Source: Zhongshania marina
GTDB lineage: Bacteria; Pseudomonadota; Gammaproteobacteria; Pseudomonadales; Spongiibacteraceae
NCBI RefSeq assembly: GCF_002915595.1
Contig: NZ_PQGG01000040.1
Coordinates: forward strand, 1-64,000
Length of the DNA: 64,000 nucleotides
Direction of reading: 5' to 3'
Below are positions 1-64,000 of this stretch, piece by piece. Below the pieces are notes generated by a model. The model ran no database searches, was not told the DNA's origin, and worked only from the letters and a program-made list of their open reading frames with translations. The translations under genes and the position numbers were made by a program. Numbering within the stretch: the first letter of the stretch is position 1; each line of letters starts with the position of its first letter.

Positions 1-9
1 GCGCCGATG

Positions 10-230
10 TTTCAGGTGCCCGCGTGTGTTTCTGCACACAGAGGTGAAACGGGAAACAGGTGCGCGCTGCTAATCAGCATTGCAATGCCTGTACTGCCCC
101 CGCAACGGTAAACAGAGATGATCGTTCCGCTGGCTTTTAGCAAAGCGAGCAGCCACTGCGTTTTACGTGGGAAGGCGAATTGATCGTGCTGATGTATGAG
201 CACTCTGTGAGTCCGGAGACCGGCCTGAAA
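10..230 (+). promoter_or_regulatory. Cobalamin riboswitch upstream of the cobN-like operon
   Basis: This RNA element binds adenosylcobalamin or a related corrinoid and turns down the downstream genes. The conserved core is visible: an ACTGCCCCCGCAACGG segment near 92-108, a GCCACTG motif near 151-157, GGGAAGGCGAA near 169-179, and the box GAGTCCGGAGACCGGCC near 209-225. The closing P1 stem forms between TTTCAGG (10-16) and CCTGAAA (224-230). It lies about 125 bases before the cobN-like start. Its promoter is outside the window. Confidence 0.95.
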
Positions 231-355
231 TAACAAGATAAACGCGACGGGGTGTCGACGCTTTGTTCAGCCACGACTGAGCCTGCACCTTCCCGCCTTT
301 ATCAGTCAATGGCCATATTAGCCGTATGCGGGCGAGCAGCGGCGGGAAGCACTCT

Positions 356-3300
356 ATGTTTACTTTGTTAGCGACAGCAAAGCCCTTTGCTGCACGATCC
401 AAGCTCTACTCCATTGTATTTTTGCTAAGCGCCTTTTTTAGCTTACTTGGTGCCAGCGCCGCTCAGGCTGCAAATAAGGTTAACGCACTTACTGCGATTG
501 TGTCTGACCGCTCAGCCCCGACCTTAATTGCCGGTGCTCACCAACTACTGCAGCAACATAAAGACATAGAAATTCGAATTCGCACCGTCAGCCAAGTTAT
601 CGCGATGGATGACGAGCATCTGCAAAGCCTTATCAGCAGCAGCCAAAGCCTAGTAATGATCGCGGTTTTTGGCGAAGCGGTAGACCGCCTTTTAAGCCAG
701 CGTTTTCCCGCCACCCAAATGCGTACCGTACTCCACAGCGACCGCAAATTAATGGCACTGCAACGGGATCGCAACGGCGCTATTTTTGCCAAGGATATGC
801 CTGAGGAAATCGTTGGCGACCGCGATGGTGTGATTGACGCCGCCTCATTGGCCGCCAAACAAAAATCTGCACCACGCTATGCAGACTGGCTACAAGCACG
901 TTCCTACTGGGTTAATCGTTCTGTGGACAACACCGCAAGCTTGTTCAATTTTATTCTCAGCGGTGGCAAAGAGATCGCGCCGGTGAGAGAAGTGGCTCCG
1001 GTACGCTTCGCCCTATATCAAAATAAAGCCGCACATTGGCTCAGTGCCGAGGCTCTGAGCAAAACATTAAAGCCAATGCGCCGCACGCTGTGGATTCTCG
1101 ATCACGACGGTGGCGATATTTCTGGCGACTGGGAATTACATCAACAACTTTGCCAAGCCAAGCATTGGCAGTGCGTATCTATTCTCGCCGGCTGGGGTGA
1201 GCCAAGCGTGAATGCCGTACAAGAGATTCATCGCATTATGCGCGGCCCCTTGGCGGGCACACCAGCAGCCATTGTTGCGATACAAGATTTTGTAATTGGT
1301 GGCGGTGAAGGTCGCGAGGCCGTCACCCAATTACTGGGCGAATTGAACCTCCCCATATTAAAGGCCATCCGCTTAAGTGAATGGTCAGAGGCTGAATGGG
1401 ATTTATCGCCCGAGGGTATTCCCAGAGATTCCGTTCACTACCGCGTGGCCATGCCGGAGCTTCAAGGTGTGTCCCAAGCCCAAGTCTTAGCCCTAGCTGA
1501 ACCTAGCGGCATAGACCCCCTCACCGGCGGCAGCGTGTACCGCAGCAAGCCACTCAGCAATGAAGTTAAACGCCAAAGCCAACGCCTAGCACGCTGGATG
1601 GATCTGCAAGAAAAATCCAATGCCGACAAACGCATTGGCGTGGTGTATTACAACCACCCTCCGGGTCGCCACAATATCGGTGCCGACAATCTCAATGTAC
1701 CCGAAAGCCTATTAGAAATGCTGCGGGCCTTGAAAGCCGCAGGCTATCACACCGGCCCACTGCCAAAAGACGCCACCGGACTTTTAGACCTACTGCAGGC
1801 AAAGGGCGTGAACCTGCCGGATGACCGCGCCGCACTGGCGGCCATGTCAACCCAGATCAACACAATCAGCGCACAAGACTACCAACGCTGGTTCGCCACG
1901 TTACCAAAGCGTGTGCAGGCTGAAATGGTCAACGGCCCCCTGGGTGAACTGCAGGCATGGCTGCAGGAGCAGATCGGCACGGCGACCGCCCTGCCCTCGG
2001 TAACAGAACGCCAATCGCAACTAGCATTAATTAGCGCCCGTATGAGCAACACCATCAGCGATTTAAAACACGCCCTCGACGGTGTGCGCGACGCTGGCCG
2101 GGTTAGAGCCTTAGATTTGCTGGCGCAAACCGAAGCGGAATATACGGCACTCATTAGCCGCAGTGCCGACGGCGGTAAACCCGATTGGCAGGCGAGCCAA
2201 ACATTGGTAAACGCGCTAATCAATATGGGGATTGAAGGTATTCGTGGCTGGGGTGATGCACCGGGTCGGGTAATGGTTTGGCAAGATAAAATGCTGATTC
2301 CCGGCGTGCAATTCGGCAATGTATTTTTAGGCCCGCAACCACCGCGCGGCTGGGAAATTAACGAAGAGCTATTGCACGCCAATATGTCCTTCCCGCCGCC
2401 GCACCAATATTTAGGTTTCTACCACTATTTAAAAGACGTATTTAAAGCCGATGCCTTAGTGCACGTAGGCCGCCATTCCACCTATGAATTTCTGCCAAAG
2501 CGCAGTGTGGGCCTAAGCGAAAACGACTACCCAAGCATTGCCGTTGGCGACTTGCCCAGTGTCTACCCTTATATCGTCGATGGCGTTGGCGAAGGTATAC
2601 AAGCTAAACGTCGCGGCCTTGCGGTAATGGTAGATCACCTCACTCCACCACTGGCCGCCACCGAACTTTACGATGCCCTATTAGAAATACGCCAACTTAT
2701 AGAAAGTGCTGAAGCCGCCAGCGACGCCGATACCCGCGCGCGCGCCGTAAAAGCACTGCGCGAAAAAATCGACGAGACCAATTTGCGCGACGAACTCATC
2801 GCCAGTATGGACGAAGAATTAAAAGTGCGTGGCATTGGCTTTGAAGAAACCGACGACAGTTTCCTGCTCCATGAGGTGGGCCACTACCTCACCAAATTAC
2901 AAGAAAACTTTATGCCGCTCGGCCTGCATGTATTTGGTCGCGACTGGCAAGGCAATGCCGTCGACACCATGATTAGCTCCATGCTACAGGGTGACAACAA
3001 CGGCAATAGCCAAGAAATTAAACTGCGTGAAACCGACTGGCGTAAAAAGCTCGTCGCCTCACCCGCCGCAGAAATGCGCGCATTACTCAACGGTCTTAAC
3101 GGGCATTTTGTCGCGCCCGGCAAGGGCAATGACCCCATTCGCACACCGGAATCTTTGCCCACCGGCCGCAATTTTTATGCGCTAGACGGCAGCCTATTGC
3201 CAACCCGTGTGGGCTTCGATGTGGGCAATGCGCTGGCAGCCAAAGTACTTAGCGGCGAGTCTGGCGTGGCGATTGCCAATGTGGACACCAGCAATAACAA

Positions 3301-4852
3301 GCAGGGCATTATTTTGTGGGCCTCTGACGCGGTGCGCGACGAAGGCGCGATGATTGCCTTTGGTATGAAGCTGCTCGGCGTAAAACCAATATGGAATAGC
3401 CGCGGCATAATCAAAGGATTAGAGCGCATACCCCTCGGCCCCGATCAGCCGACGCGCTTAGACGTGGTATTTACCACCTCGGGTTTATTCAGAGACCTTT
3501 ACGGCGAACATTTACTACTGCTCGACAAAGCTGGCCTAATGGCGCTGGACGCCAGCCGAGACCGTATTAGCCACGACTACCCCGCGCTTAGCCTAGCATT
3601 ACAAAAAGCACTGGCTCCACTCGGGACAGACGAGCAAGGCGGCAACGAGCCGCTAGAGCAAAACCAATTTGCGAATAACTGGGTGAACGAAGCCCGCGAA
3701 TTACTGGCCGCCAACCCTAGCATGCAGCCCGAGCAACTGGGTCGCCAAGCCAGCCTGCGGGTATTCGGCATTGCCCCCGGCGGCTACGGCGCCGGCATTA
3801 ACCGCCTGGTAGAACGCAGTGGCGCATGGCAAGACCGCTGTGAATTGGCCGAGGTATTTATTAAACGTATGGGCCACGCCTACGGCGCCGGTATGCAGGG
3901 CGAATCTGCCCAAGATGTGTTTGAGCGCCAACTCAAAAGCGTGTCGCAAACCTTTTTGGGTCGCGCCAGCAACCTCTACGGCTTAATCGACAATAACGAT
4001 GCCTTTGACTATTTAGGCGGTTTTAATCTGGCGGTAGAAACCGTCAGTGGCAAGGTGCCCGCCAGCGCGGTCATCAATCACGCCGATAATCGCAATCTGC
4101 AAATCGACGCCCTCCACGACGCCTTGCTCTCTGAACTGCGCGGCCGCTTTTTTAATCCGCAGTGGATCAAGCCCTTAATGGATGAAGGCTATTCCGGTGC
4201 CCGCACCATGGGCAGCGAATTTATTGAGTATTTGTGGGGTTGGCAGGTTACGAGCCCAGACATTATCAATGACCGCGTTTGGGAAGAAGTGAAATCCGTT
4301 TACATCGACGATGCGCAAAACCTTGGCTTAGATGACTTTCTTGCAGATGACAATAACCGCTACGTGCAAACCAATATTTTAGCGGTGATGTTAGTTGCCA
4401 TCGACAAAGGTTTTTGGCAGGCCGACGCAGAAACCACCAAGCAACTGGCCCAGCAATTTGCCGACAATATTATAGAGCACGGCAACCCCGGCAGCGGACA
4501 CACCCACGCTCGTCATCCTATGTATGCTCTTGTGAAGTCACAACTGTCTGCCGAGAAAGCCGCGCAGTTAGAATCTGTATTAGCCAAAAGCCGCATGGCC
4601 GACGCCGACATCAATGCGACAAACAGCAGTGAAACATCGCCGAGCCACATACAAGAAATTTCATTAGACGCGGTACATATAGACAGTAACACCAAGACTG
4701 CGGCGCAAAATTCTTCTTCAACAAACAAGGACGCCGAAAGCAGTACTGAGTCTAGCCAAACCGAAATTTCAAATTATCTGCCGTGGCTTATCGCATTTGG
4801 CATTTTAATTATGCTGGGTGGTTTATGGCGCGGTCGCCAGGCTGGCAAATAA
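356..4852 (+). CDS. Secreted, membrane-anchored CobN/HmuS-like chelatase
   Basis: The 1498-residue protein belongs to the large-subunit cobalt/magnesium chelatase family (CobN, BchH/ChlH, HmuS). Residues 1 to about 37 form a signal peptide ending near ASAAQA. The CobN core has HVGRHSTYEFLP (about 703) and GVGEGIQAKRRG (about 742), and GHTHARHPMY lies near the C terminus. A transmembrane helix at about 1474-1493 with a basic tail anchors it, so the catalytic body should be periplasmic. A canonical CobN is cytoplasmic and works with CobS and CobT, which are absent here. HmuS of Bacteroidetes heme-uptake loci is the closest architecture I know. ATG 356 is preferred over 326 because GGCGGGAAG precedes it and the signal peptide then starts cleanly. 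The exact substrate (corrinoid, heme or cobalt) is inferred only from the riboswitch. Confidence 0.88.
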   Translation: MFTLLATAKPFAARSKLYSIVFLLSAFFSLLGASAAQAANKVNALTAIVSDRSAPTLIAGAHQLLQQHKDIEIRIRTVSQVIAMDDEHLQSLISSSQSLVMIAVFGEAVDRLLSQRFPATQMRTVLHSDRKLMALQRDRNGAIFAKDMPEEIVGDRDGVIDAASLAAKQKSAPRYADWLQARSYWVNRSVDNTASLFNFILSGGKEIAPVREVAPVRFALYQNKAAHWLSAEALSKTLKPMRRTLWILDHDGGDISGDWELHQQLCQAKHWQCVSILAGWGEPSVNAVQEIHRIMRGPLAGTPAAIVAIQDFVIGGGEGREAVTQLLGELNLPILKAIRLSEWSEAEWDLSPEGIPRDSVHYRVAMPELQGVSQAQVLALAEPSGIDPLTGGSVYRSKPLSNEVKRQSQRLARWMDLQEKSNADKRIGVVYYNHPPGRHNIGADNLNVPESLLEMLRALKAAGYHTGPLPKDATGLLDLLQAKGVNLPDDRAALAAMSTQINTISAQDYQRWFATLPKRVQAEMVNGPLGELQAWLQEQIGTATALPSVTERQSQLALISARMSNTISDLKHALDGVRDAGRVRALDLLAQTEAEYTALISRSADGGKPDWQASQTLVNALINMGIEGIRGWGDAPGRVMVWQDKMLIPGVQFGNVFLGPQPPRGWEINEELLHANMSFPPPHQYLGFYHYLKDVFKADALVHVGRHSTYEFLPKRSVGLSENDYPSIAVGDLPSVYPYIVDGVGEGIQAKRRGLAVMVDHLTPPLAATELYDALLEIRQLIESAEAASDADTRARAVKALREKIDETNLRDELIASMDEELKVRGIGFEETDDSFLLHEVGHYLTKLQENFMPLGLHVFGRDWQGNAVDTMISSMLQGDNNGNSQEIKLRETDWRKKLVASPAAEMRALLNGLNGHFVAPGKGNDPIRTPESLPTGRNFYALDGSLLPTRVGFDVGNALAAKVLSGESGVAIANVDTSNNKQGIILWASDAVRDEGAMIAFGMKLLGVKPIWNSRGIIKGLERIPLGPDQPTRLDVVFTTSGLFRDLYGEHLLLLDKAGLMALDASRDRISHDYPALSLALQKALAPLGTDEQGGNEPLEQNQFANNWVNEARELLAANPSMQPEQLGRQASLRVFGIAPGGYGAGINRLVERSGAWQDRCELAEVFIKRMGHAYGAGMQGESAQDVFERQLKSVSQTFLGRASNLYGLIDNNDAFDYLGGFNLAVETVSGKVPASAVINHADNRNLQIDALHDALLSELRGRFFNPQWIKPLMDEGYSGARTMGSEFIEYLWGWQVTSPDIINDRVWEEVKSVYIDDAQNLGLDDFLADDNNRYVQTNILAVMLVAIDKGFWQADAETTKQLAQQFADNIIEHGNPGSGHTHARHPMYALVKSQLSAEKAAQLESVLAKSRMADADINATNSSETSPSHIQEISLDAVHIDSNTKTAAQNSSSTNKDAESSTESSQTEISNYLPWLIAFGILIMLGGLWRGRQAGK

Positions 4853-4874
4853 ATAGCCGTATGGAGAGCAAATA

Positions 4875-5333
4875 ATGTTTTCAGGAATTTCTCTGGGCAT
4901 CATGCACCAGATTACCTCGCTACTTTTAACACCAGTGATTTGGGCGCTGCTGTTTTTTGTCGGCCTCGCCATATACGAAATTGGCATTAGCATTGGCGAA
5001 CGCTTTGGCGGAATTCGTCATCTACGCGACGCCGGAAATCGTGATGCGCTAATACAAGCGGGCAAGCGCCGCATTGAGCGCGCTGATTTTCTCACCCGTC
5101 TAACACCCATGTTGGGCCTGATGGGAACCCTGATCCCCCTCGGCCCCGGTCTAGCCGCGCTAGGCGACGGTGAGTTACGCATACTCACCACCGCCATGAC
5201 TGTCGCCTTCGACACCACCGTCATCGGCTTGCTAGCGGGTATGATCGGCTTTGTACTAGGTCGCCTGCGCCGACGCTGGTACGACCAAGCTATTCAGCAA
5301 CTCAGTGGTCTATCCCAAGGGGAGAGTCGCTAA
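4875..5333 (+). CDS. ExbB/MotA/TolQ-type proton channel protein
   Basis: This 152-residue inner-membrane protein has the MotA/TolQ/ExbB core. A first membrane segment lies at about 13-37 (VIWALLFFVGLAIYEIG). After a short basic cytoplasmic stretch come two more segments at about 77-97 and 112-135, with the typical PMLGLMGTLIPLGPGL and TVAFDTTVIGLLAGM patterns. It is shorter than E. coli ExbB (about 240 residues) and resembles the small ExbB-like proteins beside HmuS/CobN-like genes. It starts 22 bases after the chelatase with GGAGAG upstream. It probably couples proton motive force to the membrane-anchored chelatase or to an outer-membrane receptor; the partner is inferred. Confidence 0.85.
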   Translation: MFSGISLGIMHQITSLLLTPVIWALLFFVGLAIYEIGISIGERFGGIRHLRDAGNRDALIQAGKRRIERADFLTRLTPMLGLMGTLIPLGPGLAALGDGELRILTTAMTVAFDTTVIGLLAGMIGFVLGRLRRRWYDQAIQQLSGLSQGESR

Positions 5334-5334
5334 T

Positions 5335-5640
5335 ATGGATAAATGGCGAGATAGTGAATTTCTCGAATCCGACGAAGACCCGCTCGGCCCAATGGCGAAT
5401 TTGGTCGATATCATCTTGGTGTTTGCCTGCGGCTTAATTGCGGCGCTGGTGTCATTCAGCCCTGACTTACAGCAGCATTTCAGTACCGAAAAAATCAATA
5501 AAGATATTCGCTTAGGCAAAGAACTGCCAACAGTGCCAAAAACCGTGCAAGACAAACTAAAAAGCGGCGATGGCTATGAAGCATTGGGACAGGTTTACCG
5601 CGACCCAGAGACCGGCAAACTGATTCTGATTGGGGAATAG
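5335..5640 (+). CDS. DUF2149 family membrane protein
   Basis: This 101-residue protein starts at ATG 5335 behind AAGGGGAG and directly follows the ExbB-like gene stop. The N terminus carries the acidic DUF2149 signature EDPLGPMANLVDIILVFACG, where the hydrophobic part (about 20-40) is a single membrane helix. The rest is a polar domain ending GKLILIGE. One N-terminal helix plus a soluble domain is the topology of ExbD/TolR, and DUF2149 genes recur beside CobN-like and ExbB-like genes. An ExbD-like role in the proton channel is therefore plausible, but this is inference. It is the last gene of the riboswitch-controlled operon. Confidence 0.85.
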   Translation: MDKWRDSEFLESDEDPLGPMANLVDIILVFACGLIAALVSFSPDLQQHFSTEKINKDIRLGKELPTVPKTVQDKLKSGDGYEALGQVYRDPETGKLILIGE

Positions 5641-5673
5641 TTTTACATATAGCTATTAGGCCGTTTTGCGACC

Positions 5674-5716
5674 TAGGGCCTGTTCACACTAATCAGATTA
5701 GTGTGAACAGGCCCTA
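5674..5716. repeat. Long near-perfect palindrome between convergent genes
   Basis: Two 21-base arms (5674-5694 and 5696-5716) are exact reverse complements around a single central A. The arm core reads GGGCCTGTTCACACTAATC. A flanking copy of AGCTATTAGGCC (5651-5662) is nearly complementary to GGCCCTAATAGCT (5710-5722), so the symmetric region extends further. It lies between the DUF2149 stop and the trxA stop and could end transcription from both sides, although no T-tract follows either arm. It could also be a remnant of two abutting transposon ends. Confidence 0.85.
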
Positions 5717-5728
5717 ATAGCTGATCCA

Positions 5729-6052
5729 TTATAAAGACTGCTCAATAAACGCCTTCACTTGCTGTTGCGATGCTGCACCAGTGCGTTGAGCTACCAACTC
5801 ACCATTGTTAAACAACAGCAAAGTCGGGATACCGCGTACATTGTAACGCTGGGCAATATCTGGACTCTCATCTACATTGAGCTTCGCAATAGCGACGCTA
5901 CCATCCAGTTCGCCAGCCAAGTTCTCAAGCACGGGATTCATCATTTTGCACGGCCCACACCACTCCGCCCAAAAATCGACTAGCACTGGGCCCTTGGTGT
6001 TACTGACCGTCTCATTGAAGTTCTGTTCTTGAAGCTGTTGAATTAATGACAT
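5729..6052 (-). CDS. trxA: Thioredoxin
   Basis: This 107-residue cytoplasmic thiol-disulfide oxidoreductase has the thioredoxin active site WCGPC at about 32-36 (FWAEWCGPCKMM). It also has the cis-proline loop RGIPTLLLF and the helix-strand order of a single-domain Trx. ATG 6052 is chosen because AGGAG precedes it by seven bases and it gives the normal Trx length; upstream codons in the frame have no family similarity. The gene is monocistronic and divergent from the LysR gene. Confidence 0.95.
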   Translation of the reverse strand: MSLIQQLQEQNFNETVSNTKGPVLVDFWAEWCGPCKMMNPVLENLAGELDGSVAIAKLNVDESPDIAQRYNVRGIPTLLLFNNGELVAQRTGAASQQQVKAFIEQSL

Positions 6053-6201
6053 TGTATTTCTCCTGCCGCAATTAAGGTCTTTGCTTACGGGATTAACTAT
6101 GGGCGCGCACCACACAAAAGAAAAATTGTCTCTAGATATACTAAACATCATAAATTGTGATGAGTTACAGTAGACCAATCACCGACGCTAGAGCTAACAG
6201 G

Positions 6202-7137
6202 ATGAAAAGCCAAGAACTAACGCTGCTGCAAGTTTTCGACGCGATTATGACCGAAGGCTCAGTTACCCGGGCCGGCCATCGTTTGGCCATGTCCCAACCT
6301 GCGGTATCGAATGCGATTGCGCGGATGCGCGATATTTGGAAAGACCCTGTTTTTGTAAAGAAAGGTCGCCAGATTGAGCCAACCGCCTTTGCCCAAAGTT
6401 TGTGGGCACAAGTGCGCGATCCAATGCAGCAACTCGCGTCGGCGCTTGAGTCACGGGGCTTTGACCCAGCACAATCCCACCGCCAGTTCCGCATTGCCAT
6501 TGCCGATTTATCTGTCGACCTATACTGGCTACCGTTTAGCTGTCAGGTCGCGGTACAGGCACCGCATATTGACTTATATGCGGTGCCCTACACGCGTATG
6601 GGTGTCATCGAACAATTGCGCGAAGCACGCATTGATATTGGCCTAGGCCCTTTAAACCAACACGACCGCAGTCTGCGCTCAATTCCGCTATATCAAAACA
6701 GCTACAAACTGGTTATGCGCAAAAGCCACCCCCTGGCAGGCAAGCCAATCACCATGGATGATTTCCTCGCGGCCAAGCATTTACTGGTTTCTCAGTCTGG
6801 TGACCCACGGGGCAATGTCGATCAAGCACTACAGCGCTTAGAGAAACGCCGTCGAGTGGCAATGACCGTTAATCATTTTTCCGCTGTCCCCAAGCTGTTA
6901 AGTCACAGTGATTTAATCGCGGTGGTTCCCCAAATGGTGGCCGGTGGCACGCATTTTAGTTCAGAACTTTGGATAACTGATCCGCCGCTGAGCATCGAGC
7001 CTAGCCCCATCTACCTTGTATGGCACACGCGATTAGATCGAGATCCCGGCTTAATTTGGCTCCGTGATTTACTGGAAAACGTCGTTCAAGAAGAGTGGGC
7101 TAAATGCAGCCACTGTAATTCGGATTCCGGCAGTTAG
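6202..7137 (+). CDS. LysR-family transcriptional regulator
   Basis: This 311-residue protein has an N-terminal winged helix-turn-helix (LTLLQVFDAIMTEGSVTRAGHRLAMSQPAVSNAIARMR, given here only as residues about 5-43) followed by a periplasmic-binding-like effector domain. The N-terminal spacing resembles the NodD/LeuO-like LysR branch. It is divergent from trxA, with about 150 bases between the two starts, so it may act on that promoter region. The effector is unknown. ATG 6202 (MKSQEL) is preferred because the helix-turn-helix then sits at the usual distance from the N terminus; an in-frame ATG at 6157 is possible. Confidence 0.9.
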   Translation: MKSQELTLLQVFDAIMTEGSVTRAGHRLAMSQPAVSNAIARMRDIWKDPVFVKKGRQIEPTAFAQSLWAQVRDPMQQLASALESRGFDPAQSHRQFRIAIADLSVDLYWLPFSCQVAVQAPHIDLYAVPYTRMGVIEQLREARIDIGLGPLNQHDRSLRSIPLYQNSYKLVMRKSHPLAGKPITMDDFLAAKHLLVSQSGDPRGNVDQALQRLEKRRRVAMTVNHFSAVPKLLSHSDLIAVVPQMVAGGTHFSSELWITDPPLSIEPSPIYLVWHTRLDRDPGLIWLRDLLENVVQEEWAKCSHCNSDSGS

Positions 7138-7309
7138 GTAAATTCATCAATCTTAGAATCGGCAAAAGATGGACATGCTAAAAAACACAACAAGCCTAAA
7201 TAGCGTAAAGTGGCTTTTTAGACTAATCATAATGTTGAACAAAAATTGTATTTAGAAACCTAACATTACGAGCGTGTTTAGCAAAATCAAAAAAACCAGA
7301 GGTGACACA

Positions 7310-7561
7310 ATGGATGCACAGGGATTGATTATTTTCTTAGCGATTGGTGCGTTAGCGGGTTGGCTAGCAGGCAAGATCATGAAAGGCGGCGGCTTTGGCT
7401 TAGTCGGCAATATTATTGTCGGCGTGGTTGGCGCTATCGTGGGTGGCTATGTATTTAGCTTTTTAGGTATTTCAGCTGGCGGTTTAATTGGTTCAATAAT
7501 CACCTCCACCGCTGGGGCCATTATTTTAATTTATATTATTCGGCTTATTAAAAAGGCGTAA
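7310..7561 (+). CDS. GlsB/YeaQ/YmgE family stress-response membrane protein
   Basis: This 83-residue, glycine-rich protein has three hydrophobic segments. It matches the transglycosylase-associated (GlsB/YeaQ/YmgE) family: GALAGWLAGKIMKGGGFGLVG, then NIIVGVVGAIVGGYVFSFLG, then a final helix ending IRLIKKA. Members are small inner-membrane proteins induced by stress and their mechanism is not known. ATG 7310 has AGAGGTG upstream. It is a single gene followed by a hairpin at 7577-7603. Confidence 0.9.
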   Translation: MDAQGLIIFLAIGALAGWLAGKIMKGGGFGLVGNIIVGVVGAIVGGYVFSFLGISAGGLIGSIITSTAGAIILIYIIRLIKKA

Positions 7562-7576
7562 CGACTAAAGTCAGCC

Positions 7577-7603
7577 GTCATACCGACCTCAAGCCGGTAT
7601 GAC
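7577..7603. terminator. Hairpin between convergent glsB-like and PepSY genes
   Basis: GTCATACCG (7577-7585) pairs exactly with CGGTATGAC (7595-7603) around a nine-base loop. It lies between the two stop codons and may serve both strands. No strong T-tract is present. Confidence 0.6.
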
Positions 7604-7642
7604 GCAACTAGCAATTTAACTCACCGCTATTGGCGATTCTGC

Positions 7643-9235
7643 TTAAAACTTCAGGCGACGCCACCCTACCACCACCCCCAATACCGACAAGCTAAAACCA
7701 CCTAGTGATAAAGTGATTACCACAATATCCCACAGCGGTCGGCGCTCCCACAGCCAGATAAAATCCCAAGAGTGCAAGCCGTTATATAACCAGCGATACA
7801 ATCGGTTTACCGAACTACTTTTATCTAGCAAATCGCCGTTGCTGAGGTTGATATGAAACCAGGTATTGTCGGCGTCACCGTACATAACCCGAAGAACGGG
7901 AAGTGGCTTGCCACCGCGTTCAGGATGGCGTGTAAAGTAGTAGCTGTCGTAGCGATCGAGCACTGTATACTCGCTCGCTTGGCCGGGCAGTAATTTACCC
8001 GCCAATTCGATCAAGCGTGATCTATCTGGTGCCGACAGCGCGATGCCATCGCCAGTGATCCTCTGTGTTACTCCGTCCCGATGCCAAATCTGGTACTGCG
8101 CCCGCCCATCAAAATGAACGAGTTCGGCCTCTACCACGGTGTCGACAAACTCCGGGGTAACATGGGGAAATGCCTCGGGAATAAGCGCCTGTTCAATACC
8201 GGTGAACTGCTGCTTCTGAACACTTGAAGGAGAACGAGATGGGTTTAGCTGACCGGGGTTCATCGACAGTAATCCGCTAAAAACCCACAGCAAGGTCACC
8301 GTGCCAAACAACACCCCTGTTATATAGTGCCAGCGCATAATGCCCTTGTACGGAATAGCCGGCTTGCCAGGCTTTGGCTTTCGCTTCCAGCGCAGCCAGC
8401 CCATCCACAAACCACTTACCGAAAGCACGACTCCCGCCGTTGCTAAAATATCTACGACCCAAGCCCAAAGATCGGGAAATTTCCGCAATACCGTGGGGTA
8501 GATCCAGTGGGTCACGGCAGAAAAATAATTCAGCGCTCGCTCCAATCTATGACTGTCACGAACTACCTCACCAGTGACAGAGGAAACATAAAATTCGGTA
8601 TGCTGGTCATCGTCAAAGGCAAAATACAGCAAAGGTCGGTGCCCGTTCAATGCCGAAGATAATGTCCACTGATCGGCTTGAATACGGCCAAGATAGTGCG
8701 CTGTAAACGTTTTGTTAGTTGCACGGCTACGCCTAAAAAAATCCTCGGCATGACGCTGGGCCAGCGGCACTTCAACAACATCGAGCACTTCACCAGTATC
8801 TGCGTAGACCGCACGGGGTTGCGCGCCGCCAAGTACATTCACGTAATACAGCGGCCGACCCAACATCATGCCAAGACGAACTTTTGTTGGCTCCACGGCG
8901 GCATTAGAATCTATCGCTGCGTCACACTGATTCTCTCTTGGTGTGGCGACACACTGAAAATCCTTCGCGCTTAACGTCGCTACCGCGTCTGCAGCGCTGT
9001 ATTTTGACGACGAGAAATCCAATGTCGCCTGTCCCGCTAAACGCTCACGTAAACTCAACGTCGGATATTCCACGTACATCATGAAAATACCGCTGACAAA
9101 CCAAGCGCAAAATAACAGGCACAGAATAATGCCCAGCCACCGGTGCAATAGAAACAACTGTCGCTTCCACCACTTCCATGTCAGTAGCCTGACGATATGT
9201 CGTTTCTTTTTATGCATTGCTGGTTGATTAGACAT
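7643..9235 (-). CDS. PepSY-associated membrane protein, cobalamin-riboswitch operon
   Basis: This 530-residue inner-membrane protein belongs to the PepSY_TM family. Four membrane segments are visible: about 29-53 (LLHRWLGIILCLLFCAWFVSG), about 255-280 (DILATAGVVLSVSGLWMGWL), about 292-320 (MRWHYITGVLFGTVTLLWVFSG) and about 505-527 (VVITLSLGGFSLSVLGVVVGW). Large periplasmic domains lie between them. Conserved His residues (LHRWLG, MRWHYITG, GLHSWDF) could bind heme, as proposed for PepSY proteins in siderophore reduction. Its ATG overlaps the TGA of the TonB receptor gene (TGATG), so the two are translationally coupled. A role in releasing or reducing the receptor's ligand is inferred from this pairing. 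Confidence 0.88.
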   Translation of the reverse strand: MSNQPAMHKKKRHIVRLLTWKWWKRQLFLLHRWLGIILCLLFCAWFVSGIFMMYVEYPTLSLRERLAGQATLDFSSSKYSAADAVATLSAKDFQCVATPRENQCDAAIDSNAAVEPTKVRLGMMLGRPLYYVNVLGGAQPRAVYADTGEVLDVVEVPLAQRHAEDFFRRSRATNKTFTAHYLGRIQADQWTLSSALNGHRPLLYFAFDDDQHTEFYVSSVTGEVVRDSHRLERALNYFSAVTHWIYPTVLRKFPDLWAWVVDILATAGVVLSVSGLWMGWLRWKRKPKPGKPAIPYKGIMRWHYITGVLFGTVTLLWVFSGLLSMNPGQLNPSRSPSSVQKQQFTGIEQALIPEAFPHVTPEFVDTVVEAELVHFDGRAQYQIWHRDGVTQRITGDGIALSAPDRSRLIELAGKLLPGQASEYTVLDRYDSYYFTRHPERGGKPLPVLRVMYGDADNTWFHINLSNGDLLDKSSSVNRLYRWLYNGLHSWDFIWLWERRPLWDIVVITLSLGGFSLSVLGVVVGWRRLKF

Positions 9236-11439
9236 CAGTCGGCAAAGCTGTAGTGAACGCTTAGTTCAGCGCTGCGCGGATCAGCCAAGCGCTGCGTTAA
9301 ACCGCCGGTGGAAGCCCAGGATGCATAGACTTCATCGCTAAGGTTACGGCCGCGCAGGGTAACCGTATACCGCTGCCAGCGATAAGCAACACTGGCATCG
9401 AGGGTGGTATAGGACTCTAGTTCAATGCCGTTATTGTTATTGGCGTTGCGCTCGCCCACATAGCGTACACCACCATTAATCTGCCAATCACCTAGGGTTT
9501 TATTGATATAAAGCGCCGCGGTCCACTCCGGAACATTAGTGGGAGTATTGCCGCTGCGCGATATAATATCCGTGCCGAGGTTTTCGTTAAATTCGTCAAA
9601 CTCTGCTTTCCAGTTCCACGCCACGTTCGCATTCACACGCCAGTCATCTGCCAACCTAGCAGATGCTGCCACTTCTAACCCTTGCGACACCTGAGCGCCT
9701 ATTTGCGAGCTTATTCTGACGCCATTGATAACGTCGGATGTGAGAATATCCCGCTTTTCTATATCGTAAAGCGCGACCGTTACATCAAGGCTATCCTCCA
9801 GCAAACTAGCCTTTGCCCCGAGTTCTATCTGTTCACCTTTTTGTAAACTGAATTCGTCTCGACTCGCATTAAGACTAACTAACTGAGACACCGGCTGGGC
9901 TGCGCGACTGTAGCTTGCGTATAAATTAACTTCAGGTAACACGCTGTATACCACACCAAAACGCCCAGTCACGGGGTAATAACTTTTATGGTATTTGTCT
10001 TCACCGGTATAGGATTTACGTTCAACGTCGATGGCGTCGTAGCGCAGGCCGCCGATCAGTTTTAGCTCACTATTAAGGTCGAGTACATTCTCGAGATAAA
10101 ATGCCGTGTTTTTAGTGATAATCTTGGCTGTTCTTTGCGCTTTAACGTCAGGGCCATATCCTCGATCAACATCCCGCAAACTTACGCTAGCAGGGTCTGG
10201 GCTACCATCATAACTCTGACCACTATTACGATTTTGATTATTGTGGTCATACAATGTGCCAACCACAAATTGATTAGGCCGACCTAGCAATTCACCATTC
10301 TAGCGCAGATCTAAGCGGTTTCCGACTTGCGTATCGTCTCGATAGATAAGGAAAAAACTACTTCTGTCCACCATTTCCGTTAGCGGATTCCAGACCGTTT
10401 TCTCAGTATTTCGCCAATCTAATTTTTGTGTCGCCAAATAGAGTTCATTACGAAGCGACCAGTTATCAGACAAAATAAGGTCACTAATAAAACGGCCGTA
10501 ACCGTTTTCTGCACGAGCGAAATTATCTAAATTATTATAATTTAGGCGGCGAGTTCCACTTGCGATGCGGGGATTTACTAGCGTGTCGGTGCTCGTATTG
10601 GCAGGCCGAACCTCCTGCACGCCATCCGAATTAATCACCGCATCGTACACTACCGGGGTGCCATAATAGCTTTCGACGTCATCTTCGAAATAACTCCCGC
10701 TAAGTGTAAAGCGTGCTGTATTACTAGCCTCCCAAAGCAAACTGCCGCCCAGTGCGTCGTAGCTTTCACTACTACCGTGAACATATCCGCCATTTTCGTT
10801 ATGCGAAAAATCCGCGCGGTAGTAAAGATTTTCTAGCGCCGTTGGCCCGCCCATACCGATAGCACTGCGATAATTATCCCAAGACCCCGCACTCACCAAA
10901 GCCTCACCCACAAAATCCTTAGTGGGCATTTTAGTCACATAATTAATGGCCCCACCCACCGCGCCTTCTCCGTGCAACAAGGAAGCCGGGCCCTTTAAGA
11001 CTTCGATGCGATCGAACATAAAACTATCAAGCGGTCGAGCCGATTGTGAGTTAGTATTTTGACGAACACCATCACGCAATATAGTAATATCGTTACTGCT
11101 AAACCCCCGCGTTGAGTAGCCGGGGATAGAACCCACACCGGTACCGCCAATCATACCCACTGCGGTTTCAACGGCTTCCATTGCCGTGCGTGCGCCAAAT
11201 TGTTGAATCATATCTTGACTGATAACAGACACACTTGCGGGAAGATCACGCAGGGAAATATTAAGTCGGGAGCCTGTTTCGCTACCCTCATCTAAAGCTA
11301 AATTTCTGCGATCTTGGATACCAGTAACTAACATATACTCGGTATTAGTTTGCTGATCTTTAGCCGACACGTCTGCAAATACCGGCAAAGCCTGCGCTGG
11401 TAACACAAGCGCTACAGCGAATAGGATTCGTAAATTCAT
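9235..11439 (-). pseudogene. TonB-dependent receptor (siderophore/corrinoid type) with one internal TAG
   Basis: The frame encodes a receptor of 734 codons interrupted only at codon 380 by TAG (10300-10302). Before the stop are a signal peptide (MNLRILFAVALVLPAQALPVFA), the plug domain (LPASVSVISQDMI, STRGFSSNDITILRDGVRQN, RIEVLKGPASLLHGEGAVGGAINYVTK) and the first barrel strands. After it the barrel resumes in the same frame (NGELLGRPNQFVVGTLYD) to the end at HYSFAD. TGG or CAG to TAG would explain the stop. The plug resembles FpvA/FhuE-type siderophore receptors, yet a cobalamin riboswitch precedes it, so the ligand may be a corrinoid. The start has GAGGA eight bases upstream. Whether it is a true nonsense mutation, suppressed stop or sequence error cannot be told here. 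Confidence 0.85.
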
Positions 11440-11625
11440 GAGATATCCTCAGTAGCCCAACCCCGGGCAAATGGACACAAAGAAAGTCCTGAACAGACGC
11501 ATAAACGCCGTAAAATCAGACTTTCAAGAATTCCACAGAGAATAGATTGGCAAGACAGAATGGAGCGCACTTTGTGCACTAACACAACCGAGCCAACGCA
11601 ACCACCCTCCGTGGTTCGTTTGCGT

Positions 11626-11836
11626 AATAGCGGGCCGGTCTCCGGACTCATGAGCGTTTAACAACATCGCCTTCCCATGCTTTTAAGCACAGTGGCAGAA
11701 TGATATTGCCTTAGAGTCATTTAATGACTCACTCATTTACCGTTGCGGGGGCAGTGTTGGGTTTATTTCTCAATTTTAGAAATACACCAACTTCCCGTTT
11801 AATCTCGAACTAGAAAAGTTGCGAGAACCCGTTATT
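11626..11836 (-). promoter_or_regulatory. Cobalamin riboswitch upstream of TonB receptor and PepSY genes
   Basis: Read on the minus strand, the element shows CACTGCCCCCGCAACGG (about 11755-11739), GCCACTGTGC (about 11696), GGGAAGGCGA (about 11680) and GAGTCCGGAGACCGGCC (about 11650-11634). A P1 stem closes between AATAACGGG (11836-11828) and CCCGCTATT (11634-11626) with one mismatch. A hairpin AACCAC/GTGGTT (11616-11600) lies just downstream and could belong to the expression platform. The receptor ATG follows about 190 bases later. Confidence 0.93.
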
Positions 11837-11974
11837 AAGAGTCTGTTTAGTGACTCTTGCAACGCGGCGAAATGTACAGATTTTTATAAAGGCCGTCAAA
11901 CACAAGCGGCTGTATAAACCTGCGGCAATTCGTCGCACTGCTATATTATTTCCCTGTTTCCACCCAGTAAAGAC

Positions 11975-14377
11975 TTACCAAGCAAACGACAGCGACGCAA
12001 AAACCTTGCGTCCAGACTTTTGTCGCGCATTATACGAACCGGGGAAGAACACGGTATCTAAAACTTGATTCAACACTTTCTCATCGGTCAAATTGCTACC
12101 GCCCAATGTTAGCGCCCAACGCTGATCCCACGACCCCAAACTAATCCGCGCAGAAATTTGAGAAAAGCCCTCAAGATAACTATTGGGATCTAAATCGCCG
12201 TCGGTAAACTGATTGCCCTGATACAAATAATCTACGCTGGCACGCATCGCCAAGCCAAAAATCGGCAGAGTCAGGGTCGGGGTGATACTGGCGCTTTGCT
12301 CAGGCGCAAAGGCGATACGTTTACCGCTCAAGTCCTGATTCGCATTTAAACCACTGGTCACGGGTGCCGGCGCATTTGGGTAACTGTCGTACTTGGCATC
12401 CAACAAGCCCAAAGAACCCGCAATACTTAGCGGTTCAAATGGCGTGAGCCACATAAAGTCCATTTCCAAGCCGCGAGAAATCGCCGACGCTGCGTTAGTC
12501 ACATCAAAGAATGCGCCATTAAATGCCAACACTTGCAGATTATCGAACTGGGTTTGGTATACCGCCGCATTCAAACGTAGGGTGTTGTCAAAAAACTCGC
12601 CTTTAAAACCGGCTTCTATAGTTGCCGCTTCCTCTGGTTCAAAACCTAAGTCTTCGCCACCAAAAGACGAGGCGTTAAAGCCGCCGCTTTTATATCCTCT
12701 CGCATAGGTAAGAAATACATTGGTATCGCTATTCAAATAATATTGAAGCGACAATTTAGGCGACACGTCTGTTTCTTTGCGGCTTAGCCCGCGCTCGTCG
12801 TAGTCTTCTGCGCTCAGTGCCAACTCCATTAAACAGGGCGTACCCAAGGCGGCGGTTTGGCACACGCCTTTGCCACTCGCGTCGGCCACTTTGTGCTCTC
12901 TGCTAAACCGAATCCCCGGCGTGACAATTAACTGCTCGGTCAGCGCCCAGGTCATTTGCGCAAAAATCGCCTGTGCGTCGACATTCAAAAGGTAATCAAG
13001 CTGCAGGTAATCCTCGCCGATAACTGCGCCAGTAATATCGCTTATTAATCCAATGCCCGCTAAATTTAAGCCGCCAAGTAAGCCGCCACTCGATACGCTT
13101 GTTTGCCCAGACACCAATTGCAGGGCGTCGTCTGTCGTCAAATAGGCACCAAAGTCGCTGCCTGCCGTAATTTGTGTGCGCTGACTAAAGCGCGAATCAA
13201 ACACGTAGGCGCCAAGCACAAACTCCACTCCCGCACCAATGCCAAACAAGCTGTCTGCGGTTCCGGTAAAACGTAATTCTGCAGATTGCTGCTCATAGTC
13301 AGACACCACGGCCAAAGCAGCAAGATCAGCCGGTGAAGTATCTAGATCAACCAAGCTATCTATCGTTAATTCGGTATCGGCTAGCACTAACACCATATTG
13401 AGGTTATTCAACACACCTACGGGGCCTATATCCCAATCGGTTTTCATGCTGAGTGTGTCAGATGTTTTATCCAAGAATCCCGACTGGTCATAGGAGCCCT
13501 TAAAATTATAAGGATCGCCTTCAATATCAGGGTCGTAATTTTCCAAAAAGGCACTTGTGCCCTCGTCCAAATTCATTAATTGAAGACCCCAGTAATTTGC
13601 CGAGGTTTCTGATGTAACGCCCATCAGCTCTACAGATATATTTTCTGAAGGTAAAAATAGTAATTTGAGTCGCTGGGCGTTTTGTTCATGCTCGTCATCT
13701 TGACGATTTAAAAACTGATTATGCAATTGACCGTCGCGGCTAATATCCTGCGCGGCTACACGAACTCCAAACCAATCCGTGACCATGCCGCCAACACCAG
13801 CCTCATAACTCACTTCATCGGGATCGGTTTTATTTATCCGAAAATCTGCTGCGAGCTCCTCTGTTGGCCCTTTTGTTGTCACATTAAAAACCCCTGCAAT
13901 GGTGTTTTTACCAAACAGCGTGCCCTGCGGGCCGCGCAAGACCTCTACCCTAGCAATATCAAACATCGCCTCGTTGTAATATGAAGGGCGATTAAAAAAC
14001 ACCTCGTCTTGAACAAAACCAACTGAGCTATCAAAGGCGGAGTTCAAGGGGTTAGAACCAAAACCACGGATGTTAATCTGCGCTAAAGCCGGGTCAGTAT
14101 CTGAAGAGAAACGCACATTGGGAATATACGGTGCAATATCTTGCAAGCCAGTTGCGCCAACTTCGCGCATAAAATCACCGCTCACGGCGGTTAATGAGAT
14201 TGGAACATCCTGCGAGGATTGCTCAACTTTTTGGGCGCTGACCACCACCTCCTCGAGCATTCTACGAGATGTCGATTCGCTACTCGCCACGCGGTCAGCA
14301 GCATCTGCAATGACCGTTTGCGCAGTGCAAGCCAAGAACGCAGTAGCCATAAGAGTTTTGTTTTGAGTGAACAGCAT
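11975..14377 (-). CDS. TonB-dependent outer-membrane receptor
   Basis: This 800-residue receptor has a signal peptide (MLFTQNKTLMATAFLACTAQ), a TonB-box-like EEVVVSAQKVEQ, and a plug domain (DVPISLTAVSGDFM, NIRGFGSNPLNSAFDSSVG, RVEVLRGPQGTLFGKNTIAG). A long barrel ends in the aromatic signal SLSFAW. Plug and barrel are of the large-substrate type common in marine and sphingomonad catabolic loci, not of classical siderophore receptors. ATG 14377 follows AAGGTGAT by seven bases and gives a clean signal peptide; a longer reading from 14464 has none. It is divergent from the GST/SDR genes and shares a promoter region with two palindromic sites, so it probably imports the compound those enzymes act on. 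Confidence 0.92.
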   Translation of the reverse strand: MLFTQNKTLMATAFLACTAQTVIADAADRVASSESTSRRMLEEVVVSAQKVEQSSQDVPISLTAVSGDFMREVGATGLQDIAPYIPNVRFSSDTDPALAQINIRGFGSNPLNSAFDSSVGFVQDEVFFNRPSYYNEAMFDIARVEVLRGPQGTLFGKNTIAGVFNVTTKGPTEELAADFRINKTDPDEVSYEAGVGGMVTDWFGVRVAAQDISRDGQLHNQFLNRQDDEHEQNAQRLKLLFLPSENISVELMGVTSETSANYWGLQLMNLDEGTSAFLENYDPDIEGDPYNFKGSYDQSGFLDKTSDTLSMKTDWDIGPVGVLNNLNMVLVLADTELTIDSLVDLDTSPADLAALAVVSDYEQQSAELRFTGTADSLFGIGAGVEFVLGAYVFDSRFSQRTQITAGSDFGAYLTTDDALQLVSGQTSVSSGGLLGGLNLAGIGLISDITGAVIGEDYLQLDYLLNVDAQAIFAQMTWALTEQLIVTPGIRFSREHKVADASGKGVCQTAALGTPCLMELALSAEDYDERGLSRKETDVSPKLSLQYYLNSDTNVFLTYARGYKSGGFNASSFGGEDLGFEPEEAATIEAGFKGEFFDNTLRLNAAVYQTQFDNLQVLAFNGAFFDVTNAASAISRGLEMDFMWLTPFEPLSIAGSLGLLDAKYDSYPNAPAPVTSGLNANQDLSGKRIAFAPEQSASITPTLTLPIFGLAMRASVDYLYQGNQFTDGDLDPNSYLEGFSQISARISLGSWDQRWALTLGGSNLTDEKVLNQVLDTVFFPGSYNARQKSGRKVFASLSFAW

Positions 14378-14474
14378 TTCTATCACCTTATATTTATTAT
14401 TATTTATAGCCGAAACAAGGTATGTCATCGGCGGCTGGCCGACGGTGAATTCAAAAATTCCCACTTCGCCATAT

Positions 14475-14491
14475 TGTCAATTATGTTTACA
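14475..14491. promoter_or_regulatory. Palindromic operator-like site, copy 1
   Basis: TGTCAATTATGTTTACA is a 6-5-6 inverted repeat with one mismatch, about 100 bases upstream of the TonB receptor ATG. It shares its half-sites with the perfect copy at 14589-14605 at the other end of the same divergent region. A TetR- or GntR-type repressor would fit; the regulator is not identified. Confidence 0.6.
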
Positions 14492-14588
14492 TTATTAGCC
14501 CCTCGCCCAGCCCCCGTCAAGTGCTGCCTTCACTCTGTAATATCGCGGTGACACCAATAAATTAGGCTGGACAATCGCCGCCTTTAAA

Positions 14589-14605
14589 TGTCAACATAAT
14601 TGACA
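14589..14605. promoter_or_regulatory. Palindromic operator-like site, copy 2
   Basis: TGTCAACATAATTGACA is a perfect 6-5-6 inverted repeat ending 22 bases before the GTG of the GST-like gene, just ahead of its AAGGAGAG ribosome binding site. A repressor bound here would block transcription of the GST/SDR operon. It matches the near-palindrome at 14475-14491. Confidence 0.65.
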
Positions 14606-14627
14606 ATAACATAAGGAGAGTCGCGCC

Positions 14628-15347
14628 GTGATCGACCTGCATACTGTACCCACCCCCAATGGCCACAAAATTTCGATCGCTCTAGAGGAGCTCGGGCTTG
14701 AATACAATGTTATTCCCTACGACATCAGTAAGGGCGATCAATTTAAACCAGAATTACTTGCGCTAAATCCAAACAATAAATTGCCGGTAATTGTCGATCA
14801 CGACCCCATATCAGGTGGCCCCGAGCCAATGGTGGTTTTTGAAACCGGCGCGATACTGCTTTATTTGGCTGAAAAAACCGGAAAATTAATATCAAAGGAC
14901 GCCAGCATACGCTTTCAGCAAATTCAGTGGTTGATGTTTCAGGTCGCCAGCGTTGGGCCCCTTCAGGGCCAAGCGCACCACTTTATTCGCTATGCCCGGG
15001 TGCAACAGGATTACGCTCGGGAGCGTTATGTAAACGAAAGCCTCCGCCAATGCCGAGTATTAGAGACCCAGCTACAAGACCAAGACTACCTCGCCGGCGA
15101 CTATTCTATTGCCGACATCGCCTGCTGGCCGTGGCTGCGCGCCCTGCCCTTAATCGACATTCATTTAGATAAAGACTTTCCGAATTTATATGCATGGTTT
15201 CAACGCATCGATGCGCGCCCAGCGGTTCAGCGCGGTAAAGACTTAATCCATGGCTGGGTTTATCAACTTCCGCCTAATTTCAAAATGGAGTTAGACGAGA
15301 AAACATGGTCTTATTCCTTTGGCGAAGAACAATATCGCAAACGCTAA
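14628..15347 (+). CDS. Glutathione S-transferase-like protein, YfcG/YghU type
   Basis: The 239-residue protein has an N-terminal thioredoxin-fold domain (TPNGHKISIALEELGLEYNV at about 8-27, NPNNKLPVIVDHDP at about 47-60) and a helical C-terminal domain with DYSIADIACWPWLRA. The TPNG and NNKLP motifs match the Nu-class/YfcG group, which acts as disulfide-bond reductase or peroxidase with glutathione. The start is GTG 14628, supported by AAGGAGAG eight bases upstream. The SDR gene follows 24 bases after the stop, indicating an operon. The substrate is unknown; context points to metabolism of the compound imported by the divergent receptor. Confidence 0.88.
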   Translation: MIDLHTVPTPNGHKISIALEELGLEYNVIPYDISKGDQFKPELLALNPNNKLPVIVDHDPISGGPEPMVVFETGAILLYLAEKTGKLISKDASIRFQQIQWLMFQVASVGPLQGQAHHFIRYARVQQDYARERYVNESLRQCRVLETQLQDQDYLAGDYSIADIACWPWLRALPLIDIHLDKDFPNLYAWFQRIDARPAVQRGKDLIHGWVYQLPPNFKMELDEKTWSYSFGEEQYRKR

Positions 15348-15371
15348 TCCAGATCGTGAATAGGAGATATT

Positions 15372-16142
15372 ATGCAGGACTTATTTTCCGTAGCCGGCAA
15401 AACTGCCTTAGTGACTGGTGGCTCTCGCGGTATAGGCGCGATGATTGCAGAAGGTTTTGTGCGATCCGGCGCCAAGGTGTATATCACCTCCCGCAAAGTT
15501 AAAGAGCTAGAAGAAACACAGCAGCGCTTGTCTAAACTTGGCGAATGTATTGCGATACCCTCAGACCTTTCTCAATTAGAAGGGATAAGCCAGCTCGCGG
15601 AAGCATTGGCAGCTAAAGAAAGTAAACTCGATATTCTCATTAATAATGCCGGCGCTACCTGGGGTTCTCCTATTGATGAATTTCCAGAAAGTGGCTGGGA
15701 TAAAGTCATGGACCTTAATGTTAAGTCTGTGTTTTTTCTAAGTCAGAAATTACTGCCGCTTTTGCGTGAATCCGGTACAAAAAATGATCCTGCCCGTATC
15801 GTCAATCTCTCGTCGATTTACGCGCTACGCTATTCCCAGCAGCCGACCTTTTCCTACTCTGCCAGTAAAGCCGCCGTCATACAGCTCACTCAGCAATTAG
15901 CGGCCAGCTTGATTAAAGACCATATTAATGTAAACGCCATCGCTCCCGGCATGTTCCCCAGCAGTATGACGGCGTTTTTAATGGAGGACGAAGAGGCCTT
16001 AAACAACAGCATCCCTATGGGCCGTGTTGGCGCATTAGAAGACGCCGCCGGCACCGTCATTTATTTATGCTCTCGGGCCTCATCTTATATGACCGGAGGG
16101 CTCTTAGTTATTGATGGCGGGTCGGTTGTCTACGCAAGCTGA
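15372..16142 (+). CDS. Short-chain dehydrogenase/reductase, RhlG-like
   Basis: This 256-residue classical SDR has the cofactor motif TGGSRGIG (about 16-23), NNAG (about 92-95), a catalytic Ser in IVNLSS (about 146) and YSASK with the catalytic Tyr and Lys (about 163-167). The Arg-containing TGGSRG followed by TSRK favours NADPH. The sequence resembles 3-oxoacyl-ACP reductase-like RhlG proteins, but SDR substrate cannot be read from these motifs. It follows the GST-like gene with a GGAGA site and is probably its co-transcribed partner. Confidence 0.88.
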   Translation: MQDLFSVAGKTALVTGGSRGIGAMIAEGFVRSGAKVYITSRKVKELEETQQRLSKLGECIAIPSDLSQLEGISQLAEALAAKESKLDILINNAGATWGSPIDEFPESGWDKVMDLNVKSVFFLSQKLLPLLRESGTKNDPARIVNLSSIYALRYSQQPTFSYSASKAAVIQLTQQLAASLIKDHINVNAIAPGMFPSSMTAFLMEDEEALNNSIPMGRVGALEDAAGTVIYLCSRASSYMTGGLLVIDGGSVVYAS

Positions 16143-16283
16143 ATAGTAGGCACGTTATCTGTATATCGACAAAACTGAAGCCTCTCAGGACTAAAGATAT
16201 CGCCTAGCTCATATGCGCTGCTATCATAGCTAATTAGTGGCGGATCACACTCCTCGTTAAAGTAATCAAAAAACGGATTCAGT

Positions 16284-17192
16284 ATGCCTGAAAAAATCAT
16301 TATCAACGACGTAGGCCCACGCGACGGCCTGCAAAACCAAGCGGTGATTTTAGAACCTCAGCAACGCCTTGCGCTGATAAATGCCTTAATAGACGCTGGC
16401 GTAAAGCATATTGAAGTGGGCTCGTTTGTATCGCCTGTCGCCGTACCAGCAATGCGCGGCACCGCTGAACTGGTTGCAGCGCTACCAAAGGGTGATTACC
16501 ACTTTTCTGCACTCATACCCAACCTTAAAGGCTATGAGCTAGCAAAAGCATCTGGCATTGACACCGCGAACATAGTCATTGCCGCCAGCAATACCATGAA
16601 CGAACAAAATATCCGCATGAACAACGCTCAAGTGCTTAGCTTTGCAAAGGACGTGCTGGGACGTGGCCAAGCAGATCACATCACCACCCTCGCCTGTATT
16701 GCCACGGCTTGGGAATGCCCCTTTGAAGGCCTAGTGCCAGAAAAAACCGTCATCGACTTATGCGCCGAGCTGTTCGCGGCTGGCGCACCAGAAGTAGTAC
16801 TGGCCGACACCATCGGCGCGGCATCACCTGGCCAAGTTAAATCCTTAATGACTAAGTTGGTTAAAGAATTCGGCGCCCAGCGTTTGTCCTGCCATTTTCA
16901 CGACACCCGCGCTATGGGTGTCGCCAATGTTTTTGCAGCTGTTGAGTGTGGAATTCGTAAATTTGATTCGTCGATTGGCGGCCTAGGCGGCTGCCCCTTC
17001 GCGCCTGGCGCCTCAGGTAATGTCGCCACCGAAGACGTGGTACTCATGCTGAATCAAATGGGCTTCGACACCGGTATAGATTTAGGCAAGCTAGTGCTCG
17101 CCGCAAATTTAGTGGGCGAGCAAACCGGCGCAAATGCGACGGCGAATTCCGCCAGGTGGATTAAAAGGCAGCTTGAAAAAGGACTGCTATAA
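16284..17192 (+). CDS. mvaB: Hydroxymethylglutaryl-CoA lyase
   Basis: This 302-residue TIM-barrel enzyme cleaves 3-hydroxy-3-methylglutaryl-CoA to acetoacetate and acetyl-CoA, the last step of leucine and some acyclic terpenoid degradation. Diagnostic residues are visible: GPRDGLQNQ with the catalytic Arg at the N terminus, CHFHDTRAMG with the metal-binding His pair, and the signature GGLGGCPFAPGASGNVATED with the catalytic Cys. The length is normal. It is separated from the SDR by 141 bases with no clear terminator. The usual leucine-pathway neighbours (isovaleryl-CoA dehydrogenase, methylcrotonyl-CoA carboxylase) are not adjacent. Confidence 0.95.
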   Translation: MPEKIIINDVGPRDGLQNQAVILEPQQRLALINALIDAGVKHIEVGSFVSPVAVPAMRGTAELVAALPKGDYHFSALIPNLKGYELAKASGIDTANIVIAASNTMNEQNIRMNNAQVLSFAKDVLGRGQADHITTLACIATAWECPFEGLVPEKTVIDLCAELFAAGAPEVVLADTIGAASPGQVKSLMTKLVKEFGAQRLSCHFHDTRAMGVANVFAAVECGIRKFDSSIGGLGGCPFAPGASGNVATEDVVLMLNQMGFDTGIDLGKLVLAANLVGEQTGANATANSARWIKRQLEKGLL

Positions 17193-17213
17193 GAATACGG
17201 GAAGTAATTGAGG

Positions 17214-18110
17214 CTACTGTTTTTCGGTTTTCCCACCAACATGCCCCAAGATCAGATCGACCAGCTCACCGAGTAAGGCCTCGGGAATATCGTGACCCAT
17301 CCCCGCCACCACTTCCAAGCGTGCGTTTGGAATACGGCGGGCGGTGTCTTTAGCGCCTTTTAAGGGCAGCATAGGATCTTTGTCGCCGTGTATCACCAAA
17401 GTTGGCGCGTTAATTTTAGGCAGTATTTTTTGGCGACTGCCACTGGCCATTATCGCCGCCATTTGCCGCGCTTTACCCGCTGGATAATTACCCCGCTCGT
17501 AGGCTGCTTCAATCCGCGAACGTAATTGCTGAACGGGATCGCCAAATTCAGGGCTAGAAATTAATTGCCATGTTTTTAATGAATGAGCTATCTGTGCATC
17601 GCGCTCTGGTGCGGCTTTATTCAAAATATGCCAGAGGATTTTCGGCTTCATTCCGCCATAGCTAGAGCTAGACATCAGCGACACCAAGGAGCGCACCCGC
17701 TCAGGATAATTAGCCGCCATTAGCTGTGCGATCATGCCCCCCATAGAAGCACCAACAATATGGGCACTGGAGACACTTAGTGCATCTAGCAGCGCCACTG
17801 TATCGGCGGTCATATCATCTAGTGTATACGCGACTTTTAGCGGTAATTTAAGTTTTTGGCGCAGGCTCAAACCGATTATATTTGGCACTGCCGCATCAAT
17901 TTGACTAGATAAACCCACATCGCGATTATCAAAACGAATAACCCGATAACCAGTGTCGGCTAGGCGATGACAAAACGATTCCGGCCACACAATTAACTGA
18001 CTGGCGTAACCCATGATAAGTAAAATGACCTGCGCATCTGGCGCGCCAATTTCTTCGTAGGCAAGTTCAACACCGTCACTGACGGCAATGCGGTCACGTG
18101 TCCATTCCAT
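17214..18110 (-). CDS. Alpha/beta-fold hydrolase
   Basis: This 298-residue protein has the alpha/beta hydrolase fold. It shows the oxyanion region LIMGYASQL, the nucleophile elbow GASMGG (Ser, about 113), an Asp in HGDKDPMLP and a C-terminal catalytic His in GMGHDIPEAL. The cap region is the short type typical of esterases and lactonases. ATG 18110 is chosen because AGGTG lies eight bases upstream; a TTG-initiated extension to 18158 is less likely. It is convergent with mvaB, 21 bases apart at the stops. The substrate cannot be assigned. Confidence 0.88.
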   Translation of the reverse strand: MEWTRDRIAVSDGVELAYEEIGAPDAQVILLIMGYASQLIVWPESFCHRLADTGYRVIRFDNRDVGLSSQIDAAVPNIIGLSLRQKLKLPLKVAYTLDDMTADTVALLDALSVSSAHIVGASMGGMIAQLMAANYPERVRSLVSLMSSSSYGGMKPKILWHILNKAAPERDAQIAHSLKTWQLISSPEFGDPVQQLRSRIEAAYERGNYPAGKARQMAAIMASGSRQKILPKINAPTLVIHGDKDPMLPLKGAKDTARRIPNARLEVVAGMGHDIPEALLGELVDLILGHVGGKTEKQ

Positions 18111-18264
18111 ATTATCTGCACCTAAATTTAGCCCACCAGCCACTGGCTGTGGCCGCAAATAAGAATGAACAAACCCTAACAGAAAACGGTGCTAATTCGA
18201 GTATTATCGGCGTATTTATATCGCTGGAAAGCTGTGATAAATGGCCATTGAGATAGGTTTGGCT

Positions 18265-18666
18265 TTAGCGATTATGAAGTAGCTCGCTGCTGTGGTCTTT
18301 AAAATAAATACGAAAGGGCCAATCTCGGCGTTTACCGATATACACATAAAAGCCATAGCGGTCTTCGCTATAATCCTTCACAAACTCATAGCGCGGTGGC
18401 ACTTCTGCTTCATCGGCTTTTATTTCCGGGGCGGTAACCAACACCTCCTCGATCTCCATTGCCGGCGAATCGCCTTTGCGCGGCACAGAAATTAATACGC
18501 GGTACTCGCCAGACTTTTCGCCACGCTCAACAGCCTCAACCGTGACACCGGTTTCTTCGTCAACAAACCCCACTTCACCGAGAATATTTCCGGTTTCTGT
18601 GGCATTTACAGCGCCGACAAACCCGCCGACTAAAAGCCAAGCAGCAATATGCCGAATATGTGTCAT
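18265..18666 (-). CDS. Hypothetical exported protein
   Basis: This 133-residue protein has a signal peptide (MTHIRHIAAWLLVGGFVGAVNA) followed by an acidic domain with EVLVTAPEIKADEAEVPPRYEF and a Tyr-rich stretch EDRYGFYVYIGKRRDWPF. I recognise no family. The mature protein is small and should be periplasmic. It lies in the same direction as the alpha/beta hydrolase, 154 bases away. Confidence 0.6.
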   Translation of the reverse strand: MTHIRHIAAWLLVGGFVGAVNATETGNILGEVGFVDEETGVTVEAVERGEKSGEYRVLISVPRKGDSPAMEIEEVLVTAPEIKADEAEVPPRYEFVKDYSEDRYGFYVYIGKRRDWPFRIYFKDHSSELLHNR

Positions 18667-18810
18667 TATTATTATCCTGTTTTATTTTACATTCAGGGGA
18701 TAAAACACATTCCCGCCAAAACCGCGATGCTAACACCCCTTATCTATCCTTGTTAAGTAGCAGCTTAAGTATAGCCGTCATTAAAGCACCGTCACCGGAA
18801 TGGCAGATAC

Positions 18811-18833
18811 AAAAAAGCCGCCCGCAGGCGGCT
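18811..18833 (-). terminator. Rho-independent terminator of the acyl-CoA dehydrogenase operon
   Basis: On the minus strand AGCCGCC (18833-18827) and GGCGGCT (18822-18816) form a GC-rich stem with loop TGCG, followed directly by TTTTTT. It lies 18 bases after the stop of the acyl-CoA dehydrogenase gene at 18851. Confidence 0.9.
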
Positions 18834-18850
18834 CTAAAATCATCCAGAAA

Positions 18851-19987
18851 CTAACTGCAGAAGGCCTGCCCCGCCGCTATGCGCTTACCGAGCTTGGCCA
18901 AGGTTTTTGCAGAACCTCCTAGGGCCATTTCGTTATAGCGCAGCCAGGTGCAGTAGCGCCACAGTGGGTAATCGCGATCGATGCCGGTGCCGCCATGTAA
19001 ATGCTGAGCGGCGTAACTCACGCGGTGCCCCACATCACCGGCCCAAATCTTGGCAATCTGCACTTCGTTTGTTGCGTCTAAGCCGCCGTCCAAACGGCTA
19101 ATCGCCTGATAGGTGTTTAAACGCAGGCATTCAACGTCGATAAAGCAGTTAGCGGCACGATGCCCCACCGCCTGAAACGTCGAAATTAATACCCCAAATT
19201 GCTTACGCTCCGCGGTGTAAGACGCCGACATCCGCATAGCCTTGTCGCTGGCGCCTAGCTGATGCGCGCACAATGCGACGGTAGTGCGCTCGGCAAGCCA
19301 TTGAATCAGTGCTTGGCCATCCATTCCGGTAGCTAGAATATCGCCCGCACCAATGCGTACATTGTTTAAGCTCACTACATACTGCGGCTCGTAGGTAGTG
19401 ACTTGCTGCGCGCTAAGACTGACGCCCTCTGCTTTAGGATCTAGCAATACCACCGCCATACCATCGCTGGTTTTTGCCGCCAGTAATATTCGATCGGCAA
19501 TGTGCGCAAAGGGCACATTGGCTTTCTCGCCGTTAAGCACAAGACTGTCGCCCTCTGCCTTCGCCGTCGTTAAATACGGCTGTGTTGGGTCGTCGTTATA
19601 GGCTTCACTTAATGCCGCTGTTAGCAAAATTTCACCGCTGGCGACTTTCGGCAGCCACGCCAGCTTTTGAGCATGACTAGCAAATTGTTGAATCGGCAGC
19701 GCCGCAGAAATCAAATGTGAAATTAAGGGCAGTGGCGCAATAGCACGGCCCGCTTCTTCTACCAGTAGACCGAGCTCAAAAAAGCCGAAGCCCATACCGC
19801 CAAATTCATCGTCTATGGCCACGCCCAGCAAACCCGCCTCAGCGAATTTTTGCCACAGCTCCCGATCAAAGCGCTCGGCTTTGTAATCGTCATACTGGCT
19901 AAGTTTTTCTGCGGTGACATTGTCGCTTAGAATTTGTCGCGCCAAATTCTGCACATCGCGCTGCTGCTCAGAAAATCCAAAATCCAT
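18851..19987 (-). CDS. Acyl-CoA dehydrogenase, putative subunit of a two-gene enzyme
   Basis: This 378-residue FAD-dependent acyl-CoA dehydrogenase shows the family order: helical N-terminal domain, middle beta domain (LTAALSEAYNDDP, LNGEKANVPFAHIADRILLAA) and C-terminal helical domain (AERKQFGVLISTFQAVGHRAANC, AAQHLHGGTGIDRDYPLWRY). The position of the Y-E-G-T catalytic Glu of single-gene enzymes reads EMALGGSAKTL, without Glu. With the adjacent dehydrogenase (30 bases upstream in the same operon) this recalls heterotetrameric dehydrogenases of steroid side-chain degradation, where the two subunits share FAD sites. The pairing is inferred from context. Confidence 0.9.
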   Translation of the reverse strand: MDFGFSEQQRDVQNLARQILSDNVTAEKLSQYDDYKAERFDRELWQKFAEAGLLGVAIDDEFGGMGFGFFELGLLVEEAGRAIAPLPLISHLISAALPIQQFASHAQKLAWLPKVASGEILLTAALSEAYNDDPTQPYLTTAKAEGDSLVLNGEKANVPFAHIADRILLAAKTSDGMAVVLLDPKAEGVSLSAQQVTTYEPQYVVSLNNVRIGAGDILATGMDGQALIQWLAERTTVALCAHQLGASDKAMRMSASYTAERKQFGVLISTFQAVGHRAANCFIDVECLRLNTYQAISRLDGGLDATNEVQIAKIWAGDVGHRVSYAAQHLHGGTGIDRDYPLWRYCTWLRYNEMALGGSAKTLAKLGKRIAAGQAFCS

Positions 19988-20017
19988 AATTTAATCCTCT
20001 AATTCGTAATGGCAGAT

Positions 20018-21205
20018 TTAGCGTGATGCACGGGGCATCCACAGACCGGCTGCAGAAATAATATCGCGCTGTATTTCATTAGTGCCGCCGCCGAAGGTAA
20101 TAATGGATGCGGTGCGATATAAGCGCTCGATACGCGAGGCAATGGGGTTCGCGCCCTCGGTTCTGCGACTAATTAACGAAGCCTCACCAATCACTTCACC
20201 CAAGAGGCGATACACTTCAATAAAAAACTCCGAGCCATAAACCTTTGCCGCAGAGGCGTCGGCCATTTCAAGATTGCCCTCGGTCATCGCCCAGGCCTGC
20301 TTATAACAAACCAACTTTAGGGCTTCGACACCGGCGCGCACCTTGGCAAGGTTCATTTGCACCCACGCTTCGTCAATAAGTTTGCCGCCATCGGGCAGCT
20401 CTAAATTTTGCGCCCAGCGCACCACGTTATTGAACATTTCGGCGGTCGGGCCAAAGTTAACCAAACTCAGACGCTCTCGGTTTAACTGGCTGGTAACAAG
20501 CTTCCAGCCACCGTTCAACTCGCCGACCATAGCGTCGTCGGCTACCCGAATATTGTCGTAAAACGTCGCGTTAGTGCGTACCTCACCAAGGGTATGAACA
20601 GGACTGCAGCTCCAACCCGGATCGCTAGTCGGCACCATGAACATAGAAATACCCTTATGGGGTTTTGCCGCCTCGGGATCTGTGCGACAGGCCAGCCACA
20701 CGTAGTCGCAAAAGTGGGCGAGACTGGTCCACATTTTCTGACCGTTAATCACCCATCCGTCACCATCCTTAACTGCCGTGGTTTTTAGACTGGCAAGATC
20801 GGTGCCCGCACCTGGCTCTGAATAGCCAATCGCAATTAAACACTCGCCGGCGAGTATCTTGGGGACAATCTCCCGCTTCTGGCGCTCATTACCGTGTTCC
20901 GCCAACTGCGGGCCGACAGATTCTGTGGTGAGAAAAGGAAAGGGGTAGCCCGCTCGCATCACCTCTTCTACAAAAATAAATTGCTCGATGGGACTCATGC
21001 CCCGCCCACCCAACTCTTTAGGCCAGCCAACCCCTATCCAGCCATCCTTACCCATTTTTTTAAGGGCCTCGCGCCAGAGTGGTCCGCCACCCTCGCCCAT
21101 TGCTTCGTCGCACTCGGCTTTCAAATCTGGGGTCATCAAATTTTCAAAATAGGTCCGCAGTTCTTTGCGCAGGGCATCTTGCGCCGCGGTAAACTCAACT
21201 TTCAT
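20018..21205 (-). CDS. Acyl-CoA dehydrogenase, partner subunit
   Basis: This 395-residue acyl-CoA dehydrogenase has IGYSEPGAGTDLASLKTTAVKDGDG in the middle domain (about 127-151, quoted in part as GYSEPGAGTDLASL), INGQKMWTSLAHFCDYVWLA and the C-terminal FGGGTNEIQRDIIS. The canonical Y-E-G-T motif reads FGGGT, so the usual Glu is absent at that position. It is the first gene of the operon with the dehydrogenase at 18851. ATG 21205 is chosen because CAGGGG lies at correct spacing; ATG 21211 would abut it. It is divergent from the DUF35/thiolase pair, which may act on the unsaturated CoA product after hydration. Confidence 0.92.
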   Translation of the reverse strand: MKVEFTAAQDALRKELRTYFENLMTPDLKAECDEAMGEGGGPLWREALKKMGKDGWIGVGWPKELGGRGMSPIEQFIFVEEVMRAGYPFPFLTTESVGPQLAEHGNERQKREIVPKILAGECLIAIGYSEPGAGTDLASLKTTAVKDGDGWVINGQKMWTSLAHFCDYVWLACRTDPEAAKPHKGISMFMVPTSDPGWSCSPVHTLGEVRTNATFYDNIRVADDAMVGELNGGWKLVTSQLNRERLSLVNFGPTAEMFNNVVRWAQNLELPDGGKLIDEAWVQMNLAKVRAGVEALKLVCYKQAWAMTEGNLEMADASAAKVYGSEFFIEVYRLLGEVIGEASLISRRTEGANPIASRIERLYRTASIITFGGGTNEIQRDIISAAGLWMPRASR

Positions 21206-21483
21206 TGCCATCCCCTGAGGTCGTGGTCTAAATAATGGGTTTTACTAACGCTAATCATAGGCTTTGACCCTGTGACAACAATTGCAAATTCACTCACCCC
21301 AGTGACAATTGCAGTCAGTATTTCAACAGCGTCATTAAGCACCACCGCCAGCACTTATCAGCCATTCAGACGATAGTAGTAAGTTGCTGATCTTGCGATG
21401 ATTTAAGCGTTATCAGAGCGCGATTCGCCGCCAAAAGACATAACTAAATTCGGCGTCGCCCGTTCATTCGGTGGAGATTCACA

Positions 21484-21933
21484 ATGAGCAACAAACCCGT
21501 GCAAGCGGCTATAGAAGGCTGGTTCACACTCGACACGGATACCCCGCATCTTATTGGCGCTTGCTGCGAGCAATGCGGAACCTACTATTTTCCTAAAACA
21601 CTTAGCTTCTGCAAAAACCCCGCATGTGACAGCACTACCTTCAATGAGGTGGAACTCAGTCGCCAAGGCAAAATTTGGTCTTATACCAACGCCTGTTACA
21701 AGCCACCCGAGCCCTTTGTTGCCGAGGAGCCTTTTGTGCCCTACGCGATTGCGGCGGTGGAGTTAGAAAAAGAACAAATGATAATTCTTGGCCAAGTGGT
21801 AAAGGGTGTCGGTGTTGATCAACTCAAAGTAGGACAAACTGCCGAGCTGGTATTAGAGGCCTTGCACGAAGACGACGAGGCAGTAAAAGTCACGTGGAAA
21901 TGGCAACCCATCGCTCAGGGAGAATCAGCATGA
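21484..21933 (+). CDS. DUF35 / Zn-ribbon OB-fold protein
   Basis: This 149-residue protein has an N-terminal rubredoxin-like zinc ribbon (CCEQCGTYYFPKTLSFC...C, Cys pairs at about 28-31 and 42-47) and an OB-fold that binds acyl-CoA partners (GKIWSYTNACYKPPEPF, PYAIAAVELEKEQMIILGQV). DUF35 proteins pair with thiolase-like lipid-transfer proteins, as in the ChsH2-Ltp2 retro-aldolase of cholesterol side-chain degradation. Its stop overlaps the thiolase start (ATGA), which indicates tight coupling. GGTGGAG precedes the start. Confidence 0.9.
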   Translation: MSNKPVQAAIEGWFTLDTDTPHLIGACCEQCGTYYFPKTLSFCKNPACDSTTFNEVELSRQGKIWSYTNACYKPPEPFVAEEPFVPYAIAAVELEKEQMIILGQVVKGVGVDQLKVGQTAELVLEALHEDDEAVKVTWKWQPIAQGESA

Positions 21934-23117
21934 GTCAGGATATTGCAGTATTGGGCGTGGGCATGCATCCCTGGGGTAAATGGGGCCGCAACTTTAGCGA
22001 ATACGGTGTTTACGCTGCCCGCGAGGCGCTTAAAGATGCGGGCATTCCGTGGCAAGACGTTCAGTTTGTTTCAGGCGCGGCCACAATGCGCTGTGGCTAT
22101 CCCGGTTACGTTGCAGGCGCAACCATTGCGCAGGCCTTGGGCTGGCACGGCGCAGAGGTAAATACATCTTACGCCGCCTGCGCCTCTGGGTCACAAGCTT
22201 TAGCGGCAGCACGAGCAAAGATTTTAGCCGGTGAATGTGAAGTCGCCTTGGTAGTTGGTGCAGATACCACGCCTAAAGGCTTCTTAGCCCCCGCCAAAGG
22301 TCATAGACCCGAAGACCCAGATTGGCTGCGCTTCTACCTTGGCATTACCAATCCCACTTATTTCGCACTGTATGCCCGCCGTCGCATGGATTTATACGGC
22401 GACACCGAAGCAGATTTTGGCTTGGTAAAAATTAAAAATAGCGAAAACGGATTCACCAATCCCAATGCCCGTTATAAAAAGAAATTCACCATGGAAGAAA
22501 TTTTAAACTCTGCCATGGTGGCCGACCCGCTGCGCCTATTACAAATTTGCGCAACCTCTGACGGCGGAGCGGCAATGATCGTTTCCAGCATGGATTACGC
22601 CAAACGCATAGGTAAAGCCAATGCGGTTAAAGTGGCAGCGGTTTCAACGGTAACCCCCACCTTCGCCAGTGCCGTCGTTGAAATGCCAGACATCGCCACT
22701 GACTCGGCCGCCGCTGCAGGCGTTGAAGCCCACAGTTTTCGTGCCGCGCTACCCAAAAAGGCCTACGAACAGGCCGGTATTGGACCAGAAGATGTCAGCT
22801 TGGCAGAGGTCTACGATCTATCATCAGCGCTTGAACTAGATTGGTATGAAGACCTTATGCTCTGCCCACGTGGCGAGGCAGCACAAATGGTTCGTGAAGG
22901 TGCAACCAAGCTCGGCGGCCGCTTGCCGGTAAATACCTCCGGCGGCCTAGCCTGTTTTGGCGAAGCAGTGCCGGCACAGGCCATAGCGCAGGTTTGCGAG
23001 TTGACGTGGCAATTGCGGGGCCAAGCCGGCGAGCGCCAAATAGAAAATGCCAAGGTCGGTATTACTGCCAACCAGGGGCTGTTTGGCCACGGCTCTTCGG
23101 TAATTCTGAAAAAGTAG
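21930..23117 (+). CDS. Thiolase-like lipid-transfer (SCP-x/Ltp type) protein
   Basis: This 395-residue thiolase-superfamily protein has the N-terminal half with nucleophile motif YAACASGSQALAAA (Cys about 84). The C-terminal half has NTSGGLACFGEAVPAQA, where ordinary thiolases have NxxGGxxAxGHPxGA; the GHP His motif is thus missing. That divergence, with a coupled DUF35 gene, fits the Ltp/SCP-x branch, which includes retro-aldolases acting on side-chain CoA thioesters as well as thiolases. ATG 21930 overlaps the DUF35 stop. A stable hairpin (23130-23163) follows. Confidence 0.9.
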   Translation: MSQDIAVLGVGMHPWGKWGRNFSEYGVYAAREALKDAGIPWQDVQFVSGAATMRCGYPGYVAGATIAQALGWHGAEVNTSYAACASGSQALAAARAKILAGECEVALVVGADTTPKGFLAPAKGHRPEDPDWLRFYLGITNPTYFALYARRRMDLYGDTEADFGLVKIKNSENGFTNPNARYKKKFTMEEILNSAMVADPLRLLQICATSDGGAAMIVSSMDYAKRIGKANAVKVAAVSTVTPTFASAVVEMPDIATDSAAAAGVEAHSFRAALPKKAYEQAGIGPEDVSLAEVYDLSSALELDWYEDLMLCPRGEAAQMVREGATKLGGRLPVNTSGGLACFGEAVPAQAIAQVCELTWQLRGQAGERQIENAKVGITANQGLFGHGSSVILKK

Positions 23118-23129
23118 TCGCCAATTATT

Positions 23130-23163
23130 CAGCTTGGGGTTGATAATTATCAGCCCCAAGCTG
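23130..23163. terminator. Hairpin between convergent thiolase and histidine kinase genes
   Basis: CAGCTTGGGG (23130-23139) pairs exactly with CCCCAAGCTG (23154-23163), and the interior TGATAA/TTATCA also pairs. The 34-base structure is nearly fully palindromic, so it can form on either strand's transcript. No T-tract follows. Confidence 0.7.
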
Positions 23164-23226
23164 GTAGCAATGTCCACAACGTGTATCAGCAAATAAATTC
23201 TATAAAAAAAGCAATGAAGTCGCTTT

Positions 23227-24582
23227 TTAAACCGGCCCAAAGGGACACCACAGCTGCGCGCGCAACCCTCCATTAGAGATATTACTCAAGGTAAGTGTAC
23301 CGCCATGGCTGAGAATGATTTTTTGCGTGATTGCTAATCCTAGCCCCATCCCCGCGCCTGAGTGGCTGCGTGACTGATCGACCGTCACGAACGGCCGAAT
23401 AACAGCCTCTAACTGGCTATCTGGAATACCTGGCCCATTATCGTCCACATTAATTAATACCCCCGACTCCTCTACCTGCAAATGAACAAATGTACCTTCA
23501 GCGTGCTTGCAAGCATTATCAATTAAATTTTGTATGGCGCGCCGCAATTGCGCGGGTCGCGCCTGCACATAGGCCGTTTGATCAATCTGGTATTCAATGG
23601 GTACAGCTTCTTCAATTAAATCTTCACACAGGCTTTCGAGCAGATCGCCAATACTAATTCGCCGCAGCGGCTCATCGACACCATCACCGCGGACGAAGTC
23701 GATGATAGATGCAATCATAGCGCGCATGTCCTGCACGACTCGCTGCAAGCCTTCTCGCTCTTTTTGATCAGTTAAGAGATCACAGCGCAATTGTAGGCGA
23801 GTTACCGCCGATTTTAAGTCATGGGAAATCGCTGCAAACATTTCTGTTTGACCATGCAATAGGCGCTGTAATCGCGCCTGCATTTCATTGAATGCACGGG
23901 CAGCGACACGCGCCTCCTTTGGTCCTATTTCATCAAGTGCTTTAACGTCGAGGTTAACCCCAATTTGTTCCGCAGCTTTTGCTAATTTATCAATGGGTGA
24001 GATCAGCTTAGTAATGAGATACCAAGCAATGAGTAATGCCATGGTGATAACTATCAATAGATAAAGTGTGGCGGCCTCATAAAGTAAAGAGCTAGCCTCA
24101 GGAAGCTCCGCATGGAAAGACGCTGTCTCTTCATCGGGAAAATGAATATTAACCAGCATATCCACACTTTTATCTGAGCGCTGACCAAGAAGTCGTTGAA
24201 AACCGCCAAAGCGGCGAACGCAAACGTCGATCTGGTAAGCTGGACGCTGCTGAAAAAGATCAAGAATGCGCTGAGATATCTCTGCCAAAGCATCGCTTTG
24301 CTGACACGCAACCACATCTAAAGGCACCAAGTCAGGGTAGCTAGTCAAAAACTGTGTTTGCGCCGCGCTCAAAATTTTCTCGCGCTGGTCGGCGGGAAAC
24401 TTATACGCCAAATCAACTATACCCATGATTCTTTCGGCCAAATCAGAGGCTTCAATAAGAAGAACACTCTGATCACGGTTTGCCTTATAAATCATCAAGC
24501 TCAAGGTGTGAGAGACAATAAAAACTAAGGTAAGTATCAATATGGCTCTTGCCTTCAAGGTATCTGGCAGCATTCGTTTCAT
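23227..24582 (-). CDS. Sensor histidine kinase
   Basis: This 451-residue inner-membrane kinase has a first membrane helix at about 12-28, a periplasmic sensor region with four Cys residues at most (VVACQQ, DVCVRRF), a second helix at about 168-190, then HAMP. HisKA follows with the phospho-acceptor His in AAISHDLKSAVTRLQ (about 255). The ATPase domain has N-box NLIDNACKHAEG, G1 DNGPGIP and G2 GAGMGLGLAI. It is translated with the response regulator (four-base overlap) and belongs to the OmpR/EnvZ-like class. The signal is unknown. Confidence 0.93.
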   Translation of the reverse strand: MKRMLPDTLKARAILILTLVFIVSHTLSLMIYKANRDQSVLLIEASDLAERIMGIVDLAYKFPADQREKILSAAQTQFLTSYPDLVPLDVVACQQSDALAEISQRILDLFQQRPAYQIDVCVRRFGGFQRLLGQRSDKSVDMLVNIHFPDEETASFHAELPEASSLLYEAATLYLLIVITMALLIAWYLITKLISPIDKLAKAAEQIGVNLDVKALDEIGPKEARVAARAFNEMQARLQRLLHGQTEMFAAISHDLKSAVTRLQLRCDLLTDQKEREGLQRVVQDMRAMIASIIDFVRGDGVDEPLRRISIGDLLESLCEDLIEEAVPIEYQIDQTAYVQARPAQLRRAIQNLIDNACKHAEGTFVHLQVEESGVLINVDDNGPGIPDSQLEAVIRPFVTVDQSRSHSGAGMGLGLAITQKIILSHGGTLTLSNISNGGLRAQLWCPFGPV

Positions 24583-25298
24583 ATTAGATCAACGGCACAT
24601 GTAAACTGGTAACCGGCACCCCATGCAGTTTTAATAATTTCTGGGGCCTTGGCACTGTCTCCCAGTTTTCGTCGCAAACGGCTAATATGAGAATCGATAC
24701 TTCGATCAAAAGCAGCGCTGTTGCGCCCCTTCGTCATGGCTAAAAGACGATCTCTCGACATAGGAATTTGCGGGTTTTGTACAAAAACCAACAACAAATC
24801 AGACTCGCTAGTAGACAGAGGAATAACCGTAGAATTACTGTCGATAAGCTCCATTCTAGCGGGTTTAAACCGCCAACCGTCAAAACAGTAAACCCCTTGT
24901 GCTCGCCTTCCTTCAGTATTACCGCTACGACGTAAAACGGCCTTTATACGAGCAATCAGCTCCCGTCGCCCAAATGGCTTAACAATGTAATCATCCGCAC
25001 CTAACTCTAAGCCCACCACCCGGTCTATTTCTTGATCTTTAGCACTAAGCATAATAACTGGTGGGCTTTCGGGATCAGCTCGAAGTTGGCGACACAATTC
25101 AAAGCCATCGCGCCCAGGTAGCATTACATCCAGTAAAATCAAATCCGGCCGTTGCTGAGTAAGTGCTGCATACATCTCTTCGCCGTTTGCAGCGGACAAA
25201 CTCTGATAGCCCTCTGCCGTCAATAACTCAGAAACCAATTGCAAAATATCTTCGTTATCGTCGACAACAAGAATACATAACCTTGCGTCAATTACCAT
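24579..25298 (-). CDS. OmpR-family response regulator
   Basis: This 239-residue regulator has a receiver domain with acidic DDNED, phospho-acceptor Asp in LILLDVMLPGRDGF (about 57) and the conserved Lys in VKPFGRREL. The winged-helix C-terminal domain carries LSTSESDLLLVF and RSIDSHISRLRRKLG. It is the first gene of the kinase operon. ATG 25298 is preferred over the TTG at 25313. The divergent region upstream carries phased ACACTT repeats that may be its binding site. Confidence 0.93.
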   Translation of the reverse strand: MVIDARLCILVVDDNEDILQLVSELLTAEGYQSLSAANGEEMYAALTQQRPDLILLDVMLPGRDGFELCRQLRADPESPPVIMLSAKDQEIDRVVGLELGADDYIVKPFGRRELIARIKAVLRRSGNTEGRRAQGVYCFDGWRFKPARMELIDSNSTVIPLSTSESDLLLVFVQNPQIPMSRDRLLAMTKGRNSAAFDRSIDSHISRLRRKLGDSAKAPEIIKTAWGAGYQFTCAVDLI

Positions 25299-25651
25299 TT
25301 TGCATACCACCAATTTTTATAATATTTGACATCGATAAGTACCCGTTAAAATCTCTTATGGATGTTCTTTAGCACCTGAATTAATCGAACTCCCGCCACA
25401 TCACAATACCTGATTACCATCAAACTATAACAGCGCAATTAGCTCAGAACAGTAGAAGTTTCACATACAAAATAAATCATAATGTTAATCGCTCTCACTC
25501 TCTCGTGAAATTTGCGATTATATGACAAAGGTTCATCCAATATATTTAGGAGCAAGCCCACCTTTGACACACTTTTTTACACTTATGACAACACTTTTCA
25601 CACATTAGGTGCGAAAGTAATCTCAATAAAAAAGATAAGTGGAGAAGGCGA
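25299..25651. promoter_or_regulatory. Divergent promoter region with phased ACACTT repeats
   Basis: This 353-base gap separates the response regulator from the Rap1a/Tai-like gene. Near the latter, ACACTT occurs at 25569, 25579 and 25591, followed by ACACAT at 25600, giving 10-, 12- and 9-base spacing. Direct repeats at about one helical turn are typical for OmpR/PhoB-family binding. I see no gene in the rest of the gap. Confidence 0.5.
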
Positions 25652-26080
25652 ATGCTTGTTTATAAACGGTACTTTAAGCTAACTCTGGTGATCTGTATTT
25701 TTTTAAACAGCACCGCAGTTTTTGCAGTGGAGGCGCTTAGCACCACACAACTGCAACGTAGTTGTGTCGAATATATTGCAGAAACTGGAAGTAAAGACGG
25801 CACAATTTGCAGTGCCTATCTTCAAGGTTTTGTGTCAGGTAGCAGTCAAATAATAGTCGCGAATGATGAGCAATCTGACTTCACGCAGCGTGCTATAAGA
25901 ACCCGCGCTCCTGGCGGTAGTTTAGAAATTGACTCCTTAAAAAGCGCACATTACTGCCTGCCAAGTGACATCAGCATTGCACAACTAGCCAGCCAAATCA
26001 CTAATGCCAGCGCGACACATAAAGATCAATTAGCAAGTTCCCTGCTAAAACAAATTTTGAAAGCTCACTACCCCTGCTAA
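25652..26080 (+). CDS. Rap1a/Tai family secreted protein
   Basis: This 142-residue protein has a signal peptide (about 1-25, ending AVFA) and a mature domain with the Rap1a/Tai pattern: SCVEYIAETGSKDGTICSAYLQGFVSG, a second half with HYCLPSDISIAQLASQI, and a C-terminal HYPC. The four conserved Cys (SC, IC, YC, PC) suggest two disulfides in the periplasm. Rap1a and Tai proteins include type VI secretion immunity proteins, but most homologues lie alone, as here, with no effector nearby. GGAGAAGG precedes the start. It faces the two-component genes and may be their target. Confidence 0.7.
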   Translation: MLVYKRYFKLTLVICIFLNSTAVFAVEALSTTQLQRSCVEYIAETGSKDGTICSAYLQGFVSGSSQIIVANDEQSDFTQRAIRTRAPGGSLEIDSLKSAHYCLPSDISIAQLASQITNASATHKDQLASSLLKQILKAHYPC

Positions 26081-26164
26081 CAAATAGCTCTCCACCTAGA
26101 CTATCGCGGGGGCAACACCAACCAGAAAACATTGCTAACAACAGCAAATCTAGCTGAGACAATT

Positions 26165-26632
26165 ATGAAGCACACTTTTAGCATCTCTGCTCTATTAGCC
26201 ATTATTTGGCTAGCCAACTCAGGCCACTATTCTGGTCTTTTGCTAGCCTTTGGTGCGGCATCAGTTGCACTGGTCGTGTGGATCTGTCACAGAATGGATG
26301 TCGTAGATCATGAATCCCAACCCATCCACTTAACTCGCCATCTTCCTCGATACTACGCGTGGCTAACTATTCAAATCATTGCCAGCAACATTGATGTTGT
26401 TAAACGTATTTGGTCAGGCAATAGCACAATTAGTCCTGGAATGCGGCGCTTTCCGGTAAATCAGAAAACCGACATCGGTCGGGTTATCTACGCCAATTCT
26501 ATTAACCTCACGCCAGGAACTATTGCAATAGAGCTTACAGACAACGAGGTACTTGTACACGGCCTCACCCAAAGCAACCTTGACGATCTCGATGCAGGCT
26601 CGATGAGCTGCCGAGTAGATAAATTGGAGTAA
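26165..26632 (+). CDS. Mrp/Mnh-type antiporter subunit E
   Basis: This 155-residue membrane protein has two or three hydrophobic N-terminal segments and a soluble C-terminal domain with the MrpE signature VIYANSINLTPGTIAIEL and VHGLT. It is the first gene of the operon. MrpE is an inner-membrane subunit of the multi-protein Na+(K+)/H+ antiporter. The start is taken at ATG 26165 (MKHTFS) since it begins the first membrane helix; an upstream TTG at 26132 lacks support. The stop overlaps the F-subunit start (TAATG). Confidence 0.88.
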   Translation: MKHTFSISALLAIIWLANSGHYSGLLLAFGAASVALVVWICHRMDVVDHESQPIHLTRHLPRYYAWLTIQIIASNIDVVKRIWSGNSTISPGMRRFPVNQKTDIGRVIYANSINLTPGTIAIELTDNEVLVHGLTQSNLDDLDAGSMSCRVDKLE

Positions 26633-26913
26633 TGATGCTTGCTGTCACTACCTTTACCCTAATAGTTGTTATGGCGATGGCGATGGTCAGGGGCTTTGCC
26701 GGCCCCAGCATATTCGACCGAGTGCTAGCCGCCAATTTATTCGGAACCAAAACTGTTTTGCTTATTGCCGTTCTTGGCTTTTTATTCGGTAGACCTGAGT
26801 TTTTAGATATTGCGCTAATCTATGCCCTAATGAATTTCATCAGCGTAATCGCACTTCTACGGTATTTTGAGCACACCCAAAATCCAAGTAAAGGTGGCTC
26901 TACTAATGAGTAA
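26632..26913 (+). CDS. Mrp/Mnh-type antiporter subunit F
   Basis: This 93-residue protein has three membrane helices and the MrpF core RGFAGPSIFDRVLAANLFGTKTVLLIAVLGF. It overlaps subunits E and G at its two ends. A second ATG three bases in is an equally possible start. It works as a structural subunit in the antiporter complex. Confidence 0.9.
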   Translation: MMLAVTTFTLIVVMAMAMVRGFAGPSIFDRVLAANLFGTKTVLLIAVLGFLFGRPEFLDIALIYALMNFISVIALLRYFEHTQNPSKGGSTNE

Positions 26914-27226
26914 TTTATTGGAAATTATTAGTGGCATTCTATTGTTACTAGGCAGCGGCTTGATTTTCACCGGTGCACTCGGTGTCTTGCGATTTCCAGA
27001 TATCTACAGCCGTATGCATGCTGCGGGAGTGACTGAAACCCTTGCAACAAGCCTACTTCTTTCTGGATTAATGTTACTGGCCGGATGGAGTTTGGTGCTT
27101 CTCAAACTCATCATGATTTTACTGTTTATATTGTTCACAAGTCCCACCGCAAGCCACGCCTTGGCGAAAGCCGTTTGGCGCCATCAACAACATGAAACGC
27201 TCAGGGAGAAATCCCATGATGCGTAA
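26906..27226 (+). CDS. Mrp/Mnh-type antiporter subunit G
   Basis: This 106-residue protein has three membrane helices with the MrpG signature GALGVLRFPDIYSRMHAAGVTETLATSLLLSG. ATG 26906 overlaps the F stop; the longer frame from 26867 lies inside the F gene and is not needed. A basic, His-rich tail (WRHQQHETLREKSHDA) follows the third helix. Confidence 0.9.
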   Translation: MSNLLEIISGILLLLGSGLIFTGALGVLRFPDIYSRMHAAGVTETLATSLLLSGLMLLAGWSLVLLKLIMILLFILFTSPTASHALAKAVWRHQQHETLREKSHDA

Positions 27227-27265
27227 ACGTGAGCGCTATGAAAAAACAGCGGGGAGGATATCGCC

Positions 27266-28252
27266 ATAGAATTCATTATCAATATCAGCCTGCTAAGCCT
27301 GCTATTAGCTACTGCATTGGGAATCGTATTAAGCCGCGATCTACTTGCCGTGATCATGCTCAGTGGAATTTATGGATTCTTGTCTGCGAGCTTTTTCGTA
27401 TTAATGGACGCGGTAGACGTCGCATTTACCGAGGCCGCCGTTGGGTCGGGAATATCGCCTCTACTAATGCTACTAACGGTGGCACTGGTGGGACGCAAAG
27501 AAAAGCACAATCCCGGCCGAAGTATTCCCGCGTTAATATTGGTGACAATTACCGGTGCGCTATTAGTGATCGGCACGCTCAGCATGCCCGAATTTGGCTT
27601 TGCCGATGCACCAGCCAACACCCATGTGAGCCCGCGCTATATAGAGCAATCCGCTGACGAGATCGGCATTCCAAACATTGTGACCTCGGTATTAGCCAGT
27701 TACCGTGGCTTCGACACATTTGGCGAAGTGGCGGTCGTTTTCACCGCAGGTATCGGTGTTTTAACATTGCTGACGCTAAAACCTAGCGGCAGTCAATCGC
27801 CCGTGATCAGCGGTGCACACCAGCACAAAATTCTCCGCATCGTCAGTAAAATTTTAATCCCCCCCATTCTCTTATTTGCACTTTATGTGCAGTTTCACGG
27901 GGAGTACGGACCGGGTGGCGGTTTTCAGGCGGGCGTAATTTTTGCTGCAGGGATTATTTTGTACACAATATTTTTCGGCGTCGATCTCGCGCGGCAAGTA
28001 GTAAGCTCAGCCTTACTCAAAATCCTAGCTGCCTTCGGTGTATTGCTTTACGGATCAGTGGGACTGGTATCTATGCTTCACGGCGGTGATTTCCTTGACT
28101 ACTCGGTATTAGCAGAGAATCCGGTTACCGGCCAACATATCGGCATTATTATTATTGAGCTTGGTGTGGGAATCACGGTTGCCGCCGTCATGACAATGAT
28201 CTTCTACTGTTTCGCTAGCCAAGTGAACAATTCAGCGGAGACAAAGGAATGA
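27266..28252 (+). CDS. Fused DUF4040 (MbhD/MrpA C-terminal) and MrpB-type antiporter subunit, apparent AUA start
   Basis: The 328-residue product joins two parts. The N-terminal DUF4040/MbhD domain (LSRDLLAVIMLSGIYGFLSA, MDAVDVAFTEAAVGSG) corresponds to the C-terminal end of MrpA. The C-terminal MrpB/MnhB domain has QFHGEYGPGGGFQAGVIFAAG and HGGDFLDYSVL. Homologous N termini start just before EFIINISLL, where the codon is ATA (27266), seven bases after GGGGAGGA. An in-frame TGA lies at 27239, and no ATG, GTG or TTG occurs before a TTG at 27317, which would remove the first helix. AUA initiation, or a G-to-A change or read error in ATG, is the likely explanation. Confidence 0.82.
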   Translation: MEFIINISLLSLLLATALGIVLSRDLLAVIMLSGIYGFLSASFFVLMDAVDVAFTEAAVGSGISPLLMLLTVALVGRKEKHNPGRSIPALILVTITGALLVIGTLSMPEFGFADAPANTHVSPRYIEQSADEIGIPNIVTSVLASYRGFDTFGEVAVVFTAGIGVLTLLTLKPSGSQSPVISGAHQHKILRIVSKILIPPILLFALYVQFHGEYGPGGGFQAGVIFAAGIILYTIFFGVDLARQVVSSALLKILAAFGVLLYGSVGLVSMLHGGDFLDYSVLAENPVTGQHIGIIIIELGVGITVAAVMTMIFYCFASQVNNSAETKE

Positions 28253-28605
28253 CGCTACTACTTAGCCATTACAACTATTGGGTTGTTGTGACACTGATGA
28301 TGATCGGCTTTTTCATCGTGATTGCTCAGGGCAATCTGGTAAAAAAGCTAGTGGGACTCAATATTTTTCAGACTTCGGTTTTTATTCTGTATATCAGTTC
28401 TGGAAAAGTCACTGGCGGTAGCGCACCTATCCTGCAAGACGGAATCACGAGCTACTCAAACCCTCTGCCCCATGTGCTAATTCTCACCGCAATCGTTGTC
28501 GGCATCGCCACCACCGCCTTGGGACTTGCACTGGTAATAAGAATCAAAAAAGCCTACGGCACAATTGAAGAGTCCGAAATTCAGCAGCGAGACCATACGT
28601 GTTAA
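28249..28605 (+). CDS. Mrp/Mnh-type antiporter subunit C (NuoK-like)
   Basis: This 118-residue protein has three membrane helices and the MrpC/NuoK core NLVKKLVGLNIFQTSVFILYIS and PLPHVLILTAIVVGIATTALGLAL. Its ATG overlaps the preceding stop (ATGA). The C-terminal tail is charged. It is a homologue of complex I NuoK within the antiporter. Confidence 0.92.
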   Translation: MTLLLSHYNYWVVVTLMMIGFFIVIAQGNLVKKLVGLNIFQTSVFILYISSGKVTGGSAPILQDGITSYSNPLPHVLILTAIVVGIATTALGLALVIRIKKAYGTIEESEIQQRDHTC

Positions 28606-30074
28606 GCCATTTACCGATTCTACAAGTTATTCTGCCCCTGCTCGGGGCCCCTGCCTGTCTTATCTTAGGTAGGGGCAAGCTGGCATGGCTATTCGCCCTG
28701 CTTGTCAGCGCCCTCAGTTTTTGTGTCGCCGCCATTCTGCTAACTACGGTCTACAATCATGGCGTAATTAGCTATGCCTTAGGTGGCTGGCAAGCGCCGT
28801 GGGGAATTGAGTACAGAATTGATCTGCTCAATGCGTGGCTGCTCGTCATTGTGTCTGCCAGTAGTACAATTTCTCTATTAGCGGCACAGAGCAGTATTAG
28901 CACTGAGATTTCTTTAGAAAAGCAGGGTTTATTTTATGTAGCGTGGTTGCTCTGTCTCGCCGGTTTACTGGGAATTTTAGCAACAGGAGATGCGTTTAAC
29001 GTCTTTGTTTTTTTGGAAATTTCATCGCTGTCGACCTACACACTAATTTCCTTAGGCCCCAATAGAAAAAGTTTATGGGCAGCATTTCGCTACCTAATTA
29101 TGGGTACGATTGGCGCGACCTTTATCCTTATCGGTATCGGCCTCATGTATATCATGACCGGCACCCTCAATATGCAGGATCTCGCGCAACGGCTGCCGTC
29201 AGCTGGCGAGTCTTCTACGGTATTTGCCGCCTATGCGTTTATTCTGGTTGGTATCAGCTTAAAACTTGCGCTGTTCCCACTGCACCTGTGGTTGCCAAAC
29301 GCCTACAGCCAAGCACCATCGATTGTGACAAGCTTCCTAGCCGCCAGCGCCACCAAGGTAGCGCTTTATTTATTAATCCGGTTTACCTACACCATTTTCC
29401 CAAGTGAATTTAGCCAGTTCGTTGTACCACTGGCGGATATCTTTGTTGCCTTAGGCGTTCTCGCAGTATTCAGCGCGTCGATTGTGGCGATTTATCAAGA
29501 GGAAATAAAACGCGCTATCGCTTATTCCAGTATCGCGCAGATTGGCTATATGGTTATCGGCTTGGGGATAGGCGGTGTGCTGGGGCTGCAAGCGACCTTG
29601 ATTCATGTTTTTAACCACGCATTAATGAAAGCCACTCTATTTATGGCTCTGGCCGCAATTGCTGCTCGCATTGGCGCCACTACCCTAACCTCGATGCAGG
29701 GGCTAGGTAGAAAAATGCCTTGGACCAGCTTTGGTTTTGTTGTCGGCGGACTCAGCTTAATTGGCGTTCCCCTCACCGCTGGCTTTATCAGCAAATGGTA
29801 TTTGGTATCCGCCGCCGCTTTAACGGGTCGCTGGCCATTGGTATTTTTAATTCTATTAGGTTCACTGATTGCTATCGTCTATATATGGCGAGTGGTGGAA
29901 GCGCTTTACTTCAAACCTGCCGCAGATAACTCTCCCGTGAAAGAAGCACCAATTGCAATGCTGCTGGCTCTCTGGTTGCTGGTGTTAGGCAATGTTTATT
30001 TCGGCATTGATACTCGTTTACCGGTATCGATCAGCTCTGAAGCAGCGACAGCATTAGTGGAGGGACGCCCCTAA
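28599..30074 (+). CDS. Mrp/Mnh-type antiporter subunit D, copy 1
   Basis: This 491-residue polytopic protein of the proton-conducting NuoL/M/N family starts at GTG 28599 inside the C gene end. The antiporter core is present: FVFLEISSLSTYTLISLG with the conserved Glu of helix 5, LALFPLHLWLPNAYSQAP with the helix 7 Lys, and a lysine in IKRAIAYSSIAQIGYMVIGLG. About 14 helices are expected. It overlaps the next gene by one base (TAATG). It provides one of three candidate proton/cation channels here. Confidence 0.92.
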   Translation: MLSHLPILQVILPLLGAPACLILGRGKLAWLFALLVSALSFCVAAILLTTVYNHGVISYALGGWQAPWGIEYRIDLLNAWLLVIVSASSTISLLAAQSSISTEISLEKQGLFYVAWLLCLAGLLGILATGDAFNVFVFLEISSLSTYTLISLGPNRKSLWAAFRYLIMGTIGATFILIGIGLMYIMTGTLNMQDLAQRLPSAGESSTVFAAYAFILVGISLKLALFPLHLWLPNAYSQAPSIVTSFLAASATKVALYLLIRFTYTIFPSEFSQFVVPLADIFVALGVLAVFSASIVAIYQEEIKRAIAYSSIAQIGYMVIGLGIGGVLGLQATLIHVFNHALMKATLFMALAAIAARIGATTLTSMQGLGRKMPWTSFGFVVGGLSLIGVPLTAGFISKWYLVSAAALTGRWPLVFLILLGSLIAIVYIWRVVEALYFKPAADNSPVKEAPIAMLLALWLLVLGNVYFGIDTRLPVSISSEAATALVEGRP

Positions 30075-31546
30075 TGAATACAACTTCGCTTATTGACGTC
30101 GCCATACTCACGCCTCTTATTGCAATAGTCGGCGTACTTGCGTTCAGCCGGAAACCAAATATGCGCGAGGCGGTATCCCTCATCGCCGGTGTGATTCTTT
30201 TACTAGTCAATTTAAAACTGTACTCCAGTTTTAATCAGGGTGAAGCACTGTCTCGACACTGGTTAGAGATACTACCCGGACTTAATTTGAGCTTCAGAGT
30301 CGATGCCCTAGGTCTTCTTTTTGGCTTAGTGGCTAGCCTGCTCTGGCCGGTGACGACCTTATACGCCATTGGTTACATGCGCGGCCATAATGAGGATCAC
30401 CAAACTCGCTTCTACGTTTGTTTTGCGATAGCCATCGCAGCGGTAATGGCCATCGCCTACGCAGAGAACTTGTTCACGCTGTTTGTTTTTTATGAAGTGC
30501 TTTCGCTGTGCACCTACCCCCTCGTCACCCACACGGGTACCGAAAAAGCCAAACAGGGCGGCAGAGTCTACCTAGGAATATTAATGGGCACGTCAATTGC
30601 CTTTTTCTTGCCGGCCATTATCGTAACGTGGCTGGTAGCGGGTAGCTTAGACTTCCAACAAGGTGGTATTTTCCCTGAGCAAACACCTATAGCACTGCTG
30701 TCACTATTGTTGGTGCTATTTGTGTTTGGCGTCGCCAAAGCAGCGGTTATGCCATTTCACCGCTGGCTACCGGCGGCGATGGTCGCTCCTACTCCGGTTA
30801 GCGCCCTACTCCATGCCGTCGCGGTGGTGAAAGCTGGGGTATTCAGCTTGATCAAGATTCTGGTCTTTATCTTTGGCCTAGATACGCTGCAAGAAATACC
30901 TGCGACCGACTATCTCCTTTATCTAGCCGGCGCCGGTGTAGTACTCGCCTCACTAGTAGCACTGCGCCAAGACAATCTTAAAGCCCGCCTCGCCTACTCC
31001 ACCATTAGCCAACTCGGCTATATCACCTTGGGAGCCTTGCTTGCCGTTGAAAGCGGTGTAATGGGCAGCGCAATGCATATCGCGACCCATGCGCTAGGAA
31101 AAATCACCCTCTTCTTCTGCGCTGGCGCAATACTCGTGGCTAGCCACAAGAGTGAGATTAGTTCGATGACCGGTCTGGGTCGAAGCATGCCAATCACCAT
31201 GGCAGCATTTTTTATCGCCTCACTCAGTATTATCGGGCTACCGCCCACCGCGGGAACGTGGAGCAAGTGGTGGCTACTAACCGCCACTTTAGAGACCGAC
31301 CACCTGATTTTAATGGCAGTACTAATACTCAGCTCGCTGCTAAATATCGCCTACTTACTACCAATCCCGTTGCGCGCCTTCTTCCCAGGAAAACAAGCTG
31401 ACGCGCAAGCTACGGCTATTCACGAGGCGCCACCGGCGGCACTCATTGCAATATGCGCCACTGCGAGCGCATGCGTTTTGCTATTTTTCTTTCCAAACCC
31501 GCTATTTGAGCTGGTCTCGCAGATTTTTACCGAGGGAACGCCATGA
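30074..31546 (+). CDS. Mrp/Mnh-type antiporter subunit D-like, copy 2
   Basis: This 490-residue NuoL/M/N-family protein has SFRVDALGLLFGLVASLLWPVTTLYAIGYM in its N-terminal region (partly quoted), FVFYEVLSLCTYPLV with the conserved Glu, and AAVMPFHRWLPAAMVAPTPVSALLHAVAVVKAGVF, typical of MrpA/NuoL-like members. The DALGLLF segment and HxxAVVKAG motif suggest it corresponds to the N-terminal part of MrpA, which is not present as a full gene. It overlaps the next ORF start by four bases. Confidence 0.9.
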   Translation: MNTTSLIDVAILTPLIAIVGVLAFSRKPNMREAVSLIAGVILLLVNLKLYSSFNQGEALSRHWLEILPGLNLSFRVDALGLLFGLVASLLWPVTTLYAIGYMRGHNEDHQTRFYVCFAIAIAAVMAIAYAENLFTLFVFYEVLSLCTYPLVTHTGTEKAKQGGRVYLGILMGTSIAFFLPAIIVTWLVAGSLDFQQGGIFPEQTPIALLSLLLVLFVFGVAKAAVMPFHRWLPAAMVAPTPVSALLHAVAVVKAGVFSLIKILVFIFGLDTLQEIPATDYLLYLAGAGVVLASLVALRQDNLKARLAYSTISQLGYITLGALLAVESGVMGSAMHIATHALGKITLFFCAGAILVASHKSEISSMTGLGRSMPITMAAFFIASLSIIGLPPTAGTWSKWWLLTATLETDHLILMAVLILSSLLNIAYLLPIPLRAFFPGKQADAQATAIHEAPPAALIAICATASACVLLFFFPNPLFELVSQIFTEGTP

Positions 31547-31827
31547 GCCAATCCCAAGACTTTTTTGATCGCCCCGCAACACTGCGCCTTATTCTCAACA
31601 GTCTTTACGTAATTTGCGCGCTGTTAGTTGGCTTGGACTTTGTGATCCATCGGCACACCGAACACCCCTGGGAGGGCCTGTATGGCTTCTATCCTATTTA
31701 CGGATTTATCGGCTGTGTGATTTTAGTACTGGTTGCTAAGTGGATGCGCAAAATCTTAATGCGCGAAGAAGGCTACTATCAGCAAGCTCGCGAAACCAAG
31801 ACGGAGAATGCCAATGGTGGGGATTGA
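31543..31827 (+). CDS. Small membrane protein of the antiporter operon
   Basis: This 94-residue protein has two hydrophobic segments (about 15-33 and 46-66), a His-rich loop FVIHRHTEHPWEGLYGFYPIYG, and a basic then polar C terminus. I recognise no Pfam family with certainty. Its overlap with both neighbours (ATGA upstream, 14 bases downstream) shows it belongs to the operon, likely as an accessory subunit linking the D-type proteins. Confidence 0.8.
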   Translation: MSQSQDFFDRPATLRLILNSLYVICALLVGLDFVIHRHTEHPWEGLYGFYPIYGFIGCVILVLVAKWMRKILMREEGYYQQARETKTENANGGD

Positions 31828-33508
31828 ACTGCCGCCCTTCCTGCTCTTTTATCTAGGAGCTGTAATCGCCCTGCTTGGTGGCGCGACTTGGCGCGGCCCA
31901 GCAATGATTGTGGTCATTGTATTGAGTGCACTAAACCTCTGGCAGCTACCGGCGTTCTACGGCGTCGAAACGCAGTTAATGGGCATGGATCTTAAGCCCA
32001 TCCACATTGATAGGCTAAGCCTGTTGTTCGGCTATTTGTTTCATATTGCCGCGCTCATCAGCGTAATTTATTCCCTACACGTCAAAGATAAAATTCAGCA
32101 AGTTGCAGCCATGCTTTATGCAGGCAGTGCCTTGGGTGCAGTCTTCGCCGGTGATTTACTAACCTTGTTTGTTTTTTGGGAAATGCTGGCGGTTACGTCG
32201 GTCTTTTTAATTTGGGCGCGGCGCAGTGACATGGCCTACCACGCCGGGATGCGCTACTTGATGACTCAGGTCATCTCGGGAATGCTGCTGTTAGTGGGCG
32301 TCATTTTATATTACCAAGATCAGTCCAGCCTGATGTTTACCGAAATCGGCCTAGACTCCGTCGCCAGTTGGTTTATTTTTATCGCATTTGGCATCAAGTG
32401 CGCATTCCCGTTTTTCCACAACTGGCTGACAGACGCCTATCCTGAGTCGACACCGACGGGCACCATATTCCTCAGCGCCTTCACCACAAAAGTGGCGGTA
32501 TACGCCATGGCAAGGGGCTTCCCAGGCACCGAACTGCTGGTATATCTCGGCGCCACGATGGCCTGTTTCCCCATATTCTTTGCCGTCATTGAAAATGATC
32601 TGCGCCGAGTTCTTGCCTACAGCTTGATCAACCAGATCGGGTTTATGATGGTGGGCATTGGTATCGGCACCGAACTAGGTATCAATGGTGCCGTTGCCCA
32701 CGCATTCAATGACGTTATTTTTAAAGGCTTATTGTTTATGTCGATGGGGGCTGTGCTATACCGCACCGGCCGTATCAACGGCTCAGAGCTCGGCGGGCTT
32801 TATAAATCAATGCCCAAGACGGCAGTGCTCTGTATCATCGGCGCAGCGTCTATATCAGCCTTCCCGCTGTTCAGCGGCTTTGTTAGTAAATCGATGATCA
32901 TGTCAGCAGCACTCAAAGAAAATTTTGATGTGGTGTGGCTGCTATTACTGTTCGCCTCGGCTGGGGTTTTCCATCACGCTGGTATTAAAATTCCCTACTT
33001 CGCCTTTTTTGCACACGACTCGGGTATACGCTGTAAAGAGGCGCCTTGGAATATGCTACTGGCAATGTCTATAGCAGCCGCCCTATGCCTGACGATTGGC
33101 ATATTCCCAGAACTACTCTATCAACACCTGCCCTTTGCGACCGACTACAGCGCCTATGATGTGAGCCATATTCTCACCCAAACACAGTTGCTGTTTTTCT
33201 CGGCTTTGGCATTTGTTTGGCTAAATCTGAAAGGCCTTTACCCACCGGAGCTACCCTCAACCAACCTAGACGTCGATTGGCTGTATCGGCGTCCGCTTCC
33301 TCGCCTCATTAACGCTTGCGGCTCCATTGTGCGCCAGACAGATGAAGCTCTACGCCGTCGCATCGCCGTCATGGGCCGTACATTTGAGCAGCGCTTAGCC
33401 ACTCTTCATAGCGGCGACGGATTATTTTCCCGATCTATCTCAATCAGCAGTATGGTCGCTTTGGTCGTCACCATACTTGCCGTCTTGTTGGTTTTCCGAT
33501 TTTTCTAA
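31814..33508 (+). CDS. Mrp/Mnh-type antiporter subunit D-like, copy 3
   Basis: This 564-residue NuoL/M/N-family protein has LKPIHIDRLSLLFGYLFHIAA, FVFWEMLAVTSVFLIWARRS with the conserved Glu, FGIKCAFPFFHNWLTDAYPESTPTGTIFLSAFTTKVAVYAMARG (partly quoted; HNWLTDAYPEST is diagnostic), and LRRVLAYSLINQIGFMMVGIG. A C-terminal extension ends in a helix (about 540-560). ATG 31814 is chosen because GGAG lies eight bases upstream; 31808 would leave no spacing. It ends the nine-gene operon. Confidence 0.9.
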   Translation: MVGIELPPFLLFYLGAVIALLGGATWRGPAMIVVIVLSALNLWQLPAFYGVETQLMGMDLKPIHIDRLSLLFGYLFHIAALISVIYSLHVKDKIQQVAAMLYAGSALGAVFAGDLLTLFVFWEMLAVTSVFLIWARRSDMAYHAGMRYLMTQVISGMLLLVGVILYYQDQSSLMFTEIGLDSVASWFIFIAFGIKCAFPFFHNWLTDAYPESTPTGTIFLSAFTTKVAVYAMARGFPGTELLVYLGATMACFPIFFAVIENDLRRVLAYSLINQIGFMMVGIGIGTELGINGAVAHAFNDVIFKGLLFMSMGAVLYRTGRINGSELGGLYKSMPKTAVLCIIGAASISAFPLFSGFVSKSMIMSAALKENFDVVWLLLLFASAGVFHHAGIKIPYFAFFAHDSGIRCKEAPWNMLLAMSIAAALCLTIGIFPELLYQHLPFATDYSAYDVSHILTQTQLLFFSALAFVWLNLKGLYPPELPSTNLDVDWLYRRPLPRLINACGSIVRQTDEALRRRIAVMGRTFEQRLATLHSGDGLFSRSISISSMVALVVTILAVLLVFRFF

Positions 33509-33738
33509 ATTTATTTATTGGCACTCGCACACATGCTGGCGACGATTTGCAATCTAAACAGGGAGATGTGCGAGCACGCTACAGCGAAAACTATGCGGTC
33601 GCCGCATTAGTGATTTCAGTACTCAGCAATTCTCACTATTAATTGCTAGTATGGGTCTGACGTTAATCAGCCCCTCTTCTATCAATACATACCAGCTTAG
33701 ACCGAGGTGGCTCAAACTGTTTTTCGGAGCACTGCCCC

Positions 33739-33918
33739 ATGGGAAATCTTCTAACCATACTGGCCTTTTTATTTATTGCCTTGATTGTATTAGTACCAGT
33801 AATTGAAAAATTCGCCCCTCGGCCCTCACCGGAACAACAAGCTAAAATTAGCCGTTGGATTTTGCCGCTGGTCGGCTTGTCCTTGATTTTGGCGCTATTT
33901 AAATCTTTCATGTCGTAA
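33739..33918 (+). CDS. Small two-helix membrane protein
   Basis: This 59-residue reading frame starts at ATG 33739 behind CGGAG (about 10 bases). It encodes a hydrophobic helix (NLLTILAFLFIALIVLVPVI), a charged linker FAPRPSPEQQAKISRW, a second helix (ILPLVGLSLILALF) and KSFMS. Membrane topology and a proper ribosome site support it as real; an open frame on the opposite strand (33663-33911) lacks such support. The function is unknown. Confidence 0.65.
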   Translation: MGNLLTILAFLFIALIVLVPVIEKFAPRPSPEQQAKISRWILPLVGLSLILALFKSFMS

Positions 33919-33947
33919 ATTTCACTTCCTCAGAAGCGAGGCCGAGC

Positions 33948-34340
33948 ATGACCAAAAAACATCAACTATCTCAAGAGTTCTTAGTGCTCGGCCCAGACCA
34001 ATCGGCAACACCTGTCGCAGTCAGTCCGTCGCTATATCAAGATTTAGATTCGCGCTTTAATCAATTTAAGCAACACAGCCTAGTAGCCATGTATAGCTTT
34101 GAAAGTGACTGGGCAAGTTGGGAGATTCACCCTAAGGGTGATGAAATGGTCATGCTGATCGAAGGTGAAATCACACTGGTGCTGGACACTGCAACGGGCG
34201 AGCAAAGCCAACAGCTAAGCCATGCTGGCGACTATATTGTGATTCCTAAAAACACATGGCATACCGCCCGTACAAGTACCTTAGCCAAGGTTCTATTCAT
34301 TACCCCCGGTGAAGGAACCGAGCATAAATCAAACACATAA
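33948..34340 (+). CDS. Cupin-domain protein
   Basis: This 130-residue protein has a single cupin barrel: WASWEIHPKGDEMVMLIEGEITLVLD, with first-motif residues H..GDE....GE, and GDYIVIPKNTWHTARTSTLAKVLFITPGEGTEH with the second-motif His. It should bind a metal ion. The substrate is unknown. It follows the small membrane protein by 29 bases, so the two may be co-transcribed. Confidence 0.85.
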   Translation: MTKKHQLSQEFLVLGPDQSATPVAVSPSLYQDLDSRFNQFKQHSLVAMYSFESDWASWEIHPKGDEMVMLIEGEITLVLDTATGEQSQQLSHAGDYIVIPKNTWHTARTSTLAKVLFITPGEGTEHKSNT

Positions 34341-34656
34341 ATGCCGGCCCCTCCTGTCCTAACAGTAGGATGATGCCAATTGTTACAGCAGCTTCACTTG
34401 CATTTAAGAATCGCTCTCATTAGTATTTACCCCGTATTTCTCCACCCACGCTAGACAAATATCTAGGACGACCAAGCCTCGCAGCGTCATGCATCGGAGC
34501 CTTGAATAATACATACCGTCTCTTTGGCGAGATACCAAAACACGTTTTCTTAGCATCGGCTATTTGCTCGTAGAAGTACCTCCTCAATCGCAAAAGCCGA
34601 CACCCACTAAACGCTTAATCTCAAAAAAACACGCAAAAAGTGCTGGATAACAAAAC
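34341..34656. other. Intergenic region with a weak Fur-like sequence
   Basis: No gene is visible. AAGAATCGCTCTCATTAGT (34407-34425) resembles a Fur box mainly in its right half (about 10 of 19 consensus positions), and the genes downstream look iron-linked. This match alone is weak. Confidence 0.35.
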
Positions 34657-35202
34657 ATGATAAATGGACTTCTAGGTATTGCTGCCGCTATTGGTGGTAT
34701 CACTTGCCTATACCTCTCTTGGCAAAAGCGCCCCCAAAACCAAACTTGGTTAATGCCGATGGGATGGCTGCTGAATCTAGCGTCCTGTGTATTTCTAATT
34801 CGCGGCTACGGCGGCGAGTTTGGTGTCGCCTATGGATTGATGTTGCTACCACTACTGGCCTGGCTAATGGTGTTATTCAATTTAGAAATTAAGCGCAAAA
34901 ATCAACGGGCCACAGAAAATGTGGTGTTTGTTGTGCCTGCGACGCGGACGATGCTAAGACATATCGCGCTATTTTTTATTGTTGTTCCACTCTCCGGCGC
35001 GGCCTCCGCTTATATAAGCGTGGCCCTAGCTACATTCGTACCCTGGTCTAGAGTCAATGCCGTGGTATTAGTGGTGATGATCGCTCCGCTGGTGTGGGGC
35101 TTAGCGGCGTGGTGGGCCTGCGCCGACCCAACCCGCTACCGCCCGACATTGGGGATTAGCATTGCCGGACTCATCGGTGCCGCTATTGTGTATAGCCAGT
35201 AA
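34657..35202 (+). CDS. Hypothetical integral membrane protein upstream of PepSY protein
   Basis: This 181-residue protein has about six hydrophobic segments, first pair at 2-20 and 32-48, with LFNLEIKRKNQ as a basic cytoplasmic loop. It resembles in size and context the DUF3325/DUF3649-type proteins that sit beside PepSY genes in iron-siderophore loci, but I cannot confirm the family. The PepSY gene starts 64 bases downstream in the same direction, likely one operon. Confidence 0.7.
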   Translation: MINGLLGIAAAIGGITCLYLSWQKRPQNQTWLMPMGWLLNLASCVFLIRGYGGEFGVAYGLMLLPLLAWLMVLFNLEIKRKNQRATENVVFVVPATRTMLRHIALFFIVVPLSGAASAYISVALATFVPWSRVNAVVLVVMIAPLVWGLAAWWACADPTRYRPTLGISIAGLIGAAIVYSQ

Positions 35203-35266
35203 TTAAGTTTGTAGCCCCAAGTTTTATAACCTCTTTGCCATAACAAACTCAAAACAGAGCAGAATC

Positions 35267-36703
35267 ATGAAGCAACTACTGTCACCCACGCTGGTTAAAA
35301 ACTCACTATCCAGCCACTCTTGGCTAGGTCTTTTAGTTGGCGTCATGATGTACTTGGTTTGCCTGTCTGGCACCTTGGCAGTGTTTTATCAGGAATTTGA
35401 GCGCTGGGAACAACCGCTGGTAGATGAGTTTCAGGCCTTACCACAAGATTCATTGCAGAGCGCCTACGAGGAGGTGTTAGCCAAAAGTAGTGACACCCAT
35501 CACATGTATATTTCACTGCCGTCAGAAAGTATGCCGCGGGTATCGATTTCGAATGACGACGGCGGTTGGTTCTTAAATAGTGACGGTTCATTGGGGGAAA
35601 AAGTAAGTCATGAATGGACCCATCTTTTAACGGAATTGCATATCTTCTTGCATCTGCCTGAAGAATTTGGGGTAATCGTCGTTAGTATTCTGGGCGCACT
35701 ACTGTGTGGCCTTATTATCTCTGGCTTTTTCGCCCATCCGCGCATATTCCGCGACGCCTTTATTCTGCGATTAAAAGGCTCCAAACACCTAGAACAAGCA
35801 GATATCCACAATCGCTTAAGCGTGTGGGGCGCCCCGTTTCATTTAATGATAGCCATTACCGGCGCTTATTTTGGCCTAGCCTTGTTGATCAGCCTTGTCG
35901 TTTCCCCCGCTTTCTTTGACGGCGACACCAAGGCCATTGTTCCGGCTATATTTGGCGCTGAACCGGAATTAGACCAAGCATTACACACCGCCGACGTTGC
36001 TAAAGCCCTTGCGCAAATGCCGAGCATCGCGCCTGAAGCCAGCCCGTTTTATATCACCGTGGAAGACGTTGGCAGCGCACAACAATTCATTGTGGTGGGC
36101 GCCCAACATCACGACCGACTGATTTACTCAGAGCAATACCGTTTCGACGGCAGCGGCAACTACCTTGATAAAGTAGGCTTTTCAGATGGCGAAATTGGCA
36201 GCCAAGCTATTTTCTCAGTGTACCGTTTGCATTTTGGACATTACGGCGGATTTTTTGTAAAAGTCTTGTACGGCATTTTTGGTTTAGCGCTGACCGTTGT
36301 CTCTGTAAGCGGGATTAATATTTGGTTTGCCCGCCGCAAAAGTCGCGACGCCCTCAACAACCTGTGGCTGGGCTTGGTATGGGGCACACCGCTAGCACTG
36401 AGTGCAAGCGCCATCATTCAACTACTGTTTCAATTCCACTCTTTGGGCTTGTTTTGGCTAAGCCTAGTCGCCTGCTCAGCATTGGCTCAATCAATCAATA
36501 ATGATTTATTGGCAAAAGCGCTGCTGTTAAAACTCAATGCCGCCAGTTTGATTGGGCTGGTACTTGCCTACGGCATCCTGTTCGGCAGCAAATCATTTCA
36601 AGCCGCGCCATTAGGTATCAACATCAGCCTGTTGGTCGCCGCCGCAGTTTTTCTGTGGATGTCGCCACGCAAGTCCCAACTTAGAGCAATGAGTAATACC
36701 TAG
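35267..36703 (+). CDS. PepSY-associated membrane protein
   Basis: This 478-residue inner-membrane protein starts with the PepSY_TM signature SHSWLGLLVGVMMYLVCLSGTLAVFYQEFERWE and has helices at about 145-165, 195-217 and 345-365 (GIFGLALTVVSVSGINIWFARRK). Three more helices at the C terminus extend it beyond the core. Conserved His occur in HSWLG, ELHIFLHLP, HLMIAITGAYFG and RLHFGHYGG, possible heme ligands for ferric reductase-like activity. It differs clearly from the PepSY gene at 7643-9235 and has no riboswitch; context suggests iron. Confidence 0.87.
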   Translation: MKQLLSPTLVKNSLSSHSWLGLLVGVMMYLVCLSGTLAVFYQEFERWEQPLVDEFQALPQDSLQSAYEEVLAKSSDTHHMYISLPSESMPRVSISNDDGGWFLNSDGSLGEKVSHEWTHLLTELHIFLHLPEEFGVIVVSILGALLCGLIISGFFAHPRIFRDAFILRLKGSKHLEQADIHNRLSVWGAPFHLMIAITGAYFGLALLISLVVSPAFFDGDTKAIVPAIFGAEPELDQALHTADVAKALAQMPSIAPEASPFYITVEDVGSAQQFIVVGAQHHDRLIYSEQYRFDGSGNYLDKVGFSDGEIGSQAIFSVYRLHFGHYGGFFVKVLYGIFGLALTVVSVSGINIWFARRKSRDALNNLWLGLVWGTPLALSASAIIQLLFQFHSLGLFWLSLVACSALAQSINNDLLAKALLLKLNAASLIGLVLAYGILFGSKSFQAAPLGINISLLVAAAVFLWMSPRKSQLRAMSNT

Positions 36704-36743
36704 TAGCAATTTTTGCTAACTCATCGTGCTATGCAGGACTTAT

Positions 36744-36956
36744 TCACATCACCGCCATTGCAGCATCTTCACGCAAAGCGCGCGGCGGACGGTCAAAGTG
36801 TGTCCAGGCTTTCTCGTGGAAGTAAAACACCACTGTGTTCACCGCTGGCTCGATTAAAGCCAACATCCCACCTACCACCACGCTACCGGTCATAATATAA
36901 GCAACGGAAAAAGCCACACAGAAATGCATCATGGCGAAACTGATTGTCTTTTTCAT
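36744..36956 (-). CDS. DUF2061 membrane protein
   Basis: This 70-residue protein has two helices and the DUF2061 pattern KTISFAMMHFCVAFSVAYIMTGS, then GGMLALIEPAVNTVVFYFHEKAWTHFDR. ATG 36956 follows AGGAGG by six bases, a strong site that decides the start. A good Fur box lies at 37040-37058, 84 bases upstream, so iron repression is likely. It is convergent with the PepSY gene. Confidence 0.85.
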   Translation of the reverse strand: MKKTISFAMMHFCVAFSVAYIMTGSVVVGGMLALIEPAVNTVVFYFHEKAWTHFDRPPRALREDAAMAVM

Positions 36957-37039
36957 AATGGCCTCCTCGGTCATTTCATTCACACATGGTTTGTTTTCGC
37001 GGCGAGCCCCTATGAGCTGCTAAGCGATTTACAACAAAT

Positions 37040-37058
37040 GATAATGATTACCATTTGA
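37040..37058. promoter_or_regulatory. Fur box
   Basis: GATAATGATTACCATTTGA matches the 19-base Fur consensus at about 14 positions. It lies in the 377-base gap (36957-37333) between the DUF2061 gene and amt, in an AT-rich stretch suitable for a promoter. Nothing else was recognised in this gap apart from the amt leader. Confidence 0.75.
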
Positions 37059-37333
37059 TATATAAAATTAATTATTCCACTTATATTCATTGATTTTAGC
37101 TATGACCAAAAAACCCTTTCAATGCCACTAAAGCGCACCACCAAAGCACACAAATTGCCACCAAGAACCAATTGGGTGCTCCGCTTATTTCAAATCTCCT
37201 AGAAGCCTTCAAATTCCAGCGCCTAATTCAGGACTACTTATATTTAATCATCCACTTATGGCACAGCAGTTGCACACTGGACCTTAGCGCTGCGCCGATT
37301 CAGTGCGCCGCCATAATTAGACGAAGGGTCCGA

Positions 37334-38647
37334 ATGAAAACAGCACGCATTACCCTAACGCTCTCTGCGCTTCTTTTTTCCTCGCTAGTGTTTGCCGACG
37401 ACATTGCCGACTTAAGCGCCGCCACCAATATGGTATGGCTGGTCACAGCTAGCGCCTTGGTTTTTCTTATGCAGGCTGGTTTTGCCCTATTAGAGTCTGG
37501 CATGTCGCGGAGCAAAAACTCCCTAAACGTGGTGATGAAAAACTATATGGATGTGTGCATCGGCACCCTTATTTTCTGGGCACTGGGCTACGGTCTCATG
37601 TTCGGGAGCAATCCCAGTGGTTTGATTGGCACCGATTTGTTTTTAATTAACGACAGCGACCCCACAACCTACGGCACCCTATTATTTCAAACCATGTTTG
37701 CCGCCACTGCGGTCACCATTGCCAGTGGCGCAATGGCTGAGCGAACTCGCTTTGACGCCTACTTAGTGGGCGCCGTAATCATCACCGCCGCTATCTACCC
37801 CATTTTTGGCAGCTGGGTATGGAACGCCGATGGCTGGCTCGCAAAAATGGGCTTCATAGATTTTGCCGGCTCTACCGTCGTTCACTCTGTTGGGGCTTGG
37901 TGCGCTCTAGCGGGGGTAATCATACTTGGCCCCCGTTTGGGACGATTTGATAAAAGCGGAAAACCGCGAGAACTGCGGGGTCACAGCCTCACACTGGTCG
38001 CGTTGGGCGGCTTCATATTGTGGTTCGGCTGGTTTGGCTTTAACGGCGGTTCGACCTTAAGCGCATCAGTCGATATTGGCCTAATCAATTTAAATACCCA
38101 ACTAGCTGCTGCTGCAGGAGCCTGCGCCAGCATGCTATTGGCCGTGCTCATGCGCAAACCTATCCTGCTAACCGATACGATTAACGGCAGCCTTGCGGGC
38201 CTCGTCGCCATTACGGCGGGTTGCGCCTCAATGCTACCGCTCTACGCCGTCGTCACTGGCGGTATTGGCGGCATTATTTGTATGTTAGGTAGCCAAGTGA
38301 TGCTAAAAATGCGACTTGACGATGTGGTGGGCGCAGTTTCGGTGCATGGCTTTGCCGGAGCATGGGGCACCCTCGCTGCCGGCATGTTTTTCACGGGAAA
38401 TATGTTTGATGGAAAATTAATTACCGTTCAACTCATCGGCATTGGCGCCTGCTTTATTTGGACTTTTAGCTGCGCCTTAATCATGTACTTTGTCATTGAT
38501 CTATTCATGGGCTTACGCGCACCCGGCCAGCACGAACAACGGGGTCTGGATCTAAGCGAACACGCCGAGATTGGCTATCCAGAATTTAACTCCGGCGATA
38601 TTGCCTATACCGCAGATCGCGCCAGCAATATGGATCTACAGCGATGA
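37334..38647 (+). CDS. amt: Ammonium transporter, Amt family
   Basis: This 437-residue transporter has a cleavable signal peptide (MKTARITLTLSALLFSSLVFA) and eleven expected helices. The pore twin histidines are visible in STVVHSVGAWCAL and SVHGFAGAWG, and FLMQAGFALLESGMSRSKN forms the N-terminal Amt signature. ATG 37334 has GAAGGG nearby; an upstream frame from 37172 would place the signal peptide internally. No glnK precedes it, unlike most amt operons. Its stop overlaps the next gene (ATGA). Confidence 0.95.
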   Translation: MKTARITLTLSALLFSSLVFADDIADLSAATNMVWLVTASALVFLMQAGFALLESGMSRSKNSLNVVMKNYMDVCIGTLIFWALGYGLMFGSNPSGLIGTDLFLINDSDPTTYGTLLFQTMFAATAVTIASGAMAERTRFDAYLVGAVIITAAIYPIFGSWVWNADGWLAKMGFIDFAGSTVVHSVGAWCALAGVIILGPRLGRFDKSGKPRELRGHSLTLVALGGFILWFGWFGFNGGSTLSASVDIGLINLNTQLAAAAGACASMLLAVLMRKPILLTDTINGSLAGLVAITAGCASMLPLYAVVTGGIGGIICMLGSQVMLKMRLDDVVGAVSVHGFAGAWGTLAAGMFFTGNMFDGKLITVQLIGIGACFIWTFSCALIMYFVIDLFMGLRAPGQHEQRGLDLSEHAEIGYPEFNSGDIAYTADRASNMDLQR

Positions 38648-39273
38648 ATCAGCGCAGCGTCAGTGACCGCCGGCGCGCTATATACTCCGGCCTACAGGAA
38701 TTTATGGACGAAGCGACGGTATTAAAAGCGGTAAAACATTGGGAAAACCGTTATATCGATCAACCAAGTTTAGCGTTACAGCGCTTTGTAGCAGATATTT
38801 GCCAGACGCAGGATCTTAAGGAAAAGCGCTCGGCTATTTTACGCAGTTTAATCAAGGCGATGAGCCAAGACAGCGCCACGCTATTAGCCGATCCTCGCGG
38901 TAGTGATGCGGAAAGTATGGCCATAAACCCCGTTTCCGCCAGCCAAGCCTTCGCAGAATTAATGCTGGCAATGATGAGCCAATTAGACGACGAATTGCAG
39001 CACAAACTGCGTATCGATCTATTTGCCGCATTACGCCAGCGGCAATTGCCGCTTCCCACCTTAGAAGCCTTGCAGTGTTGGCTGGGTAACCGTCAAGCCC
39101 TAGAGCTGGGCAATGCCTCTCCGGCATTGCTACAAAAATTACTAAACCAATACTACGTCTTGCTCTGCGAAAACATTGGCCCCGTGCGCGCCGACAAAAT
39201 TCTCGCCAGTGGCGTCAGGCGTGTACAACATGAGCACCCGAAGCTAGATGTATTTCTGGACGAACTGCTGTAG
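38644..39273 (+). CDS. Unknown protein translationally coupled to amt
   Basis: This 209-residue, soluble, mostly helical protein has no signal peptide. Features visible are RSVSDRRRAIYSGLQEFMDEATVLKAVKHWENRYIDQPS (N-terminal, about 4-42, partly quoted as YSGLQEFMDEATV) and a C-terminal NIGPVRADKILASGVRRVQHEHP. I recognise no family. It overlaps amt by four bases, so it is made together with the transporter. The place usually occupied by GlnK suggests a regulatory partner, but this is speculation. Confidence 0.75.
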   Translation: MNQRSVSDRRRAIYSGLQEFMDEATVLKAVKHWENRYIDQPSLALQRFVADICQTQDLKEKRSAILRSLIKAMSQDSATLLADPRGSDAESMAINPVSASQAFAELMLAMMSQLDDELQHKLRIDLFAALRQRQLPLPTLEALQCWLGNRQALELGNASPALLQKLLNQYYVLLCENIGPVRADKILASGVRRVQHEHPKLDVFLDELL

Positions 39274-39368
39274 ATATTTGCGATATTTTGCTTTCACTAA
39301 ATTAAATAGAACCGCAACTGGGACAGTGGCTGAAAAACATAGCGCGATCTATTTATCGTGAAAGAAAC

Positions 39369-40496
39369 CTATAAGGCAAACAAGGCATCCAAGGGGCTTT
39401 GCGGCCACGGCGACAAAAATAATGCATCGGTTTCTGAGTCGGGTACCTCTGCAATACTCTTATAGCACCAGTGCGGATCGCGGTCGCGGTCAATTAAGCG
39501 CGCTCGCACGCCCTCGGCAAACTCGGGGTCTCGCACCCTATTCGATGACAATACCAATTCCATTTTAAACACATCGGCCAAACTTAAACTGCGGCCCTCA
39601 GCTAGCTGCCTAAAGATCAGTTTCGCGGTGCTCGATGCCCCCCGCGCCAAACCCTGCGCGGCTAGTTGCAGCCACTCGGCATTGCCGGAATAGCCACAGA
39701 TCCCCTTCTCTATAAGCGATGGCGACGCTAGGCTACAGACATCATCTATCCATGCTCGGTGATCTTTCAATGAGGCCTGCTGCAGTATTACGCCCTGCTC
39801 GGCCTCAATATCGGTGAGGCATTCGGTTAAGTGCTCGGCATTCCACTCAGGATCATCGCACCAGTCTAAGTTTATAATTCTGCGTAAAACCTGCTCTTTA
39901 CTGTTATCGCGCAGACAATAATCCGCCAACCCCGCATACAGGGCGTCGGCCGGCGACAAATGCGCCCCTGTTAAAGCGGTAAACAAACCCGTAGCGCCCG
40001 GCATTTGCCCCAAAAACCAACTGGCGCCAACATTGGGAAATAAACCGATACTGATTTCAGGCATAGCCAGCACACTGCTACCGGTGACAATGCGATGACT
40101 GCCGCCTGCCATAAGCCCCAAGCCAGCACCCATCACAATACCGCTGCCCCAACACACCACCGGCTTTGGAAAACGGTGAATTAAATGTGCCGCCGCGTAT
40201 TCATGAGCAAAGAATGCATCTGCCTCTACCGCCGCACCACCCGGGTTGGCGAGGGCCGACTCGCGGAGTCGCAAGGTATCCGCCCCCACGCAAAAGCCCC
40301 GCTCACCGGCGCCATCTATAAATACCGCCACAGCCTCAGCATCATCGCGAATTTCCAGTAGTAAGCGATGCAGCAAGGTCACCATTTCAGAACTTAATGC
40401 ATTCAAACGACTTGGCGCATTAAGTGTAAGCTGGGCCAAATACCCTCCTGCAGGCAGGGGATGCCTTTCAAAACACACGGCGTATTCAACTTGCAT
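39369..40496 (-). CDS. Enoyl-CoA hydratase/isomerase, 3-hydroxyisobutyryl-CoA hydrolase-like
   Basis: This 375-residue crotonase-superfamily protein shows the oxyanion-hole segment GSGIVMGAGLGLMAGGSHRIV and the MPEISIGLFPNVGASWFL stretch of the HIBYL-CoA hydrolase (ECH_2) branch, including its longer C-terminal region (GVRARLIDRDRDPHW). Members hydrolyse 3-hydroxyisobutyryl-CoA in valine degradation or act as hydratases. ATG 40496 has AAGGAG seven bases before it, which decides the start. It is divergent from the large acyl-CoA dehydrogenase. Confidence 0.88.
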   Translation of the reverse strand: MQVEYAVCFERHPLPAGGYLAQLTLNAPSRLNALSSEMVTLLHRLLLEIRDDAEAVAVFIDGAGERGFCVGADTLRLRESALANPGGAAVEADAFFAHEYAAAHLIHRFPKPVVCWGSGIVMGAGLGLMAGGSHRIVTGSSVLAMPEISIGLFPNVGASWFLGQMPGATGLFTALTGAHLSPADALYAGLADYCLRDNSKEQVLRRIINLDWCDDPEWNAEHLTECLTDIEAEQGVILQQASLKDHRAWIDDVCSLASPSLIEKGICGYSGNAEWLQLAAQGLARGASSTAKLIFRQLAEGRSLSLADVFKMELVLSSNRVRDPEFAEGVRARLIDRDRDPHWCYKSIAEVPDSETDALFLSPWPQSPLDALFAL

Positions 40497-40759
40497 AGTA
40501 TTCTCCTTGCGGAAGAGGCCCAGTATCGCGCTGCAGAGCATACGGCTCAAGCCTTTGCGGCAACTACTGCACACGCGACAATTGAAAGTAACAGCTCTGA
40601 CAAGTGATAGCGCTATCCTGTTGCACACGCTTGCGCCCTAGAGGCATTGACCGAATCGTCATCTTTCTGACTCAAAGCGGCCAATTTACCCCTTTGGTGC
40701 ATCCGTTATGCTTCAATCCGTAATTGATCCCCGATAAACGGGAACAGCAGAGGCACATT

Positions 40760-42562
40760 ATGACTACATATAAAGCTCCAGTACGCGACATCAATTTCGT
40801 TATTAACGAATTACTGGACTTCAACGCCCATTACCAAACTATTCCTGCGGGCGCTGAAGCAACACCCGATATGGTAGAAGCCATTACCCTCGAGGCGGCA
40901 AAATTCGCAGAAGAAGTCCTATCACCACTAAACCAAGTTGGCGACGAGCAAGGCTGCCAGTGGAATGATGGTGAAGTGACTACGCCAGAGGGCTTTAAAG
41001 AGGCCTACCAAATGTGGGTTGAAGGCGGCTGGCAAGGTCTGTCTCACCCCGTTGAATACGGCGGCCAAGGTCTACCTATGTCTATGGGCCTAATTAAATC
41101 TGAACTAGTTGGCACCGCTAACTGGTCTTGGGGAATGTATCCCGGTCTTAGCCTAGGCGCGATGAACACCCTTTATGTGCACGGCACCGAAGCGCAAAAG
41201 CAGCTTTATTTAAGCAAATTATGCGAAGGAACGTGGACCGGCACCATGTGTTTGACAGAAGCTCACTGCGGCTCTGACCTCGGCCAAATGCGCAGTAAAG
41301 CCGAGCCCCAAGCTGATGGCAGCTATAAACTTACTGGCAGCAAGATTTTTATTTCTGCAGGTGAACACGATCTAGCGGAAAACATTATCCACATTGTGCT
41401 CGCCCGTACCCCTGGTGCACCAGAAGGCACCAAAGGAATTTCACTATTCATCGTGCCCAAATTCAACACCACCGAAGACGGCACGATCACCGACCGCAAC
41501 GGTGTGAAGTGTGGCAGCATTGAACATAAAATGGGTATTCACGGTAACGCAACCTGCGTTATCAACTTCGACGATGCAACCGGCTATATGCTTGGTCAAG
41601 AGAACGAAGGCCTGAATGCGATGTTCACCTTCATGAACACCGCCCGTATCGGTACTGCTATTCAAGGTTTGGCAGCGTCTGAATTGGCGTATCAAAATGC
41701 CCTGCCCTATGCGCTAGACCGCTACTCAATGCGCTCGCTATCTGGCGTTAAAAATCCAGACAAAGCCGGCGATGCGATCATTCACCACCCCGATGTGCGT
41801 CGTATGCTACTAACCGCAAGAGCTTTTGCGGAAGGTGGGCGCGCCATGATTTACGATGCAGCAAAATATTCTGACCGCATGGTGCAAGCAGAGTCACAGG
41901 AAGATCGCGACGCTGCAGAAAACGAGCTTGGGTTTTTAACTCCCATCCTAAAAGCCTTCTTAACCGAAACGGGTCTAGAGTCTGCCAGTAATGCTATGCA
42001 GGTATTTGGCGGCCACGGCTTTATTAAAGAACATGGCATGGAGCAAATCTATCGCGACGCCCGCATTGCCACCATGTATGAAGGTACGACCGGCATTCAA
42101 GCCATGGATCTTATCGGTCGCAAAGTTGTATTAGATGGATTCAAACTCTACGGCGGTTTCTGCAAAAAATTATATAAATTCGGCTTTAAGAATTTAATCA
42201 GTGGTAAGCGCCGCTGCTATTCAGCCAAATTAATCGGCTACACCTTGGCCTGGAATTGGCACACCGTCAAAATGGTTGCCCGCGCATCAAGAAACCGCGA
42301 TGCAGTTGGCGCAGCCTCCTTTGACTTCCTGATGTACAGCGGCTATTTGTCTATGGCCTACTACTGGGCAATGATGGCCGAAGTCGCTGCAAATAAACTG
42401 GCTGAAGGTGGTGAGGACAAGGCATTTTATGAAGCGAAGCTGGAAACCGCTGAGTTCTACTTCTCTCGCCTACTGCCCCGCGCCAAAGGTCACGCTGGCT
42501 GCATGAATAGCAGCACCGACAGCGTAATGGCCATGTCGCTAGATCGCTTTACCGCGCGCTAA
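40760..42562 (+). CDS. Acyl-CoA dehydrogenase with C-terminal extension (DmdC-like)
   Basis: This 600-residue dehydrogenase has an N-terminal extra helix region (FVINELLDF), the core motifs MCLTEAHCGSDLGQMRSKA and LTGSKIFISAGEHDL, catalytic IATMYEGTTGIQAMDLIGRK with Glu in the expected position, and a C-terminal domain ending DSVMAMSLDRFTAR. This layout fits the AcdC/DmdC group (3-methylmercaptopropionyl-CoA dehydrogenase and related beta-oxidation enzymes). Real substrate may be an ordinary acyl-CoA; other DMSP genes are absent. ATG 40760 is used with AGAGG upstream. Confidence 0.92.
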   Translation: MTTYKAPVRDINFVINELLDFNAHYQTIPAGAEATPDMVEAITLEAAKFAEEVLSPLNQVGDEQGCQWNDGEVTTPEGFKEAYQMWVEGGWQGLSHPVEYGGQGLPMSMGLIKSELVGTANWSWGMYPGLSLGAMNTLYVHGTEAQKQLYLSKLCEGTWTGTMCLTEAHCGSDLGQMRSKAEPQADGSYKLTGSKIFISAGEHDLAENIIHIVLARTPGAPEGTKGISLFIVPKFNTTEDGTITDRNGVKCGSIEHKMGIHGNATCVINFDDATGYMLGQENEGLNAMFTFMNTARIGTAIQGLAASELAYQNALPYALDRYSMRSLSGVKNPDKAGDAIIHHPDVRRMLLTARAFAEGGRAMIYDAAKYSDRMVQAESQEDRDAAENELGFLTPILKAFLTETGLESASNAMQVFGGHGFIKEHGMEQIYRDARIATMYEGTTGIQAMDLIGRKVVLDGFKLYGGFCKKLYKFGFKNLISGKRRCYSAKLIGYTLAWNWHTVKMVARASRNRDAVGAASFDFLMYSGYLSMAYYWAMMAEVAANKLAEGGEDKAFYEAKLETAEFYFSRLLPRAKGHAGCMNSSTDSVMAMSLDRFTAR

Positions 42563-42570
42563 GCGAGTTT

Positions 42571-42597
42571 GCCCCGCAAGCAAGTTTGCTGTGGGGC
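42571..42597 (+). terminator. Hairpin after the DmdC-like gene
   Basis: GCCCC (42571-42575) pairs with GGGGC (42593-42597), and AGCAA/TTGCT inside extends the stem. It begins nine bases after the stop codon and is followed by CTTATCT. The rest of the 352-base gap (42563-42914) holds a small CCCCC/GGGGG hairpin at 42649-42664 and no gene. Confidence 0.65.
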
Positions 42598-42914
42598 CTT
42601 ATCTACCGGCTTTACCGCGCACATCCCACATCAGCAGCACCTCATCGCCCCCCTATTCAGGGGGTAGCGAGCATATCGCCATTCATAAATACTGCTCCTT
42701 GGCTCTAAATTCACGCACGTAGAAACAGAACGTTTCAGTAATATTTTCTTCCGCAATTGCTAAAAAACATCAACTTTTACGGCTTACCTCAACAAAATGG
42801 GAAAGCCCAAGAATGTGATGCCCAGGGCAATACCGACGGAAAAATTACGACAAGACGCTGAAACTTAGCTATGTAAATCATCAAAAATCAAAAAGGACCG
42901 CAGGAGTGCTTCAA

Positions 42915-44789
42915 ATGAAATGGATCGTTAAAACACTAATTCCCGTAGTAAGTGCGAGCGTATTAGTTGCATGTTTTGAAGACGAAGTATCACGTAACTC
43001 GTCACCAAATCCCACCTCGTCGTCAACCGTGACCCTAAGTCCGTCATTAGGCTTAGTCATGAATGCCGATGCGCAGATCTTTTCAAACAATGGCAGCACG
43101 CTATTAGCAAGTGGAACAATCGGTGGAGATGGCCTACTTGATATTACTATAGAAAACTATAGCGGCCCCATTGTCGCGGTACTTACTGCAACGGCAGAAA
43201 CCACCTATTACGATGAAGCTCTTGGCACGTTTGTTAGCCTACCCGTTGGTACAAAACTGCACGCTATTGCAGACAGCGTTAAGGCATTGGCAATTACCCC
43301 CTTAACGGAGTTAGCTTATCAATTAGCTAACCGAGAAATTGCCTTCCCATTAACAAGCTCTAAAGTGCTTGAACTAAATAATAAAATTAAAGCAGTATTA
43401 GCACCCAGCATCGACAATATACTGACAGCACCGCTTTTGCTTGACGGTAGCAATAGCTCAATACCTGCTACAGCATCAGGCAACTACGCCTTAATTCTTG
43501 CAGCATTGGCTGAGCTCGGAAAAGACGACGTTTCAGGTACGCCGGCGCTAGCAATAACGAGAAAACTAGCTGAAGACTTAGTTGACGGAAAAATTGATAG
43601 CAAAGCAAACGGCATCGACATCCCCACGCCTTACACCGACTTTATTAGTGACATGAGCTCCGCGCTGTCAATCGCAGCCAATGACTACAACTATGAAGGA
43701 AGCGCAGCCGACAACAATCCGACCTCCACGAATTTAGGAGCGGCTGACGAAGGTAACGGAGGCGATACTGGCGGTGATACCGGTGGAGACACTGGTGGTG
43801 ATACCGGTGGAGATACTGGCGGCGATAATGGTGGCGACACTGGCGGTGATACCGGAGGCGATACCGGTGGTGATACCGGTGGCGATACTGGTGGTGATAC
43901 CGGAGGCGATACCGGTGGTGATACCGGTGGCGATACTGGCGGTGATACCGGCGGCGATACTGGTGGCGACACCGGTGGAGATACTGGAGGTGACACTGGC
44001 GGCGATACTGGTGGCGACACCGGTGGAGATACTGGAGGTGACACTGGTGGTGACAACGGCGGCGACACCGGTGGTGATAACGGCGGCGTAAGCAGCGGTG
44101 GCTCGGCAGTAGCCTGTTTAAACCCGTTAACTGACAAGGCCGGCACACATGTTGAGCACGTCTACAACTCAACAAATGCAGCTCAAGGCGCAACAGTGCT
44201 GACAACCGCGGTTACCGATGTGCTAGGAACTGCGACGTTTAAAGGACGCCAAGCGACTGAAAGTAAATCTGTCGTGAAGGCTCGCTCTGCAACGAACCCA
44301 GAAATTAACTCTGACTCAATTACTTATACCTATACTGGCCTCACGGACAATAACACCACCTTGCTGGTATATGGCGTTGTACCTGATGCGACAACAGAAA
44401 GTGGCGTAACTGTGCAAGCAACTATCTCGCAAGATCCTCCAAAAGAAGATCGCTTTAATCTAACTGCTGGTCAAAGCTATTCACACAGCTATGTTCAAAC
44501 AACTGAAACAAAATCTTCATTTGGCGGTACGCAGTTACCCACCCAAACGATTACCACAAACGTAGTTGATAACCGCACTTACGTAGGTCGTGAGTCTATT
44601 ACCGTACCGGCGGGGACGTTTGAAACGTGTAAATTCACTCAAACCACCAGCTTCGACGGAAACAATAGCGGCACGAGTACAACGTGGATTTCGGTTGATC
44701 ATGGATTCTTCGTTAAATCTGTTGCAGGCGACACCGAAAACGTCATCGTAAGCCTGTCAATCAATGGCAACAAAGTGATCGGTAACTAA
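42915..44789 (+). CDS. Lipoprotein with 27 GGDT-type repeats
   Basis: This 624-residue protein has a lipoprotein signal (MKWIVKTLIPVVSASVLVAC, lipobox LVAC), a Ser/Thr-rich linker and a first domain of about 250 residues. A repeat region follows (residues about 282-389) of Gly-Gly-Asp-Thr/Asn. The C-terminal domain has RESITVPAGTFETCKFTQ and TTWISVDHGFFVKSV, reminiscent of the DUF3108/TapB-like pattern; this family guess is weak. The Asp-rich repeat could be a flexible spacer or bind divalent cations. ATG 42915 has CAGGAG upstream. A 14-base-pair hairpin follows the gene. Confidence 0.82.
   Translation: MKWIVKTLIPVVSASVLVACFEDEVSRNSSPNPTSSSTVTLSPSLGLVMNADAQIFSNNGSTLLASGTIGGDGLLDITIENYSGPIVAVLTATAETTYYDEALGTFVSLPVGTKLHAIADSVKALAITPLTELAYQLANREIAFPLTSSKVLELNNKIKAVLAPSIDNILTAPLLLDGSNSSIPATASGNYALILAALAELGKDDVSGTPALAITRKLAEDLVDGKIDSKANGIDIPTPYTDFISDMSSALSIAANDYNYEGSAADNNPTSTNLGAADEGNGGDTGGDTGGDTGGDTGGDTGGDNGGDTGGDTGGDTGGDTGGDTGGDTGGDTGGDTGGDTGGDTGGDTGGDTGGDTGGDTGGDTGGDTGGDTGGDTGGDNGGDTGGDNGGVSSGGSAVACLNPLTDKAGTHVEHVYNSTNAAQGATVLTTAVTDVLGTATFKGRQATESKSVVKARSATNPEINSDSITYTYTGLTDNNTTLLVYGVVPDATTESGVTVQATISQDPPKEDRFNLTAGQSYSHSYVQTTETKSSFGGTQLPTQTITTNVVDNRTYVGRESITVPAGTFETCKFTQTTSFDGNNSGTSTTWISVDHGFFVKSVAGDTENVIVSLSINGNKVIGN
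43758..44081 (+). repeat. Twelve-base coding tandem repeat, 27 units
   Basis: Twenty-seven units of 12 bases encode GGD(T/N). Synonymous changes differ between units, but longer blocks recur exactly: a 48-base block around 43953-44000 is repeated at about 44001-44048. This indicates recent duplications of several units at a time. Open frames on the opposite strand (Pro-Pro-Val-Ser repeats) result only from this repeat. Confidence 0.95.
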
Positions 44790-44794
44790 GGCTA

Positions 44795-44826
44795 GTGGAC
44801 CGGAGCGATATCTCGCTCCGGTCCAC
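44795..44826 (+). terminator. Strong hairpin after the repeat lipoprotein
   Basis: GTGGACCGGAGCGA (44795-44808) pairs perfectly with TCGCTCCGGTCCAC (44813-44826), loop TATC. It starts six bases after the stop codon. No T-tract follows, but the stem is very stable. Confidence 0.75.
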
Positions 44827-44893
44827 CCACCACCTAGCCAAGCTAAGACATCAAAGTACGATAAGTTTTTAAACTTTAATGAACCGAGCGTAA

Positions 44894-45274
44894 CTATTTC
44901 ACGCTCAAATCACCTTCAAAAGAAGTAACCTGCGAGACTTGATAAGCGGCACTACTTTGTAAGCCACAGGGATTAGCAATTTCTTGACTAGCACCGGGAT
45001 TAACAGCAAAGGGCTGCACACTCATCACGGATTTATTATTCATATCTTCTTTGTAGTAACTAAAGACACCACTCACCTTGGTATCACACACATTGTGAAC
45101 GGTAAATCGCGTTGATACTTTATCGTGGTTAAAGTAAGAACAGCTGGAATTTGCTGAGCTAGCGGGAAAGGTCTGCACCTCCCAATCTAAACAACTTTCT
45201 GACTCTGCAAACACCGAGGATGCCGACGCGCAAAATATTGAACAGAATGCATAGCTTGCTAATTTTTTATTCAC
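44894..45274 (-). CDS. Hypothetical secreted protein
   Basis: This 126-residue protein has a signal peptide (MNKKLASYAFCSIFCASASSVFA) and a mature region with four Cys (SCLDW, SSCSYF, NVCDTK, NPCGL), suggesting two disulfides. The body appears beta-rich (STRFTVHNVCDTKVSGVFSYY). I recognise no family. It is convergent with the lipoprotein gene, and the region upstream (45275-45550) is AT-rich with no visible gene. Confidence 0.65.
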   Translation of the reverse strand: MNKKLASYAFCSIFCASASSVFAESESCLDWEVQTFPASSANSSCSYFNHDKVSTRFTVHNVCDTKVSGVFSYYKEDMNNKSVMSVQPFAVNPGASQEIANPCGLQSSAAYQVSQVTSFEGDLSVK

Positions 45275-45550
45275 GTTACACCTATTGTACTAAATGCGTC
45301 ACCGCCAAATGGCTCAAAATACTGACCCAAATACAGAGGTAACATTAACCCTGACATGTACAATAGTTAATAATCACTCAAATTGGGAGTGTGTATATCC
45401 CCTAAACTATGGCAGAACACAATTTTTATTATCAATAAAAACAAATACATATCGATATTTTTAAGCATATTAACGAGTCAAATAAATAGCTCATTTTGTG
45501 ACGGTCATCGCAATATATTTTAGTCGTTAGACGCAATTCAATTAAAATTT

Positions 45551-47680
45551 TTATCTTGCTAGCCGCTGAATCAGGCGTTTAATCAATTTATCTTTAAATC
45601 CCAGCGGTTCACAAAGCCCTAATACCGACAAAATACGGCTCGCTAATTCCGTCTCCTCGCCGCCATTTATTATGGCGACGATCTTCTGGGTCAAGCTCAA
45701 ATCTGCGGCCGCTTTTAAGCATTTCGCCGCGTCCAATTCCGCCTCAGTGAAATCACAGCCAAAGGGATATGCCGGCATCATACCCTTCGCTCGCGCCCAT
45801 GCAACCTTGGCACTGATCACATGGGGAAGATTATTCCTAAACTGCAATGGCACTGTATATGATGGTGATAGCTTTCCGGCGGTCTTCGCGGCTGCCAGCA
45901 ATTCATCTTGAAAACGCGAATCTGCAATATTTATTAGGGCGATACAAACTTCTTCGTCGGTTTTCGATCGCAAATCTGCAATGCCATACTCAGTGACGAC
46001 AATATCCCGTAAATGACGAGGAATAGTGCAGGCGCCGTAGCTAGCGACAACATTAGATAGCGCCTTCCCACCCTGTACGCGACTAGCGCGAATCATCAAC
46101 ACCGAGCGCCCGCCCCCAAGCTGGTGCGCCATCGCCACAAAATTGTATTGCCCTCCCACACCGGACAATACCTGGCCATTCTCCAAGGTATCAGATGCTA
46201 CTGCGCCGTTTAGACTCACATTCAGACCAGTATTAATAAAACGCGCTGTTTGGCGCTGCGCCTTATATAAGCGTGGATTTTGATCTAACTGATTAATCTT
46301 ATCGACGCCGCACATTGCCAATTTGCGTCGTTCGTCTTCTGGCATATCCCGAAGCGCGCGATAAAATGCGTCACTCCCTAAAAAAAAGCCGCCGTGCATG
46401 ACTTTGCCGTTACGCAATTGCGAGCCCAAACAGTGTGTTGCTATGAACTGCTGGCTAGTAGGGTTGGCCATATTTGCCGCACAAGATACACCCGATGACG
46501 AAAACAACTGCCCTTCTTTATAGTAGCAATCGTCTCTAAAAAAACCGTGATACTGCAAGATATCAAAGTCTTTACCCCTAAGCTCACGCACCCCCAGCTC
46601 CGCCATCGCCACTAAGCACGCCGGATCTAGTTGTTCCGGATTGCACTGGCCAAGATTGATAAGTTGTTGCAAGGCCCAAAAATCATAGACCGGACGACGT
46701 AAGATGCCACCCTGAAATAAATGCAGAAACCCCTCCACAAACATTTCCGTCGCACCATATAAACCCTTTTCAAATACACCGCGCCCGCCAACGGTTTCCA
46801 CTAACTGCGCGCAATGCTCATCGACATCAAATTTTTTCAATAACTCGCGATAGTCTTCATTGCGCTGATGTCGGAGCAATACTGATTGAACTATCGCATC
46901 GCCCATTGCGCCAATGCCAAGCTGCAAGGTTCCACCATCCGCAATTAACGCACTCGCCCGCAAACCGATAGCGTAGTCAGTATCGGGAATCGGCGCTAAA
47001 TGCGGCACTTGAAATAAACCGTGCTGCTCACTATCTGTTGCCACTAAAAAATCAAACTGATCAGCATCAACTTCGGCGTCACCATACATAAAGGGCAAAT
47101 CGGGGTGCACCACGCCCACTGCCACATAATCTCGGCCCTCATCATTTAAGCGCGCAACTACCTCGGCCGAAGTGTCGGGATTACAGCTCATACTGAGCCT
47201 ATCGCCCTCTCGTGCTAGTAATTGAATAACAAGGTTGCTACCTCTGGCGACTACATCACGCGCAGCATGAGTGTAATTAGAACTAATGTAATTCTGCTGC
47301 GCAGCAGCATGACCTAAGCGACTCCCCGCTTTAAAGTAAAATTCGCAGAGTGATATATTCGCCGGTAGTTGACCTTTGCGCTCATCTTGCAGATACAGTG
47401 GCTCACTGTAATTAGCATACAGTCTGTCAAAAACAGGATTAAGCAAGCGTCCGCGAATAGGATTGCTCTCCCGAGGGCGCTCTAAACTAAGTGCGGTAAA
47501 AATCGTCAATGAAAGATCAGAGTCATCACATGCTCGGCGATACAAGGCATCAATTAATTCAACTGGCTTACCCAGACCCAGCGGCATAGCGACGCGTAAA
47601 TCGCTACCCAGCCGACGTATGATCTCATCAACGCAAGATTCAATATCTACAAACCTAAGACCAACGTGTTTTAAAGACAT
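45551..47680 (-). CDS. Acetyl-CoA hydrolase/transferase family protein
   Basis: This 709-residue protein has the CoA-transferase family I fold: LIADGGTLQLGIGAMGDAIVQ in the N-terminal half, and the acetyl-CoA hydrolase/transferase C-terminal domain with GGVGGQYNFVAMAHQLGGGRSVLM (partly quoted) and VVTEYGIADLRSKTDEEV. It is longer than the typical 500-residue members because of an N-terminal and an internal extension. It probably exchanges or hydrolyses acyl-CoA in acetate/succinate metabolism. A FNR/Anr box (47727-47740) lies 47 bases before the ATG, suggesting oxygen control. Confidence 0.88.
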   Translation of the reverse strand: MSLKHVGLRFVDIESCVDEIIRRLGSDLRVAMPLGLGKPVELIDALYRRACDDSDLSLTIFTALSLERPRESNPIRGRLLNPVFDRLYANYSEPLYLQDERKGQLPANISLCEFYFKAGSRLGHAAAQQNYISSNYTHAARDVVARGSNLVIQLLAREGDRLSMSCNPDTSAEVVARLNDEGRDYVAVGVVHPDLPFMYGDAEVDADQFDFLVATDSEQHGLFQVPHLAPIPDTDYAIGLRASALIADGGTLQLGIGAMGDAIVQSVLLRHQRNEDYRELLKKFDVDEHCAQLVETVGGRGVFEKGLYGATEMFVEGFLHLFQGGILRRPVYDFWALQQLINLGQCNPEQLDPACLVAMAELGVRELRGKDFDILQYHGFFRDDCYYKEGQLFSSSGVSCAANMANPTSQQFIATHCLGSQLRNGKVMHGGFFLGSDAFYRALRDMPEDERRKLAMCGVDKINQLDQNPRLYKAQRQTARFINTGLNVSLNGAVASDTLENGQVLSGVGGQYNFVAMAHQLGGGRSVLMIRASRVQGGKALSNVVASYGACTIPRHLRDIVVTEYGIADLRSKTDEEVCIALINIADSRFQDELLAAAKTAGKLSPSYTVPLQFRNNLPHVISAKVAWARAKGMMPAYPFGCDFTEAELDAAKCLKAAADLSLTQKIVAIINGGEETELASRILSVLGLCEPLGFKDKLIKRLIQRLAR

Positions 47681-47726
47681 GATATTCCCAGCAACGTAAA
47701 ACCAAGTGACACTATAAGCAGGGCAC

Positions 47727-47740
47727 TTGACCTATATCAA
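47727..47740. promoter_or_regulatory. FNR/Anr box in the acetyl-CoA hydrolase / hemerythrin divergent region
   Basis: TTGACCTATATCAA matches the TTGAT-N4-ATCAA consensus with one change. It lies 47 bases from the acetyl-CoA hydrolase ATG and 90 bases from the hemerythrin ATG and could serve either gene. Confidence 0.75.
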
Positions 47741-47829
47741 GATGGATAAAATCAAACCCTGATAAATTTGAGATTCAGCGGAACAAGCCGCAGACGCGAT
47801 CTGTAGTATATCCCTCGAGAGACTTCGTC

Positions 47830-48360
47830 ATGCAGTATTTACTAGATCAACTAGAACAAGATCACCATCGTATATTGCAAATGATGTATTCACTAAGTAA
47901 TGAGCTTAACCATTACAGCAATGGCGACAACTGCACGAAAATTCTTAACATTCTTAACTACATCCGAGTCTACCCTGAAATATGGCACCATCCGACAGAA
48001 GATGTACTTTTTAATCAGCTGTTATCTAAGCCTAGTATTAGTTTTAAAGCTGTAAATGAGTTGCTAAAAGAACACCCCCATCTTGAAGCACTGAGTGTTG
48101 AATTAAGCGGTATATACCAAGAGTGTCAGAGCTTGGAATCGCCCCCCTCCCATCAAACCCTGCAGCTTAGCCGTCACTATTGCGCAAAACAAATTAGTCA
48201 CATCCGTGCCGAGCGAAATATTTTCGACGCCATTAAGCAGCGTTTCAATGAAAGCGATTGGCACACCGTAAATGAGCAATTACGAGCAAATGCCAACAGG
48301 AACACCGCCAACAATGTGACGGCCGTCAGCTTGTCACCCACCAGCAACGATGCCCAGTGA
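47830..48360 (+). CDS. Hemerythrin-domain protein
   Basis: This 176-residue helical protein has hemerythrin HHE-type motifs: EQDHHRI (about 9-15), IWHHPTEDVLF (about 53-63), LKEHPHLEAL (about 79-88) and SRHYCAKQISHIRAERN (about 119-135). These His and Glu residues would bind a di-iron centre. Such proteins bind oxygen or NO, or buffer iron. It is 15 bases ahead of hemN and lies in the Anr-controlled block, consistent with oxygen- or NO-related function. Confidence 0.88.
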   Translation: MQYLLDQLEQDHHRILQMMYSLSNELNHYSNGDNCTKILNILNYIRVYPEIWHHPTEDVLFNQLLSKPSISFKAVNELLKEHPHLEALSVELSGIYQECQSLESPPSHQTLQLSRHYCAKQISHIRAERNIFDAIKQRFNESDWHTVNEQLRANANRNTANNVTAVSLSPTSNDAQ

Positions 48361-48375
48361 ACCAGCGAGCCCCCT

Positions 48376-49785
48376 ATGACCATAACCGTTGCATCATCTG
48401 ACTACACAACGACGACACAAACACCGTATTCAGAGCTGGTAGCCAAATACACCACCCAGGGCCCCCGCTATACGTCCTACCCAAGCGCATTGCAGTTTAA
48501 GCAGGAGTTCACCGACACCAATTACATGCAACATCTGGACAAGGTCGGCAACTACGCAGCGCCTTTGTCTCTCTACGTCCACATCCCATTCTGTCGCTGG
48601 CTATGCTACTACTGCGGCTGCAATAAAATAGTTACTAAAAACCCCAATGCTACTCGTCAATATCTAGACCACTTAGCCATTGAGATTGAGCTACTATCTA
48701 AACATATTTGTGCACCTCGCAAAGTTAGCCAACTGCATTTTGGCGGAGGCACGCCAACGTATTTAGACGACGCTGAGCTAACCGAATTAATTCATCTTCT
48801 AGCTAGTCATTTCAACTTCGAAGACAGTCAACAACGAGAATACTCTATTGAGATTGACCCCCGCACAGTCGATGACAGGCGGCTGGCGCTACTCCGCGGA
48901 CTGGGCTTTAATCGCTTGAGTTTTGGCATCCAAGATACGGACCCCCAAGTTCAAAAAGCCATCAATCGGGTACAGCGAACAGAGCAAATTTTTCAGCTAG
49001 TAGATGCCGCCAGAGCGCTACGCTTCAACTCAATTAGCTTTGATCTTATTTACGGCTTACCGCTGCAGACCTGCGAAACCTTAGACCGCAGTCTAGACGA
49101 TGTAATCGCGCTACAGCCAGATCGAATATCACTCTACAACTATGCCCACCTTCCGGAGCATTTTCCGCCTCAGCGCGCAATTGAGCGCCACACTTTACCT
49201 AGCAGTGACGAAAAACTTGCCATGATTCTGTTGGCTAACAAGCGTTTAAGCGAAGCTGGGTATATTTATATTGGCATGGATCATTTTGTTCGCCCCACCG
49301 ATGAGCTAGCACGCTGCCAAAAAGAAGGTCGTCTGCAACGTAACTTTCAAGGTTACTCAACTCGTCTAGCCCCCGATGTACTCGGTATTGGTGTGTCTGC
49401 CATCAGCTCCATCGGCAATTGCTATGCGCAAAACAACAAAGACTTAGCAAGCTACTACCAAAAACTCGATGCCGGCCAACTGCCGATTGACAAAGGACTG
49501 GTCAAAACACCAGAAGACGAACTACGTGCTTACGTGATTATGGAGCTTGCTTGCAACCTTGGCGTCTCTGCCTATGCATTTTTGATGAAATTTAAACACT
49601 CATTTTGGGAGAAATTTGCCGACCTGCTACCGACACTAAGGGAAATGCAACAAGACGGTTTAATAACTATATCTGCCGACGGTATCCTCGTTAGCGATGT
49701 CGGAAGACTAATGCTGCGCAATGTCTGTATGGTATTTGATCAATATTTACACAAAGGCACACAGTCCTACTCAAAAACGGTCTAA
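48376..49785 (+). CDS. hemN: Oxygen-independent coproporphyrinogen III oxidase
   Basis: This 469-residue radical-SAM enzyme converts coproporphyrinogen III to protoporphyrinogen IX under low oxygen. The cluster motif is CRWLCYYCGC (about 76-85; CxxxCxxC plus the HemN-specific fourth Cys). LHFGGGTPTYL is the SAM-binding GGGTP, and EIDPRTVD follows. It has the HemN C-terminal domain (DELARCQKEGRLQRNFQGYS) that separates it from HemW. It supplies heme for the cbb3 oxidase downstream. Confidence 0.95.
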   Translation: MTITVASSDYTTTTQTPYSELVAKYTTQGPRYTSYPSALQFKQEFTDTNYMQHLDKVGNYAAPLSLYVHIPFCRWLCYYCGCNKIVTKNPNATRQYLDHLAIEIELLSKHICAPRKVSQLHFGGGTPTYLDDAELTELIHLLASHFNFEDSQQREYSIEIDPRTVDDRRLALLRGLGFNRLSFGIQDTDPQVQKAINRVQRTEQIFQLVDAARALRFNSISFDLIYGLPLQTCETLDRSLDDVIALQPDRISLYNYAHLPEHFPPQRAIERHTLPSSDEKLAMILLANKRLSEAGYIYIGMDHFVRPTDELARCQKEGRLQRNFQGYSTRLAPDVLGIGVSAISSIGNCYAQNNKDLASYYQKLDAGQLPIDKGLVKTPEDELRAYVIMELACNLGVSAYAFLMKFKHSFWEKFADLLPTLREMQQDGLITISADGILVSDVGRLMLRNVCMVFDQYLHKGTQSYSKTV

Positions 49786-49914
49786 TGTCATCGCTATACA
49801 AGCCACCACTTTTAGGCAGCATAGCTGGCCAAAACCGTTAAAAGCTTGAATTTTAGCGGCACTTTAAGTAAAACTGATGGCTACCCATTTGCGGTAATAA
49901 CCAAGGCCGTCCAT

Positions 49915-50664
49915 GTGATTACAAGCAGCGCACACAGCACCGAAGACAAGATTTGCCCGCATAACGCGAGACAAAATTGCTCAAGCTGCCGGCTCAGTGC
50001 AATTTGCCTCCCGCTGGCCTTGGCACAAGACGAGGTTGTACAACTTGACGAGATCGTACAGCGAGGCCGTCCACTACAAACAGACGAACTCCTCTATCGC
50101 GAGGGTGACAATTTCAACTCTATTTTTGCAGTGCGCTCAGGGTCAGTAAAAGCCTATCGTGTGTCCGACAAGGGCGAAGAACAAGTCACCGGCTTTTATT
50201 TGCCAGGCGAAATACTTGGCATGGATGGCATTGGCCAAAATCGCTACGCAAATTCCGCGCAAGCCATGGAAGTGTCGGCAATTTGCGAAATTCCCTTCTC
50301 AAAAATAGAAGACTTAAGCGGCCGTTTACCCAATATGCAAAAGCATTTTTTTAAATTGCTAAGCCAAGAAATTGTTGAGGATCAACGCCATATTACCTTA
50401 CTTAGCAAGCACAGCGCAGAAGAGCGGCTCGCGTCTTTGCTGGTAAGTATTTCGGCGCGCAACGCCAGACGCAACTTATCGGCCTTCAGTTTTCGGCTTC
50501 CTATGTCACGCACAGATATAGGCAACTTCCTCGGCCTCACTATTGAAACGGTCAGCCGAGTATTCAGTCGCTTTGCCAAGCAAGGACTCATAAAAATCAA
50601 TAAAAAGGAGATCTTAGTTTTGGATATTGATGCACTTAAACGAGTTGCATCTTTAGCAAACTAG
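49915..50664 (+). CDS. anr: FNR/Anr-type oxygen-responsive regulator
   Basis: This roughly 249-residue Crp/FNR regulator has the [4Fe-4S] Cys set: NCSSCRLSAIC (three Cys spaced C-x2-C-x5-C) plus the central Cys in VSAICEIPF. The cyclic-nucleotide-like fold has GSVKAYRVSDKGEEQVTGFYLPGEILGMDGIG (partly quoted). The C-terminal helix-turn-helix MSRTDIGNFLGLTIETVSRVFSRF contains the E..SR recognition motif for TTGAT. It should sense oxygen and activate the cco genes. The start is uncertain: GTG 49915 has AAGG upstream, while a TTG at 49846 extends the frame. Confidence 0.93.
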   Translation: MITSSAHSTEDKICPHNARQNCSSCRLSAICLPLALAQDEVVQLDEIVQRGRPLQTDELLYREGDNFNSIFAVRSGSVKAYRVSDKGEEQVTGFYLPGEILGMDGIGQNRYANSAQAMEVSAICEIPFSKIEDLSGRLPNMQKHFFKLLSQEIVEDQRHITLLSKHSAEERLASLLVSISARNARRNLSAFSFRLPMSRTDIGNFLGLTIETVSRVFSRFAKQGLIKINKKEILVLDIDALKRVASLAN

Positions 50665-50726
50665 AACTATAAAATAATTCAAAATAATAAGTAATTTGGC
50701 AGTACCGGCTTTTATCAACGGGCTAA

Positions 50727-50740
50727 TTGACATAAATCAA
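50727..50740. promoter_or_regulatory. FNR/Anr box upstream of the Yip1-like gene
   Basis: TTGACATAAATCAA matches the FNR consensus with one change and lies 63 bases before the ATG at 50804, a position suitable for activation. Confidence 0.82.
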
Positions 50741-50803
50741 TTAGGCCTGCGGATAATGCTGTTATCGTGCCAATAGAGACAAAAACACAAGAGAGCAGAA
50801 AAC

Positions 50804-51415
50804 ATGGCTACACTGGTTAGCAACCCATTGGGGTTTCTATTAAGCCCTCGTCAGCAGTGGCACACTGTGGGCGAGCTGCCTGACACAGCTCTTTCCGGCA
50901 AGCTACTTTACGCCATTATTTTCGCCCTAGGCCCTTGTGTTGCGTGGTATTACGGCGCCACCAAAATAGGCTGGACAGTAGGTGACGGCGAGATAGTTCT
51001 ACTCACCGAAGCCAGCGCTTTACGCATTGTCATTGCCTTTTATATCGCCATGCTCGGTTCACTCGCCATTATTGGGTACTTCATTCACTGGATGGCTGAA
51101 ACCTATGGCAGCCAATCCAGTATGACCAAAGGCATGGTTGTAGCCAGCTACACCGCAACCCCTCTTTTTATTGCCGGTTTATGTGGCTTCTACCCCATTT
51201 TCTGGCTAGACCTTTTGCTGGGTATCGCCAGCCTTAGTTGGGCGGTTTACCTTTTGTACATTGGTATTCCCGCAGTAATGGGAATACCCGCAGAGCGCGG
51301 GTTCCTATACGCCTCAGCGGTCGTAGGGGTGTGCATGGTGATATTTATGGCTCTTATGGGCAGTGTTGTCATCCTCTGGGAAATGGGGCTGGCGCCGGTT
51401 TTTATCGACGGCTAA
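50804..51415 (+). CDS. Yip1-family membrane protein
   Basis: This 203-residue protein has five predicted membrane helices (about 33-50, 73-95, 108-130, 138-160, 175-198). The N-terminal segment NPLGFLLSPRQQWHTVGEL and LCGFYPIFWLDLLLG fit the bacterial Yip1/DUF1282-type group. The function is unknown. It has its own Anr box and stands between anr and ccoN, which suggests a role at low oxygen tension. Confidence 0.8.
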   Translation: MATLVSNPLGFLLSPRQQWHTVGELPDTALSGKLLYAIIFALGPCVAWYYGATKIGWTVGDGEIVLLTEASALRIVIAFYIAMLGSLAIIGYFIHWMAETYGSQSSMTKGMVVASYTATPLFIAGLCGFYPIFWLDLLLGIASLSWAVYLLYIGIPAVMGIPAERGFLYASAVVGVCMVIFMALMGSVVILWEMGLAPVFIDG

Positions 51416-51467
51416 AACCACCAGCTCACTAGCAAAACCCTATTCTTTTCCCCAGCTACTGCTAGTT

Positions 51468-51481
51468 TTGATCTAAATCAA
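51468..51481. promoter_or_regulatory. FNR/Anr box upstream of ccoNOQP
   Basis: TTGATCTAAATCAA is a perfect match to TTGAT-N4-ATCAA, 72 bases before ccoN. It is a class II-like activation position for an Anr-dependent promoter. Confidence 0.9.
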
Positions 51482-51553
51482 AACGTAAGCCATGAAGACT
51501 TGGGATAATACTGACACTGCACATTTTCCGCACTCAAGACGAAAGGAATCCAT

Positions 51554-52987
51554 ATGGACGCGCAACATCCTCAACCCCAATACGACTACGATGCAGTGCG
51601 AATGTTCACGGTCATGGCGGTCGTATGGGGTATTGTCGGCATGACTGTAGGCGTTCTGCTAGCCGCACAGCTGGTGTGGCCGGTGCTCAACTTCGACACC
51701 CCATGGCTTAGCTTCGGACGATTACGTCCCCTGCATACCAATGCGGTTATTTTTGCCTTTGGTGGGTGCGCCCTCATGGGCTCGTCTTTCTTTGTAGTGC
51801 AGCGCACCTGCCAAGCTCGTCTGTTTGGCGGTCCACTTATCCCCTTTGTATTTTGGGGCTGGCAGCTTGTTATCGTACTGGCAGCAATTTCACTGCCCAT
51901 GGGCTACACCAGCACAAAAGAATATGCCGAGCTGGAGTGGCCGATTGATATATTAATCACCCTTGTTTGGGTCGCCTACGCTATTGTGTTTTTCGGCACT
52001 ATCATGAGACGAAAGATGTCTCATATCTACGTAGCAAACTGGTTTTACGGCGCGTTTATTATCACAGTGGCCGTTCTCCATATTGTGAACAGCTTGGCGG
52101 TACCCGTTAGCCTAACTAAATCTTACTCTATCTACTCCGGCGCAGTAGATGCCATGATCCAATGGTGGTACGGACATAACGCAGTCGGGTTTTATCTAAC
52201 AGCAGGTTTTCTAGGCATGATGTACTACTTCGTGCCCAAACAGGCTGAGCGACCAGTGTATTCCTACCGATTGTCTATTGTGCATTTTTGGGCGCTAGTA
52301 TCCGTGTATATTTGGGCTGGCCCTCACCACTTACACTACACAGCGCTTCCTGACTGGGCGCAAAGTTTGGGTATGGTGATGTCGCTCATTCTACTGGCGC
52401 CATCATGGGGCGGCATGATTAACGGGATGATGACCTTATCGGGCGCATGGCATAAATTGCGCACCGACCCTATTTTGCGTTTTTTGGTTGTATCCCTCTC
52501 GTTTTACGGCATGTCGACATTTGAAGGCCCGATGATGGCAATTAAAACCGTCAATTCACTGTCGCACTACACTGACTGGACCATTGGCCATGTGCATTCT
52601 GGCGCACTTGGCTGGGTAGCGATGATCTCAATCGGAACGATCTATCATTTAATACCAGTACTATTCGACAAGGAAAAAATGCACAGTATTCCAGCAATTA
52701 ACCTCCACTTTTGGTTGTCGACCATCGGTACCGTTCTGTACATCGCCTCTATGTGGGTCAACGGCATCGTACAAGGCTTAATGTGGCGCGCCTATAACAG
52801 CGACGGCAGCCTAACCTACAGCTTTGCAGAATCAGTACTCGCAAGCCACCCCGGCTACATTGTCCGCTTCATTGGCGGCTGTATCTTCTTATTCGGTATG
52901 TTAGTGATGGCCTGGAACGTATGGCAAACCATTCGCAACGGTGAGGCGTTATCCAAGGCTAATCGCTCTGCAGAGGTGGCAGCATGA
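51554..52987 (+). CDS. ccoN: cbb3-type cytochrome c oxidase subunit I
   Basis: This 477-residue, twelve-helix catalytic subunit has low-spin heme b ligands in [12 protein letters not shown] and [10 protein letters not shown], CuB ligands in [10 protein letters not shown] and [10 protein letters not shown], and the active-site Tyr segment typical of the cbb3 group ([21 protein letters not shown]). It reduces oxygen to water with high affinity and pumps protons. It is the first gene of ccoNOQP; ccoO starts inside its stop (ATGA). Confidence 0.97.
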
Positions 52988-53592
52988 ATCATGATCTCGT
53001 AGAAAAAAATATCGGCCTAATGATTATTTTTATCATTATTGCTATTAGCTTTGGCGCTCTGGTTGAGTTAGTGCCCCTGGCGTTTCAAAAGGAAACCACG
53101 GAACCGATCAAAGGCTTAAAACCCCTCAATGCCATGCAGTTAACTGGCCGCGATATTTACATTCGAGAAGGTTGTCACGTCTGCCACTCCCAAATGATTC
53201 GCCCAATGCGTTCTGAAACCGAGCGCTACGGCCACTACTCGGTCGCGGGCGAAAGCGTATACGAGCACCCCTTCCTCTGGGGTTCCAAACGCACCGGCCC
53301 AGACCTCGCCCGTGTAGGTGAGCGCTACAGTGATGAATGGCACCGCGCGCATTTATTCGATCCCCGTGCAGTAGTGCCTGAATCGATTATGCCGGCCTAC
53401 CCTTGGCTATTTAACAACACCATCGATGCCGACATGGTTGGTAGAAAAATGGCCGCCCTGCGCAAGGTCGGGGTGCCTTATACCGACGCCGATATAGAAG
53501 GTGCCGCTGCCGCGGTAGCTGGTAAAAAAGAAATTGATGCCATGATTGCCTATCTGCAACAGTTAGGCACCCTGATCAAATACAAACGCTAG
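52984..53592 (+). CDS. ccoO: cbb3-type oxidase subunit II, monoheme cytochrome c
   Basis: This 202-residue subunit has an N-terminal membrane anchor ([23 protein letters not shown]) and a heme c motif [16 protein letters not shown] (CxxCH, about 58-62), with a Met ligand likely in the later IMPAYPWLF segment. It transfers electrons to ccoN. The normal family has CYNCHSQM; here the second residue is His. Confidence 0.96.
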
Positions 53593-53611
53593 TAGCCAAA
53601 GGATAATCAAT

Positions 53612-53800
53612 ATGGATCAAGACAGCTTGAGAGCGCTAGCAACACTGCTGGTATTCATTACCTTTATTACTTTGAGCTTCAGTGTATTTCGTAAAAGCCG
53701 CAAAGCCTACTTTGAGGATGCCGCCCTACTGCCTTTTGCCGACGATGAGCTTGGTCGCAGTGTATCCCATACCAAAAAAGTGGAGAGCAGCAATGAGTAG
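53612..53800 (+). CDS. ccoQ: cbb3-type oxidase small subunit
   Basis: This 62-residue single-helix protein (RALATLLVFITFITLSFSVF) has a C-terminal PFADDE segment typical of CcoQ/FixQ. It stabilises the oxidase complex. It lies between ccoO and ccoP and overlaps the ccoP start. Confidence 0.9.
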   Translation: MDQDSLRALATLLVFITFITLSFSVFRKSRKAYFEDAALLPFADDELGRSVSHTKKVESSNE

Positions 53801-54674
53801 TTTTTGGAGCATATGGATCATCGCCCTTACGGTAATCTCCCTTGTTTTGATTACCTGGCTACTGTTTAGCAATCGCAAAATCACCGGTTCAAAAGAAAAC
53901 CAAACAACCGGCCATGTATACGATGGCATTGAGGAATACGACAATCCACTACCATCGTGGTGGTTTAAAATGTTTGTTGTCAGTATTGTTTTTGCCGTTG
54001 CTTATCTTATCGCCTTCCCCGGTCTAGGTAATTTCCCCGGCTTATTGAACTGGACTTCCGTAGGCAAATGGGAAAAAGAAGTCGCCGAAGCCGAACAAGC
54101 AACCGCAGAACTTTATAAAGGCTTTATGGCCACCGAGGTCACAAACCTTGCCAGCGACAGGAATGCAATGCGTCTTGGCAAACGTATCTTTGCCAATAAT
54201 TGTGCCATTTGCCACGGTATCAACGCCGAAGGCAGCTATGGGTTTCCCAATCTTAGCGATCATGACTGGTTGTACGGCGGCGACGCAGAGCAAATCCGCG
54301 CCTCTATCAATCAAGGCCGCAGCGGCGTCATGCCCGCATGGAAAAACATGCTCGACAACAATGGTTTAGAGGCCATGACACAGTATGTTAAAAATTTAAG
54401 TAGCACTGGCGCTGACAGCACCACTCCTGCCGGCAAGCAATTCGCCATGCTATGTGCCGCCTGTCACGGTCCAGACGGCGGCGGCAATCAGATGATGGGG
54501 GCACCAAATCTTGCCGACAACATCTGGCTTTATGGTGGCGACGCCGGTCAAATTAAACAAAGTATTGCCAACGGCCGCAACGGACAAATGCCGGCCCACC
54601 ACGACAAGCTCAGCGAAGAAAAAATTCATCTGTTAACAGCATATGTCTACCAATTAAGCCGGCCCAGCCGATAA
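53793..54674 (+). CDS. ccoP: cbb3-type oxidase subunit III, diheme cytochrome c
   Basis: This 293-residue subunit has two N-terminal helices (about 5-24 and 58-80), the CcoP segment DNPLPSWWFKMF, and two c-type heme motifs, CAICHG (about 139) and CAACHG (about 224), each followed by a GAPN/FPNL and Met-ligand region (GVMPAWKNML, GQMPAHHDKL). ATG 53793 overlaps ccoQ; an upstream frame is only the ccoQ region. It passes electrons from periplasmic cytochrome c to ccoO. Confidence 0.96.
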   Translation: MSSFWSIWIIALTVISLVLITWLLFSNRKITGSKENQTTGHVYDGIEEYDNPLPSWWFKMFVVSIVFAVAYLIAFPGLGNFPGLLNWTSVGKWEKEVAEAEQATAELYKGFMATEVTNLASDRNAMRLGKRIFANNCAICHGINAEGSYGFPNLSDHDWLYGGDAEQIRASINQGRSGVMPAWKNMLDNNGLEAMTQYVKNLSSTGADSTTPAGKQFAMLCAACHGPDGGGNQMMGAPNLADNIWLYGGDAGQIKQSIANGRNGQMPAHHDKLSEEKIHLLTAYVYQLSRPSR

Positions 54675-54699
54675 CAGCGAGCCGTAGAGTAACGCCGGA

Positions 54700-56154
54700 A
54701 TGAATGTAAATACGCCCGTCAACGAAAGTAGCGCGCCGTCAGACAATGATCCGAACCGGATACCCGTCGAAGAATTTGTACCAGCGGAAGTGTCTGAGCT
54801 CGACCTCTACCAAAAGCGTGAAAAAATCTACACGCGCAAAATAGAGGGCTATTTTCAACGGCTTCGAACGCTGACCGGCTGGCCACTGCTTATGGGCTAT
54901 TTTCTACTACCTTGGCTACAGTGGGACGGCAGACAATCCGTATTATTCGACCTGCCTGCACGACAGTTTAATGTGCTTGGCCTCACCTTCTGGCCGCAAG
55001 ACCTAACCATGTTAGCGTGGTTACTCATCATTGCTGCTTTTGCGCTGTTTACGGTAACGAATTTTGCCGGCCGAGTATGGTGTGGTTTTAGCTGTCCGCA
55101 AACCGTGTGGACCAGTATTTTTATGTGGATCGAGCAAAAAATCGAAGGTAGTCGCAATCAACGTATCAAGCTAGATGCCTCCCCATGGAGCGCAAATAAA
55201 TTTGCCAAAAAATTCATTAAACACAGCATGTGGCTAGCCGTGGCATTTTATACCGGCTTTACTTTTGTCGGATATTTCACGCCTATTATCGATTTAAGTT
55301 ATGGATTTTTTACGCTGGACATACACCCGTGGGCAGTGTTTTGGATCGCCTTTTTCACCTTAGCAACATACGGTAATGCCGGCTGGCTACGAGAGCAAGT
55401 TTGCATTTATATGTGCCCGTACGCGCGCTTTCAATCAGCTATGTTCGACCCCGACACACTCATTATTTCCTATGACCAAAAACGCGGTGAAAAGCGCGGT
55501 TCGCGCAAGCGAAACGAACAATCCGCCGATGTCGGTTTAGGAGATTGCATCGATTGCCAGCTCTGCGTGCAGGTATGCCCTACCGGCATTGATATTCGCG
55601 ACGGCTTACAATACCAGTGTATCGGCTGCGCGCTATGCGTAGACGCGTGCAACTCTGTAATGGAAAAAATGCACTATCCTAAGGACCTAATTAGCTACAC
55701 CACAGAGAATACCTTAGCCGGTAAGCCATCAAAAATTTTACGCCCACGTTTACTTGGCTACATTTCAGCGGTGGTCATTATGTGTGGACTACTGACTTAC
55801 CGAATTGCCGATCGAGACACCATCGAACTCGGTGTATTGCGCGATCGCCAAGCCCTATATTATCAACAAGAAAACGGTGATATAGATAATCGCTACACAT
55901 TGAAGGTCGCCAATAAAACCCAACAGTCGCACCGCTACCAATTATCGGTTGTTGCTCCAAAGGAATTGAAACTGATAGGCTCAATTGAATTCCAAGTACT
56001 TAGCGGTGAGGTCGTCGATATCCCTATCACGCTTCGCGCTGAGGCTCAGCAACAAGTGCGCGGCGCCTTTGACATTGAATTTAAGGCACAGCGCCTAGAT
56101 ACAGACAACGATATTGTCAGCCACAAAAGTCGCTTTTTTTCGCCAAGTGAGTAA
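54700..56154 (+). CDS. ccoG: cbb3 oxidase assembly ferredoxin-like membrane protein
   Basis: This 484-residue RdxA/FixG-family protein has several N-terminal helices with CGFSCPQTVW and EQVCIYMCPYARFQ, then two [4Fe-4S] clusters, CIDCQLCVQVCPTG and CIGCALCVDACNS, and a C-terminal immunoglobulin-like periplasmic domain. It acts in copper reduction for cbb3 assembly. It follows ccoP by 25 bases. Confidence 0.96.
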   Translation: MNVNTPVNESSAPSDNDPNRIPVEEFVPAEVSELDLYQKREKIYTRKIEGYFQRLRTLTGWPLLMGYFLLPWLQWDGRQSVLFDLPARQFNVLGLTFWPQDLTMLAWLLIIAAFALFTVTNFAGRVWCGFSCPQTVWTSIFMWIEQKIEGSRNQRIKLDASPWSANKFAKKFIKHSMWLAVAFYTGFTFVGYFTPIIDLSYGFFTLDIHPWAVFWIAFFTLATYGNAGWLREQVCIYMCPYARFQSAMFDPDTLIISYDQKRGEKRGSRKRNEQSADVGLGDCIDCQLCVQVCPTGIDIRDGLQYQCIGCALCVDACNSVMEKMHYPKDLISYTTENTLAGKPSKILRPRLLGYISAVVIMCGLLTYRIADRDTIELGVLRDRQALYYQQENGDIDNRYTLKVANKTQQSHRYQLSVVAPKELKLIGSIEFQVLSGEVVDIPITLRAEAQQQVRGAFDIEFKAQRLDTDNDIVSHKSRFFSPSE

Positions 56155-56177
56155 GCCTCGCGATCACGGATATCTCT

Positions 56178-56711
56178 ATGCCCACAAAGACCGGCGCAAC
56201 AAGCAAGTGGTACCAACAGTTTTGGCCTTGGTTTCTTATCGCCCTACCTAGTGCTGTAGTCATCGCGAGTATTATCACTATCATCATCGCGATTACTCAC
56301 GGCGACAATCTAGTGCGTGACGATTATTACAAAGATGGTTTAGCCATTAACCGTTATTTGAAGCAGGATGAAACTGCCCGCCAAATGCAACTTAGCGCCG
56401 CCGGCAAACTCAGCCAAGACTACATAGAAATCACTCTTCGCGGTGTGTCGTTGCCACCATATCCACATTTGGTTTTGCACTGGCAGCACCCTACTAATGA
56501 GACACTAGATATTAAAAGTGTATTGCTAAGAGATGGCGACAATCACTACCGCGGACAACTTTCTCACAACCCAGAGGGGCGCTGGTATATCACCCTGACT
56601 CCCTTCGATACCAGCGATGATATAAACTGGCGACTAAAAACTGAATTCAATACCGATCTCAGCCAACATTTCATCATAGACAGCCAGCACCCTTACTCGG
56701 AGACGCCATGA
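56178..56711 (+). CDS. ccoH: FixH/CcoH-type cbb3 assembly protein
   Basis: This 177-residue protein has one N-terminal helix (WFLIALPSAVVIASIITIIIA), the FixH motif NLVRDDYYKDGLAINRYL and a periplasmic beta domain. It assists cbb3 maturation. It overlaps ccoI (ATGA). Confidence 0.92.
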   Translation: MPTKTGATSKWYQQFWPWFLIALPSAVVIASIITIIIAITHGDNLVRDDYYKDGLAINRYLKQDETARQMQLSAAGKLSQDYIEITLRGVSLPPYPHLVLHWQHPTNETLDIKSVLLRDGDNHYRGQLSHNPEGRWYITLTPFDTSDDINWRLKTEFNTDLSQHFIIDSQHPYSETP

Positions 56712-59152
56712 GCGATGTCTGCTACCACTGTGGCGAAGTCGTCCCTTCTGGCACGGATTATCATGTCACCGTTGACGGCACAGCCAAAGCGATGTGCTGT
56801 CGAGGATGCCAAGCCGTTGCACAGCTCATCCTCACCGCAGGCTTAGACGATTACTACCGATTGCGATCCAGCACAGCGGTCACTCCCAGTGAAGACAGCG
56901 ACGACTACCGCCGGTTTGATTACCCAGAACTCATTGAGGAATTCTCACACCGCGACGGCGATAATTGGGTAAGCCGTTTCAGCGTAAGCGGTTTGCGCTG
57001 CGCCGCGTGCGCCTGGCTAATTGAGCATCACTTGCAAAAAGTCGAGGGCATTGAGTCCGTCACTGTCCACCTACAAAATGCCGTAGCGACAGTAAAATGG
57101 AATCCAAAAGCACTCCTCGTCAGTCAGATATTCCATCTGTTTTCAAATTTGGGCTATCAAGCCCTACCCTGGTCTGCCAGCAATCGGGACAAACAACTTC
57201 ACGACGAAATGGACGGTCTATTACGGCGCTTAGGGGTAGCTGGAATTGGTATGATGCAAGCCGGCATGGTGGCTATTGGACTGTACGCTGGGGACTTTCA
57301 AGGCATCGACGACGGTACCCGCACGCTACTTAGAGTATTTAGCCTGCTTATCACCACCCCTGTACTGCTCTACTCTGCACAACCATTTTTTAAAAATGCT
57401 TGGCGCTCCCTACGACGCTTACATCCCGGCATGGATGTGCCGGTTTCCATCGCATTAATCGCAGCGTATATCGCTAGTTTTTCCGCAACGCTGCTGCAAA
57501 GTGATCATGTTTACTTTGACACAATAAGCATGTTCACCTTTTTCTTATTACTAAGCCGCTATTTACAATTGCGGGTTGCACAACATCAACATAGCGCCAG
57601 CTCTCTCCCCATGTCAGCTCGCAAAATAAAGCATATTGGCAGCAGCGAGTTCGAATGGACCCCAGTGAAGTCATTGGCTGTTGGCGAGTTAATCAATATT
57701 CGACCGGGAGAAACCATCCCCGCTGATGGTATTATCCGCCGAGGTCAAAGCAGCTTGGAAAGCAGCGCTTTCAATGGCGAATTTCTCCCCACCCGCTGCG
57801 TACCCGGCGACACCGCTATGGCAGGTTGCGGCAATGTCGACGGAAATATCGACATTGAAATCACGGCAGTGAGCTCTCACACCGCTTGGGCGAAAATAAA
57901 CCAACTGCTAGAGCAGGCCCAAGCTGCCAAACCAGCTGTAGCCCAGCTAGCAGACCGCATGGCCAGCCATTTCGTAATATTGGTGATGCTCGTTAGCGGC
58001 CTGAGCTTTGTCTACTGGTCTAGCCAAGACAGCAATTCAGCGTTTCTCATTGCACTATCAATTTTAGTGGTCAGCTGCCCTTGTGCGCTATCACTGGCAA
58101 CCCCAGCCAGCTACACCGCAGCAATCAAAGCACTAGGAAAACAAGGCGTACTGCTGAGCAACGGTCGAATACTTGAGCAAATGCGCAATGTGAGCCACGT
58201 CGTTTTCGACAAGACTGGAACCCTCACGGAAGGTCGCCCTCATATATTGTCCTGTCGCTTGCTTGGCAATATTGACGAACAGACTGCGCTGAATATTGCC
58301 GCCAGCTTAGAAGCGCAATCGCTTCATCCGATCTCCCACGCGTTCAAACAAGAACATCGCAACACTCTTAGTCCTGAAAATATTGAAATCGTCAGTGGAG
58401 CTGGCATCAAAGGTCTAATTAACGGCAAAGAATATCGAATCGGCACCGCCGCATTTTGCGGAATAGACGCGCCAACTAACAGCCCCAATCTCAATGTGTT
58501 TCTGAGCGACAATACATCCCCACTCGCCCACTTTTATCTGGCCGACGAAATTCGTGGGGACGCACCAACACTGCTGCACACATTGCGAACTCTTGGGCTT
58601 AAGACAGAGGTGCTAAGCGGAGACAGTTCCAATCAGGTTGCCGAGGTGAGTACAGCGCTCGGTATCCAAGACTTTTACGCAGCATGCAGCGCCGAGCAAA
58701 AACTCGCCCACGTGAAACGCCTTCAAGCACAGGGCGCCACCGTAATGATGGTGGGCGACGGTATTAATGATGCGCCAGTGATTGCTGCTGCAGATATCTC
58801 TGTGGCCATGACCACCGCTAGCCAACTCACCCGCACACAAGCAGATGTTGTACTACTAGACAATAATCTCAGTAGTATCGTTACCCTCTTCGACAAAGCA
58901 AAACAAAGCCGGCGCGTATTAATTCAAAATTTGTCTTGGGCCTTGGGCTACAATCTCCTCGGCCTACCTTTGGCTGCAATGGGCTTAGTGCCACCTTGGC
59001 TAGCCGCACTCGGCATGTCGCTTAGCTCGCTACTTGTGGTATTTAATGCCCTTCGCTTAAACCGCACGCCAAAGGATCATTTGTTAGCGTCAACGTCCTC
59101 AGCCTCCCAAGCGCGAGATGAACTCCTCATCAACGGAGGCTCAAATGGCTAG
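56708..59152 (+). CDS. ccoI: Copper-transporting P1B-type ATPase of cbb3 assembly
   Basis: This 814-residue P-type ATPase has an N-terminal Cys-rich segment (CYHCGEVV, CCRGCQAV), an HMA domain with GLRCAACAWLIEH, eight helices with the metal site SCPCALSLATP, the phosphorylation motif DKTGTLTEG and GDGINDAP. The CPC motif and N-terminal layout mark the FixI/CtpA/CcoI group, which delivers copper to the oxidase. ccoS overlaps its end. Confidence 0.95.
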   Translation: MSDVCYHCGEVVPSGTDYHVTVDGTAKAMCCRGCQAVAQLILTAGLDDYYRLRSSTAVTPSEDSDDYRRFDYPELIEEFSHRDGDNWVSRFSVSGLRCAACAWLIEHHLQKVEGIESVTVHLQNAVATVKWNPKALLVSQIFHLFSNLGYQALPWSASNRDKQLHDEMDGLLRRLGVAGIGMMQAGMVAIGLYAGDFQGIDDGTRTLLRVFSLLITTPVLLYSAQPFFKNAWRSLRRLHPGMDVPVSIALIAAYIASFSATLLQSDHVYFDTISMFTFFLLLSRYLQLRVAQHQHSASSLPMSARKIKHIGSSEFEWTPVKSLAVGELINIRPGETIPADGIIRRGQSSLESSAFNGEFLPTRCVPGDTAMAGCGNVDGNIDIEITAVSSHTAWAKINQLLEQAQAAKPAVAQLADRMASHFVILVMLVSGLSFVYWSSQDSNSAFLIALSILVVSCPCALSLATPASYTAAIKALGKQGVLLSNGRILEQMRNVSHVVFDKTGTLTEGRPHILSCRLLGNIDEQTALNIAASLEAQSLHPISHAFKQEHRNTLSPENIEIVSGAGIKGLINGKEYRIGTAAFCGIDAPTNSPNLNVFLSDNTSPLAHFYLADEIRGDAPTLLHTLRTLGLKTEVLSGDSSNQVAEVSTALGIQDFYAACSAEQKLAHVKRLQAQGATVMMVGDGINDAPVIAAADISVAMTTASQLTRTQADVVLLDNNLSSIVTLFDKAKQSRRVLIQNLSWALGYNLLGLPLAAMGLVPPWLAALGMSLSSLLVVFNALRLNRTPKDHLLASTSSASQARDELLINGGSNG

Positions 59153-59327
59153 TTTGCTGATCTTGCTACCCATCGCGCTGGTATTCTTTGGCTTACTCGC
59201 CTTTCTGTTCTGGTGGTCAGTTGGACATGATCAATTTGAAGATCTAGATCGCGAAGGTCAGCGCATTCTGTTTGACGAAGACCTACCCCAGCGCAAGCCA
59301 AAGGAGAGCCGCGACGATGATGCCTGA
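59145..59327 (+). CDS. ccoS: cbb3-type oxidase assembly protein CcoS
   Basis: This 60-residue protein has one membrane helix (LLILLPIALVFFGLLAFLFWW) and the CcoS signature QFEDLDREGQRILFDED. ATG 59145 follows CGGAGG by seven bases, inside the ccoI end. It is needed for cofactor insertion in cbb3. Confidence 0.93.
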   Translation: MASLLILLPIALVFFGLLAFLFWWSVGHDQFEDLDREGQRILFDEDLPQRKPKESRDDDA

Positions 59328-60111
59328 GGCCCTTAGCTATTCCGCCGCGTTTTTACTTGGTTTAGCCGGCAGTCCTCACTGCCTAGGTATGTGTGGCGGT
59401 ATAACGGGACTACTTAGCGCATCTGTGGCTGCACCAACTCGCCAACAAGGTAATATAATTGCGAGCGAGCAAAAGCTAAGCAATGGCTTACATAGCGTAT
59501 ACTACAGCGTCTTATTCCAGCTCGGCCGGATATCAAGCTACGCCCTACTGGGCGCTATTCTGGGTGGCTCAATAGCCGCTGCGAGATCATTTGCCGACAC
59601 CCAGCTACTACCCATCAGCCAAGGACTTCGTATTCTTGCCAGTGTGATGCTAATTCTTATGGCCTTGTCTATTGCTGGCTGGAGGGGCTTAGCATTAACC
59701 CTAGAAAAAGTGGTGGGCGGTTTGTGGCAAAAACTTCAACCCTTAAGTAAACACCTCATTCCCATTAATACACCAGCTAAGGCCCTGGCTATAGGTGGCT
59801 TATGGGGGCTTTTACCCTGTGGACTCATATATAGCACCCTGATCTGGTCAGCGCTCAGTAGCAGCGCCGCACAGTCCGCTATATTGATGGCCTGCTTTGG
59901 ACTGGGAACCGCACCCGCCGTGCTAAGCATAGGAAGCTTAAGCGGTGGCCTGCGCGGCGCTATAAAAAAAACAACTACCCGCTATGGCTTTGCCACACTA
60001 CTGATACTGCTGGCCCTCTACCCACTCTACACACTCTATGCGCATCAGGGTTCCCATCATCACAGCACAGAGCACCAAGATCATACCGAATACACAGATC
60101 ATATGATGTAA
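59317..60111 (+). CDS. SafE/TauE-like membrane protein with His-rich tail
   Basis: This 264-residue protein has six or seven helices and the pattern GLAGSPHCLGMCGGITGLLS, typical of the small sulfite exporter-like (SafE/DsbD-like) proteins that follow ccoS. The two Cys in HCLGMCGG may bind copper. The last 20 residues include HQGSHHHSTEHQDHTEYTDH, a probable metal-binding tail. ATG 59317 overlaps ccoS. A role in copper supply to cbb3 is inferred. Confidence 0.88.
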   Translation: MMPEALSYSAAFLLGLAGSPHCLGMCGGITGLLSASVAAPTRQQGNIIASEQKLSNGLHSVYYSVLFQLGRISSYALLGAILGGSIAAARSFADTQLLPISQGLRILASVMLILMALSIAGWRGLALTLEKVVGGLWQKLQPLSKHLIPINTPAKALAIGGLWGLLPCGLIYSTLIWSALSSSAAQSAILMACFGLGTAPAVLSIGSLSGGLRGAIKKTTTRYGFATLLILLALYPLYTLYAHQGSHHHSTEHQDHTEYTDHMM

Positions 60112-60179
60112 CAAAGGACCAACATTCAGTGCTCCACCTAACCAGATATCCCAGCTAATAAGCAGATGCCAATATGTGC

Positions 60180-61454
60180 TTAATGCAGTTTTAAGCGCGG
60201 CCTTAACAAACGATTAAAGCGCCCAGCCATTAGCAGCATTAAAGTACGCAGCCAGCCATAGATCGCCGCTTGATGAAGTCGATACAGGCTGACGTACATC
60301 ATCCGCGCCATCCAGCCTTCAATGAAAAAGCTGCCACCTCGAACGCTGCCCATTAAACTACCCAAGGCTGAGTACTCAGACAGCGACACTAGCGAGCCGT
60401 GATCACGATACTTAAAAGGTTTTAACGGCTGCCCTTTCACTATGCGCTGTAAATTTGCCGCTGTATGGTTGGCCATTTGCTGAGCAGACTGCGCACGGGG
60501 AGGTACGTTTTTGCCCTCAGTAAGTTCGCAGGCGCAGCAATCGCCTATAGCAAATACGGCGGTGTCAGCAGTTTGCAAATTGGGATCAACCACCAATTGG
60601 TTAATACGATTAACTTCTAGCCCCCACTCGCCAATCACGTCCGGCGCTTTTATTCCAGCGGCCCATACCAGTAATTCAGCGTCAATACGCTCGCCGTCAC
60701 CGGTGATAAAACCCTGCTCATCGGCTTGCTTAACCATGGTACCGGTATGTACTTTTACGCCCATATTTTCTAATTCAGTCTGCGCTGCACTAGCAATTTG
60801 CTCGCTTAAGGCAGGCAACAGACGGGGCCCCGCTTCAATAACGTGTACTTGTAAACGACTGCGATCTAGCTCCTTGTGTCCATATAGTTTAAGGAGTGCG
60901 ATTGCATGATGGATTTCTGCCGCCAGCTCTACGCCAGTTGCACCACCACCAACAATAGCAACTGAAACCGTGTCACGATAAAAATCTGCGCTGAGGCAGT
61001 GATTTAAAAACCGCTCATGAAAACGATCTGCCTGCTCCCTTGTATCTAAGAATAAGCAATGATCGCGAACACCCTTGGTGTTGAAATCATTACCCAGACT
61101 ACCCACTGTAATAACAAGGTAGTCGTAAGGAATACGGCGCTCAGGAAGTATTTCTTTTCCGCTAGACCCAGTTGCGGGTTCAAGAATAATTTCTTTCTTG
61201 TCTCGATCTAAGCCGCTCATACGGCCTTTAGAAAAATTGTAATAATTTTGGTGGGCATGAGCACGGTAATCCACCGCATCCAAATCTGAATCTATTGCAC
61301 CGGTGGCAACTTCGTGAAAACGGGGTTTCCAAATATGGCTCGCACTGGCATCTACTAATGTAATATTTGCCAAGCCGCGTTTACCTAAACGTTTTCCTAA
61401 TTTCGTAACCAGCGGTAAACCTCCTGCACCGCCACCAACAACCACGATATTCAT
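60180..61454 (-). CDS. ndh: NADH dehydrogenase, type II
   Basis: This 424-residue FAD enzyme has the N-terminal dinucleotide fold NIVVVGGGAGGLPLVTKLGKRLG, a second one in SVAIVGGGATGVELAAEIHHA, FAIGDCCACEL near the FAD site, and a C-terminal amphipathic/hydrophobic segment (MARMMYVSLYRLHQAAIYGWLRTL) for membrane attachment. It passes electrons from NADH to quinone without proton pumping. ATG 61454 has GAGG upstream; a GTG two codons earlier is possible. Confidence 0.93.
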   Translation of the reverse strand: MNIVVVGGGAGGLPLVTKLGKRLGKRGLANITLVDASASHIWKPRFHEVATGAIDSDLDAVDYRAHAHQNYYNFSKGRMSGLDRDKKEIILEPATGSSGKEILPERRIPYDYLVITVGSLGNDFNTKGVRDHCLFLDTREQADRFHERFLNHCLSADFYRDTVSVAIVGGGATGVELAAEIHHAIALLKLYGHKELDRSRLQVHVIEAGPRLLPALSEQIASAAQTELENMGVKVHTGTMVKQADEQGFITGDGERIDAELLVWAAGIKAPDVIGEWGLEVNRINQLVVDPNLQTADTAVFAIGDCCACELTEGKNVPPRAQSAQQMANHTAANLQRIVKGQPLKPFKYRDHGSLVSLSEYSALGSLMGSVRGGSFFIEGWMARMMYVSLYRLHQAAIYGWLRTLMLLMAGRFNRLLRPRLKLH

Positions 61455-61830
61455 ATACACCTCATTTACATAATATTAAATCTTTTGATTCATAACTCAC
61501 TCGACACCAATATTTTGTAAAGCAAACAAAAAAAGTGCGAACAGCTATGACGGGGTCAGATGATGACGCGCCAACACGCTTCCAAAGCCCGACAAATTTG
61601 GGAGTACTCATAAAGGACTTCGCTCGTCTTTCTGGTACAGAAATAAAAGCGCAATTTGACTCTGGCAAACAGTAGGATTAGCTAGTCCAAAAAATGTATA
61701 TTAGCGACTTGAGCCACTGCGGGGCAGTCAGGATTTGTAAGCGGAAAATATGTTACCAAGGGTAACGCTAGTCGCCGGTTAGTGCCAGTATTTAGTTTAA
61801 AAAATACAGAAAATACTACATTGCCAAATC
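61455..61830. other. Intergenic region without supported gene
   Basis: This 376-base gap holds a short open frame on the minus strand (61462-61668) with no ribosome site or recognised family, a segment GACGGGGTCAGATGATGACG near 61550 that looks like repeat debris, and a small ACTGC/GCAGT hairpin at 61716-61728. Its function is unclear. Confidence 0.5.
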
Positions 61831-62421
61831 TTATGTTTTGTCCGGCGACATAGACCAATCAAACTCCATTTGCCGAGCTGTTCGGATTGCCAAATCTACA
61901 CTGTGCAAACGTGCCACTAAGTACAAGCTCATGTCGATACCGGCAGAAATTCCACCGGAACTGACCACTCCCTCGCTGTCTACCCAGCGCAACTTCTCGC
62001 ACACCTTTAACGACGGAAAACACTCCTTAAGACTCGGAATATCCTCCCAGTGAGTGGTGACTTCGTGGTCGCTAACAACACCCGCAGCGGCAAGTAAAAA
62101 TACGCCGGTGCAAACCGACGCAGTCAAGCTTGACTGCGCGGCCTGCTTGCCAATCCATGACAACACCGCGGGCTTAGACATCTCATGGTGATGGACTCCG
62201 CCGACGACAATAAGCACATCTATTTGTGGATGATTGCCAAAGTGGTAGTTGGGAATAACCGTAAACCCTGCGCGAGCGCATACAGGGCCATCCGCTTCAG
62301 AAACTAAAAACACAGTAAACGGCTGCTCATCGCTCACGCGGGATGCCGTTGAAAACACTTCAAAGGGGCCCGCGAAATCTAAAATTTCGGCATTGCCATA
62401 ACAGTAAATACCAATATTCAT
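61831..62421 (-). CDS. DJ-1/PfpI family protein
   Basis: This 196-residue protein has the DJ-1/PfpI fold: DFAGPFEVFSTASRV near the N terminus, VVGGVHHHEM, the nucleophile elbow TASVCTGVFLLAAAG with Cys (about 103), and GGISAGIDMSLYLVARL. It resembles the N-terminal half of GlxA-type regulators but has no DNA-binding domain. Isonitrile hydratases share this layout; the substrate here is unknown. It starts just after the frameshifted GST gene, which may be in the same operon. Confidence 0.87.
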   Translation of the reverse strand: MNIGIYCYGNAEILDFAGPFEVFSTASRVSDEQPFTVFLVSEADGPVCARAGFTVIPNYHFGNHPQIDVLIVVGGVHHHEMSKPAVLSWIGKQAAQSSLTASVCTGVFLLAAAGVVSDHEVTTHWEDIPSLKECFPSLKVCEKLRWVDSEGVVSSGGISAGIDMSLYLVARLHSVDLAIRTARQMEFDWSMSPDKT

Positions 62422-62432
62422 AAGCCGTACCA

Positions 62433-63139
62433 CTACGCCTGACTGTAATAACGTTTATGGATGTTGCGACAAAAACTAGCGAGGTTTTCATAGCGCCGCG
62501 CAATATCATTAAAGTCATTATCAATATCAGCCAAAATAAACTGTGCTAAAAAGCCAAAAACACAGACGTCAAGCACACTCGGTTTGTCGTTAAAGAAGTA
62601 GCTTTATTCCCTAAAAGGACCGAGAGGCTATCGAGGCTATATATAAATATTTGCTGTATTTCTGAATCAGAATGACGACCTAGACCCTGCTTATAAATCG
62701 CCGAACGAACACTTCTACGCACAATATACGGCACGAAGCGACGCATCGGAAAAGGCAATGATCCAAAAAATGTCGCCCTTGTTAGTGGCCATGTCTGCTC
62801 TCTAATCCAACGCGAATAGAGCAAGCACCAATACATATTCTCGTCTAGTGATTTGGCAATTAAATACGCCTGAGCTCGCTGTTCTGGACTTAAGTCCGAG
62901 CTCAAGCTCACACCGGGTTTGCTATTTAGATAGTCAAGAATAAATGCCGAATCTGCGATGGTTTTACCACCCTCAACAATATACGGCAGTTTGCCCTTGG
63001 GGGCGGTACGCAGGTTTGCAATTTCAGACTTGCGCTCAAACTCCAAGCCCGCAATGCGCAAATAAACATCAATTTTTAAAACGAAGGGGCTAGCATCTAC
63101 TAGCCCAAAGCCTTCCCCAAATCCATATAAGGTAATCAT
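62433..63139 (-). pseudogene. Glutathione S-transferase-like gene with a one-base frameshift
   Basis: The N-terminal part is a thioredoxin-fold GST of the metaxin/Tom37-like bacterial group (TLYGFGEGFGLVDASPFVLKID, KGKLPYIVEGGKTIADSAFIL). At about 62601 the frame changes: one base is missing after GNKA. In the other frame the family continues as YFFNDKPSVLDVCVFGFLAQ and on to RYENLASFCRNIHKRYYSQA, ending at TAG 62433-62435. The uninterrupted frame instead ends prematurely at 62546 after a nonsense tail. ATG 63139 has GGAGG upstream. It could be a real inactivation or a sequencing error. Confidence 0.85.
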
Positions 63140-63172
63140 ATTGCCTCCGTGGCAAATCACCTATGCACATTG

Positions 63173-63610
63173 TTAAGGCCCGTTTAACATGATCCGCGTT
63201 GCCAACTGGACTTCACGTAAAAAGCCACTTAACGCCACAATCAAAAAACACATTGCCAGCACAAATAAAGCCGCCACCACAAGGCTGCTATTCCAACCGA
63301 CAACCGCACTCAAAAACAACAACGCAATAACCACGCAAACTAACAGCGCACTGGCAGTGCTAAAACCTATTGCTCGGTGCACCACTCGCGCCCTGCGGGT
63401 AAGCATGCTTAATTCATCGCGAATCACCATACTCCGCTCTTCGCTTACTGTCTCTAGCCGATGATGCAGATTGCGACTGCGATCAATAATTCTGGCTAAA
63501 CGATTAGTCAATACATTTAAAATTCCACCAATACCCGCCAGCAAGAATACCGGTGCAACCGCCTGCTGTATGGCGTGGGTAATGGTGACGACCTCAATAT
63601 CTACTGCCAT
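63173..63610 (-). CDS. DUF2721 family membrane protein
   Basis: This 145-residue protein matches DUF2721: an N-terminal helix (AVAPVFLLAGIGGILNVLTNRLARIIDRSR), a basic cytoplasmic stretch with ETVSEERSMVIRDELSML, and two C-terminal helices (ASALLVCVVIALLFLSAV, VVAALFVLAMCFLIVALSG). The function is unknown. It lies between the GST gene and the Rieske gene in the same direction. Confidence 0.9.
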   Translation of the reverse strand: MAVDIEVVTITHAIQQAVAPVFLLAGIGGILNVLTNRLARIIDRSRNLHHRLETVSEERSMVIRDELSMLTRRARVVHRAIGFSTASALLVCVVIALLFLSAVVGWNSSLVVAALFVLAMCFLIVALSGFLREVQLATRIMLNGP

Positions 63611-63645
63611 TTTATTCCCTAATTTAAGGCCATCTATAGCAGGCC

Positions 63646-64000
63646 TTACAGATGTAAAAAAACTTGTTCGCCTTCACACTCTACTTTGAAAGTTTTTAAT
63701 GCCTGGGGTGATTTTCCCAAAGCAATTAATTTGTGGGTCCAGGTCGGCATTGGCATTCCAATAAATGCATTCGTCCAATCAATATTCTCGCCGTTCAATA
63801 AATCAAAACTGGAGCCGTGGAAAGGACACACTACTGCACCGTCACAAACCTTGCCCTTAGCCAGCGGCAAGCCCAAGTGGGGGCAGCGATTTTCTACCGC
63901 ACAAAGCTGCCCATTCACTCGGCTCAATAATACTTTAGTGCCATTAACGGTTTTACTTAGTAAGGTGTCGTTTTGAATTTCGTCTAGATTTGCAGCAAAA
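63646..64000 (-). CDS. Rieske [2Fe-2S] protein, 5' end outside the window
   Basis: The 117 visible residues contain both Rieske cluster motifs, CPHLG and CPFHG (C-x-H ... C-x2-H), in a small ferredoxin-like layout (KVLLSRVNGQLCAVENRCPHLGL, VVCPFHGSSFDLLNG). The frame continues without stop to the window edge with NLDEIQNDTLLSKTVNGT, typical of the N-terminal part of such ferredoxins, so only a few residues are missing. It may serve as electron donor for an oxygenase or be a stand-alone ferredoxin. Confidence 0.9.
   Translation of the reverse strand, partial: FAANLDEIQNDTLLSKTVNGTKVLLSRVNGQLCAVENRCPHLGLPLAKGKVCDGAVVCPFHGSSFDLLNGENIDWTNAFIGMPMPTWTHKLIALGKSPQALKTFKVECEGEQVFLHL

Follow-up and report, generated by a model that had tools for sequence, protein, structure and literature searches.

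A riboswitch-controlled CobN-like, ExbB-like and DUF2149 operon of Zhongshania marina, a candidate periplasmic cobaltochelatase

In this work we have analysed a 64,000-nucleotide stretch of the Zhongshania marina genome (the window; contig NZ_PQGG01000040.1), which begins with a cobalamin riboswitch followed by genes for a CobN-like protein, here called CobN*, an ExbB-like protein and a DUF2149 protein. All four matches are above chance level. Judged from sequence, there is in our view an even chance that the operon encodes a periplasmic cobaltochelatase which is driven by the proton motive force and replaces the CobN-CobW-ChlID system. New here are the conservation of the gene trio, the separate clade of CobN* with the aspartates of CobN, the absence of strong AAA+ matches from the CobN* genomes and the four corrin-making genomes in which no other known cobalt chelatase was found. 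If the proposal is true, it identifies the cobalt-insertion enzyme that a group of B12 producers seemed to lack, explains what the ExbB/DUF2149 pair that accompanies both CobN* and HmuS-type proteins is for, adds a third way of energising a class-I chelatase and shifts a step in the making of vitamin B12 to outside the cytoplasm. Annotation pipelines which call such genes cobN may misplace their products in the cytoplasm, and counts of B12 producers may err where no AAA+ partner is found.

The operon and its products

Table 1. Features of the CobN* operon and of the receptor/PepSY module (positions in the window)
Feature	Position	Strand	Basis
Cobalamin riboswitch aptamer, 5' of cobN*	5..242	+	RF00174, 85.2 bits, E 1.5e-19
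cobN* (btuS-type), predicted exported class-I chelatase large subunit	356..4852	+	PF02514, alignment, trees
Signal-peptide-like segment of CobN*, residues 1-38, ending ...GASAAQA|AN	356..469	+	sequence
His707 of CobN*, counterpart of HmuS His538	2474..2476	+	81/81 CobN*
Asp1212-Asn-Asn-Asp1215 of CobN*, CobN-like aspartate pair	3989..4000	+	81/81 CobN*
C-terminal membrane anchor of CobN*, limits approximate	4775..4834	+	sequence; hydrophobic, R/K after segment
ExbB-like gene, 152 aa	4875..5333	+	PF01618, alignment
DUF2149 gene, 101 aa, one membrane helix with invariant Asp25	5335..5640	+	PF09919
Asp25 codon of DUF2149, inside membrane helix	5407..5409	+	invariant, 80/80
PepSY-TM protein, reductase-like membrane protein	7643..9235	-	PF03929
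TonB-dependent receptor gene, siderophore-receptor-like, in-frame TAG at 10300-10302	9235..11439	-	profile matches
Second cobalamin riboswitch, upstream of receptor/PepSY pair	11616..11847	-	RF00174, 106.4 bits

The sequence-only reading from which we started had described a complete cobalamin riboswitch at the head of the operon, and the RF00174 match, to be read against a gathering score of 31.5 bits, bears this out. The window starts at base 1 of contig C35 and the same 459 bases end contig C9 with 0 mismatches; the riboswitch is therefore complete and its nearest upstream gene encodes a nitroreductase. The genome contains five cobalamin riboswitches (those on C9 and C35 are counted once, since the two contigs overlap there). 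The CobN-like frame spans 326..4852 on the + strand, with a further in-frame ATG at 326 besides that at 356, from which 1498 residues are counted. A protein of this length with a signal peptide and a C-terminal anchor had been claimed before, and both the sequence segments and the PF02514 match (819.8 bits in a profile search) agree with it. Among the long CobN* proteins, 76/79 have a hydrophobic N-terminus and likewise 76/79 a hydrophobic C-terminus; CobN* is thus predicted to be not cytoplasmic, but exported and anchored twice. It scores far below the curated equivalog cut-offs for CobN (641.9 vs 1619 and 530.3 vs 822 bits) and below that for BchH (519.4 vs 829), which together with the trees described below rules out ordinary CobN or BchH identity.

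The partner proteins had been described as ExbB-type and as having the topology of ExbD. The ExbB-like protein matches PF01618 (32.5 bits, cut-off 22.9) and the DUF2149 protein matches PF09919 (42.4 bits, cut-off 27.1) and has the single-helix topology, but the former is short and the latter has no match to Pfam ExbD even up to E 10. Profile searches of the PDB gave no useful relative for either, the best being MotA for the ExbB-like protein (E 0.015) and a match at E 0.58 for DUF2149, with no solved ExbD or TolR matched. An AlphaFold2 model of DUF2149 was of low confidence (pLDDT 63.5, pTM 0.26) and too weak for a fold search. Agreement with ExbD/TolR is thus limited to the single-helix topology and the helix Asp, with no detectable homology, which counts against the proton-driven chelatase. 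So does the accessible part of PMC10100974, in which the ExbB/DUF2149 pair of hmu operons is read as the drive of the outer-membrane receptor HmuR; PMC13227078, as far as its text was available, leaves the role of the pair open.

Conservation, tree position and active site

CobN*, ExbB and DUF2149 are kept together in 79/80 named loci from four phyla, and a cobalamin riboswitch lies upstream of cobN* in 70 of the 80; a locus in genome G294 was excluded from the counts, its DUF2149 score of 20.0 bits being under the cut-off. None of the eight HmuS-type loci of the class genomes, as fetched, carries the riboswitch, so that it does separate this system from heme-type loci, as had been claimed. 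The genes cobB and cobO occur near cobN* in 17 and 19 of the named loci, respectively. In the trees, CobN* and the HmuS-type proteins form separate clades (100% each) which are sister groups at 98-99%, the HmuS-type rows being class-genome proteins with Bacteroides HmuS outside the tree; BchH forms a clade apart from CobN*.

The histidine at the His707 position is common to the whole superfamily (48/48 aligned rows across four groups). Aligned to HmuS (PDB 9d26), the position of the second axial histidine, His1209, is occupied by Asp1215 in 81/81 CobN* proteins, which thus lack the HmuS motif LSLDHxxEFMGG, although a histidine occurs there in just 2/6 HmuS-type class proteins. The profile alignment begins at chain residue 280, with the Met79/His254 head/neck heme site outside the aligned part. 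By sequence the active site of CobN* is CobN-like, with Asp1212 and Asp1215 as in CobN.

Could CobN* remove a metal instead of inserting it? In the manner of HmuS with heme, it might strip imported tetrapyrroles or metal chelates of their cobalt or other metal in the periplasm, with help from the TonB receptor and the PepSY reductase, and so supply cobalt for B12 synthesis. CobN* groups with the HmuS-type proteins and HmuS, its nearest solved relative, takes metal out (a proven de-chelatase according to the available part of PMC12583661), which counts against insertion. The prediction, in the accessible text of PMC6460266, that BtuS serves metalloporphyrin salvage fits removal. A second riboswitch of the window precedes the receptor and PepSY genes, which are a probable partner module of the cobN* operon; the receptor counterpart in Zhongshania locus L140 has an uninterrupted 733-aa frame, and PepSY lies inside the fetched flanks of 7/80 named loci. 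Moreover, a P. aeruginosa znuA mutant had raised cellular cobalt, for which the accessible part of PMC4542158 offers an up-regulated operon with CobN-like and ExbD-like genes as a possible cause. Nevertheless, we consider de-chelation unlikely: the invariant Asp in place of the second axial histidine and the recurrence of cobB and cobO beside cobN* speak against it, and it leaves the cobalt-insertion step of the four genomes described next unexplained.

Corrin-ring genes and the cobalt chelatase

The window's genome (G000) has the corrin genes cbiD, cobH, I, J, K, L, M and G and cobB. Model searches of this genome found no CobT (of the CobS/CobT pair, the one covered), ChlI/D, CbiX or CbiK, so that no CobT was found which might work with CobN* from elsewhere in the genome. 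For PF01078 the searches gave ComM and two weak matches in other AAA proteins, and for the AAA+ model TIGR02442 a best E of 1.3e-13, which is not a strong match. Strong TIGR02442 matches occur in 20/21 genomes with canonical CobN or BchH, 0/12 with CobN* and 0/8 with HmuS-type proteins. Each of the 12 CobN* genomes has one PF02514 gene and no canonical CobN beside it (in G333 in pieces on two contigs). Four of them (G000, G236, G121 and G089) have CobG and CbiC without another CobN, ChlID, CbiX or CbiK, and in the last three cobN*-exbB-duf2149 lies in a cluster with cobO, cobB, cbiD and cobG, H, I, J, K, L and M. Own corrin-ring genes with no other known cobalt chelatase found point to insertion for B12 and not to salvage alone, and these gene contents suggest that CobN* is the sole candidate found for cobalt insertion in the four genomes.

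Among the matches listed, CobG was recognised in at least 7/369 class genomes, four with CobN* alone and three with canonical CobN; in the latter, CobW and a ChlI/ChlD-like gene adjoin CobN. CobW-like genes were not found in 9/10 CobN* clusters of the class sample, in the loci fetched from the window's own genome or in any of the 80 named loci. The exception is G143, with CobW-like stretches near cobN*. These stretches, the weak PF06213 (CobT) matches above the cut-off in G089 and G143 and the lack of a riboswitch at the cobN* loci of G143 and G256 count against insertion.

CobG matches of at least 160 bits were judged singly, among the matches listed, and nine further ones were rejected as nitrite reductases by their higher scores. 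G314 and G209 scored 802 and 873 bits with the NirA family, and G085, G171, G279 C23, G070 and G295 C86 scored 860.6, 793.5, 812.2, 768.5 and 649.5 bits (NirA cut-off for these five, 523); these seven NirA frames are at least 586 aa and above the CobG cut-off. The contig-end frames of G060 and G313 scored 162.6 and 161.4 bits as CobG vs 230.1 and 219.0 as ferredoxin-nitrite reductase.

CbiC was not found in 8/12 CobN* class genomes, so that the ring is not made there, and the fetched flanks of the 80 named loci likewise yielded no corrin-ring gene. In many hosts the role of CobN* must therefore be salvage or uptake. One alternative is that CobN* only metallates metal-free corrinoids from the environment, the four corrin-makers using an unrecognised cytoplasmic chelatase. 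Five riboswitch-linked CobN* genomes without CbiC (G072, G202, G140, G155 and G288) would fit this, with cobO (5/5), cobQ (4/5) and cobB (3/5) around cobN*, but we regard it as very improbable, since it demands an unknown enzyme in four genomes, in three of which cobN* sits in the ring-synthesis cluster. Another is that ExbB-DUF2149 powers the passage of corrinoid or cobalt through the receptor, in the way PMC10100974 reads the hmu pair, with CobN* as a large periplasmic corrinoid binder or gate that has no chelatase activity. A B12 riboswitch is commonly seen on uptake genes, and btuB and btuFCD are found in the cobN* region of G155, G288, G202 and G072. This too seems quite improbable to us: the catalytic His and the cleft residues are invariant, which would not be required of a protein that only binds, and many named loci show only the three genes (25 reference proteins were tried; 52/80 loci were partly covered).

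Proposed mechanism and known systems

We return to insertion by a proton-driven CobN*. Low B12 would lift the riboswitch repression of the operon, and CobN* would be exported but stay tethered to the membrane, its body facing the periplasm. Its two partners, ExbB-like and DUF2149, would make up an ExbBD/MotAB-like channel in which protons pass via Asp25. The conformational changes for which cytoplasmic CobN relies on ATP hydrolysis by CobST or ChlID would here be powered by this proton flow. A metal-free corrin, of which the CobB product hydrogenobyrinic acid a,c-diamide is the most likely, would then receive cobalt from CobN*; BtuFCD would bring the cobalt corrinoid back into the cell, where CobO would adenosylate it. 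Since both CobB and CobO work in the cytoplasm, the corrin substrate must exit and re-enter the cell, which counts against the proposal. The direction of insertion, the substrate, the dependence on the proton gradient and the corrin exit route are inferred. The complete route, in which the corrin is exported, metallated in the periplasm by the proton-powered trio and re-imported via BtuFCD so that cobalt need not enter the cytoplasm, is possible, if somewhat doubtful. An ABC-2 pair between cbiD and cobG in G089, G236 and G121 is a candidate that fits the export step; the three permeases are 82-91% alike and therefore count as one event, and no match to the permease was found in the loci fetched from the window's genome or in the canonical regions. 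The energised periplasmic tetrapyrrole machine of the sequence-only reading is well supported by the predicted anatomy, and the refuting conditions named with it were not borne out as far as they could be checked. That reading had not decided between insertion and removal of the metal, or whether the substrate is imported, whereas the genome points to insertion.

The same reading had taken the system as incompletely described, which does not hold, since an exported CobN-like family is already known (BtuS, PMC6460266; PMC10100974, both seen in part). In the available text, PMC6460266 credits a third, BtuS-type CobN family to Rodionov 2003, and hmu-like operons that carry a cobalamin riboswitch are described in PMC10100974. 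CobN* fits BtuS, a third CobN-like branch under B12 regulation, as matched by description and not by Bacteroides sequence. Like CobN*, BtuS (BtuS1/BtuS2 of Bacteroides, from a study of B12 regulation) is exported, anchored and CobN-like, apart from CobN/ChlH. Its reported role differs, being salvage of heme iron or metalloporphyrins, and in the accessible text we saw no link to a missing cobaltochelatase or a proton-driven chelatase. Nor did we find, in the parts of the openly accessible literature covered, any suggestion that a CobN working in B12 synthesis could be periplasmic or proton-driven (Rodionov 2003, like other subscription papers, was outside this scope).

HmuS of the hmuYRSTUV operons shares with CobN* the fold family, the N- and C-terminal membrane segments and the ExbB and DUF2149 genes; it differs in the riboswitch, lacking at 8/8 HmuS-type loci, in His1209 vs Asp and in heme uptake vs cob genes. 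Aerobic CobN (with CobST or ChlID, and CobW) has in common with CobN* PF02514, the catalytic His, the Asp pair and cobB/cobO/cobG neighbours. However, it is cytoplasmic and ATP-driven, whereas CobN* is exported by its sequence, and no AAA+ partner or, except in G143, CobW was found for it. PA1922-PA1925 of P. aeruginosa, likened here by description from the available part of PMC4542158, resembles the cobN* locus as an operon that combines genes for a TonB receptor and for CobN-like and ExbD-like proteins, but is Zur-regulated and belongs to zinc starvation. A precedent for a periplasmic cobaltochelatase is Desulfovibrio CbiK-P (PMC4063343, in its accessible part), a class II enzyme unrelated to CobN.

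The conserved trio and its cobalamin riboswitch

Profile searches for DUF2149 and PF02514 in 369 genomes of the class were used to follow the BtuS-type CobN-like protein of the window (CobN*). DUF2149 matched in 21 genomes, 20 of them above the cut-off, with two score groups at 98–109 and 21–50 bits; G294 (20.0 bits, below the cut-off) was excluded from the counts. The 41 genomes with PF02514 matches comprise 21 with canonical CobN or BchH, eight of the HmuS type with strong DUF2149 matches and 12 with CobN* and weak DUF2149 matches, the window's genome included. None of these 12 has a canonical CobN alongside CobN*. A cobalamin riboswitch (RF00174) lies upstream of cobN* on the same strand in the window and in eight of the 11 other class loci; none was found at the CobN* loci of G143, G256 and G333 (the last a 3.6 kb contig), nor at the eight HmuS-type loci as fetched, two of which were short. 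Two CobW-like (COG0523-type) stretches lie close to the riboswitch-less locus of G143 (L106), which may be under different metal control. In G256, the trio is immediately followed by a TonB-receptor-like frame that has a TPP riboswitch in front of it.

In a GTDB-derived collection the CobN* profile found 280 places. The best 80 were retained (Pseudomonadota 67, Campylobacterota 6, Nitrospirota 4, Nitrospinota 2, unplaced 1), and the closest named relative among them is from Zhongshania aliphaticivorans (97%), which makes a Zhongshania (Spongiibacteraceae) the probable host of the window. Downstream of cobN*, an ExbB match is present in all of these best 80 of 280 and a DUF2149 match in 79; the one locus without it, L169, sits on a contig of 6.6 kb and has a partial ExbB match. 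A covariance model made from 17 riboswitches, which agreed with Rfam at five of five loci rechecked, detected, in 69 of the 80, an element ahead of cobN* on the same strand, within 600 nt in 54 and farther in 15, the latter counted by strand and upstream position rather than by a shared transcript and including L212, whose frame is split. Rfam adds L199, giving 70/80. As for the other ten, six begin less than 2 kb from a contig end, L182 and L215 have an opposite-strand element, and no riboswitch was found at L194 and L209. When 25 reference proteins were searched against the fetched flanks of these best 80 of 280, cobO (19), cobB (17), btuB-like (16), btuF (11), bluB (10), cobQ (10) and PepSY (7) were neighbours, and corrin-ring genes were found at none.

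The window begins at base 1 of contig C35 in a genome of 4.13 Mb. Its start is identical to the end of contig C9 over 459 bases, with no mismatches, so the contigs join and the cobN* riboswitch is complete; the genome has five cobalamin riboswitches, the two contig copies being one element. Near cobN* lies a receptor and PepSY-TM pair with its own cobalamin riboswitch, and at L140 and L141 this riboswitch and that of cobN* are arranged back to back. Immediately upstream of cobN* at L208, L213 and L219 there is a PepSY gene. The window's TonB-dependent receptor gene, under riboswitch control, has an in-frame TAG; its homologue at the Zhongshania locus L140 is an unbroken frame of 733 residues. 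Directly 3' of the DUF2149 gene we saw by eye a perfect inverted repeat (20-base arms, 3-base loop, no adjoining T run), perhaps a terminator or a repeat element.

Coordinates of features discussed in the text
Feature	Sequence	Position	Strand
Cobalamin riboswitch of cobN*	window	5–242	+
cobN* (1498 aa)	window	356–4852	+
ExbB-like gene	window	4875–5333	
DUF2149 gene	window	5335–5640	
Inverted repeat	window	5674–5716	
Receptor/PepSY-TM pair with riboswitch	window	7643–11847	-
TonB-dependent receptor gene	window	9235–11439	-
In-frame TAG	window	10300–10302	
TPP riboswitch (G256)	L048	11447–11577	+
ABC-2 type exporter pair	L090	13462–14382	
ABC-2 type exporter pair	L092	11792–12562	

The cobalt-insertion step and the chelatase partners

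NCBIfam models recognise cbiD, cobG, cobH, cobI, cobJ, cobK, cobL and cobM on contig C5 of the window's genome and cobB on C43; C2 has cobO, bluB and cobQ above the cut-off and btuB-, btuF-, btuC- and btuD-like genes below theirs. What, then, could insert the cobalt? The genome search found no second PF02514 gene, and none of CobT, ChlI/D, CbiX and CbiK. The same absences, save a weak CobT match in G089, recur in G236, G121 and G089, where cobN*-exbB-duf2149 is clustered with cobO, cobB, cbiD, cobG, cobH, cobI, cobJ, cobK, cobL and cobM. Among the matches listed, CobG was recognised in seven of the 369 genomes: above the cut-off in these four CobN* genomes, and in G365, G272 and G279 below it (160–211 bits), yet surrounded by cobH, I, J, K, L and M. 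The latter three have canonical CobN, CobW and ChlID. Thus, among the matches listed, a recognised late-insertion pathway occurs with canonical CobN and an ATP motor or with CobN*, ExbB and DUF2149, never with both or neither, a contrast of small numbers (four versus three) in which common descent of a single cluster may account for three of the four CobN* cases. Nine other CobG candidates among these matches were nitrite reductases. What weakens the biosynthetic reading most is that eight of the 12 CobN* class genomes lack CbiC (the sample includes G333, 82% complete). In such hosts the same enzyme could be metallating metal-free corrinoids obtained by scavenging, or it could have another role.

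Of the 21 canonical genomes, 20 give a strong match (E below 1e-80) to TIGR02442, the ChlI/ChlD-type subunit, and the remaining one (G195) is 58% complete; none of the 12 CobN* or eight HmuS-type genomes gives such a match. CobT (PF06213) exceeded the cut-off in six of the 41, strongly in G295 and G051 and more weakly in G258, G143, G089 and G107. Those of the CobN* genomes G143 and G089 reach 80.5 and 52.9 bits, against 186–199 in G051 and G295, and may be other von Willebrand proteins. CobW-like genes lie in canonical regions of five of seven genomes examined, including all three canonical-CobN genomes with CobG; the 80 named loci (best 80 of 280) and the five fetched stretches of the window's genome yielded none, and among ten class-sample CobN* clusters G143 alone had them.

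Phylogeny, active site and predicted export

In trees of 48 rows (CobN* 26, HmuS-type 6, CobN 11, BchH 5), each group forms a single clade (100%), and CobN* plus HmuS-type separate from CobN plus BchH (99% with FastTree, 98% with IQ-TREE quick). This split matches the partner type: ExbB and DUF2149 accompany the first pair of groups, an AAA+ ATPase the second. In a PDB comparison the CobN* profile scored 494 bits with HmuS, 480 with CobN and 454 with ChlH. PMC12583661 describes HmuS His538 as coordinating the cation. Its counterpart, His707, is kept in 81/81 CobN*, and the partner of His538, HmuS His1209, is replaced by Asp1215 in all 81. Asp1212 and Asp1215 are present in 11/11 and 10/11 CobN, respectively, and each in 0/5 BchH; the HmuS-type group of the class (Asp1212 1/6, Asp1215 4/6) is mixed at the His1209/Asp1215 place. 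Across the 48 rows, His439, His674, Arg706 and Ser708 are invariant in CobN* alone, and His434, also invariant there, is otherwise found in one of six HmuS-type rows. Our guess is that the extra histidines might bind cobalt.

The window's CobN* starts with a signal-peptide-like stretch ending in GASAAQA and at its other end has a hydrophobic segment, after which come basic residues. Among the 79 long proteins of the 81, the N-terminus is hydrophobic in 76, an AxA-like site is close by in 67 and the C-terminus is hydrophobic in 76. The C-terminal segment occurs in none of 16 CobN and BchH proteins, the hydrophobic N-terminus test was passed by 3/11 CobN and 0/5 BchH, and all six HmuS-type proteins have both segments. 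CobN* is predicted from its sequence to be exported and anchored; Cys266 and Cys273, each present in 74/81, would suit a periplasmic disulfide.

A proposed proton-driven chelatase and known systems

BchH is energised by ChlID. For CobN the energy source is the CobST ring (PMC7689651). Because class-I chelatases require energy, we propose that CobN*, ExbB and DUF2149 form a proton-driven chelatase. CobB would supply its presumed substrate and CobO would act afterwards; the metal-free corrin would have to leave the cell and the product to come back, a return that BtuFCD can provide. In G089, G236 and G121, cbiD and cobG flank an ABC-2 type exporter pair, a candidate corrin exporter; no match to its permease was found in the fetched loci of the window's genome. 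No cobalt importer was recognised among the genes checked in its five riboswitch operons, which would fit periplasmic cobalt use.

The exported CobN-like branch is already known as BtuS. PMC6460266 traces this name to Rodionov et al. 2003 and gives salvage of metalloporphyrins as the predicted role. According to PMC10100974, cobalamin riboswitches precede some hmu-like operons, and HmuU and HmuV are called ExbB- and ExbD-like and assigned to driving the receptor HmuR. We found no proposal in the open-licence literature searched of the trio as a cobaltochelatase for B12 synthesis or as proton-driven. HmuS is a proven de-chelatase (PMC12583661), and the periplasmic cobaltochelatase of Desulfovibrio (PMC4063343) belongs to another chelatase class than CobN*.
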